36,836 bases of DNA from Candidatus Zixiibacteriota bacterium (GTDB lineage Bacteria > Zixibacteria > MSB-5A5 > WJJR01 > JAJRUJ01). How positions within the stretch are numbered: the stretch's first letter is position 1; every line of letters begins with the position of its first letter. A program made the position numbers and the translations under genes. Below the pieces are notes generated by a model, which saw nothing but the letters and a program-made list of their open reading frames with translations, made no database searches and was not told where the DNA came from. The stretch spans positions 1 through 36,836 of the forward strand of contig JAJRUJ010000048.1 in the NCBI GenBank assembly GCA_024277855.1. Reading direction: 5' to 3'. This document shows positions 1-36,836 of this stretch, piece after piece.

Positions 1-198
1 ACGACAGACATCAAGACCGTCGATCCCCGGCAACATAATATCGAGGATGATCAGGTCGAACCCGCCGGCTTTCCAGTATTCCAGCGCGGAAAGACCATCG
101 CCGGCCACGGCGGTTTCATACCCCTCGGCCTCCAGCGTCAGGACCAGGCCGTCGGCGATATGTTCTTCGTCATCGACAATCAGCAGTCGTTTTTTCAT
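1..198 (-). CDS. Response regulator receiver domain (partial, cut by window edge)
   Basis: This is the N-terminal 66 residues of a two-component response regulator; the rest lies beyond the left edge. The reverse strand reads MKKRLLIVDDEEHIADGL, with the acidic pair D9-D10 and the probable phosphoacceptor D53 in the context LIILDIMLPGIDG, the standard CheY-like receiver layout. The output domain is not visible, so an OmpR- or NarL-type DNA-binding role cannot be decided. The ATG overlaps the stop codon of the histidine kinase gene by one base (TAATG), so the two are translationally coupled and are almost certainly a cognate pair. The family call is sure; the signal and target genes are unknown. 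Confidence 0.93.
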   Translation of the reverse strand, partial: MKKRLLIVDDEEHIADGLVLTLEAEGYETAVAGDGLSALEYWKAGGFDLIILDIMLPGIDGLDVCR

Positions 199-1538
199 TA
201 GGTCACCACCGGGAGTTTTACAGTGATTGTTGTTCCCCGGTTGGGGCCGGGCGATGAGGCGAAAACCTCTCCCCCGTGGGCTTCGACTATCTCGCGCACG
301 AGAAATAACCCCAGGCCGGTGCCCCGAACCCGCCGCGTCTCACTGTCACCGACCCGATAAAACCGTTCGAAGATTTTTTGCTGCTCGGCCGCGGGCAACC
401 CCGCGCCCTGATCGGTGACGGTCAGAACAGCGTCTCCCTGATCACGGATAAGCCGGACGTCGATTTGCCGTCGGTCGGCAGGCGAATAGTGGATAGCATT
501 ATCGACCAACGCACGGACAACTCGTCCAAACGCCTGATAATCGGCACGAACGGTCAGCTCCCCGGCGATCTCGCGTCTGATTTTAGCGGAGTGCCGATCG
601 ATCAATGGTTGTAAGGCGTCTAAATACTCGTTTAAGTCTGCCGCCAAATCGGTCGGCGAGAGCTTGAGCACGTGGCCGGATTTACCCTGGTGCCCGGCTT
701 CAAGGACGTTGTCGATTAACCCGTCAAGCCGGTCGCAGTCATCAAGCATTTTGGGAAACAACTCGTCCGTTTTCTGCTTGCCGACATTGCCGGTCTGCAG
801 CGCCTCGATGTATAGACGCAGCGAAGTCAGCGGCGCACGGAATTCATGGGTGACACCCTGGATAAACCCCTGCTGGCGGAACTTCAACTCCTCGGAGCGC
901 TGAATAGTGCGGTAAATCAGAAACGCGCCGAAAAGGATGATCAAAACGAAAAACCCACCCTCCGAGATCAGCATTTTGATTCGGCGATTAGATTCGCTCT
1001 CCCATTTTTCGAGAGTACCGGGGGAGGCAGTCAGCATGTCGGCGGTCAACCAGGGTTCGGCAACACCATCGCGGGGATCGTCGAGTCGGAGGACCAGGCC
1101 GCCGCCATGGGCCTCGACCAGTGAGTCGACATAGCGGGGGTCAAAATAAACCACACTGAGATCGTCATCCAACCGGGCGAGCAGTTTTGATTCCGGGGAA
1201 CCGCCGGCTACGCCTTTTCCGGTGGTAGGATTATGCAGAAGATACGCCCCGCCCGCGAGATCACGGGTTAGGAAGGTATACGCGGTATCGTCGGGAAAGT
1301 CTTCGGACATAACTGCACGCTTGACTCGCTCGACCATATTGCGAAAATGATTATTGGCGATGGTGGTGATCAACTCGATCCGCTGTCGTTGTAATTGGCG
1401 GCGAACCTCCAACAGTCGGTCATTCTGGCCGAGTTGAAAAATAATCCACCAGGTCAACTGGCCAAGACAGAAAATGATCAGGCCAATGAAGATGATCAGC
1501 GAGTGGCGTGAGGAGTTTTTGGCCGAACCCGGAGTCAT
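198..1538 (-). CDS. Membrane sensor histidine kinase
   Basis: A 446-aa sensor kinase that should autophosphorylate and pass phosphate to the adjacent response regulator. One membrane helix spans about residues 13-35, a periplasmic sensor region runs from about 36 to 194, and a second helix covers about 195-212. No obvious HAMP linker follows. The HisKA dimerization helix carries the phospho-acceptor H231 in VTHEFRAPLTSLR. The ATPase domain shows the N box (VDNAIH, N347), the G1 box (DQGAG, about 376-380), the F box (FERFYR) and the G2 box (GTGLGL, about 406-411). Length and domain order are typical of classical EnvZ/PhoR-like kinases. The ligand is not predictable. The start has only a weak ribosome site. 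hemA lies about 200 bases upstream on the same strand; whether they share a transcript is unclear. Confidence 0.95.
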   Translation of the reverse strand: MTPGSAKNSSRHSLIIFIGLIIFCLGQLTWWIIFQLGQNDRLLEVRRQLQRQRIELITTIANNHFRNMVERVKRAVMSEDFPDDTAYTFLTRDLAGGAYLLHNPTTGKGVAGGSPESKLLARLDDDLSVVYFDPRYVDSLVEAHGGGLVLRLDDPRDGVAEPWLTADMLTASPGTLEKWESESNRRIKMLISEGGFFVLIILFGAFLIYRTIQRSEELKFRQQGFIQGVTHEFRAPLTSLRLYIEALQTGNVGKQKTDELFPKMLDDCDRLDGLIDNVLEAGHQGKSGHVLKLSPTDLAADLNEYLDALQPLIDRHSAKIRREIAGELTVRADYQAFGRVVRALVDNAIHYSPADRRQIDVRLIRDQGDAVLTVTDQGAGLPAAEQQKIFERFYRVGDSETRRVRGTGLGLFLVREIVEAHGGEVFASSPGPNRGTTITVKLPVVT

Positions 1539-1745
1539 GGTTGTACGCCCAATGTGACGGATCGAAAATTCATTTCACTCAATATTGCCGGTGATTAAAC
1601 TCATCAGCTTTATACGGTCTTCGGCGACAAAATGGTATCGTAAATCGGTCCGGATTGGCAAATCCTGCATAGTTGGAGAGCAATCCCCGGCACAACGGCG
1701 ACTCCGGGAGAAGCCGCCGCCGGTTCTCGGTGCGTCGTATCCGGG

Positions 1746-3044
1746 CTAAGCAATGGATTTCTTGATGCCGCCGCACTGATGGGCACAGTGCGGGCCAAAA
1801 TTCCCTGAACACTGGGCCGGGTCAAGCTCGGCGGCGATGTTATCGGCAATTGTGCGGGCCGGCAGATAGGAGGAAAAGCGAACCAATTTTTCGGTCCAAT
1901 GGTGGAGCGCCTCGCGGTCGGCCTTATCGAGGTGGGAAAGCGTTTTTTCGAACAACTCCTCCAGACCCCGTTCGGCAAATTTATGGGCCTGCTCATAAGT
2001 GCCGGTGCAGACCGGATGCAGCCCTTCGGTAATCTGTTCTTTCCAGAAACGATTCAGTTCAGTTGAAATGATCTCATGGGCTTTATCGAGGTCTTTGAAC
2101 CGTTGTTTCCGGTTCGAGTCGGCAATGGCACGCAAATCGAGAACGCCGTAGATTGCCGAACCTTCGGGAAGCGGTTTGTCGACGGCAACGTCAGGCGGCA
2201 TCGCCAGGTCGATCAATAAGAATGGAGTGTTCCGGTCGGTAAACCGCGCCAGTGTGTCGTCAGTGAAAATCGGGGTCGGCGAGGAAGTAGCTGTGCAAAT
2301 GATGCGGACCGGCGGTGGAGATTCCAGAAACTGTTCAAGCGACATACCCACGCCACCATACTTCGTTACAAACTCTGCTGTCTTTTCGGGCGTACGGTTG
2401 ACAAAACAGAGATCAGCGGTTCCCCGCTCGACTAAGTGGCGCGCCAGTTTGTCTGTCATCTCGCCGACGCCGATTAGAGCCACGGGCACGTTGGCTTCTC
2501 GCTCACACACCTGCCCAATGAGGCCCGTGACTAATGATATCATCGAAACCGATCGTTTACCCAGATCGGTTTGATTGCGGACTTTTTTGGCGACCCGGTA
2601 AACCCGCGCATACAACTTGCGCAGGTTGTCGCCGACGACGCCGAGTTCGACCGCGGTGGTCATCGAGGCCTTGACCTGGCCCAAAATCTGGGCTTCGCCG
2701 ATTACCAGCGAATTGACCGATGAGGCGACCTCAAAGAGGTGGTTGACCGCGGCACTGCCGGACTTAAGGTAGAAATCGTTCGGCTCAAATTGGACACCCG
2801 GCTGGGTTCGAAAAAAGAAATCGAGGATTCGGTTGCGAATCGCGGCATGTTTGGTGCCGTCAGACGCCCAGTAAACGAACTCGACACGGTTGCAGGTGGC
2901 CAGGTATACGAATTCATCCACCCCGGCAACTTTCTTGAGTAAGGGCACCTGTTCGGCGCGATCATCGACCGGGATAGTCAGGTTTTGTAACAGACCCGGA
3001 TTGGGTGAAAACATGTTAACGCCGATGATCCCGAGATTTTCCAT
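1746..3044 (-). CDS. hemA: Glutamyl-tRNA reductase
   Basis: Catalyses the NADPH-dependent reduction of glutamyl-tRNA(Glu) to glutamate-1-semialdehyde, the first committed step of the C5 route to heme and other tetrapyrroles. The protein is 432 aa from the chosen ATG at 3044, which has a GGAG ribosome site nine bases upstream and gives MENLGIIGVN. An in-frame ATG 19 codons earlier lacks this and looks spurious. The catalytic Cys is C51 in YLATCNRVEF. The segment HLFEVASSVNSLVIGEAQI, the NADP-binding stretch VALIGVGEM and the helical C-terminal dimerization domain are all present in order. Unusually, the last ~25 residues carry three cysteines (CSGNFGPHCAHQC). No other heme gene is in the window. 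Confidence 0.96.
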   Translation of the reverse strand: MENLGIIGVNMFSPNPGLLQNLTIPVDDRAEQVPLLKKVAGVDEFVYLATCNRVEFVYWASDGTKHAAIRNRILDFFFRTQPGVQFEPNDFYLKSGSAAVNHLFEVASSVNSLVIGEAQILGQVKASMTTAVELGVVGDNLRKLYARVYRVAKKVRNQTDLGKRSVSMISLVTGLIGQVCEREANVPVALIGVGEMTDKLARHLVERGTADLCFVNRTPEKTAEFVTKYGGVGMSLEQFLESPPPVRIICTATSSPTPIFTDDTLARFTDRNTPFLLIDLAMPPDVAVDKPLPEGSAIYGVLDLRAIADSNRKQRFKDLDKAHEIISTELNRFWKEQITEGLHPVCTGTYEQAHKFAERGLEELFEKTLSHLDKADREALHHWTEKLVRFSSYLPARTIADNIAAELDPAQCSGNFGPHCAHQCGGIKKSIA

Positions 3045-3205
3045 CAATAATCGCTCCGCAATTGGTCCTCTTTCCTGCGCGTGAATATGGTTTGTCTGCA
3101 AATTCGATTGTCATGGGAATGTCACGACTACTGTCATTTGAGAGAAATATCCTCCAGAATTGACAGAGCGAGGACAGGCCGCCTGCCTTACGATTACCTG
3201 GCAAC

Positions 3206-3234
3206 GACTTATGTTAAACAACGGGGAGTGTCAA
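3206..3234 (-). promoter_or_regulatory. Weak promoter candidate for hemA
   Basis: On the minus strand a perfect TTGACA lies at 3234-3229, between the tRNA-Ser gene and hemA. The best -10 match is CATAAG, only 15 bases away, so the spacing is short. Transcription reading through from the tRNA gene is an alternative. Low confidence. Confidence 0.25.
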
Positions 3235-3259
3235 AAGAGGCCCTTGAGGATAAAAAAAG

Positions 3260-3346
3260 CGGAGAGACAGGGATTCGAACCCTGGGACCCCGCGAGGGGT
3301 CAACGGTTTTCGAGACCGCCCCGTTCAACCGCTCCGGCATCTCTCC
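3260..3346 (-). tRNA. tRNA-Ser (anticodon CGA)
   Basis: Reverse-strand tRNA of 87 nt. The acceptor stem pairs GGAGAGA with TCTCTCC, followed by discriminator G73 as usual for serine tRNA. The anticodon loop is CTCGAAA, giving anticodon CGA (reads UCG). There is a long variable arm (about TTGACCCCTCGCGGGGTC) as expected of a class II tRNA, and the T arm is GGGTTCGAATCCC. The 3' CCA is not encoded. A run of seven T residues follows directly on the minus strand and may help termination. Confidence 0.97.
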
Positions 3347-3465
3347 GGGGTCGAAGGTACACATTTCCGGAATAATTTCAAGTTCGATTTTCTTGATGAG
3401 GGCCGCCGCCTGACAAAGATGTCGCCACTCATCATACCGGCACGAATTTTTACCGCGGTCGGTCG

Positions 3466-3497
3466 AATCCGGCCAAAGAACACCGCTCGGCCGGATT
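3466..3497. repeat. Perfect inverted repeat downstream of the membrane-protein gene
   Basis: AATCCGGCC at 3466-3474 pairs exactly with GGCCGGATT at 3489-3497 across a 14-base loop. It lies just beyond the stop of the minus-strand membrane-protein gene (3538) and before the tRNA-Ser gene. It could end transcription of the tadA operon, but no T run follows on the minus strand, so a factor-dependent terminator or an mRNA-stabilising hairpin is equally possible. Confidence 0.45.
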
Positions 3498-3537
3498 GGG
3501 GCAATACACCGGAAACCGGCCCGGGCGGTATTGTTCG

Positions 3538-4035
3538 CTACTGGGGCATTCGCACATTTTCCCAGAGTTTCTCCAGCAACTCCTTGTCCGGGCGGACGGC
3601 GCGGTAGGCGATCAGCGCAATCAGGATAAAGAAGATGAATTGCTCGATGGTGCCGCCGAGCGCATACAAAACAAAACCATAAATAGACGGCGATGCTCCC
3701 AGGGCAAAAACGGTGATTACATTGTTGGCGCAGATTTCGGCAAAGGCGGCGAACGAACGGTTAGTCGCCATGAAACGCGCCGGTTGAAATAATATCTTAC
3801 GCAAGTAGAACGCGACGGCAATTTCACCGACGGCAACGGCGCCGAGGATGTAGAGCAAAAGATTGTGCGCCGATTCATCGAGGGTGGGAAACTCCGGCAG
3901 CATCCCGAGTTTGCGGAAAAGATAGCCGACCGCAAGCAGGAGAAACGGCACGAGAATATTGATCAGCACACCCCGGCGGGCAATGGTTGCGCGGAGGCTG
4001 TCCCAATCATGCGGCGATTCAATCGAGTTATTCAT
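3538..4035 (-). CDS. Small integral membrane protein, function unknown
   Basis: A 165-aa protein I do not recognise. The start at 4035 (MNNSIESPHDW) is supported by an AAGGA ribosome site seven bases upstream. Hydrophobic segments lie at about residues 23-40 (GVLINILVPFLLLAVGYLF), 58-76 (LLLYILGAVAVGEIAVAFY), 98-116 (ICANNVITVFALGASPSIY) and 120-140 (LYALGGTIEQFIFFILIALIA), suggesting four membrane passes with both ends in the cytoplasm. No catalytic motif is visible. It begins four bases after the tadA stop codon, so the two are co-transcribed, but tadA context gives no functional clue. The overall look is of a conserved lineage-specific membrane protein. Confidence 0.8.
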   Translation of the reverse strand: MNNSIESPHDWDSLRATIARRGVLINILVPFLLLAVGYLFRKLGMLPEFPTLDESAHNLLLYILGAVAVGEIAVAFYLRKILFQPARFMATNRSFAAFAEICANNVITVFALGASPSIYGFVLYALGGTIEQFIFFILIALIAYRAVRPDKELLEKLWENVRMPQ

Positions 4036-4039
4036 CCGG

Positions 4040-4552
4040 CTATCCTTTCGATTTCCTGCGCCGCTCCCGGAAAAACGAGCGCAACAATGTCGCCGCCTGA
4101 TCACCGAGGATTCCCTCACGGACTTCGATTTGATGATTTAATTTTGCTTCGGCGGGAATATTGAAAACCGAACCACAAGCCCCGAATTTTGGATCGCGGA
4201 CCCCGAAAATTATCTGCTCCAGCCGGGCAAGCACCGCCGCCCCGGCGCACATCGCGCACGGCTCGATGGTAACATACATCCGCGCCCCCAACAGCCGCCA
4301 CGATTCAAATTGTTCGGCTGCGGCGGTTAAGGCGATCATCTCGGCGTGAGCCGTGGGGTCGCCCAGCCGTTCGACCTGGTTGTGTCCGCGCCCAACGATG
4401 TGATCTTTGAAGACAACGACCGCGCCGACCGGAACTTCGCCGTCTTCATCCGCCCGCTCGGCCTCGGCCAGCGCCTGCCGCATAAACAACTCGTCGAGAT
4501 TTGGATCGGAAAAATCGATAACTCCCCCAATTTCGGTTCCGTTCGGCGGCAA
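4040..4552 (-). CDS. tadA: tRNA-specific adenosine deaminase
   Basis: Deaminates adenosine 34 to inosine in the anticodon of tRNA-Arg(ACG), an essential wobble modification. About 170 aa, in the usual family range. The zinc and catalytic motifs are HAEMIAL (zinc-binding His plus proton-shuttle Glu) and EPCAMCAGA (two zinc-binding Cys), and EVPVGAVVV matches the conserved N-terminal strand. The start is uncertain: a stop lies just upstream, the longest form begins with TTG at 4552, and the only in-frame ATG nearby (residue 24) would cut off the helix DELFMRQALAEA that family members normally keep. I therefore prefer the TTG. A small membrane protein follows after four bases. Confidence 0.94.
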   Translation of the reverse strand: MPPNGTEIGGVIDFSDPNLDELFMRQALAEAERADEDGEVPVGAVVVFKDHIVGRGHNQVERLGDPTAHAEMIALTAAAEQFESWRLLGARMYVTIEPCAMCAGAAVLARLEQIIFGVRDPKFGACGSVFNIPAEAKLNHQIEVREGILGDQAATLLRSFFRERRRKSKG

Positions 4553-4859
4553 TGTCGCAAATCAAAAGAGCGAAGGCCATGAAAAAGGCCTCGGGACCGG
4601 TAATTTCGGGATGGAGACTGAAATCCTGACGATTATCCTCTAATTAAGCAAACGACTCGCAGACAACCGCCGTCTTCGAATGAGACAGGCCGGAAATACG
4701 GCAAACACTTGTCAATTAAGACTATGATCTGGAACGATATTACCAACACAAACAAAAAAAAAGCGTAAATAAGACCGGAAACAACAATATAGGATTGTTT
4801 TGGTTATTTTTTTGGTAAACAACATTAGCAAAACAATGACATTGATAAGGTAGCCGGGC
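4553..4859 (+). promoter_or_regulatory. Intergenic regulatory region before the isc operon, with a palindromic operator candidate
   Basis: This 307-base divergent intergenic stretch separates tadA (minus) from the isc operon (plus). The part from about 4640 is clearly AT-rich compared with the flanking genes and should hold the isc promoter. At 4779-4800 there is a dyad, AAACAA then ten bases then TTGTTT, whose centre also contains the symmetric TATA. It is a reasonable candidate operator for the Rrf2-type regulator encoded next door, although it does not match the E. coli IscR type 1 consensus as I know it. I could not fix a convincing -35/-10 pair. No gene is visible here. Confidence 0.4.
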
Positions 4860-5309
4860 ATGATACTGAATCGACGTGGAGAATACAGCATTTTGGGGAT
4901 GCTCTACCTTGCCGGCAATGCCAACGGCAATGTAGTCGAAATCAGCGAGGTGGCCGGGTCGGTCGGCATCCCGGAGAAATTTTTGCGGATTCTATTTCAT
5001 GAACTTGTGAAAAGCCGCTTGCTGCGTTCGCAACGCGGCACGGGCGGCGGGTTCGCGCTGGCTCGACCAGCCGAAGAGATCACCCTCAGACAGGTAATCG
5101 AGGCAATCCAGGGGCCGATCGCAACATTCGATTGTGTTTCGGGGCATTCTTCAGATTGCAAAAAAATAGATGGCTGCGCGCTGTATACGGTGCTGGCCGA
5201 CATCCGCGGTCATATCGTCAAGGAACTCGACCGGCATACGCTGGCCGAGCTGGCCGGCAAATGCGGCAAAGGGAATTTCCTTGGTAACGATCTGACGCAA
5301 ATACCATAA
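4860..5309 (+). CDS. iscR: Rrf2-family regulator, IscR-like
   Basis: A 149-aa Rrf2-type winged-helix regulator that probably senses Fe-S cluster status and controls the operon it heads. The DNA-binding half covers about residues 1-65, with recognition helix region [18 protein letters not shown] and the wing [12 protein letters not shown]. The cluster-binding loop has C92, C100 and C106 (spacing X7 and X5), close to the three-Cys arrangement of E. coli IscR (C92, C98, C104); C135 is extra. It sits first in a complete isc operon, 37 bases ahead of iscS, as in E. coli. The assignment to IscR rather than another Rrf2 member (NsrR, CymR) rests on both cysteine pattern and context. Confidence 0.9.
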
Positions 5310-5346
5310 ACCGGGAAACAGACACCATTGGCGGAGTAGACAGAAA

Positions 5347-6561
5347 ATGAAACTTCCGATCTATCTGGACAATCAGGCGACGACACCGCTCGACCCGCGC
5401 GTGCTCGAGGAGATGTTACCGTACCTGAAGGAGAAATTCGGTAACGCGGCGTCGCGTAACCATAGCTTCGGCTGGGAGGCCGAGGAAGCGGTCGAAAACG
5501 CCCGCAAACAAGTAGCGGCGTTGATCGGTTGCTCACCGAAAGAGATTGTGTTTACCTCCGGCGCAACCGAGTCGGACAATATTGCCCTCAAGGGCGCCTA
5601 TGAGATGTATGGCGACAAGGGCAATCATATCATCACGACTGCGATTGAACACAAAGCAATTCTCGACTCGGCCTCATGGCTGGAGCGCAAAGGCGCCAGG
5701 ATCACCCTGTTGCCGGTCAACGCCGACGGTCTGATTGAAATCGAGGAGCTGGAGAAGGCGATCACCGACCAGACGATCCTTATCTCGGTCATGGCCGCCA
5801 ACAACGAAATCGGCACGATCAATCCGATTACCGAGATCGGCGCGCTGGCCCATGAACGTAAGATTATTTTCCACACCGATGCCGCGCAGGGCGCCGGCAA
5901 GATGGATCTTGATGTCGAAAAGATGAAGATCGACGCCATGTCGCTCTCGGCGCACAAGATATACGGACCGAAAGGAATTGGCGCGTTGTATGTGCGGCGC
6001 AAAAATCCCCGGGTCCGACTGGCCCCGGTGATCCACGGCGGCGGGCATGAACGCGGGATGCGTTCGGGGACGCTCAATGTGCCGGCGATTGTTGGATTCG
6101 GTAAGGCCTGTGAGCTATGCCAGGAGGAAATGGCCGCGGAAAACGTGCGGTTAAAGGCGTTACGTGATCGGCTAAAAGAGAAGATTTTCAGCGGGCTTGA
6201 CGAGGTGTTTGTCAACGGGAGCATGGAGCATCGCTTGCCAAACAATCTGAATATCTCGTTTGCCTATGTCGAGGGCGAATCGTTGATGCTTGGCTTGAAA
6301 AATATCGCCGTTTCATCGGGTTCGGCCTGTACCTCGGCCTCGCTGGAGCCGTCGTATGTCCTGCGGGCGCTGGGAATCGGCGACGAACTGGCGCACTCGT
6401 CGATCCGGTTCGGGCTGGGGCGGTTTACCACCACCGAAGAGATCGACTACGTTGCCGCACAAGTTATCGAAAATGTCAAACGTCTGCGGGAAATGTCCCC
6501 GTTATATGAAATGGCAAAAGAGGGCATCGACATCAAGTCGGTGGAATGGGGCAAATCGTAA
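5347..6561 (+). CDS. iscS: Cysteine desulfurase IscS
   Basis: PLP enzyme that removes sulfur from L-cysteine and passes it as persulfide to IscU and other acceptors. It is 404 aa, the same length as E. coli IscS. The PLP-binding lysine is K204 in [12 protein letters not shown]; the ATESDN and HTDAAQ motifs bind cofactor; the mobile loop carries the persulfide cysteine C328 in [14 protein letters not shown], matching the E. coli position. This long loop marks it as group I (IscS/NifS) rather than SufS type. It is the second gene of the isc operon and precedes the scaffold gene iscU by 38 bases. A second, SufS-type desulfurase-like gene lies at 25562-27001. Confidence 0.97.
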
Positions 6562-6599
6562 CAGCGACGCAGAAACCCGATTAAAACAGGATACCGCAC

Positions 6600-7022
6600 A
6601 TGGCATACTCGGAAAAGGTCATCGACCATTACAACCAGCCGCGCAATGTCGGCAGTCTGGACAAAAAAGAAAAAAATGTCGGCACCGGAATTGTTGGCGC
6701 GCCTGAATGCGGTGATGTGATGAAACTGCAGATCAAGGTCAACGACAAAACCGGGGTGGTCGAGGACGCCAAGTTCAAGACCTTCGGCTGCGGCTCGGCA
6801 ATCGCGTCATCGTCGCTGGCCACCGAATGGCTGCGGGGCAAGACCATTGACGAAGCGATGGAGATTAAAAACGTCGACATCGTCAACGAACTCTCGTTAC
6901 CGCCGGTGAAAATTCACTGTTCGGTGCTGGCTGAAGATGCAATCAAGGCGGCGATTGCCGACTATAAGAAAAAGCAAAACGGCAACGGGGTGGACCCGGT
7001 GCGTGAGGATGATCAGGAATGA
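6600..7022 (+). CDS. iscU: Fe-S cluster assembly scaffold IscU
   Basis: Scaffold on which [2Fe-2S] and [4Fe-4S] clusters are built from IscS sulfur. The 140-aa protein has the three cluster ligand cysteines C37 (GAPECGD), C64 (FGCGSAIASS) and C107 (IHCSVLAEDA), and the labilising aspartate D39. The motif LPPVK at 100-104 is the known HscA-chaperone recognition sequence, and hscA and hscB follow in the same operon, so the chaperone-assisted cluster transfer step is expected to work here. A charged tail of about 15 residues extends past the usual end. Its stop overlaps the iscA start (ATGA), showing translational coupling. Confidence 0.97.
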   Translation: MAYSEKVIDHYNQPRNVGSLDKKEKNVGTGIVGAPECGDVMKLQIKVNDKTGVVEDAKFKTFGCGSAIASSSLATEWLRGKTIDEAMEIKNVDIVNELSLPPVKIHCSVLAEDAIKAAIADYKKKQNGNGVDPVREDDQE

Positions 7023-7342
7023 TTACGCTGACTGAAGCGGCCGCCAACGAGATTGTGCGGCTGCGAAAAGATCAGAACCTTGACGGACACGCACTGCGGC
7101 TGGGTGTCCAGGGCGGCGGCTGTTCGGGGTTGATGTACAGCATGCGGTTTGACAACGAAATCGGTGAACACGACAAAGTGTTCGAAGTCAATGGGGTCAA
7201 GGTCGTGGTCGATTTGAAAAGCGCTCTGTATCTGAAAGGTACGACCCTGGATTTCTCGAAAGATTTGACCGGGGGCGGCTTTAAATTCGATAATCCTAAT
7301 GCCAACCGTTCCTGCGGCTGCGGTTCGTCATTTACAACCTGA
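7019..7342 (+). CDS. iscA: Iron-sulfur cluster carrier IscA (HesB/SufA family)
   Basis: A-type carrier protein of 107 aa that accepts clusters from the IscU machinery and delivers them, chiefly as [4Fe-4S], to target enzymes. The three invariant cysteines are C35 in GGGCSGLMY and C99 and C101 in the C-terminal SCGCGSSF. The ATG overlaps the iscU stop by ATGA. Its place third after iscS and iscU is the standard isc order, so I use iscA rather than erpA or sufA. About 108 bases separate it from the next gene, the largest gap inside the operon. Confidence 0.95.
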   Translation: MITLTEAAANEIVRLRKDQNLDGHALRLGVQGGGCSGLMYSMRFDNEIGEHDKVFEVNGVKVVVDLKSALYLKGTTLDFSKDLTGGGFKFDNPNANRSCGCGSSFTT

Positions 7343-7450
7343 GGCGATTGCTTTCACACGATGCGACCGTTAAGCGATGTTTGGGCCTGACCGGCATACG
7401 CGAAATACGGGCAATCGCGCGGTACGACGATTTCGACGGGGAGGAACCAG

Positions 7451-7708
7451 ATGCCGGTCTTTAATTTACAGGAATTCGCAGTCGACGGAATAATCCGCGA
7501 GCGGGATTTACGTGATGCTTTCGCTCATTTCAACTGGGAAACGATGCGCGGAAAATCAGTGCATATTCGCGGTTGCGGTGAGGTAACAGTACCCGTTTGG
7601 GCTTATGCTATGGCCGCAGCACAAATTGCCCAGTATGCCGACAAGATTTCCTATGGCGAAGAAGCGGCCCCGATCCCGGTATTTGAACGGAAGACGGAGG
7701 CCGGTTGA
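7451..7708 (+). CDS. Small DUF2480-like protein inserted in the isc operon
   Basis: An 85-aa protein lying between iscA and hscB, a place where E. coli has no gene. A GAGGAA ribosome site precedes the ATG. The middle of the protein (GKSVHIRGCGEVTVPVWAYA, about residues 35-54) and the following helix resemble my recollection of the DUF2480 family of Bacteroidetes, which has a similar 'Cys ... P-x-WAYM' segment. DUF2480 proteins are about twice as long, so this would be a short version. C42 is the only cysteine. It is not IscX, whose acidic helical sequence looks different. The stop overlaps the hscB start (TGATG), so it is firmly part of the operon. A role in Fe-S biogenesis is inferred from position only. 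Confidence 0.75.
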   Translation: MPVFNLQEFAVDGIIRERDLRDAFAHFNWETMRGKSVHIRGCGEVTVPVWAYAMAAAQIAQYADKISYGEEAAPIPVFERKTEAG

Positions 7709-8427
7709 TGAGCACTCCCAAACAGACCGATCAATCCCACAGTCTCTGCTGGAACTGTCATTCCGAACTGGAATCTCCTTATAAATGTGTTCGCTGTGTC
7801 AAGATCCAGCCCTGGGCGGACGATACCGACTATTTCCAGTTTCTGGGACTGCCCCGGCGGCTACAAATCGACCTCGATGATTTAGAAGCGCGTTTTCTAA
7901 AACTCTCCCGCATTTTCCACCCGGATTTTTTCCAGGAGTCGGAATTTGCCGAACAGGATATTGCGCTGGTCAATGCCGCTCGGTTGAATAAGGCGTATGC
8001 GACGCTGAAAGACCGGGAAACCCGTGCGGGGTACATTCTTGAGTTGGAACTGGGGGAGAAATATCGGCCGACCAAAAATGTCCCCCCGGAACTGGCCACG
8101 AGTATCTTTGAAGTCCAGGAGTTGATGGCCGAACTGTCGACGCACAGCGGGAACGCCGCCGAGCAGGAAACAATCAAAGCGTTAAAGGCGCGTAAAGAAG
8201 AACTACATAAGGACTCGCACGCCCGGCTGGAGGAACTCGACGTCCATTTTGCCGCCTACGATAAGGTGATTGGTGCGGCGACATCACCTTTTGAACCCTC
8301 GGTCCGCCGCAAGATAGAAGAAATCCTGCGGGCGATGGATCAGACCCTGGCCGCCCGGCTTTATCTCAAACGGATAATCCAGAATATCACTGCAACGCTC
8401 GAAGGGAATTCCACCAATGGGCACTGA
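7708..8427 (+). CDS. hscB: Fe-S co-chaperone HscB with N-terminal zinc-ribbon
   Basis: J-domain co-chaperone that brings IscU to HscA and stimulates its ATPase. It is 239 aa from the ATG at 7708, chosen because GGAGG lies seven bases upstream. Residues 14-30 hold two CxxC pairs (C14, C17, C27, C30), a small zinc-ribbon as in eukaryotic HSC20 and absent from E. coli HscB. The J domain covers about 41-110 with the HPD triad at 71-73, and the helical C-terminal IscU-binding domain follows. The stop overlaps the hscA start by 11 bases. The function is well supported by order iscU-iscA-x-hscB-hscA-fdx. Confidence 0.95.
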
Positions 8428-10267
8428 TCAGGCCGACATCGTCGTCGGGATCGACCTTGGCACAACCAACTCTCTGATTGCGTATGTCGACGGGGATACA
8501 CCGAAAGTGCTGGCCGATACGGACGGTAACCTGCTGGTTCCGTCGGTCGTGTCCTTTGCCGAGGGAAAGCTGCTGACCGGAATCGACGCGAAAGAGCACT
8601 GGGTCGAACGGGCCGAATCGACGGTGTATTCGATCAAGCGCTTTATGGGCCGTGATTCGAATGAAGTCGGCGAAGATCGCGAATACCTCCCGTTCGCTTT
8701 CGAGGAAGATGAAAACCGACTAATCCATATCCAGCTCGGCAGTAAAACCTATACCCCGCCCGAACTCTCGGCGATGATCCTGCGCGAACTTAAACAGCGG
8801 GCCGAGAAACATTTTGGCCGGCCGGTCAACAAGGCGGTGATTACGGTCCCCGCATATTTTAATGATACCCAACGACAGGCAACCAAAGACGCCGGGAAGA
8901 TCGCCGGCTGGGACGTTTTGCGCATTGTTAACGAACCGACCGCGGCGGCGCTGGCCTATGGGCTTGACCGGAAGGAAAAACAGACGGTCGCGGTCTACGA
9001 CCTGGGCGGCGGGACCTTTGATATTTCGATTTTAAAACTCTCCGAGGGAATCTTCCGCGTGCTCGCCACCGGCGGCGATACTCACCTGGGCGGCGATGAT
9101 TTCGACCGGCAACTGATGAAGTATTTTGCCGAGAAAATCAGCGCCGCCGGTGTTTCAGGGCCAATGGATGATCCCCGGGCGATTCAACTCTTGCGGCAGG
9201 AGGCCGAAAGAGTCAAGATCGCTCTATCGGCCAATAGCACCGCGAATTTTTTGCTCACCTTGCCCGGCAAACCGGAAATATCCGGAACGATCAGCCGGGA
9301 CGAATTCGAGGAAATGATTCGGCCAATCGCCCAACGTACCGCCGGGCCGTGCAAACAGGCGCTGGCCGACGCAAAACTAACCCCCGAGGATATTGACGCA
9401 GTAGTCTTAGTCGGTGGCTCGACGCGGATGCCGTTGATCCGCGAGTTAACCGAACGGATTTTCGGTCAGAAACCATATACCGATTTGAATCCCGACGAAG
9501 TCGTCGCCCTCGGCGCGGCGGTGCAGGCCGACATCCTGGGCGGGAGTCGGCGTGACACATTGCTTTTGGATGTTATCCCGTTGTCGCTGGGCATCGAGAC
9601 GATGGGCGGAGTGTTCAGCCGATTGATTCATCGCAACACGACGATCCCGACCTCGGCCCAGGAGATGTTTACGACCTTTGTCGACGGGCAGACATCGGTC
9701 GATTTCCATGTCCTGCAGGGCGAGCGGGAACTGGCGGCCGATAACCGAACGCTCGCTCGATTCAAATTGACCGGCATCCCTCCCCTGCCTGCCGGTATCC
9801 CGCGGATTGCCGTACAGTTGATGATTGATGCCGATGGCATCCTGCAGGTCAAAGCACAGGAGACCCGGTCGAAAGTCGAGCAGAGCATTGAAATCCGGCC
9901 GTCGTCGGGATTAACCAAAGATGAGGTTGAGCGGATGATTGACGATTCATTCGACCACGCCGAGGAAGATTTTCTGGCTCGGCAGACCGCCGAGGCAATT
10001 ACCGAGGCGAAATCGATCATCCATGCGGTGGAAAAATCACTGCGCAAAAATGAGGACCTGATTTCGGAGGCCAAACGCGCCATGATCGCCTCGTCGATGG
10101 AACGGCTGAAAAAAACGATGACCGACAAAGACCACGGCGCAATTCGCGACGCGATCGATCATCTGGATAAGGTGACCCATGACGTGGCCGAAAAAATTCT
10201 CAATCGCGCACTGCACGAAGCGATCAAGGATACCTCGGTGACGGGAAACCAGTCCGCAATTGAGTAA
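8417..10267 (+). CDS. hscA: Fe-S specialised Hsp70 chaperone HscA
   Basis: Hsp70-family ATPase that binds the LPPVK peptide of IscU and promotes cluster release. The protein is 616 aa, matching E. coli HscA. Nucleotide-binding motifs are visible in order: phosphate-1 [13 protein letters not shown] near the N-terminus, [13 protein letters not shown], phosphate-2 [13 protein letters not shown] near residue 195, and the adenosine motif [13 protein letters not shown]. The substrate-binding beta domain and a helical lid follow from about residue 380. Encoded directly after hscB with overlap and before the ferredoxin gene, this is the dedicated ISC chaperone and not the general DnaK, which would normally be near grpE and dnaJ. 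Confidence 0.96.
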
Positions 10268-10275
10268 ACGATATC

Positions 10276-10686
10276 ATGGACGAAACGAAGACCTCCGGAA
10301 AAAACTCTGTGCCGTCGGGTATCCCGACGAAGGCATATACAATTCGCTTCGAGCCAATGGGTGTCGAGTTTGTCGTCGACCCCGCCAAAGTCCCCTACGG
10401 CAGCCATGGCGAACCGGGGAGCATTCTCGATATTGCCCTGGCGGCTGGAGTCGAACTCGACCATGCCTGCGGCGGGTTTTGTTCCTGCTCGACGTGTCAT
10501 GTGATTGTGCGCGAGGGTGAAAGCGCCTGCCCGGAACCATCGGACGAAGAACTCGATGAACTCGACAGCGCCCCCGGACTAACGACCCATTCTCGACTGG
10601 GTTGCCAGTGTATTCCCGATGGCACCGCCGACCTGGTGGTAGAAATTCCCGAATGGAATCGCAACCGCACCCGCGAGAACGATTAG
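10276..10686 (+). CDS. fdx: ISC-type [2Fe-2S] ferredoxin
   Basis: Adrenodoxin-type ferredoxin of 136 aa, thought to supply electrons for cluster assembly on IscU. The four ligands are C65, C71 and C74 (spacing X5, X2, in ACGGFCSCSTCHV) and C110, which is 36 residues after C74, the same spacing as in E. coli Fdx. Two additional cysteines, C69 and C112, lie near the cluster. An N-terminal extension of about 20 residues precedes the ferredoxin fold, so the true start could be later. It begins nine bases after hscA and closes the operon; no iscX follows. Confidence 0.93.
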   Translation: MDETKTSGKNSVPSGIPTKAYTIRFEPMGVEFVVDPAKVPYGSHGEPGSILDIALAAGVELDHACGGFCSCSTCHVIVREGESACPEPSDEELDELDSAPGLTTHSRLGCQCIPDGTADLVVEIPEWNRNRTREND

Positions 10687-10858
10687 TATCGCTGCGGCTT
10701 TCCCCGTCCGGAACAATGGTCGTCGATCTTTTTGTGTAACAATGTGATAGGATTGTGCAAGCGGTGTAACGCCGATTGCCGTAGCTTAGAGGGCAAGGAC
10801 GAGTCAACCGACCCGACGGGAAAATCGGCAAACTGGTGTATATCTTGACATAAAAATC

Positions 10859-10887
10859 TTGCCTTTTTGGCGCACTGACCGTATATA
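10859..10887 (+). promoter_or_regulatory. Promoter candidate for rpmE
   Basis: TTGCCT (10859-10864) and TATATA (10882-10887) are separated by exactly 17 bases, ahead of the rpmE start at 10914. A separate perfect TTGACA at 10845-10850 has no matching -10 element at normal spacing. The upstream intergenic stretch from 10687 shows no gene. Confidence 0.5.
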
Positions 10888-10913
10888 GCGTGGCTTGGAA
10901 AGGTTAGGACAAC

Positions 10914-11138
10914 ATGAAAGCGAAAATCCATCCAAAATACTATGAGACCAAGATTACCTGTGCCTGCGGTAATGTAATTGAAACACGCAGCACGGTCAAA
11001 GATCTCAAGGTCGAAATTTGTTCGGCCTGCCATCCGTTCTTCACCGGTAAGCAAAAACTGGTGGATACCGCCGGTCGTGTGGAGAAATACCTGAAGAAAT
11101 ACAACTTACCCAGGCCGAAAGCCGAAGCCGATAATTAG
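10914..11138 (+). CDS. rpmE: 50S ribosomal protein L31 (zinc-binding form)
   Basis: Protein of the large ribosomal subunit, 74 aa. The zinc-binding form is identified by C16 and C18 (CAC) and C37 and C40 (CSAC); zinc-free paralogs (YkgM/RpmE2) lack these. [10 protein letters not shown] at the start and [20 protein letters not shown] are characteristic of L31. It is followed by a strong terminator, and then by DUF1385 and prfA, an order seen in many bacteria. Confidence 0.97.
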
Positions 11139-11179
11139 GACGCTGGCGGCGCGACCGCCCGGCGGAGCGCGACATTGAA

Positions 11180-11206
11180 CGTGACGGCAGTACCGTCGCG
11201 TTTTTT
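11180..11206 (+). terminator. Rho-independent terminator after rpmE
   Basis: CGTGACGG (11180-11187) pairs with CCGTCGCG (11193-11200) around a five-base loop, with one G-T pair, and is followed directly by six T residues (11201-11206). Confidence 0.85.
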
Positions 11207-11273
11207 GTTGCCCGATCGTCTGGTTTGATTTTTACCCGGCGATTGGCCGATAGGATATATTGAGGATTAAACG

Positions 11274-12212
11274 ATGCCGGATAAAGAAGTTGGTGGACAG
11301 GCGGTAATCGAGGGTGTGATGATCCGCTCACCCCAGCGGGTGGCCACCGCCGTGCGCGACCAGGAAGGCACGGTTGTCATTACCCGTCAGCCATATAAAC
11401 CGCTGACCAAGCGATATAAGTTGTTGAATATCCCGGTGTTGCGCGGGGCAGTATCGTTTTTCGAAATGATGATTATCGGCATCAAATCGCTTAATTTTTC
11501 GGCCGACATTGCCGCCCGCGAACCGGGGGGTGGAGACGGCAAGGAAACCAAAGGCGTTCCGATGTCGATACTGGTTTTGACGATGGTTGTCGGGTTGGGA
11601 CTGGGAATCTTCCTGTTTTTCTTCATCCCGCTCTGGCTGGCGCAGGCCAGTGGGGTACAAAAGGGGGCAGTGGGATTTAACCTCATCGCCGGGGTAATCC
11701 GGATGACAATGTTTGTGGCTTATGTCTGGGTTTTCTCGCTGTATAAAGATTTCCGCCGCGTTTTCGAATATCACGGGGCGGAACATAAGTCAATCTATGC
11801 CCACGAAAACGACGAAGAATTGACGGTCGAAAATATCCGCAAATATTCGACCCTGCACCCCCGGTGCGGCACGAGTTTTTTGTTGATTGTGGCGATGCTG
11901 GCGATTTTCACCTACTCGGTCTCCGATTCGCTTTACCAGATTATCACGGGTTTCCCGCCGCCGCTGTTGAACCGATTTGCGGTACATTTTTCGTTGTTGC
12001 CGATCGTTGCCGGTATTTCCTATGAAATTTTAAAATGGGCCGGCCGTAACCGCGACAAGCAATTCACCCGAATTGTCTCCGCCCCCGGGATGTGGCTGCA
12101 AAAAATCACGACCAAAGAACCCTCGCCCGAGCAAATCGAGGTTGCGGTCTGTGCGGTCCTGGCCTCGCTGGATAAACCGATCCCCGAGTCGATTCCGGTT
12201 AAATATACATAG
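11274..12212 (+). CDS. DUF1385 family membrane protein (YqhQ-like)
   Basis: A 312-aa polytopic membrane protein of the DUF1385 family, named YqhQ in Bacillus; its biochemical role is unknown to me. The family signature [14 protein letters not shown] is at residues 7-20, and [15 protein letters not shown], another conserved block, is around 163-177. Hydrophobic segments lie at about 97-122, 130-152, 198-216 and 231-248. It sits between rpmE and prfA, where DUF1385 genes are often found, which supports orthology but says little about function. No ribosome site is strong; the ATG at 11274 gives the conventional N-terminus. Confidence 0.92.
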
Positions 12213-12316
12213 CTGCGTTTTTTATCAATCAAAGAACGATTTGTCTTATTTGGGTGTCCCGACCGGAATTTGTCGGGGCAGGAATATTGTGAACGCATTA
12301 TCTGGTAGTTAAAATT

Positions 12317-13411
12317 ATGGATTTATTGAAGTTGTTATCCGACATCGAGAGTCGCCACGCGAAGTTGACCGAGGAGATGTCTGACCCGGCGGTCGCCCGC
12401 GACCAGGAGAAGATGAAAAAGCTCGGGCGTGAGCATGCCGAACTCTCGGAGATTATCGCGGTGGGACGGCATTATCGGCAAATTTTAACTTCACTTGAAC
12501 AGGCCGAACAGATTATCGCCGAGAATGAAGATGCCGAACTGGTTGAACTGGCCCGCGTCGATCTGGCCGATTTGCTCCCCGGTCGCGAGAAAATGGAGTC
12601 GCGGTTACAGGAATTACTCACCCCCCGCGATCCCGACGACGGGCGCAATGTCATCGTTGAAATCAGGGCGGGAACCGGCGGCGATGAGGCCGCGCTGTTT
12701 GCCGCCGATCTCTACCGGATGTATCTCCGGGTTGCCGAGCGGCAGAACTGGACCCTGGGGATTATCGAGGCCAATGCGACCACAGTTGGGGGATTTAAGG
12801 AAATCATCTTCTCGATAGAGGGGAAAAATGTCTTCGGCACGATGAAATATGAAAGCGGTGTTCATCGAGTTCAACGGGTACCGCAGACCGAGGCCTCCGG
12901 ACGAATTCACACCTCGGCAGCATCAGTGGCCGTGCTGGCCGAAGCCGAAGAAGTCGATTTTAAGATCAAACCGAATGAATTGAAAGTCGATGTGTTCCGC
13001 TCGTCGGGCCCGGGCGGCCAGTCGGTCAATACCACCGATTCGGCGGTGCGGATCACCCACCTGCCCACCAACACGGTGGTAACCTGCCAGGACGAGAAGT
13101 CACAGTTAAAAAATAAGAACAAAGCAATGAAAGTACTGCGGGCGCGGCTGATGGACAGTGCCCGGCGTGAGCGGGAACAAAAAGAGGCCGCCCAACGGCG
13201 GGCAATGGTCTCTACCGGGGATCGTTCGGCAAAAATCCGCACCTACAATTTCCCCCAAAACCGGGTGACCGACCATCGTGTCGGCCTGAGCGTACAAAAC
13301 CTCACCGGTGTGTTGGACGGTCGGCTCGATGAATTTACCAATGCCTTGCGCGCCGCCGAACAACAAACACAATTCGAAAATGCCGGTAAGAAACTGGAAC
13401 AGTCCGCCTGA
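12317..13411 (+). CDS. prfA: Peptide chain release factor 1
   Basis: Recognises UAA and UAG stop codons and triggers release of the finished peptide. It is 364 aa, the normal RF1 length. The GGQ motif that reaches the peptidyl-transferase centre is at 233-235 (SGPGGQSVNTTDSA). The codon-recognition tripeptide region reads RVPQTEASGR, i.e. PQT where E. coli has PAT; the middle position is variable in RF1. It is not RF2, which carries SPF there. The target for glutamine methylation, Q235, is presumably modified by PrmC encoded 3 kb downstream. Because RF1 reads UAG, an intact prfA argues against TAG being reassigned in this genome. Confidence 0.97.
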   Translation: MDLLKLLSDIESRHAKLTEEMSDPAVARDQEKMKKLGREHAELSEIIAVGRHYRQILTSLEQAEQIIAENEDAELVELARVDLADLLPGREKMESRLQELLTPRDPDDGRNVIVEIRAGTGGDEAALFAADLYRMYLRVAERQNWTLGIIEANATTVGGFKEIIFSIEGKNVFGTMKYESGVHRVQRVPQTEASGRIHTSAASVAVLAEAEEVDFKIKPNELKVDVFRSSGPGGQSVNTTDSAVRITHLPTNTVVTCQDEKSQLKNKNKAMKVLRARLMDSARREREQKEAAQRRAMVSTGDRSAKIRTYNFPQNRVTDHRVGLSVQNLTGVLDGRLDEFTNALRAAEQQTQFENAGKKLEQSA

Positions 13412-13540
13412 GCCAACCTGATTCGCCTCTGCTCCGACCGCCCGTTCCCCGCTGATGGCCGGGAAGGCCAAAAAACTCTTCGATTTTTCCGTTGCGTCGA
13501 CCGGTGTTCGGCAGTAAAATGCCCTGCATTGAGGGATACA

Positions 13541-14995
13541 ATGATTAATCCGGACTATCTGAACATCGGTGAAGCGGCAGTTGATATTACCGGGATAGCC
13601 GGTGCGACGTATGCCGATTGCCGCATCGGGCGACTGGCAGAGGAGGAGATCAATGTCTCTGACGGCTCGCCCGAGAAACTTTCCCGGAGCGAGAGTTTTG
13701 GAATGAGCGTGCGCGTCCTGGTCGAGGGCGCCTGGGGCTTTGCCTCGGCGGCCGAGGTGACCGAAAACAGCGCAGTCGCCCTGCGCAAACGCGCCGTGGA
13801 AATTGCCAAAGCTTCTGGAATGCTGGCCGGGAGACGGGTGGAATTGGCGGCGGTCGAGCCAACCACCGGCTCATATCGTACCCCGATTGAACAGGACCCT
13901 TTTGCCGTATCGCTCAAAGAAAAACTCGATTATGCGAAACGGCTTGACGAGCAATTGCGCGCCGACGCCGCGATCAATCGCGCCTCCGCCAATATGTTTT
14001 TCCGCCGCGAGGAGAGGAATTTCTTTTCCAGTGCAGGGAGCCGGATCGACCAGGAGATTTTTCAGAGTGGCGCCGGGATCAGCGTCGGGGTGGGCCGCGG
14101 CCACGGCGGTATTGTCGAGCGGTCGTACCCGACCTCGGGCGGCCAGTACGAGACCGCCGGGTATGAACTCATTGGGCGGTTAAAACTGGAAGACGGAATC
14201 GCGAAGATCACCGAAGAGGTGAAAGCCCTGCAGGCCGCCGAGGAATGTCCGGTGATGACCGGGACGCTGATTCTCTCCAGTGACCTGGTTTCTCTGCAGG
14301 TCCATGAATCGATCGGTCACCCGCTGGAGTTGGACCGAGTCTATGGTTCGGAACGGAATTTTTCAGGGACCAGTTTTGCGACACCGGACAAACTCGGGTC
14401 GTTGAAGTACGGTTCGAAGATTGTGAATGTCTATTGCGACCCGACTGCCGCCGGCGGTTTGGGGACGTTTGGCTATGACGACGAAGGTGTCACGGCGGTG
14501 AAGACGCCGTTGATTCAAAACGGCTTGCTGGTCGGGTATTTAAACTCGCGGGAAACCGCCTCCCGGATCAACGCGAAACCGAATGCCTCAATGCGCGCGC
14601 GCTCGTGGGCCGACCTGCCGTTGATCCGGATGACTAATACGAACCTGATGCCCGGCAAGACAACGCTGGAGCAGATGATTTCCGAGACAAACAACGGTAT
14701 TTATCTTGAGACACCGACCTCCTGGTCAATCGACGACCGTCGCGAAAATTTCCAACTAGGCGGTGAGATCGGTTGGATTATCAAGGGGGGGCGGCGGATG
14801 GAAATGGTGAAAAATCCGGTCTACTCGGGTAATACGGTCGATTTCTGGAATTCCTGCAACGCACTGGGAACACCTGAGGAATATCGAATCTGGGGCACGC
14901 CGTCCTGCGGCAAGGGCCAGCCGGGTCAGACCATTGCCACCGGTCAGGGAGCGGTACCGGCCCGATTTGCCAATGTCCGGATCGGCGCAGAGTAA
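13541..14995 (+). CDS. tldD: Metalloprotease TldD
   Basis: Catalytic subunit of the TldD-TldE zinc protease, which degrades unfolded peptides and matures modified peptides such as microcin B17. The start at 13541 follows a GAGGG ribosome site by seven bases and gives 484 aa; a TTG four codons earlier overlaps that site. The zinc motif HExxxH is present as HESIGH at 255-260, followed by PLELDRVYGSE. The C-terminal half has the conserved glycine-rich TldD blocks. tldE follows 12 bases later, so the heterodimer is encoded as a pair. The substrate is not evident here; no RiPP precursor is recognised. Confidence 0.95.
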   Translation: MINPDYLNIGEAAVDITGIAGATYADCRIGRLAEEEINVSDGSPEKLSRSESFGMSVRVLVEGAWGFASAAEVTENSAVALRKRAVEIAKASGMLAGRRVELAAVEPTTGSYRTPIEQDPFAVSLKEKLDYAKRLDEQLRADAAINRASANMFFRREERNFFSSAGSRIDQEIFQSGAGISVGVGRGHGGIVERSYPTSGGQYETAGYELIGRLKLEDGIAKITEEVKALQAAEECPVMTGTLILSSDLVSLQVHESIGHPLELDRVYGSERNFSGTSFATPDKLGSLKYGSKIVNVYCDPTAAGGLGTFGYDDEGVTAVKTPLIQNGLLVGYLNSRETASRINAKPNASMRARSWADLPLIRMTNTNLMPGKTTLEQMISETNNGIYLETPTSWSIDDRRENFQLGGEIGWIIKGGRRMEMVKNPVYSGNTVDFWNSCNALGTPEEYRIWGTPSCGKGQPGQTIATGQGAVPARFANVRIGAE

Positions 14996-15007
14996 GCTGG
15001 GAGAACA

Positions 15008-16357
15008 ATGCTCGACAAACAGACGATAATCAAGCGCCTGAAAGACGGGGTCGCCGACCAGGGGATCCGCAAGATCGAACTGGTCTGCATTCAAACCACT
15101 ACAGCGCTCTCCCGCTTTGCTGAAAACCTCATCCATCAAAATATCGAACAGTCCGACCACGAGATCATAGCGCGGGTGGCATTGCGTGATCGGGTGGGGT
15201 TGGCGGTAGGCAATGATATCGAACCCGTGGCAATCAAAAACCTGATCCAGAATGCGATTGAGATTGCCGAAAACCAGAAACCCGATCCCGACTATCCGGG
15301 AGTGGTACACTCCCCGAAAGCGGCCGACCGACCGGAGGCATTCGCGGTGGCAACCGCCGATTTGACAGCCGGTGATCGGGCCACTGCAATCAGGAAGGCG
15401 GTCACTGCCTGCACCACGGCGGGGCTTTCGGCGGCGGGTCTATATAAATCGGTGACCAAGGCCTCAACCGTAGTCAACTCCGCCGGCACGGTACAATATT
15501 TCCCGGAAACATTTGCCGAGTTCTCGCTGACGGCCTCTGACGATGCCGCTTCCGGTTCGGGTTGGGGCACGGCCTATCATCGCGACGCGGCGCAATTGAG
15601 TGTCGATGGCGTGATTTCGACGGCAGTCGATAAAGCAGTGCGCTCGCGCAACCCGCAGCCATTACCCCCGGGTGAGTACACCGTAATCCTGGAACCGGCT
15701 GCGGTCGGTCAGTTATTGCTCTTTCTGGGATTTTTGGGGTTTTCCGGAAAGTCGTTCGCCGCGGGTCGCAGTTTTATGGCCCGGCAGATTGGTGAACAAA
15801 TCACCGGCAAAAATATTACAATCATCGACGACGCGGCCGCGCCGGAGATGGCGGGAATGCCGTTTGATTATGAGGGTGTGCCCCGACAACGGGTGGTGAT
15901 TATCGAAAATGGGATTGCGCGCGGCGTAACCTTCGACCGGCGCGAGGCGAAAAAGGTCGGCAAAGAATCGACCGGTCATGCCCTGCCCCCGGACAACGGT
16001 TTCGGGCCATATCCGAAAAACCTCGCGATCAAGGCCGGGACAACGCCTTTTAAAGAATTGATTTCATCGACGGCACAAGGTGTATTGATTACCCATTTTT
16101 GGTATATTAATTACTTGAATCCCCGGCGGACACAGGTAACCGCGACGACGCTCGATGGGACATTTGCGATCAAAGACGGCAAGCTTGATCACCCGATTAC
16201 CAACATGCGCGCAACACCGCCCTTGCTGGAGATGTTCGCCAATGTCGAGGCGATTGCCCGTGAGCGGGTGATCTACCCGCAGTATAGTTCGGTGATGCTG
16301 GTGCCGGGGATGAAGATCAATAATTTCTCGTTAAGCGAGGATACGGAGAACGGATAA
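15008..16357 (+). CDS. tldE: TldE / PmbA, non-catalytic partner of TldD
   Basis: A 449-aa member of the TldD/PmbA family without the HExxxH motif, as expected of the TldE (PmbA) subunit that forms the substrate channel with TldD. Conserved features include the segment PPGEYTVILEPAAVGQLL at about 219-236 and the C-terminal block ending in SVMLVPGMKINNFSLSEDTENG. It begins 12 bases after tldD, on the same transcript. The tiny Tat-signal gene begins five bases after its stop codon. Confidence 0.94.
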   Translation: MLDKQTIIKRLKDGVADQGIRKIELVCIQTTTALSRFAENLIHQNIEQSDHEIIARVALRDRVGLAVGNDIEPVAIKNLIQNAIEIAENQKPDPDYPGVVHSPKAADRPEAFAVATADLTAGDRATAIRKAVTACTTAGLSAAGLYKSVTKASTVVNSAGTVQYFPETFAEFSLTASDDAASGSGWGTAYHRDAAQLSVDGVISTAVDKAVRSRNPQPLPPGEYTVILEPAAVGQLLLFLGFLGFSGKSFAAGRSFMARQIGEQITGKNITIIDDAAAPEMAGMPFDYEGVPRQRVVIIENGIARGVTFDRREAKKVGKESTGHALPPDNGFGPYPKNLAIKAGTTPFKELISSTAQGVLITHFWYINYLNPRRTQVTATTLDGTFAIKDGKLDHPITNMRATPPLLEMFANVEAIARERVIYPQYSSVMLVPGMKINNFSLSEDTENG

Positions 16358-16361
16358 TTTA

Positions 16362-16589
16362 ATGGAACGCCGTGATTTTCTGAAATTCTGCGGAGTAACC
16401 GGCGTGGGACTGGCCATCGGTGTCGGCTGTTGTGGTGAACCGGCATTTGCCGAGAATCAGGTTGGTTTGGCGCAAACACCGGTCAGCCGGATGATGCGCG
16501 GCTCAGTCCGCACGGGTTGCGCGCGGATCCCCGATGTCGATTTCCCCGACCGCACGGGAATGCGGGATAGCTGTCTTCCTCTTTCGTGA
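16362..16589 (+). CDS. Very small Tat-signal protein, function unknown
   Basis: A 75-aa protein with a convincing twin-arginine signal: MERRDFLKFCGVTG, then a hydrophobic stretch VGLAIGVGCCG and a possible AFA cleavage site near residue 30. Only about 45 residues (with many Arg and Asp, and two cysteines) would remain after export. Tat substrates usually fold around a cofactor before export, so such a short mature part is odd. It may be the leftover N-terminus of a larger degraded Tat protein, or a real small exported protein. It starts five bases after tldE and its stop overlaps the GTG start of prmC, so it is translated as part of this operon. No similarity is recognised. Confidence 0.65.
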   Translation: MERRDFLKFCGVTGVGLAIGVGCCGEPAFAENQVGLAQTPVSRMMRGSVRTGCARIPDVDFPDRTGMRDSCLPLS

Positions 16590-17455
16590 CTATTCAGGAA
16601 ATACTTACCCGGACCGTTGAACGGCTGCGTCGCGGCCGGATCGAGACGGCACAAACCGAGGCCGAGTGGATCCTCGCTGACATGCTGGGCGTTTCCCGAA
16701 CAGAGCTGTTCCTCTCGGCGAAGGATGAATTCCCTGTCAAACACCTGCCGCTTTTGGACGAGATTGTTTTTAACCGGGTCGACGGTTTTCCTCTCCAATA
16801 TCTTCTGGGCTATACCGAGTTTTATGGTCGGCGTTTTGCCTGCGATGCCCGCGCGTTGATCCCCCGTCCGGAAACGGAAATCCTCGTTGAGCGGGCATTA
16901 ATGTTTCTCGATAAGGTTTTCCCCGTTCTTGAGAATCGGCAGCCACTGATCTGGGATATCGGTACCGGGTCGGGGAATATCGCGATCACGCTTGCGCTGG
17001 AGCGGCCCGACCTGAAAATCATTGCCTCCGATCTCGCCGCCCCGGCGCTGGCGCTCGCGGCGGAAAACATCGAAACTCATGAAGTCGGCGAGCAAGTGAC
17101 ATTGATCCGAGGTTCGTTGTTTGCTCCCGTCAATCCCGCCAACCAGTTTACGGCCATTGTGGTTAATCCACCGTATGTCGCTGAGTCAGAGCGTGATAAC
17201 CTTCAGGTCGAAGTTCGGGAGCATGAGCCGAATGCCGCTCTTTTTGCCTCGCGGGAGGGACTTGCCGTTATCGAGGAAATCATCGCCGGGGCAGGAAAAT
17301 ATCTACAATCAAATGGACTGCTGGCATTGGAGATCGGCTACAATCAGGCGGACGCCGTACGGGGAATGCTCAAGGCGGGTGAGGCCTATACCGATGTCCG
17401 GCTTATCCCCGATCTGGCGGGGTACCTGCGGGTGGCAACGGCCGTTCGACTTTGA
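16586..17455 (+). CDS. prmC: Release factor glutamine N5-methyltransferase
   Basis: Methylates the glutamine of the GGQ motif in release factors RF1 and RF2, raising termination efficiency. The protein is 289 aa with the small helical N-terminal domain (about 1-75), then an SAM-dependent methyltransferase fold. The SAM-binding motif is WDIGTGSGNIAI (about 123-134) and the catalytic NPPY motif is at 194-197 (VVNPPYVAES). The GTG start overlaps the stop of the upstream small gene (GTGA). Its substrate gene prfA is three genes upstream, a common association. Confidence 0.95.
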   Translation: MTIQEILTRTVERLRRGRIETAQTEAEWILADMLGVSRTELFLSAKDEFPVKHLPLLDEIVFNRVDGFPLQYLLGYTEFYGRRFACDARALIPRPETEILVERALMFLDKVFPVLENRQPLIWDIGTGSGNIAITLALERPDLKIIASDLAAPALALAAENIETHEVGEQVTLIRGSLFAPVNPANQFTAIVVNPPYVAESERDNLQVEVREHEPNAALFASREGLAVIEEIIAGAGKYLQSNGLLALEIGYNQADAVRGMLKAGEAYTDVRLIPDLAGYLRVATAVRL

Positions 17456-17560
17456 CAATTTCAGCCGTGCATTTACCTCGAAATCGCTTGGAGTTTTTTA
17501 CCATGAGTTGCATGTTGGATCGACCAAGAGAGAAAAATATCTTTATTGGAGGAATAGGAA

Positions 17561-18685
17561 ATGGCGAAATATAAGATTGCCTGGATGCCTGGCGACGGGG
17601 TGGGCAACGATGTGATGGAAGCGGCGAAGATTGTGCTCGACGCGCTGAAGATTGACGCCGAGTATATCCCCGCCGATATCGGTTGGGAATTCTGGAAGAC
17701 CGAAGCGCAGCCGCTCCCCGACCGGACGGTCGAGTTGTTGAAAACTGTTGATTGTGCGTTGTTTGGCGCGATCACATCCAAGCCCAAAGAAGAAGCCGAA
17801 AACGAACTGATCCCGGAGTTGCAGGGCAAGGGGCACGTCTATTCAAGTCCCATCGTCGGCTTACGGCAGAAATTTGATTTGCACACTAACCTGCGACCAT
17901 GCAAGGGCTATCCCGGCAATCCGCTGAATTATAAAGACGGCATCGATCTGGTCGTCTTTCGGGAAAACACCGAGGGATTATATGCCGGCGTCGAATTCCA
18001 TCCGGTACCCGATGTCGTCCGACAGGTATTGGACGTGAACCATCCGAAGATGAAAAAGTTTGCGGGGGTCGACTCGCACGATATGGCGATCTCGACCAGG
18101 ATTTTCACCCGCCCGGCCTGCCGCTCAATTGCCCGGCACGCGTTTGACTATGCAAAAAAACACGGCTATAAATCGGTGACGGTGGTCGAGAAACCCAACG
18201 TGATTCGCGAAACTTCCGGTTTGATGGTGCGTGAGGCGCGCAAAATTGCCTCGGAGTTTCCGGGAATCGAACTCTGGGAAACCAATATCGACGCGATGTG
18301 CATGTGGCTGGTAAAAAACCCACTGGACTATGGCGTGCTGGTTTCGACGAACATGTTTGGTGATATCGTCTCCGATCTCTGCGCGCAACTGGTCGGCGGG
18401 CTGGGTTTTGCCTCCTCGGGAAACATCGGTGACAATTTTGCCGTGTTTGAACCGACCCATGGCTCCGCGCCGAAATATGCCGGACAGTATAAGGTCAACC
18501 CGATGGCGATGCTATTAACCTGCAAACTGATGTTCGACTGGCTGGGTGAAATCGAAAGCGCAAAGAAACTCGAAGACGCCATCGCCGCGGTGATCGCCGA
18601 GGGCAAAATCCGCACCTATGACATGGGCGGCTCGAACACCTCGCTGGAGGTCGCCGAAGAGGTTGCGCGCAAGGCGACGTCGTAA
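17561..18685 (+). CDS. icd: Isocitrate dehydrogenase, probably NADP-dependent
   Basis: Oxidatively decarboxylates isocitrate to 2-oxoglutarate, or the reverse in a reductive cycle. It is 374 aa with a GGAGGAATAGGAA ribosome region. Substrate residues of the family are visible: S96, R102, R112 and R134, Y141, K211 and N213, and the metal aspartates D244, D268 and D272 in STNMFGDIVSDL. The segment HGSAPKYAGQYKVNP keeps the Lys-Tyr pair that binds the NADP 2'-phosphate in E. coli Icd; NAD enzymes usually have Asp-Ile there. Homoisocitrate or isopropylmalate dehydrogenase is possible in principle, but the KYAGQ motif favours IDH. A strong hairpin terminator follows. Confidence 0.87.
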   Translation: MAKYKIAWMPGDGVGNDVMEAAKIVLDALKIDAEYIPADIGWEFWKTEAQPLPDRTVELLKTVDCALFGAITSKPKEEAENELIPELQGKGHVYSSPIVGLRQKFDLHTNLRPCKGYPGNPLNYKDGIDLVVFRENTEGLYAGVEFHPVPDVVRQVLDVNHPKMKKFAGVDSHDMAISTRIFTRPACRSIARHAFDYAKKHGYKSVTVVEKPNVIRETSGLMVREARKIASEFPGIELWETNIDAMCMWLVKNPLDYGVLVSTNMFGDIVSDLCAQLVGGLGFASSGNIGDNFAVFEPTHGSAPKYAGQYKVNPMAMLLTCKLMFDWLGEIESAKKLEDAIAAVIAEGKIRTYDMGGSNTSLEVAEEVARKATS

Positions 18686-18727
18686 TTATGACCTGATAAT
18701 TTGGTGACAGCCGAAGTTGAGTTCTCG

Positions 18728-18780
18728 TGACCGGAGTCCAGGGAATTGTCTCAATTCCGCTTGGCTCCGGTCATTTTCTT
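18728..18780 (+). terminator. Long hairpin terminator after the isocitrate dehydrogenase gene
   Basis: TGACCGGAG (18728-18736) pairs with CTCCGGTCA (18765-18773); an inner stem GGAATTG/CAATTCC with a three-base loop continues it, and TTTTCTTT follows. It lies between the icd stop and the next gene. Confidence 0.8.
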
Positions 18781-18799
18781 TGGTACCGTGAAGACACCG

Positions 18800-19510
18800 A
18801 TGACCACCGAAAAAAACATACAGCCGGCGCAAGTGGAACTGGATTTGCCGCCGCCTGCGGCTTTCGATCACCCGGCGGCGAAGTCGTTTTGGGAATTACC
18901 GCGCCTGACCCATATCTCCGGTGCCTTGATTATTCTATTCGGGCTGGGGGCGCTGCTTTTAATGCTCCTAAAGGTGCAATGGAATGGTCTTTTGTGGCTA
19001 TTTTTCTATTCGATTCCGGCGAATACCGCTATTTCAGTTTTCCCACATGAACCGGCAATTGTCTTTTGCGGTCAGCATTTTGGCGCGGTTACCGTGGCGC
19101 TTGTGGCGGTGGCGGGGAATCTGGTGGCCGGACTTGTCGATTACCATTTCTTTACTCCGTTGCTGCAGATGGAGTTCTCCAAAGGCTACAAGAAAACTAA
19201 GATTTACACCAAAGCAATGAAGTGGTTCTCGGTGGCCCCATTCTGGGTGGTGGTTTTGTTTGCCCTGACGCCGTTGCCGTTCTACGCGGTGAAATTTCTG
19301 GTGTTCTCGTCGGGATATTCCACGGGCCGCTATATGGCTGGGATTGTCGTGGGTCGATTGCCGAGGTTTTATCTGCTCGCGCTTTTGGGTCATGCATTAA
19401 AAGTCCCGACCTGGGTGATGGTTGTTATCTTTTTGGCGATTTTTATCGTATATATTTTCTGGTTTGTGAGGGCCTGGTTCAAGAGCCGGGCTAGAAAAGT
19501 TTCGGAGTAG
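18800..19510 (+). CDS. VTT-domain-like membrane protein
   Basis: A 236-aa protein with several membrane segments: about residues 37-59, 62-85, 93-122, 155-172, 177-200 and 209-230. The overall layout, with re-entrant-like stretches and a Gly-Arg-containing motif near IVVGRLPRFYLLALLGH, resembles the VTT (DedA / SNARE-associated) family, which includes lipid scramblases and transporters. The match is by general pattern, not by a decisive motif. I place the start at the ATG at 18800, after the terminator hairpin; an earlier TTG would begin inside that hairpin. The next gene, a radical SAM enzyme, starts 22 bases after its stop, so the two may be co-transcribed. Confidence 0.7.
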   Translation: MTTEKNIQPAQVELDLPPPAAFDHPAAKSFWELPRLTHISGALIILFGLGALLLMLLKVQWNGLLWLFFYSIPANTAISVFPHEPAIVFCGQHFGAVTVALVAVAGNLVAGLVDYHFFTPLLQMEFSKGYKKTKIYTKAMKWFSVAPFWVVVLFALTPLPFYAVKFLVFSSGYSTGRYMAGIVVGRLPRFYLLALLGHALKVPTWVMVVIFLAIFIVYIFWFVRAWFKSRARKVSE

Positions 19511-19532
19511 CGCATACGGGAAAGGTGCAAGG

Positions 19533-20522
19533 ATGCCGAAACTGAGTACCGCACGGAAAATCGCGGTCGCCGCCCGCGCCGCCAAGAATATGGCGATTGG
19601 GCGACCGGTCACGGTCTCGTTTGAAATCACGTTCAACTGCAACGCCGACTGCCTGCACTGTAACTGGAGCCGGCATATTCATATCGAAGAGCCAAAACTC
19701 GGGCCGGAGGTCTGGGCCAAGCGGCTACTCGAACTTAAACCGGCGGTGGCACAAATTTCGGGCGGCGAACCGCTGTTGCGCAAGGACGTGTACGATATCA
19801 TCGCCGAGATGCGGCGGGTCGACAAACTCGCGGTGTTTGTGCTGACAACCAATGTACAGATTCTCAATGAAGACAAATATCTGCGGCTTCGTGAGTCGGG
19901 CGTTGACGAATTTTCGTTTTCATTGGACTACCCCGATGAACGTCACGACGAGTATCGGCAAATGAAAAATAATTTTAAGAAGATCTCCGAACTGGTGCCA
20001 AAACTGGCCGCGCACGGGAATGCCGATATTGTAATGGCGTGTGTGATCCAGGCGGATAATTTTAGAGATGCACCCCGAATTGCCGAACTCGCCAAAGAAT
20101 GGGGCGTGTCCTGCAATTTCTCGATTTATACTCATCTGCGAACGGGCCGGATGGAGCTGTCGATCAATCCCAACGGCCAGCTTGACGAACTTCGCGGAGT
20201 TGTTGACAAACTCGTGGAAATGCAAGCCAAGGGGTATCCGATTGTGACCTCGCCGTACAGCATGAACAAGATGCTCGATTTTTATAAGACTGGTTCAATG
20301 CCCGGCTGTCAATCGGGGCGGCGGTTTTTCATTTTGAACCCCTGGGGTAAAATTGCGCCGTGCGGGATGATCGCCGGGGAGTACGATACGCAGGATGAAC
20401 TGGTTGAGAAATTTGCCAAGAGCAATACCTGCGAACAATGCTATACCGCCATTCGCGCCAACTGCGAAAAATCTCCATACCGGATGGTCGCCGACGCAAT
20501 GCGAATCGTGAAGAAGAAGTAG
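19533..20522 (+). CDS. Radical SAM protein with SPASM-like C-terminal cysteines
   Basis: A 329-aa radical SAM enzyme. The SAM-binding [4Fe-4S] cluster motif CxxxCxxC is C36, C40 and C43 (FNCNADCLHCNW), and GGEP at 77-80 binds the SAM amino group. The C-terminal part has five more cysteines, C259, C277, C300, C303 and C311, in the kind of spacing (NPWGKIAPCGM then CEQC) seen in SPASM or Twitch domains that hold auxiliary clusters. Such enzymes often modify peptides or make cofactors, but no precursor peptide gene is recognised nearby. The preceding VTT-like membrane protein may be a partner. Substrate unknown. Confidence 0.88.
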   Translation: MPKLSTARKIAVAARAAKNMAIGRPVTVSFEITFNCNADCLHCNWSRHIHIEEPKLGPEVWAKRLLELKPAVAQISGGEPLLRKDVYDIIAEMRRVDKLAVFVLTTNVQILNEDKYLRLRESGVDEFSFSLDYPDERHDEYRQMKNNFKKISELVPKLAAHGNADIVMACVIQADNFRDAPRIAELAKEWGVSCNFSIYTHLRTGRMELSINPNGQLDELRGVVDKLVEMQAKGYPIVTSPYSMNKMLDFYKTGSMPGCQSGRRFFILNPWGKIAPCGMIAGEYDTQDELVEKFAKSNTCEQCYTAIRANCEKSPYRMVADAMRIVKKK

Positions 20523-20690
20523 GATTATATTATAAAAGCGGTGCCGCACCTAACGTTTGCTCGCCAGTGGAGGGAGTGCGTTTTTTAAATCGCCGCTTCT
20601 CCCGTTGTACAATGGCTGACAGGCAAGCGTGAACCTGCGCATCTTTTCAGGTCTTAGCCAAATCCAACTATACAAGCAATGTTATCTAAA

Positions 20691-20737
20691 CCCACCTGGC
20701 ACTTTGTCCCGCGTTGCGGGACTTTGCTCTGGGTGGG
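20691..20737. repeat. Hairpin repeat element (CCCACC...GGTGGG)
   Basis: A 47-base imperfect palindrome. CCCACC at 20691-20696 pairs with GGTGGG at 20732-20737, and the inner stem GTCCCGC (20706-20712) pairs with GCGGGAC (20716-20722) around GTT. No T run follows, so it is more like a palindromic intergenic repeat than a terminator. Confidence 0.65.
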
Positions 20738-20779
20738 CCACGGGAGATTCTGCCAATCTGCAGAGCGGGATTTATAACC

Positions 20780-20829
20780 GTAGGGGTCAGGCTTGCCTGA
20801 CCCGTGGGCGGGGCAAGCCCCGCCCCTAC
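20780..20829. repeat. Double-hairpin intergenic repeat (GTAGGGG...CCCCTAC)
   Basis: A 50-base element bounded by the inverted ends GTAGGGG (20780-20786) and CCCCTAC (20823-20829). Inside are two adjacent perfect hairpins: GGGTCAGGC/GCCTGACCC with a TT loop (20784-20803) and GGGCGGGGC/GCCCCGCCC with an AA loop (20806-20825). Paired hairpins like this are typical of REP- or MITE-like elements mobilised by an IS200-type transposase elsewhere in the genome; a fragment of such a transposase is at the right end of this window. Confidence 0.8.
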
Positions 20830-20919
20830 GCGTATTAAAAATTTGACTTGCCAATTCACCCCCAAACAAGTTTGGAAGTGCCACACTACGAATTTGCGCC
20901 AGCGACATTTATTCCATTC

Positions 20920-22143
20920 TCAGGATTTGATCAACCGCTTGATGGTCAGACCCTGGACGAGGATGGAGAAAATTACGATGACATAGGTGATGGCAACGAT
21001 CAGATCGCGCGTCGGACCGGCGGCCAGCGAAAGCGCCAGGGCGATACTGATCCCGCCGCGCAGACCGCCCCAGGTAAGAATGAGCGTGGCGTTTTTGGAG
21101 AAAGCGCGACGAAATTTGAGCGTGTTGACTGCGGTCCAGACGCTAATAAACCGCGCCAGCAAGGCGACCGGGATAATCAGGATTCCGGCCAGCAGGTGAT
21201 TCCAGGAGAAAGTGAGGATCAGAATCTCCATCCCGATCCAGATAAACAAAATTGCATTGAGGATTTCGTCGATCAGCTCCCAAAACATATCGAGGTGTTC
21301 ACGCGTCGTTTCGGACATCGCAAACTCCCGTCCGGTGTTGCCGATCAACAGCCCGGCACAGACGATGGCTATCGGGCCGGAGGTATGGATCGCGGCGGCC
21401 AGCGCATACCCCCCGCTGACCAGCGCCAGGGTGATTAAGACCTCTACGGAATAGTTATCGACTGACTTAAGCAGTCGATAGGCCAGCCACCCCAGCACCA
21501 GACCAAGCACAATACCGCCGAACGCCTCTTCCAAAAATAATACTGCGATATGACCCGGTCCGGCGCCCCCCTCACCGACGGCGATTTCGACCAGCACGGT
21601 GAAAACCACGACCCCGACACCGTCATTAAACAGCGACTCCCCGGCGATCTTGGTCGCCAGCGATTTGGGCGCATTGGTGTTCTTGAGCAGTGACAGCACG
21701 GCAATCGGGTCGGTCGGTGAGATCAGTGCGCCGAAAACCAGGCAATAGATATAGGGCTGTGCCAAGTCGAGCAGGATCAGGATAAAATAGACCGCGGTGC
21801 CGATGAGACAAGTCGAAACAATCACACCGCCGGTGGCAAGGATGGTGATAATATATTTTTGTTCGCGGAGATCGTTGATGTTGATATTCAAGGCCCCGGC
21901 AAACAACAGGAAACTGAGCATCCCTTTCATCAGGGTTTCACCAAAATTGATTCCTCCCAGAAAGGATTCGGCTGTCCCTTTGATGTCGACGCCCAACGCC
22001 CCCAGCCCGATCAACCCCAGTGACATACACAGCCCAATGAGCATCAGCCCGATGGTCATCGGCAGCCGGACATAGCGATAGTTGAGATACCCCGCCAAAG
22101 CAGCAATGGTAATGAAAACCGCGATGACGTTGAAGGTGCTCAT
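20920..22143 (-). CDS. Na+/H+ antiporter, CPA1 family
   Basis: A 407-aa cation/proton antiporter of the NhaP/NHE (CPA1) type in the inner membrane, exchanging Na+ (or K+) for protons. About 11-12 hydrophobic segments span nearly the whole protein. The family motif ESLFNDGVGVV places the ion-binding Asn-Asp pair at N173-D174, and SPTDPIAVLSLL at about 142-153 is the partly unwound helix motif. There is no large cytoplasmic C-terminal regulatory domain; the protein ends right after the last helix at LTIKRLIKS. The DinB gene upstream ends only 27 bases before the start, suggesting one transcript, though the two have no known joint role. Confidence 0.92.
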   Translation of the reverse strand: MSTFNVIAVFITIAALAGYLNYRYVRLPMTIGLMLIGLCMSLGLIGLGALGVDIKGTAESFLGGINFGETLMKGMLSFLLFAGALNININDLREQKYIITILATGGVIVSTCLIGTAVYFILILLDLAQPYIYCLVFGALISPTDPIAVLSLLKNTNAPKSLATKIAGESLFNDGVGVVVFTVLVEIAVGEGGAGPGHIAVLFLEEAFGGIVLGLVLGWLAYRLLKSVDNYSVEVLITLALVSGGYALAAAIHTSGPIAIVCAGLLIGNTGREFAMSETTREHLDMFWELIDEILNAILFIWIGMEILILTFSWNHLLAGILIIPVALLARFISVWTAVNTLKFRRAFSKNATLILTWGGLRGGISIALALSLAAGPTRDLIVAITYVIVIFSILVQGLTIKRLIKS

Positions 22144-22170
22144 AACGCTCGGTGAAATCCCCGACGACGA

Positions 22171-22674
22171 TTAGACTGCGGGCGCCGGCATCCCGAATTG
22201 GTCCCATTCCTCTTTGGACGGGCCAAAGACACCGGGAACTTTAAGACCGGCCTGGCGCATAAGGATGGTCAGCTGGCCGCGATGGTGGATTTCGTGATTG
22301 ATCAGGATACCGAGGGTCAGGCCGCGTTTCCAGGTCATGCCGTACATGTCATCTTCGACCTGCAACGTCTCGTCGGTCCAGTTTTTGGCAACCTGCTCGG
22401 ACAATTGCGCAACGGCGGTCTCATAAGCCGTCACAATCTCAGCGGCGGTCGTCGGCACCGGGTCTTTCTCGGTCGCACAGTCGAACGACAGACCGGTGCG
22501 CGTCATCATCTCGGGGATACTGCCGATGATATGCCAGGCGATTCGTGCAACTGTGCGATGACCGTCGATAACTTGTTGCGAAAGCGACTCATCGGTCAGG
22601 GCAGCGAATAACTTTTTGGTGCCGTCGGTTTGCTGTTTCCACGCCCCGGCAAACTCCTCAATTGTTCGAAACAT
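22171..22674 (-). CDS. DinB/YfiT-family putative metalloenzyme
   Basis: A 167-aa four-helix-bundle protein of the DinB/YfiT superfamily. The expected metal triad is visible: H48 (IAWHIIGS) and H127 with H131 (INHEIHHRGQL). Members are often thiol-S-transferases (bacillithiol or mycothiol dependent) or of unknown function, and the specific substrate cannot be read from sequence. The start at 22674 follows GGAGGG by five bases; a TTG four codons upstream overlaps that site and is rejected. It precedes the CPA1 antiporter gene on the same strand. A second, truncated DinB-type gene lies at the right end of the window. Confidence 0.9.
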   Translation of the reverse strand: MFRTIEEFAGAWKQQTDGTKKLFAALTDESLSQQVIDGHRTVARIAWHIIGSIPEMMTRTGLSFDCATEKDPVPTTAAEIVTAYETAVAQLSEQVAKNWTDETLQVEDDMYGMTWKRGLTLGILINHEIHHRGQLTILMRQAGLKVPGVFGPSKEEWDQFGMPAPAV

Positions 22675-22913
22675 CGTTCCCTCCAATTACTCCATTTCAG
22701 TGTTTTAGATATACACATTTGCGCATGTCAATCCCAGGGTAAAATGCCGGTCGGGAGGCCGTTATCATTTTATCGATTGGACGCAGGAAAATGATTGGTG
22801 TGCCGTGAACAATTCGGGACATTTCTCGTATAGATTATACGCATAACACGACCGGACAGAGGAAACAAGAACGCCGATAATTCAGACAACCTCAAATCTT
22901 ACAGGAGATTATC

Positions 22914-23264
22914 ATGGGCAATCCGGTGGTGCACTGGGAAATCGCCGCAAAAGATTATCCCAAGGCCAAAGAGTTTTATGGAAAGCTGTTCGATTGGGAA
23001 ATCGACGATAACAACCCGATGAATTACGGTATGGTCAAGACCGGTGACGGCCTCTGCGGCGGGCTGTTCAAAGCGGAGGGTGATACGCCTAATTATGTGG
23101 CATTTTACGTTGAAGTCGACGATTTACAAAAATACCTGGATAAGGCGGTCGAGTTGGGCGGGGCCCAGGTCGTTCCGCCGACCCCGATCCCGGGTATTGG
23201 CGCGTTTGCGATGTTTTCTGACCTGGACGGTAATGTGATCGGTATTTTTAAGGGCACCAAATAA
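22914..23264 (+). CDS. VOC superfamily (glyoxalase-like) protein
   Basis: A 116-aa single-domain protein of the vicinal oxygen chelate fold. The N-terminal half shows VVHWEIAAKDYPKAKEFYG and the C-terminal half ends FAMFSDLDGNVIGIFKG, the usual strand with a conserved D-x-(D/E)-G-N stretch before a hydrophobic strand. Proteins like this are often called glyoxalase/bleomycin-resistance proteins, but most have no known substrate. A GGAG ribosome site precedes the ATG. It stands alone, ending in a bidirectional terminator shared with the convergent gene. Confidence 0.9.
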   Translation: MGNPVVHWEIAAKDYPKAKEFYGKLFDWEIDDNNPMNYGMVKTGDGLCGGLFKAEGDTPNYVAFYVEVDDLQKYLDKAVELGGAQVVPPTPIPGIGAFAMFSDLDGNVIGIFKGTK

Positions 23265-23285
23265 TGGCCCGGCAACTCTAAAAAT

Positions 23286-23319
23286 TCCGCCGCCCACGTT
23301 CGGTGAGCGGCGGATTTTT
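23286..23319. terminator. Bidirectional terminator between convergent genes
   Basis: TCCGCCGC (23286-23293) pairs with GCGGCGGA (23307-23314), followed on the plus strand by TTTTT and preceded by AAAA(T), so it can serve both the VOC gene and the minus-strand gene ending at 23341. Confidence 0.85.
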
Positions 23320-23340
23320 CTTAAGTATATTCGAAATGAA

Positions 23341-23850
23341 TCAGCCCTCGGAGGCCGTTCTCTGATCCTCCTGCTGCGGGGCGCGGATTGCTTTTTCTTT
23401 CATCTCAAGATCTTTCTGATAAAATTCACGGATTTTTTTCTGGACTTTCTGGTCGGCGCAGGTGATCAGGCACACACCCCCGGTCGATGTTTTAACATAT
23501 TCACGCGTCGCCCCCATCTCGATCAATCCGATCATCGCCTGACAGTGTCCGCACAGTCCAACATCGCCTCCGATCAGCCGTTTCTGCACGATTGCGCGCA
23601 TTTGTTTATGCGCATCGCGGTAATCGGCCAGCTTGTCCGGGGTCACGGTGTAGATGGTCACTATCCCGTCGGAGATCGGGACAGTCTCGACATTTAGGCA
23701 TTCCATCAGGCCTTCGCGGGAAGTAAGGGCGCGGCAGCACTCACAGTTGTCCATATCTATCCAGCCCATTTCATCGGCCACAGCTCCCCCCACATACATA
23801 AAAGCGGCAAGGCCGGCGGTCAACAGGAATACCCAGGATGCGGTCTTCAT
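23341..23850 (-). CDS. Secreted cysteine-rich protein of unknown function
   Basis: A 169-aa exported protein. The signal peptide covers residues 1-25, with likely cleavage after AVA before DEMGW. The mature part has eight cysteines in clusters: C36, C38 and C39 (NCECC), C51, C100 and C103 (CGHC), and C127 and C131 (CLITC). This pattern suggests disulfides or bound metal, and the CGHC is reminiscent of a thioredoxin-like active site, though the rest does not look like a thioredoxin fold. The C-terminus is charged and probably flexible. A GGGAGG ribosome site lies five bases ahead. I do not recognise the family. Confidence 0.8.
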   Translation of the reverse strand: MKTASWVFLLTAGLAAFMYVGGAVADEMGWIDMDNCECCRALTSREGLMECLNVETVPISDGIVTIYTVTPDKLADYRDAHKQMRAIVQKRLIGGDVGLCGHCQAMIGLIEMGATREYVKTSTGGVCLITCADQKVQKKIREFYQKDLEMKEKAIRAPQQEDQRTASEG

Positions 23851-23971
23851 GGAACCTCCCTGGTATATGGTTCTTGTGAACTCTACAGAAGATACGTTAA
23901 TCAGTAAGAGAATCGTCGAGGAAATTTCAAACTTACTGCGCCGATCTGCCGCTCACCATTCTGTCTCGGCA

Positions 23972-25408
23972 TCAGCGCAGATTGGTCACATACAATTTTG
24001 GCCTGGTCATCTCATGCACGGCGTACTTGACACCGCCCAGGCCGATCCCGGAGGCATCGCGCCCGCCGAAAGGCATCCAGTCAACCCGGTAAGCAGTATG
24101 GTCGTTAATCATCACCGCAGTCGCATTGAGTTTCTTCGCGGTATTGAAAGCGGTGTCAATGGAGTTCGAAAAGACCGACGTCTGAAAACCGAACGGTGAA
24201 TCGTTGGCGATCGCAACGGCCTCGTTGATCTCATCGAATACACAGAGACTGACAACCGGACCGAAAATTTCCTCATCGAATACTTTCATACCCCGATGGG
24301 TGTTGCCCAGCAGGGTCGGTTGATAGCTCTGGTGCTCGAGCCGTTTGCCGCCGGTAATCAATTCAGCGCCATCGGCCAGCGCCTTGTCGACAGTATCAGC
24401 GACCCGTTCGAGTTCGGCGGTGTCGATAATCGGGCCAACTTCGGTTTCGGGTTTAGTCGGGTCGCCGACAATGAGTTTTTCGACCAGCGGCGTAAATTTT
24501 TCGATAAAGGCATCAGACAAACTGCGGTGGATCAATATATTTTGCACCGAGACACAAACCTGACCAGCATGGTAGTAGCCACCCTTAAGCGATTTATCGG
24601 CAACAAGATCGAGATCGGCATCGGCCGCAACAATGGAAGCGGCGGTGCCGCCATGTTCCAGGGAAAGGCGAATACCGGGATGCAACCTGCCGCGCAGACC
24701 CCAGCCAACGGCCGCACTGCCGATGAAACTCAGGAAAGCCACCCGTCGGTCGGCAGCCAAAGGTGCGGCGGCCGCGCCCCGACAGGGGATCACACTCAGG
24801 CATTGTTCGGGCAGCCCGGCCTCGAGAAAAAGCCGTCCCATCCGGATACAGGAGAGCGGGGTGCTGGAGGCCGGCTTGATTACGACCGGACACCCTGCGG
24901 CGATGGCGGGCGCTACTTGATGAGCGATTAAATTGACCGGATGATTAAAAGCCGAGATCGCACTGACCACCCCGATTGGTTCACGGGCGACGAACGCCAG
25001 CCGGTTTTCATGACCGGCGGTACGGTCCATCTGGAGTTGTTCACCATCGAGGTCGGTGGCCGCGTGCGCCGAGAGGGTAACGGTGTTGATCGCGCGGGCG
25101 ACTTCAACTTTCGCGTCAGTGACAGGTTTGCCGCCTTCCCGGGCAATTCCCAGGGCGAGTGTCTCAAAATCACGCTCCATCAATTGGGCGGTCTTGAGCA
25201 GGATCTCGGCGCGACGGTATCCCGGCAAATTCGGCATGATTGTGCGCCGGGCATTGTCGGCATTGGCCAGGGCCTGCTCAATAACCGCAGGTGAGGCGGA
25301 GCCGACTGTTTCGATAAGTTCGCCGCTATAAGGGGATTTTACTTCGATCCGGTCACCGGCATCATCTGCGCCCGCTACAATATATTTCCACTGATCTGCG
25401 CTCATCAT
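23972..25408 (-). CDS. NAD(P)+-dependent aldehyde dehydrogenase
   Basis: Oxidises an aldehyde to the acid with NAD(P)+. It is 478 aa with the ALDH fold: the catalytic cysteine C285 in YYHAGQVCVSVQN, the general base E251 in LSLEHGG and the oxyanion asparagine N155 in SAFNHPVNL. The motif LEHGGTAAS differs from the usual LELGGNAP. The C-terminus (GVKYAVHEMTRPKLYV) resembles the lactaldehyde/glycolaldehyde dehydrogenase-like branch, so small hydroxyaldehydes are plausible substrates, but this is inference. Two adjacent ATGs (25408 and 25405) could start it; the AGGAG site favours the second by spacing. The gene stands alone. Confidence 0.93.
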   Translation of the reverse strand: MMSADQWKYIVAGADDAGDRIEVKSPYSGELIETVGSASPAVIEQALANADNARRTIMPNLPGYRRAEILLKTAQLMERDFETLALGIAREGGKPVTDAKVEVARAINTVTLSAHAATDLDGEQLQMDRTAGHENRLAFVAREPIGVVSAISAFNHPVNLIAHQVAPAIAAGCPVVIKPASSTPLSCIRMGRLFLEAGLPEQCLSVIPCRGAAAAPLAADRRVAFLSFIGSAAVGWGLRGRLHPGIRLSLEHGGTAASIVAADADLDLVADKSLKGGYYHAGQVCVSVQNILIHRSLSDAFIEKFTPLVEKLIVGDPTKPETEVGPIIDTAELERVADTVDKALADGAELITGGKRLEHQSYQPTLLGNTHRGMKVFDEEIFGPVVSLCVFDEINEAVAIANDSPFGFQTSVFSNSIDTAFNTAKKLNATAVMINDHTAYRVDWMPFGGRDASGIGLGGVKYAVHEMTRPKLYVTNLR

Positions 25409-25473
25409 CGCTCTCCTTCATTTTAACTTACTAACTATCAAATTAGGTAACCCGAGAATATTCGGCAATTCAT

Positions 25474-25510
25474 AAAAAATGTCCGTCGGGGATTGTTCTC
25501 CCCGGCGGAC
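25474..25510 (-). terminator. Rho-independent terminator of the SufS-like gene
   Basis: GTCCGTCGGGGA (25481-25492) and TCCCCGGCGGAC (25499-25510) form a 12-bp stem with one G-T pair; on the minus strand ATTTTTT follows the stem. It lies just after the stop at 25562. Confidence 0.88.
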
Positions 25511-25561
25511 TATTGAGAATATTCCGATATGGATTGGTGTAAAACCCGGCATCCCGGCCTA

Positions 25562-27001
25562 TCATAGTTGGAAAAAATCGTTGAAATCGACATGGTAGCC
25601 CTGCGGTCGATACTCACCCCGTTCGATATCGAGATTATAAGTGCCGGAATACTCGCCAGCGGCGATTTTGGCCACCATGTCACACAAACGGTCGATTTCT
25701 TCGCGAGCATTATACAGCCCGAAACTCATCCGCAGGGTGCCGGGGATATTAGCCCGATTTCGTTTTCTAATCTCATCTTCATATTGCTTTTCCGTAACCC
25801 GATCAACCTTGAGAAGATATTTAACATAAGTATGCGCACAAAAACATCCGGCACGTACCCCGATGCCACCCTCATAATTCAAGACCGCCGCCGCCAGGTT
25901 GTGCGGAACGTCTTTGATATTAAACGAGATAACACCCAGTCGGTTAACCGTGGTTGCCGGGTCGGTATCGCCGTAGATCTCAACGCCTTCGATTTTGGCA
26001 AGTTTTTCAAGAGCGTAGGCGGTCAATTCCGCTTCGTGGCGGATAATAACCTCCCAGCCAATCTGCTCGATAATCTTGATTATTTTGCCCAATACCACCA
26101 CCCCGACAATGTCCGGGGTTCCGGCCTCCTCCTTGTCGGGCAGATCGGCCCAGTAGGCCTCCTCGAGGTTAACGATGTCGACCATTCCTCCACCGACGGC
26201 GTCTGGTTCACCTTCTTCGAAGGTTCCGCGCAGGCCGACCAGCACCCCAATACCATAAGGCGCATAGACCTTGTGGGCGGAAAAAACCAAATAATCAAGG
26301 TGTGCGGGATCGCTAACCGGCAACATCGAGACAGGGCGATGCGGACAGAGCTGGGCGGCGTCCATCAAAACCCGCGCACCGGCGGCGTGGGCCAGCGCGG
26401 CAATTGTGTGGAAATCATTGATATAGCCAGTCACGTTTGAAGCGCCGGTAACGGCAACCAATTTGACCCGCCCGGCATATTTTTCAAGTTTTTTCCGAAA
26501 GTCAGCCAGCGACAGGGTACCATCTGCTTCAAGCCCGATATGCTCGACCTGCGCCACCCGCCGCCAGGGCAGTTCATTGGAGTGGTGCTCCATTAAGGTG
26601 GTCAAAACGACGTCATCGGGTTTAAGCGGGAGCCGGTTGGCCAGTTTGTTGATCGCCTCGGTCGTGTTCTTGGTAAACAGCGTCACATGCTCGGCCTCAT
26701 CGGCCCCGACAAACCGGGTGATCGTCTCGCGTGCTTTTTCGAAAACCCACGACGACAATTGCGATTTGAAACCCGTTCCCCGGTGAACATTGGAATACCA
26801 CTTGAGAAACTCGCGGAGATGGTCGGCGACAGGATAGAACGTCGGTGTGGAGGCGGCGTTATCAAAATTAATATACGTTACCTGGCTGCCGTCCAACAGC
26901 GGGACTTGCTCATCGATGCCGATGAGTTGTTCACGCAATGTCTCGAGTGTCCAGGTCATGTCTGGTGCAGCGGGATTTGTTGCAGATGATTTAATTGTCA
27001 T
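25562..27001 (-). CDS. Class V aminotransferase, SufS/Csd-like cysteine desulfurase
   Basis: A 479-aa fold-type I PLP enzyme of the group II cysteine desulfurase class. The PLP lysine is K244 in FSAHKVYAPYG, the cofactor-stacking and acid residues are in MEHHSNELPW and VLMDAAQ, and the SufS catalytic-cysteine motif appears as RAGCFCAH with C388 in the catalytic place and an extra C386 two residues before. It is about 70 residues longer than E. coli SufS, with extensions at both ends. No suf genes are nearby and the window already has IscS, so it may supply sulfur for another pathway, act as selenocysteine lyase, or have a different class V reaction. The specific activity is uncertain. Confidence 0.85.
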   Translation of the reverse strand: MTIKSSATNPAAPDMTWTLETLREQLIGIDEQVPLLDGSQVTYINFDNAASTPTFYPVADHLREFLKWYSNVHRGTGFKSQLSSWVFEKARETITRFVGADEAEHVTLFTKNTTEAINKLANRLPLKPDDVVLTTLMEHHSNELPWRRVAQVEHIGLEADGTLSLADFRKKLEKYAGRVKLVAVTGASNVTGYINDFHTIAALAHAAGARVLMDAAQLCPHRPVSMLPVSDPAHLDYLVFSAHKVYAPYGIGVLVGLRGTFEEGEPDAVGGGMVDIVNLEEAYWADLPDKEEAGTPDIVGVVVLGKIIKIIEQIGWEVIIRHEAELTAYALEKLAKIEGVEIYGDTDPATTVNRLGVISFNIKDVPHNLAAAVLNYEGGIGVRAGCFCAHTYVKYLLKVDRVTEKQYEDEIRKRNRANIPGTLRMSFGLYNAREEIDRLCDMVAKIAAGEYSGTYNLDIERGEYRPQGYHVDFNDFFQL

Positions 27002-27051
27002 TACTGGTCCCCTATGCGATTAGCCCGGCAATCCGGGATGGGTCTGCCCAA

Positions 27052-27231
27052 CTATTTCATACCCGCAAAATACGTGTGGGCGTCGCCCGCCGATAGTGCC
27101 TGTCGGACGTTATGCCGGAGATTTTGACTATTTGCCGGTTTTTCGTCATTATCAATCGAAAGTATCTTGCCCGCAACGTTATGAGCAAGAACCTCTTCGA
27201 TTATTTTTGCGGCTTCTCCTAAACCGGTCAT
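27052..27231 (-). CDS. Possible small gene, 59 aa, unknown function
   Basis: A minus-strand reading frame of 59 codons from ATG at 27231 to TAG at 27052, beginning MTGLGEAAKIIEEVLAHNVA and ending AHTYFAGMK. The composition looks like a real soluble helical protein (few rare residues, amphipathic N-terminal helix), and it fills the otherwise empty space upstream of the SufS-like gene, whose start follows 50 bases after its stop. The ribosome site is weak, and no family is recognised. It could be a short leader or partner of the SufS-like enzyme, or a chance open frame. Confidence 0.4.
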   Translation of the reverse strand: MTGLGEAAKIIEEVLAHNVAGKILSIDNDEKPANSQNLRHNVRQALSAGDAHTYFAGMK

Positions 27232-27314
27232 TTATCGGTAGATGGAACTTCCCCGGAAGTTCAGGATAGAAACCGATGACAAGTCGAACTCAGTTTAAGG
27301 CAACGAGGACGATA

Positions 27315-28511
27315 ATGGACAAAGCGATTTGGAGAAACTTACCTGGACATTATATTGGGCCTATGAAAAATCTCCTGCGGAAAAACTGCGCCGCCTTCGG
27401 GGCGGTCGCCCTGGCGATGGTCATCGGTCTGCTGTTTGTAAGCACGGGTTCGGCACAAGCCCGGATCGACTGGCAACAACTGGAAAAACAACTACCCGAA
27501 CGGTTGGTCGTCACTCCCGACACGGACGGTTTCGGCTATGGTTTTGAGACGAGATATGAACCGGCAACTGTCCCGGAAGCATTCTTAACCGGCGGGAACG
27601 AGGCAATCAAAGCGCTGAAAAGCGGGATGGCCGCCGGACGGATTGATACCCTGGTCGCCCTGACCCTCCTGACGCAATTGCATGACCGGGCCTCGGCCGA
27701 CAAACTGGCCGGGATTCTCACCGACCGCAACAAACTGGCGAGGTACACTCCCCGGACAGCCCGGGCGATTCCTTTCGTCTTGCGCTATCATTACGGGGAT
27801 GACAAATGGCCGAAGACGTTGATTAAGGCGCTGGCCAATAGCCCGACTAATGCCGACTCGTCGATTGTCGTCTGTCTGACGGCATTTGAATTGCCGGAGG
27901 CCGATCTTGCTTATTGGCGATCTTTTCCCAACCTGGACTCATTGTCGCAACGTCGAATTATCCAGCGGATCACAACAAAAAACAAATCCGACTATGTGCT
28001 GCTCGATTTCTTCGTCCGGTCGCGCATTCCCAGCATCCAGTTGATGCTGGTCGACTGGCTGGAGCAACGTCAATCGCCGATCTGGCCGGTGTACGCCGAT
28101 TCAATCGCCCGGTCAGCCGTCGGTGACGCCGCCTGCCGGTTATTGCCGTTGACCTCGCGCACCGACACAGCGATTTACCGCCCACTGATGCGTTCGGCGA
28201 TCGCCTTTGCCACCGAAAAGGAGTGCATCATCAATGCCGCACTCACCATCTCGGCGGATGGCGATAGCGGAGCAACGGAGGCCTTGCGTTTTCGTTTCCA
28301 CTCAAATGATAATGATCTGCGGGTCGTCAGTGCAATCGGCCTTTGCCGGCTCGATGATCGCTGGGGACTGGCCGCCTGTATCAGACTCGGCCTGAAAAAC
28401 AAGCGATTTCGGACCCAGGCAATCGAGGCCCTCGAAGGGTATACCGGTCTGACCTACGGTGAGGATGATGCCCGCTGGAAAGAATGGCTCAAAGCTAATT
28501 TGGAACGATAA
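27315..28511 (+). CDS. Exported helical-repeat protein of unknown function
   Basis: A 398-aa protein from the ATG at 27315, chosen for the GAGGA site upstream. A typical signal peptide, MKNLLRKNCAAFGAVALAMV and following residues to SAQA, begins at an internal ATG at 27363, so the true start may be there. The mature part is almost wholly alpha-helical and made of repeated units of about 30-40 residues with patterns such as ALTLLTQLHDRASADKLAGIL and RVVSAIGLCRLDDRWGLAACI, which suggests HEAT- or PBS-lyase-like repeats acting as a periplasmic binding scaffold. No catalytic residues are recognised. It is divergent from the SufS-like gene and separate from the downstream CoA-ligase operon. Confidence 0.8.
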   Translation: MDKAIWRNLPGHYIGPMKNLLRKNCAAFGAVALAMVIGLLFVSTGSAQARIDWQQLEKQLPERLVVTPDTDGFGYGFETRYEPATVPEAFLTGGNEAIKALKSGMAAGRIDTLVALTLLTQLHDRASADKLAGILTDRNKLARYTPRTARAIPFVLRYHYGDDKWPKTLIKALANSPTNADSSIVVCLTAFELPEADLAYWRSFPNLDSLSQRRIIQRITTKNKSDYVLLDFFVRSRIPSIQLMLVDWLEQRQSPIWPVYADSIARSAVGDAACRLLPLTSRTDTAIYRPLMRSAIAFATEKECIINAALTISADGDSGATEALRFRFHSNDNDLRVVSAIGLCRLDDRWGLAACIRLGLKNKRFRTQAIEALEGYTGLTYGEDDARWKEWLKANLER

Positions 28512-28714
28512 ACGCCGGCTCGGCGGCGGTGTCCGGCACCCTGTTCATGGCTCCGGTCTTCTGTCCTTACGGGTTGATTTCCGGGCGTTCCCCCGCAATC
28601 ATCAGCCAAAACCTCATGAATCCGGGACAAGCTTGTCATAGACTGCCGGTCGGGAGTTGATTTCCCGCGCCGGATAATCTTTCTTGCTGAGGCAAGTCTG
28701 GAGAAAGGCAAGAT

Positions 28715-30259
28715 ATGGCACGTTTGCATGAATATCAGGGCAAGCAATTGCTTGCCGACGCGGGGATCAAGACTCCCAAACACGTGGTTATCCGAAAACC
28801 AAGCGAGCTTGATGCGGCTATTGCCGAGGTGGGTTTACCGGCGGTAATCAAAGCCCAGGCCTGGACCACCGGACGCGCCTCGATCGGCGCGATCGCCTTT
28901 GCCGACACCGCCGAAGAAGCCCGCGAAGCGGTAAACCATATGCTCGGACTCGAAGTGAAAGGGTTCCCGGTCACCGAGGTTCTCTTTGAAGAAAAACTCG
29001 CGATTGAACGTGAATTTTACCTGGGCATTATTATCGACGATGCCAACAAATGTCCACGGATGATTTTCTCCTCGGTGGGCGGGACCGGCATCGAAGAAAT
29101 CGCCCGGGAACATCCGGGCAAGGTGGCGCATGCCCTGATTGATTTTCGTTGGGGCTTGCGTGATTTCGAGGCGCGCAACGCGATCCGCAAAACCGGAGTC
29201 GGCGGCAAACTGCAGGTGAAACTGGCCGGAGCGGCAGTAAAATTATACAAAGTCGCCCGTAAGTCCGAGGCCCGTTCAGCGGAAATCAACCCGCTGGTCC
29301 TGCTCGAATCCGGTGAAATCGCCGCGGCCGATTGCCGGGTGACGGTCGACGATTACGCGGTGTTTCGTCATCCGGAACTGGGGATCGAAATCGCCCGCGA
29401 GTACGGTCATCCCCCGACGGCGCTGGACAAGATCGCCTACGATGTCGAGAAAAACGACTACCGCGGCACGTTTTATTTTATCGAGATGGCGCGCGGCTAT
29501 AAAAAAGGCGACAAGTACCTCGGTTTTCACGGCGCGGGCGGCGGCGGGTCGATGATGTCAATGGATGCACTGACCAAACGCGGATACATGATCGCCAATT
29601 TCTGCGATACCTCGGGCAATCCCCCGGCTTCCAAAGTATATCGTGCGGCCAAGATCATCCTGGCCCAGCCGGAAATCGACGGGTATTTTGGTTCGGGCTC
29701 CGGGGTCGCCTCGCAGGAACAGTTCCACTCGGCACGGGGGCTGGTCAAGGCGTTCCGGGAGCTAAACCTCTCAGTTCCGGCGGTGATTCGGCTGGGCGGG
29801 AATATGGAAGACGAAGCCGTGCGGATTTTGACCGAGTATACCAAAGACCTTGCCGCACCGGTGGAAGGGTACAAAAAAGACGATTCGGCCGATTTCTGTG
29901 CCGAGCGCATGCAAAAGCTGCTGGCCGATTTTACCGCGCCGGCCGAAAAGCTCCGACCGCGACCAAAACCGGCGGTAAACAAGCCCTACACCTTCAAGAC
30001 AATTACCGGTTCGGTGACGTATGATCATGATCTTTGCCGCACCTGCGAGTCAAAAGTCTGTATCGAAACCTGTGTGCCGCAGATTTTAAAACTCGAGGAC
30101 GGTCTGCCGGTATTGGCGATATCTGAGGAAGAGGCGGCCAAAGGCAAATGTTCCGAATGCCTGGCCTGTGAGATCGAATGCGCGGTCAGCGGTGCGGGTG
30201 GCGGGTATGTCGACCTGCCGATCGCAGGGTACGACGAATACGTCAAAGAGAATGGATAG
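28715..30259 (+). CDS. Succinyl-CoA-synthetase-like beta subunit fused to a two-cluster ferredoxin domain
   Basis: A 514-aa protein. Residues 1-390 are an ATP-grasp CoA ligase beta subunit: LHEYQGKQLLADAGI at the start, SAEINPLVLLESGE at about 190-203 and a divergent CoA-ligase domain with NFCDTSGNPPASKVY. The glycine-rich loop expected in SucC (HAGGRGKAGGV) reads AWTTGRASIGAI, so it is not a standard succinate enzyme. Residues 430-505 add a bacterial-type ferredoxin with C441, C444, C449 and C453 followed by P, then C479, C482, C485 and C489, enough for two [4Fe-4S] clusters. The alpha subunit gene starts three bases downstream, then a citryl-CoA-lyase-like gene. I infer citrate (citryl-CoA synthetase) as substrate; succinate, malate or another acid remains possible. 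Confidence 0.85.
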   Translation: MARLHEYQGKQLLADAGIKTPKHVVIRKPSELDAAIAEVGLPAVIKAQAWTTGRASIGAIAFADTAEEAREAVNHMLGLEVKGFPVTEVLFEEKLAIEREFYLGIIIDDANKCPRMIFSSVGGTGIEEIAREHPGKVAHALIDFRWGLRDFEARNAIRKTGVGGKLQVKLAGAAVKLYKVARKSEARSAEINPLVLLESGEIAAADCRVTVDDYAVFRHPELGIEIAREYGHPPTALDKIAYDVEKNDYRGTFYFIEMARGYKKGDKYLGFHGAGGGGSMMSMDALTKRGYMIANFCDTSGNPPASKVYRAAKIILAQPEIDGYFGSGSGVASQEQFHSARGLVKAFRELNLSVPAVIRLGGNMEDEAVRILTEYTKDLAAPVEGYKKDDSADFCAERMQKLLADFTAPAEKLRPRPKPAVNKPYTFKTITGSVTYDHDLCRTCESKVCIETCVPQILKLEDGLPVLAISEEEAAKGKCSECLACEIECAVSGAGGGYVDLPIAGYDEYVKENG

Positions 30260-30262
30260 GCG

Positions 30263-31162
30263 ATGAGTATTCTGATCGACAAAACCAAACGGGTACTGGT
30301 CCAGGGAATTACCGGCCGCGAGGGAATGGCCCGAGCCAGGTTGATGAAGGGTTACGGCACCGACGTTGTCGCCGGGTGCACCCCGGGCAAAGGCGGCCAG
30401 ACGGTGTTGAATGTTCCGGTATACGATACAGTCGAGGAGGCCGTTGATAATACCGGACAGATCGATATCTCGACAATTTTTGTCCCGGCTCCACTGGTGA
30501 AAAACGCCGCCCTGGAGGCATTATATGCCGGGATTAAATTGCTGGTGATTGTGCCCGACCGGGTGCCGATTTACGATGTGCTCGAAATTGCGGCGGTGGC
30601 CAAAGAAACCGGCGGCGAGTTTATCGGCCCGAACACGCTCGGCCTCCTCTCCCCCGGCAAAGCGGTACTGGGAATGATCGGCGGCAGCGCGGCCTCGGCC
30701 AAGGATTGGTTCAAAGTCGGCCGTTGCGGGGTAACCTCCCGTTCCGGCGGGATCACCTCGTCGATCGCCTACTATCTTTCGCGGGCGGGCGTGGGCTTGT
30801 CTTCGATTGTCCATGTCGGCGGCGATTCGGTGGTCGGGATGCCGCATCCGGAAGTGATCAAAAAATACCAGGCCGACCCGGAAACCGATGCCGTGGTGAT
30901 GTTCGGTGAGATCGGCGGTTCGCAGGAAGAGACAGTCGCCGATTTGATGGAAGCCGGTGAAATCACCAAACCGCTGATCGCCTATATCGGCGGCCGAGGG
31001 GCGAAATCGGGCACCCGGTTTTCCCATGCCGGGGCAATCATCGAAGGCGGTCGGGGAACATACGAGGGCAAGGTCGAACGGCTGACCGCCGCCGGCGCGC
31101 ATATTGTGGAAAATTTCGGCGATATTCCCCAGGTCACCAAAGAAGTCATGGCAACTTTGTGA
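30263..31162 (+). CDS. Succinyl-CoA-synthetase-like alpha subunit
   Basis: A 299-aa CoA ligase alpha subunit. The CoA-binding Rossmann domain opens with RVLVQGITGREGMARARLM, CTPGKGG follows, and the ligase domain holds the phosphorylated histidine H255 in RFSHAGAIIEGGRGTYEGK. These are the hallmarks of SucD and of the equivalent part of ATP-citrate lyase. In standard SucD the phospho-His is preceded by Gly (GHAGA); here it is Ser. The gene starts three bases after the ferredoxin-fused beta subunit and is followed 36 bases later by the lyase-like gene, so the heteromeric ligase and lyase are made together. Confidence 0.9.
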   Translation: MSILIDKTKRVLVQGITGREGMARARLMKGYGTDVVAGCTPGKGGQTVLNVPVYDTVEEAVDNTGQIDISTIFVPAPLVKNAALEALYAGIKLLVIVPDRVPIYDVLEIAAVAKETGGEFIGPNTLGLLSPGKAVLGMIGGSAASAKDWFKVGRCGVTSRSGGITSSIAYYLSRAGVGLSSIVHVGGDSVVGMPHPEVIKKYQADPETDAVVMFGEIGGSQEETVADLMEAGEITKPLIAYIGGRGAKSGTRFSHAGAIIEGGRGTYEGKVERLTAAGAHIVENFGDIPQVTKEVMATL

Positions 31163-31198
31163 CGGAGTAACCATATCGAACCAGATTCGAGGTCGGCA

Positions 31199-31975
31199 AT
31201 GAGTGAGAACAAATGGCAAACCGCGATCACCGATATCGGGAAAAACAAGATTAACCTGCGCGGGTACCCGATCGAGAAATTGATGGGAAATGCCAGTTTC
31301 GCCCAGGTGGCGTACCTGGCGATTTTCGGTGAACTCCCCGATGAAAAAACCGGCAAGATGATCGACACGATTATTGTCTCGTCGGTCGACCATGGGGTCA
31401 CGCCGCCGTCGATTCTCTCGGCGCTGACGGTCGCCTCGACCGGGGCCTCGCTGTCGGCCTCGATTGCCGCCGGGATCATGTCGATTAATAAATTTCACGG
31501 TGGCGCAATCGAAAACTGCATGAAAATGCTGACCGAAGCAGTCGAGCTGCAGACCGCCAACGGACTCTCAACTGAAGAGGCCGCAAAAAAACTGGTGACC
31601 GATTACCGGGCAACAAAGAAACGGTTATTCGGATACGGCCACCGGGTGCATTCGGAAGATCCCCGCAAGGTGCGATTGATCGAACTGGCCAAAGAACTGG
31701 GGTTTTATGGCCCGGCGGTGCAAATGTCAGTCGCAATTGAACAGGCGATCCAGGAAGTGCTGGGCAGAAACCTGCCGCTCAATGTCGATGGCGCAATCGG
31801 CGCGGTGTTATGCGAGTTGAAAGTCCCGCCGGAATTAGCCAACGCGTTTTTCATCCTGTCGCGAACGGCGGGGATCATCGCCCATGTCTACGAGGAACGC
31901 ACCCGGCAGAAACCGATGCGCAAAGTCGAACCGGGGAATTGGGAATATGACGGCCCCGCCGAGCGGGAGCTGTAA
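31199..31975 (+). CDS. Citryl-CoA-lyase-like protein (short citrate synthase fold)
   Basis: A 258-aa protein of the citrate synthase superfamily. Citrate synthases are about 370-430 aa; this one lacks the N-terminal region and matches the size of stand-alone citryl-CoA lyase of Hydrogenobacter and of the C-terminal lyase domain of ATP-citrate lyase. The catalytic set of the fold is present: H100 (FHGGAIEN), H148 (GYGHRVHSEDPRK) and D197 (NVDGAIGAVLCEL). It would split citryl-CoA to acetyl-CoA and oxaloacetate, or run in reverse. Directly preceded by a CoA-ligase alpha/beta pair, which fits the two-step citrate cleavage route. A truncated citrate or methylcitrate synthase is a less likely alternative. 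Confidence 0.85.
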   Translation: MSENKWQTAITDIGKNKINLRGYPIEKLMGNASFAQVAYLAIFGELPDEKTGKMIDTIIVSSVDHGVTPPSILSALTVASTGASLSASIAAGIMSINKFHGGAIENCMKMLTEAVELQTANGLSTEEAAKKLVTDYRATKKRLFGYGHRVHSEDPRKVRLIELAKELGFYGPAVQMSVAIEQAIQEVLGRNLPLNVDGAIGAVLCELKVPPELANAFFILSRTAGIIAHVYEERTRQKPMRKVEPGNWEYDGPAEREL

Positions 31976-32001
31976 TCAATATTGAAGGCGAGGGATTTGC
32001 G

Positions 32002-32535
32002 ATGTACAATCAGATTGTCGAGATGCTGCCCGAGATCGACGAGATCAAGGACGCTGATCTCCGGGACAAGACAGTAAAGACCTGGGTTGCGGCAATGGAA
32101 AAGAGCGCCCTGACGCTGGACAACCTTAAAACCATGCCTTTCACCCTGCTGGTGGAAGGGGTCAATGTGACCTTTATCGAACATGTTCGCACGGTGTGCC
32201 GGATGTGTATGGCCACCTGGGACGTGTTGCAGGAGGCCTACGGCGAGCGGAACAAGGTCAACCGCGACATTCTGATCGCCGGGGCAATGCTGGCCGACGC
32301 GGGCAAGGCGCTCGAGTTTGCCTATGTCGACGGGAAATATGTCAAATCCGAACATGCCAAATATCTCCGTCACCCGTTTTCCGGGGTCGGGCTGGCCTGG
32401 GAGCAGGGAATCCCCGATTCGGTGTTGCATATCATCGGCACACATTCCAAGGAAATCTGCGGCGCGAAACGCTCACCCGAGGGAATTATCTTTCACCATT
32501 GCGATTTTGTGGATTTCGAATTGATCGGCGGGTGA
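32002..32535 (+). CDS. HD-domain-like protein with a degenerate metal motif
   Basis: A 177-aa alpha-helical protein with HD-domain layout. H61 (FIEHVRTV) fits the first metal ligand, and helix LIAGAMLADAGKALEF (about 91-106) corresponds to the HD pair, but the histidine is replaced by alanine (A98-D99). Later residues H124, H143, H148 and a HHCD motif at 165-168 could still bind metal. Loss of the key His suggests altered metal use or a non-hydrolytic, ligand-binding role. It begins 26 bases after the lyase-like gene and is the last gene of this operon before a terminator, so it may regulate or assist the CoA-ligase/lyase system. Function is not established. Confidence 0.75.
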   Translation: MYNQIVEMLPEIDEIKDADLRDKTVKTWVAAMEKSALTLDNLKTMPFTLLVEGVNVTFIEHVRTVCRMCMATWDVLQEAYGERNKVNRDILIAGAMLADAGKALEFAYVDGKYVKSEHAKYLRHPFSGVGLAWEQGIPDSVLHIIGTHSKEICGAKRSPEGIIFHHCDFVDFELIGG

Positions 32536-32570
32536 TGTAGTAACATCTCAATAAAGGAAGTATTAAAAAA

Positions 32571-32592
32571 GTCGGCGGTCGCCGGCCTTTTT
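32571..32592 (+). terminator. Terminator of the CoA-ligase/lyase operon
   Basis: GTCGGC (32571-32576), loop GGTC, GCCGGC (32581-32586), then CTTTTT. Short, GC-rich stem with a T run, just after the HD-like gene. Confidence 0.82.
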
Positions 32593-32612
32593 GTATCTTT
32601 GCCCAGACAAGT

Positions 32613-32653
32613 TAAAAGCCGGCCATGCGCAGAAAAGGAATCAAAGGCCGGCC
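32613..32653 (-). terminator. Terminator candidate for the minus-strand beta-barrel gene
   Basis: GCCGGCC (32618-32624) pairs with GGCCGGC (32646-32652) across a 21-base loop; on the minus strand TTTTAAC follows the stem. It lies about 45 bases beyond the stop at 32698. Confidence 0.6.
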
Positions 32654-32697
32654 GTTGATCGAAAACATGACCGGCAAACAAAGTGAATAATCTCCCC

Positions 32698-34005
32698 TTA
32701 ATTCCCAAACCGTGGATTGACCACGTTGTTGTAAATCGAGCCGAACGAATAACTGATCCCGGCGGAAACATAATAATAATATTTCTGCTCAAATTCCCGT
32801 TGGCGCACCAGGTAGTCGGCCTGCACGGCGTCTTCATCGGCAATGGCCACCTGATCGCGAATCCGCGAATAGCTTCCCGAGAGATTAAACGACAACCCTT
32901 TGACCAACCGAAGTGAAAGACGGTTGGACCAACTCAACCGGTTTTTCTTCATATCATGCAAATAGGTTGAGCCCCATAACTCCGATGAGATGCTTCCCCA
33001 CGGTTGAATCAATTCCAGTTCGGCGCCCAAACTCTGTTCATATAACCAACTGTGCCGCCAGCCGGCAGTGGTAATCACACTGTAGTCGGTGTAATTGACC
33101 TCGAGTTTATAAATGACACGCAATTGCCGTCGGTTCGATTCGCTGTAGGGAAAAATGTTGTATTCGACCAGCGGGCCGCCGTCGATCTGAATATCTTTAT
33201 TGCTGTAGGTCGAGGAGTATTCGCCGCCGGAAAGTCCGGCCGACCAATGGTCGTTGATGCTTAAAAACCAGTACCAATTGAAACCATAGCTGCGTCGGAG
33301 ATAGAGGTCTTTGGCAGGAACCGTGATGGTGGTCGTGTCGCCGTCGGTGACTACTTCCTTAAACAACTCATATTCATACTGTTGTTCATTATAGCTGGCA
33401 TTATAGCGCAGCTGGAGTTTGGAGGCCTCGGTCACTCGCTTGGCGGTAATGTTACCCCAGAAGTTGATATTATGATAAGTGTCATCGGCGTTAATCCAGG
33501 AATTGCCCGATATCTCAAATACCCAGTAATTCCATTTGTCAGCCACTTCTTTGGTCTCGGTCGGCTGGTCGTAACTGATCGAGACATGTTCGGCCAGCGG
33601 GGTGTGCGCGACAAACCGCATCAAGCCCAATTTGAACGTGCGCGCCATCACTTTGCGGATGGTATCGTCGCTGTCGGAGTCAAGGCAGCTAAAACTCAGA
33701 GTGTCGACCATGCCGTCAAAATGCTCCCGGCCAATAAACTCGACGGTATATTCATCCCCACCACTGCCCGTCTGCTGTTTGGTGACCAAGAGGTGAATTT
33801 CGGCCTCTTTGCGGTCGCGCACAAAATTGACGAAACCAATTTCCTCGCGGAGGTAATCATAATCGCAATCATCGCAATCGATATAGATGTTGGGCGCTTG
33901 GTTTCGCAAACTGTCGGGCGCGGCGGTTGATGCGTCGGCGGTGGTGGAAATTCCAAATAAACAGGCAAATAGAACAATACCACTAACAAGCAACGAACGT
34001 CTCAT
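32698..34005 (-). CDS. Outer-membrane beta-barrel protein with acidic N-terminal domain
   Basis: A 435-aa protein with a signal peptide (about residues 1-26, cleaved near ADA/STA). Residues 38-150 form a mixed alpha/beta domain beginning IYIDCDDCDYDYLREEIGF, with two cysteines and many acidic residues, followed by segments rich in alternating aromatic and polar residues (KWNYWVFEISGNSWI, LQLRYNASYNEQQYEYEL) that look like 12 or more transmembrane beta strands. The C-terminal strand ends in RFGN. I recall similar proteins annotated only as hypothetical in FCB-group bacteria. The N-terminal domain may bind metal or act as a periplasmic plug. No neighbouring gene suggests its cargo. Confidence 0.8.
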   Translation of the reverse strand: MRRSLLVSGIVLFACLFGISTTADASTAAPDSLRNQAPNIYIDCDDCDYDYLREEIGFVNFVRDRKEAEIHLLVTKQQTGSGGDEYTVEFIGREHFDGMVDTLSFSCLDSDSDDTIRKVMARTFKLGLMRFVAHTPLAEHVSISYDQPTETKEVADKWNYWVFEISGNSWINADDTYHNINFWGNITAKRVTEASKLQLRYNASYNEQQYEYELFKEVVTDGDTTTITVPAKDLYLRRSYGFNWYWFLSINDHWSAGLSGGEYSSTYSNKDIQIDGGPLVEYNIFPYSESNRRQLRVIYKLEVNYTDYSVITTAGWRHSWLYEQSLGAELELIQPWGSISSELWGSTYLHDMKKNRLSWSNRLSLRLVKGLSFNLSGSYSRIRDQVAIADEDAVQADYLVRQREFEQKYYYYVSAGISYSFGSIYNNVVNPRFGN

Positions 34006-34360
34006 GTCGGCATCCCCGATTAGACAAAGTGTGAAAAATCCCTCCGGCCCACACGACCCTTATTTTTCATAATTTTAAGGACGCATAACCAAAGGTTTAG
34101 TTGCAAGAATAATCTTGCCGGAAAATATTTTCCAAAAGGAAAAATTTACTTCACGCTGGCCGGTATTATGGATTGCGGCCGAAAAATCAGCCGATGGCCC
34201 GATCTCCCGTCCCGCGATTAGTCGGGAACTCCAAAATAGACTGCTATTTCGGCAATTATTTTGCCGCATTGGACGGTTCCGGGCCTCTTCCTGTTGAAAT
34301 TGTCCGCAATGGCAGGGTATATTCGATAGGAGCCAAAACCTGAATCGAAGGGGATACTTT
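34006..34360. other. Divergent intergenic region between the beta-barrel gene and the aconitase gene
   Basis: A 355-base stretch with no convincing gene. It should hold promoters for both directions. A perfect 14-base palindrome GGAAAATATTTTCC lies at 34120-34133 and could be a regulator site. The plus-strand promoter is listed separately; I could not fix a good promoter for the minus strand. Confidence 0.6.
34294..34323 (+). promoter_or_regulatory. Promoter for the aconitase gene
   Basis: TTGAAA (34294-34299) and TATATT (34318-34323), each matching five of six consensus bases, are 18 bases apart; the aconitase ATG follows 37 bases later with GAAGGGG as ribosome site. Confidence 0.6.
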
Positions 34361-35599
34361 ATGGGTCAGACGATAGTTGAGAAGATCGCCACTGCCCACG
34401 CCGAGGGGCTGAAAGATGGCGAGTTGGTATATGCCGGTGATTTTATCACCTGTGTGCCCAAACACATCCTGACGCATGACAATACCAGCGCGGTGATGGG
34501 AAAATTCAAGGCCATCGGGGCCGCAAAGATCGCCAATCCCCGTCAGCCGGTATTTGCCGTCGACCACGACATCCAGAATAAATCACCGGAAAACCTGGCC
34601 AAATATGCAAAAATCGGCAATTTCGCCAAAGAACAAGGGGTTGATTTCTATCCCCCGGGCACCGGGATCGGCCACCAGGTGATGATCGAGGAGGGGTATG
34701 TCACGCCCGGCAGTATGGTTGTCGCCTCCGATTCACATTCAAATATTTATGGCGCAATCGGTGCATTGGGTACGCCGGTAGTGCGCACCGATGCGGCGTC
34801 GATTTGGGCAACCGGCCGGACCTGGTGGCAAGTGCCGCAGATCGCCAGAGTGGAACTGACCGGCAAAATGCAGCCCGGCGTGGTCGGCAAGGATGTGATC
34901 ATCACGCTGTGTGGCTTATTTAATCACGACGAAGTGTTGAATATGGCGGTCGAATTCACCGGCAACGGCATTGCCGGGATTCCGCTGGACCAGCGAATGT
35001 CGATCGCCAATATGACCACCGAATGGGGCGCGTTGGCCGGAGTTTTCCCGTTTGACGAGGTCCTGCGCGAGGCGATGTATGAATGGGCGTTCTATCTTGA
35101 GGTCATCGGGACCAAACGGTACACCAAAAAAGATGTCGAAAACTGGTATGCCAACCGGCTGGAGCCGGACGCCGACGCCCATTATCACACCAGTTTGTCG
35201 CTCGATCTGTCGACGGTGATCCCCTATATCTCCGGGCCGGACAATGTAAAAGTGATGACCTCCCTGCCGGAGATGGAGGAAAAAAAGCTCAGGGTCAATA
35301 AGGCCTATCTGCTCAGTTGCGTAAACGGGCGGCTGGCTGACTTAGCCGATGCGGCGAAGATTGTCGCGGGCAAGAGAGTCGCCGACGGGGTGGAGTTTTA
35401 TGTCGCGGCGGCCTCGGCGAATATTCAGAAAAAGGCCGAGGAACTCGGGTATTGGCAGAAACTGGTCGATGCCGGGGCGATCACCCTGCCCCCGGGATGC
35501 GGGCCGTGTATCGGGCTGGGTGTCGGGACGCTCGAAAAGGGCGAAATCGGGATCAGCGCAACCAACCGCAATTTCAAAGGCCGCATGGGCCATCGGTAG
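34361..35599 (+). CDS. Aconitase, homoaconitase-like: N-terminal part up to an in-frame amber codon
   Basis: First 412 codons of an aconitase-superfamily enzyme, ended by TAG at 35597-35599. The [4Fe-4S] ligands are C320 (LLSCVNGR), C380 and C383 (PPGCGPCIG). Blocks such as VDHDIQNKSPENLAKY, GIGHQVMIEEGY, VASDSHSN, RTDAASIWATG and MTTEWGALAG are closer to fungal homoaconitase (Lys4) than to E. coli AcnA or AcnB by my reading. It should interconvert citrate and isocitrate, or homocitrate derivatives. The stop falls after NRNFKGRMGHR, a conserved block that normally continues without a break; the next frame-matched codons encode that continuation. By itself this fragment lacks the swivel domain and would not be active. 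Confidence 0.88.
   Translation: MGQTIVEKIATAHAEGLKDGELVYAGDFITCVPKHILTHDNTSAVMGKFKAIGAAKIANPRQPVFAVDHDIQNKSPENLAKYAKIGNFAKEQGVDFYPPGTGIGHQVMIEEGYVTPGSMVVASDSHSNIYGAIGALGTPVVRTDAASIWATGRTWWQVPQIARVELTGKMQPGVVGKDVIITLCGLFNHDEVLNMAVEFTGNGIAGIPLDQRMSIANMTTEWGALAGVFPFDEVLREAMYEWAFYLEVIGTKRYTKKDVENWYANRLEPDADAHYHTSLSLDLSTVIPYISGPDNVKVMTSLPEMEEKKLRVNKAYLLSCVNGRLADLADAAKIVAGKRVADGVEFYVAAASANIQKKAEELGYWQKLVDAGAITLPPGCGPCIGLGVGTLEKGEIGISATNRNFKGRMGHR
35597..35599 (+). other. In-frame amber codon interrupting the aconitase gene
   Basis: TAG at codon 413. The frame continues unbroken for 231 further sense codons after it, starting SEVYLGSPAVVAASALNGY, which is the expected aconitase sequence. A single base change (for example from CAG, AAG, GAG or TCG) would restore a 644-aa enzyme of normal size. 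Confidence 0.9.
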
Positions 35600-36295
35600 T
35601 CGGAAGTCTACCTCGGCAGCCCGGCGGTGGTGGCGGCCTCGGCGTTGAACGGATATATCAGTGCCCCGACCCGGTTCGAAAAGACCGAGAGCAAGACATC
35701 AATCGAAGTGCAGGGCAAAGCGAGCCGCCCGAGCGCGGCGGTGAAGATTATCGACGGGTTCCCCGGCTCAATCCGGGGACGGGCACTCTGGCTGCCGGTG
35801 GATAACCTGAATACCGACGGAATCTACGGCGGTGAGTTTACTTACAAAGACGACCTGACCGTCGAGCAGATGGCCGCCGCAGCGATGCTCAACTATGACC
35901 CGAAATTCCAGGAACTGGCCCAGACTGGTGACGTGATCGTCTCCGGACGGAATTTCGGCACGGGATCGTCGCGCGAACAGGCCGCCACATCGCTGGCGTT
36001 TCGCGGGATCAGTTGCGTGATCGCCGCCTCATTTTCGGAAACTTATAAACGCAACGCCTTCAATAACGGCTTTATGGTGATTGAATGTCCCGTACTGGTC
36101 GATTATCTGCGGGAGAAATTTGCCGGGCAAAACGAGCCGACGATTGTCGGCCCGACGATGAAGATCGATTATCGTGAATCGATTATCGCCTGCGATGGTA
36201 AGACATTTATGTTCCCGCCGCTTTCAATGGTGGCACAGGAGCTGGTCGTCGCCGGCGGGGCGGAGAACCTGGTCAAACAGCGGTTGGGGCAATAG
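35600..36295 (+). CDS. Aconitase, C-terminal part including swivel domain, in frame after the amber codon
   Basis: 231 codons that continue the aconitase frame with no gap or shift. They encode the end of the core domain (YLGSPAVVAASALNGYI) and the whole swivel domain, with the substrate-binding signature SGRNFGTGSSREQAA near the middle, then AFRGISCVIAASFSETYKRN. The first possible independent start is GTG at 35627; there is no clear ribosome site, so I regard it as the second half of one broken or read-through gene and not as a separately expressed small subunit. A genuine two-subunit arrangement (as in LeuC/LeuD-type enzymes) would need its own start signal and a break at the domain linker; here the break is inside a conserved core motif. 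Confidence 0.85.
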   Translation, partial: SEVYLGSPAVVAASALNGYISAPTRFEKTESKTSIEVQGKASRPSAAVKIIDGFPGSIRGRALWLPVDNLNTDGIYGGEFTYKDDLTVEQMAAAAMLNYDPKFQELAQTGDVIVSGRNFGTGSSREQAATSLAFRGISCVIAASFSETYKRNAFNNGFMVIECPVLVDYLREKFAGQNEPTIVGPTMKIDYRESIIACDGKTFMFPPLSMVAQELVVAGGAENLVKQRLGQ

Positions 36296-36296
36296 C

Positions 36297-36641
36297 TTGA
36301 CTGACCTGAAGAAAATCATCTGGCGGCAATATGGCGCGGCAATCGATATGCTCGCAAATGCGATTACCGCCTGCCCCGAAAAACTCTGGGGCGACAAGCC
36401 GGATTGGTCGGCATTTTGGTATCATGTTTATCACACGCTGTTTTTCCTCGATTTCTATCTCTCCGGTACCGACAAAGGTTTTGCGCCGCCCGCGCCGTTT
36501 AGCTTAAGCGAGTTGGACCCCGCCGGGGTACTGCCGGAACGTGTATATACCAAAGACGAGATGCTGAGCTATCTTAAACATGGCAGGTGTGGCCCTGACC
36601 AAGGAGACTTTTGCAAAAAGTCCTGCGGTCAGGGTTTATGA
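36297..36641 (+). pseudogene. DinB-family protein, 3' part replaced by a repeat
   Basis: Starts with TTG at 36297 (LTDLKKIIWRQYGAAIDML), one base after the aconitase stop, and reads 95 codons of DinB-like helical sequence, including WYHVYHTLFFLDFYL with H43 and H46. At 36582 it enters the 109-base repeat, and the last 19 codons (GRCGPDQGDFCKKSC...) are repeat sequence ending at TGA. A complete member would be about 160 aa with further metal-binding histidines near the C-terminus, which are lost. Either the gene was broken by a repeat insertion or the contig end is misassembled. An ATG at codon 18 is an alternative start. Confidence 0.7.
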
Positions 36642-36690
36642 GATTGCGAGTAAGTGGTTATGAAACGACAATCATTCAATGATTCTGGCC
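36582..36690. repeat. Direct repeat copy 1 (109 bases) with REP-like hairpin
   Basis: First of two identical 109-base copies, 146 bases apart. It contains an imperfect palindrome with outer arms CCCTGACC (36593-36600) and GGTCAGGG (36627-36634) and inner arms around ACTTTT/AAAAAGT, then 20 bases, then the first 31 bases of a transposase-like reading frame starting at 36660. Confidence 0.95.
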
Positions 36691-36809
36691 ATACGCACTT
36701 TTTGACCTTCTCCTGCTATCACCGGCGGGCAGGTGTGGCCCTGACCAAGGAGACTTTTGCAAAAAGTCCTGCGGTCAGGGTTTATGAGATTGCGAGTAAG
36801 TGGTTATGA
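36660..36809 (+). pseudogene. 5' fragment of an IS200/RAYT-type transposase
   Basis: ATG at 36660 opens MKRQSFNDSGHTHFLTFSCYHRR, which closely resembles the N-terminus of REP-associated tyrosine transposases (IS200-like, Y1 family), whose conserved start reads GHxHFLTFSCYxRR. After residue 23 the frame runs into the second copy of the hairpin repeat and stops at 36807-36809 after 49 codons, so the catalytic HUH and tyrosine motifs are missing. The neighbouring palindrome would be the kind of REP element such an enzyme recognises. Confidence 0.75.
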
Positions 36810-36836
36810 AACGACAATCATTCAATGATTCTGGCC
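36728..36836. repeat. Direct repeat copy 2 (109 bases), ends exactly at the window end
   Basis: Identical to 36582-36690. The contig ends on the last base of this copy, which is typical of an assembly stopping in a repeat. Confidence 0.95.

Follow-up and report, generated by a model that had tools for sequence, protein, structure and literature searches.

The window, a stretch of 36,836 nucleotides from an uncultured member of Candidatus Zixiibacteriota, contains an operon that probably encodes a citryl-CoA synthetase with a ferredoxin-like domain fused to its beta subunit, together with an alpha subunit, a citryl-CoA lyase and a putative accessory protein of the HD family. The predicted reaction is the reversible conversion of citrate to acetyl-CoA and oxaloacetate. 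All four genes lie on the + strand. The ligase beta subunit (28715-30259, an ORF of 514 aa) comprises an ATP-grasp and citrate/CoA-ligase part resembling CcsA and SucC (residues 1-405, 28715..29929; PF08442, 164.6 bits) and the fused domain (residues 425-505, 29987..30229), which carries eight cysteines in two motifs. It is followed by the SucD/CcsB-like alpha subunit (30263-31162, 299 aa; PF02629 and PF00549) and by a citryl-CoA lyase-like protein with citrate-synthase fold (Ccl; 31199-31975, 258 aa; NF004869). According to the ORF coordinates the gaps are 3 bases between beta and alpha and 36 bases between alpha and ccl, exactly as described in an earlier reading made from the sequence only. 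The three-gene module of that reading is real but incomplete, as a co-directional HD-domain gene (32002-32535, 177 aa) starts 26 bases downstream of ccl and also belongs to the operon. A probable intrinsic terminator, GTCGGCGGTCGCCGGCC then TTTTT, is located at 32571..32592 of the same strand, judged by eye and carrying no tool score. Ligase beta, ligase alpha and a short lyase are thus encoded by separate genes, as seen from the ORFs and their profile matches, which is the arrangement of systems of citryl-CoA synthetase and citryl-CoA lyase (CCS/CCL). Because Ccl passes the cut-off of NF004869 and the gene order recurs in relatives and in other phyla, the gene set is not a product of chance.

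The lyase is the most clearly assigned component. Ccl reaches 259.5 bits with the NCBIfam citryl-CoA lyase model NF004869 (cut-off 212), and its best PDB match is the Hydrogenobacter citryl-CoA lyase 6hxp (E 4.7e-56), followed by a citrate synthase at 1e-21. The His-His-Asp set proposed for this 258-aa protein is present as H100 and H148 (sequence listing) and D197 (counted by hand), the latter within the motif LNVDGAI which is common to the solved Hydrogenobacter enzyme. In the alpha subunit the phospho-histidine H255 was likewise confirmed in the motif RFSHAGAII, and the glutamate of GEIGG is kept. Its best PDB matches are SucD structures; with 282.6 bits it stays below the cut-off of the NCBIfam SucD model (336).

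The ligase part of the beta subunit is divergent. The ATP citrate lyase citrate-binding domain (PF16114) was matched in all 11 beta homologues, in the window protein with 25.0 bits against a cut-off of 26.8, and a Pfam search gave no match of beta to PF00549 (Ligase_CoA), while the genome's own SucC, used as control, scored 90 bits. An insertion (PPT...DYRG, in CcsA PPT...DHRG) and the motifs GGGGS and GNPPA are common to beta and Hydrogenobacter CcsA; SucC lacks all of them. In phylogenetic trees the beta clade lies outside SucC and also outside SucC2 (see below), with each reference dropped in turn; when AclA is omitted, the order of CcsA, ferredoxin-fused beta and SucC is not fixed, CcsA and AclA being long branches. 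In the citrate-contact loop the A-N-x-T of ATP-citrate lyase (ACL) and CCS is replaced by GVASQEQ, and therefore the substrate pocket differs. Since this loop is unlike that of both citrate-handling enzymes, citrate is only the presumed substrate.

The last approximately 100 residues of beta resemble a 2[4Fe-4S] ferredoxin. The cysteines are located at 441/444/449/453 (CxxCx4CxxxC) and 479/482/485/489 (CxxCxxCxxxC), and all eight are invariant in the 11 beta homologues, which come from several phyla. The domain is under purifying selection, with a dN/dS of 0.10 in comparison to G001 and of 0.043 between two closely related sequences, and it is modelled with a pLDDT of about 85-92 in the full-chain prediction. 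Bacterial 2[4Fe-4S] ferredoxins are among the folds closest to it, though weakly. Searches of the PDB and NCBIfam with the domain alone yielded no match or weak ferredoxin matches only, and we therefore assign it to no particular ferredoxin subfamily. The sequence-only reading had recognised the CoA-ligase part of beta but did not mention this domain. We encountered the fusion in no described relative, and a literature search limited to papers outside subscription returned nothing relevant on citryl-CoA or succinyl-CoA synthetases fused to an Fe-S domain.

In each of the nine homologous clusters for which that stretch is available, the HD gene comes after ccl, the proteins being 43-79% identical. 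In the window protein the histidine of the HD motif is changed to alanine (ADAGK). The motif is altered in 9 of 10 proteins from clusters with the ferredoxin-fused beta subunit and canonical in the tenth (L044), as well as in three HD copies linked to SucC2.

An aconitase and an NADP-type isocitrate dehydrogenase (IDH) had also been noted in the window as suppliers of the adjoining steps. Both are present on the + strand, but the aconitase is split. Its large part (34361..35599, 412 aa; TIGR00139, 547.6 bits, cut-off 529.9) ends at an in-frame TAG (35597-35599), across which the same frame continues (35600..36295; GSSREQ motif; PF00694, 69 bits), the ORF caller starting the second part at 35627. 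In five relatives the aconitase is a single ORF of 642-680 aa, and dN/dS amounts to 0.12 before and about 0.15 after the TAG. The IDH-family protein (17561..18685, 374 aa) has the NADP-type motif APKYAGQ. Six genomes of the same order, as well as metagenome-assembled genomes of KSB1, Neomarinimicrobiota and Anaerolineae, have the module set clustered with an aconitase and/or an NADP-type IDH; the IDH is part of the cluster in G002, G004, G005, G007, G008, L042 and L043. Genes for a pyruvate-dehydrogenase-type E1 and LPD adjoin the cluster in L042, and LPD in L043.

Elsewhere the genome encodes a standard SucCD, on contig C52, one more aconitase, one more IDH and a full-length citrate synthase, the last of which provides a route to or from citrate besides the module. 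Matches to the citrate synthase family in the genome are confined to Ccl and the full-length citrate synthase, which means that no lyase domain of an ATP-citrate lyase exists among them, nor is there any lyase-alpha fusion of the ATP-citrate lyase type. The outcomes named beforehand as speaking against the sequence-only reading, a ligase placed within SucCD in a genome lacking another SCS and a separate ATP-citrate lyase, are therefore not what was observed. The C-terminal domain of the classical 2-oxoglutarate dehydrogenase was not found in the genome (the control search was positive in 6 of 14 known genomes). Four alpha subunits of 2-oxoacid:acceptor oxidoreductases exceed curated cut-offs, and a 2-oxoglutarate:ferredoxin oxidoreductase may be among them. 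Contig C29 was rejected as a second aconitase/IDH set and is read as leucine biosynthesis, because its dehydrogenase passes the cut-off for 3-isopropylmalate dehydrogenase (427.9/393).

It is improbable that the ligase is an ordinary paralogue of succinyl-CoA or malyl-CoA synthetase placed beside the lyase by chance. The general SucCD homology and the best PDB matches, Thermus SucC for beta and the SucD structures for alpha, fit such an origin. However, beta remains below the cut-offs for SucC (235.8 vs 370) and malate-CoA ligase beta (163.5 vs 604), groups outside SucC in a genome with its own SucCD, shares the insertion and motifs of CcsA, and is linked to Ccl across phyla. Another unlikely reading takes homocitrate, or a different tricarboxylate that is longer or substituted, as the substrate of the module, which would interconvert homocitryl-CoA with acetyl-CoA and 2-oxoglutarate in concert with homoaconitase and homoisocitrate dehydrogenase. 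Aconitase and IDH indeed score best with homoaconitase and homoisocitrate models: the aconitase passes the TIGR00139 cut-off, and AksF2 is the best NCBIfam model of the IDH, which has SSPIVGLRQ where the other IDH of the genome reads RSLNVTMRQ. The altered citrate loop of beta and the failure to find DapB_C in the genome point the same way. Yet the IDH reaches just 326 bits with AksF2 (cut-off 540), related models also being far below their cut-offs, the Ccl residues match citryl-CoA lyase, and the clusters of other phyla adjoin pyruvate-dehydrogenase-type E1/LPD genes. Furthermore, the genome has no LysX, which would belong to the aminoadipate pathway (29.7 bits for the best match, cut-off 275.6), and thus the search revealed no enzyme consuming 2-oxoadipate.

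The direction of the predicted reaction is a separate matter. It is well conceivable that the same enzymes work oxidatively, from acetyl-CoA and oxaloacetate via citryl-CoA to citrate with formation of ATP, and this is compatible with the enzyme identities proposed here. ATP-forming citrate synthesis by ATP-citrate lyase is attributed to Desulfobacter postgatei (Moller et al. 1987, as cited in PMC12137691). The chemistry is reversible, IDH and ferredoxin-type 2-oxoacid oxidoreductases are present, and the E1 and LPD neighbours in L042 and L043 would suit this direction, for which the genome, however, possesses a full-length citrate synthase already. The reductive TCA cycle suggested before is no more than a possible setting of the module, and ATP-forming oxidative use is allowed as well.

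Among the closest described counterparts of the proposed citryl-CoA synthetase module is the system of Hydrogenobacter thermophilus (CcsA/CcsB and Ccl; 6hxq, 6hxp), which shares the split into three polypeptides, the phospho-histidine of alpha, the PPTxxx...RG insertion and GGGGS/GNPPA motifs of beta, and a stand-alone lyase of about 258 aa. The idea of such a split system in a different lineage holds as far as it occurs outside the Aquificota, accompanied by a dedicated aconitase and IDH that share its conserved cluster. It is no plain Hydrogenobacter-type CCS: beta bears the C-terminal 2[4Fe-4S]-like domain and GVASQEQ in place of A-N-x-T, alpha has 299 residues compared to 353 in 6hxq chain A, and an HD protein belongs to the operon. 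The reductive TCA cluster of Leptospirillum ferriphilum (ccsA-ccsB-acnA-ccl) likewise combines CCS, CCL and aconitase genes and, unlike the window, includes fumarate reductase and SucCD; the part of the description consulted mentions neither a ferredoxin fusion nor an HD protein (PMC2607301). ATP-citrate lyase (AclA/AclB; 6hxj, 6hxi, human ACLY) has the folds, the citrate-binding Pfam domain and the overall reaction predicted here in common with the module, but carries the lyase as a fusion with the alpha part, for which the window has a separate gene. Succinyl-CoA synthetase shares fold and phospho-histidine mechanism and differs in the specificity region. Relatives of the same class possess a further SCS-like pair with the same HD family nearby, labelled SucC2/SucD2 here (29 of 58 relatives, none of the eight genomes with ferredoxin-fused beta), which has no ferredoxin domain and a canonical HD motif. 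It was rejected as the same enzyme without ferredoxin and is at most a possible functional counterpart, because the CcsA insertion is missing from it and it branches as a separate clade.

In the proposed mechanism ATP would phosphorylate His255 of alpha, and citrate bound to beta would be converted to the activated intermediate citryl-phosphate and then transferred to CoA. The resulting citryl-CoA would be cleaved by the lyase (H100/H148/D197) into acetyl-CoA and oxaloacetate. All steps being reversible, the system run backwards would make citrate and ATP. With the dedicated aconitase and NADP-type IDH it could form a self-contained arm, 2-oxoglutarate <-> isocitrate <-> citrate <-> acetyl-CoA + oxaloacetate, parallel to the standard citrate synthase, aconitase and IDH of the genome. 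Because this chemistry has no redox step, sensing or docking of the ferredoxin pool would be the most likely role of the conserved 2[4Fe-4S] domain, which might in this way gate the ATP-linked enzyme. We tentatively propose a redox-gated citryl-CoA synthetase, whose domain would sense or exchange electrons with the ferredoxin pool and switch the module on or off, so determining which way the TCA cycle runs and avoiding futile cycling with citrate synthase.

Reductive TCA cycles are called in genomes with citrate cleavage as a marker step. As this variant stands apart from the examined sequences of SucC, CcsA and AclA, surveys relying on markers may overlook it or annotate it as succinyl-CoA synthetase. 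If the proposal is true, the redox state of ferredoxin and the direction of the TCA cycle would be linked physically and directly, by a conserved ferredoxin domain on an acyl-CoA synthetase that itself catalyses no redox step, and the course of the citric-acid cycle could through this fusion depend on the redox state of the cell.

Three genes on the forward strand encode the beta subunit (28715–30259) and the alpha subunit (30263–31162) of a CoA ligase and a citryl-CoA lyase-like protein, Ccl (31199–31975). The sequence-only reading had described them as a split citrate-cleavage operon of the CcsA/CcsB/Ccl type, and its ORF lengths and intergenic gaps agree with the ORF calls of the window. 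The phospho-histidine H255 of alpha and the His/His/Asp set of Ccl (D197 positioned by hand count) are likewise present, and the aconitase (34361–36295) and isocitrate dehydrogenase (IDH, 17561–18685) genes that it had placed elsewhere in the window were found. A fourth gene, starting 26 bases past ccl and encoding an HD-domain protein, recurs with the module set. The source genome comprises 3.07 Mb on 129 contigs, of which the window is contig C35, and has a completeness rating of 100 %. The window also carries iron-sulfur assembly genes of the ISC type (IscS, HscA; 5347–10267) and a SufS-family cysteine-desulfurase-like protein (25562–27001).

In profile searches the beta subunit remains under the cut-offs of both SucC (235.8 vs 370 bits) and malate-CoA ligase (163.5 vs 604 bits). 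The citrate-binding domain of ATP-citrate lyase (PF16114) is matched by all 11 beta proteins with a fused ferredoxin-like domain (beta-Fd), the window protein scoring 25.0, just under the Pfam cut-off of 26.8. PF00549 finds no match in the window beta, compared with 90 bits in the SucC of the same genome and 40–46 bits in SucC2, the beta subunit of an SCS-like pair of relatives (SucC2/SucD2). As checks, the sequence-only reading had named a phylogeny, a separate SucC/SucD and a full-length citrate synthase. Maximum-likelihood trees with reference sequences taken from PDB alignments place beta-Fd in a clade separate from SucC and SucC2. This clade holds when AclA or CcsA is dropped in turn. Both form long branches, so that beta-Fd is at most a candidate sister of CcsA. 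Furthermore, an insertion common to the window beta (PPTALDKIAYDVEKNDYRG) and CcsA (PPTEREIEASLIDRDDHRG) is absent from the aligned SucC sequences, as are the GGGGS and GNPPA motifs of beta and CcsA. Genes for the separate SucC/SucD, malate dehydrogenase and an NADP-type IDH share contig C52; the full-length citrate synthase is encoded on C14.

With 514 aa the beta subunit exceeds SucC (about 385–397 aa) and CcsA (429 aa; PDB chains). Its final ~100 residues contain the patterns CxxCx4CxxxC and CxxCxxCxxxC, a feature absent from the sequence-only reading. All eight cysteines are invariant in the 11 homologues (the others 58–82 % identical to the window protein over the whole chain), and the preceding linker varies in length and sequence. 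AlphaFold2 models the domain with a pLDDT near 85–92 inside full-length beta; folded alone, one of five models was confident. Among its closest structural matches are small ferredoxins of bacteria (1vjw, Hydrogenobacter Fd1), though only at E-values >0.1, and sequence-model matches are weak (Fer4_9, 0.0017; four of 11 members at E ≤ 0.01), so that the assignment follows mainly from the invariant cysteine pattern. The dN/dS values against G001, a genome of the same family (beta core 0.058, ferredoxin-like domain 0.10), and in a closer pair (0.032 and 0.043) are low and therefore indicate purifying selection on the domain. Because citryl-CoA formation and cleavage proceed without electron transfer, we hypothesize that it most plausibly senses or docks ferredoxin.

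Beta, alpha, ccl and the HD gene occur together with aconitase and/or IDH in G001 and in five further genomes of the order (G002, G004, G005, G007, G008); in G013, of the same class, a short contig holds beta, alpha and the beginning of ccl. Outside the class the cluster exists in MAGs of Neomarinimicrobiota (L042), KSB1 (L043) and Anaerolineae (L044). The aconitase of L042 and L044 is a different, two-subunit protein of the LeuCD/HacAB type; L044 has two such aconitase-type pairs after the HD gene and no IDH in the stretch examined. The single, upstream aconitase-type gene of L043 scores as LeuC/HacA-family too. Only seven of 110 phylum genomes at least 80 % complete possess beta-Fd, which is missing in two genomes of the same order, G003 and G006. 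In G006 ccl was not found either; in G003 (contig C13) ccl and the module aconitase still occur together, and beta, alpha and HD are not in the 14 kb read.

SucC2 is encoded by 29 of 58 genomes of relatives, whereas all eight genomes with beta-Fd lack it. This pattern suggests that one ligase may take the place of the other; seven of the eight belong to one order, so they do not count as eight independent observations, although G013 is from another family. Several SucC2/SucD2 copies are accompanied by a protein of the module's HD family, as at L229, L233 and L242, where SucC2 falls into a clade separate from SucC. The motif histidine is alanine in nine of ten HD proteins compared, and HD is kept in L044 and three SucC2-linked copies. 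The window protein (32002–32535) reads AD, in contrast to its canonical SucC2/SucD2-linked homologues; this suggests that the family is functionally tied to NDP-forming acyl-CoA synthetases.

An in-frame TAG (35597–35599) splits the window aconitase within a stretch reading GRMGHRDAxVYL in five relatives, where the gene is a single ORF. Both sides of the TAG appear to be under purifying selection, and the stop reflects a nonsense mutation of recent origin or else an error in the sequence. A second, canonical aconitase on contig C71 could cover this step.

The Ccl match (above the cut-off of the citryl-CoA lyase model, closest solved structure 6hxp) and the clustered aconitase and IDH lead us to infer citrate as substrate. 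Several features count against it. The A-N-x-T loop of ACL/CCS, which touches citrate in ACL structures, is GVASQEQ in the beta-Fd family; the window aconitase exceeds the homoaconitase cut-off; and the window IDH resembles AksF-type enzymes, yet stays under every cut-off. This IDH retains the APKYAGQ motif of NADP-type IDH, which points to NADP as the probable cofactor. A homocitrate route in place of citrate would need a consumer, and LysX is absent from the source genome, rated 100 % complete, with no hit over the cut-off. DapB_C also has no match there, so that the route to lysine and diaminopimelate in this organism itself lacks an explanation. L232 (4703–7958) and L133 (10602–13927) each hold an HMGL-family synthase gene with LeuC/LeuD-type genes after it and IDH-family genes alongside; in L133 a 2-oxoacid:ferredoxin oxidoreductase set comes first.

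With citrate as substrate, the module could cleave it reductively or make it with ATP formation, as the ATP-citrate lyase of Desulfobacter postgatei reportedly does (Moller et al. 1987, cited in PMC12137691). The C-terminal domain of classical 2-oxoglutarate dehydrogenase has no match in the source genome. Four of its seven POR_N loci score above a curated cut-off for the 2-oxoacid:acceptor oxidoreductase alpha subunit (PRK08659 in three cases, TIGR03710 in one), and one locus exceeds that of VorB. Next to the cluster, L042 has genes for LPD and an E1 of the pyruvate-dehydrogenase type, and L043 has one for LPD, which favours acetyl-CoA supply; the parallel citrate synthase, in contrast, favours citrate cleavage. 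Citrate as substrate, either direction of use and the sensing or docking role of the ferredoxin-like domain are proposals for a module that is itself real and conserved, citryl-CoA synthetase/lyase-like with an unusual fused ferredoxin, and probably functional.
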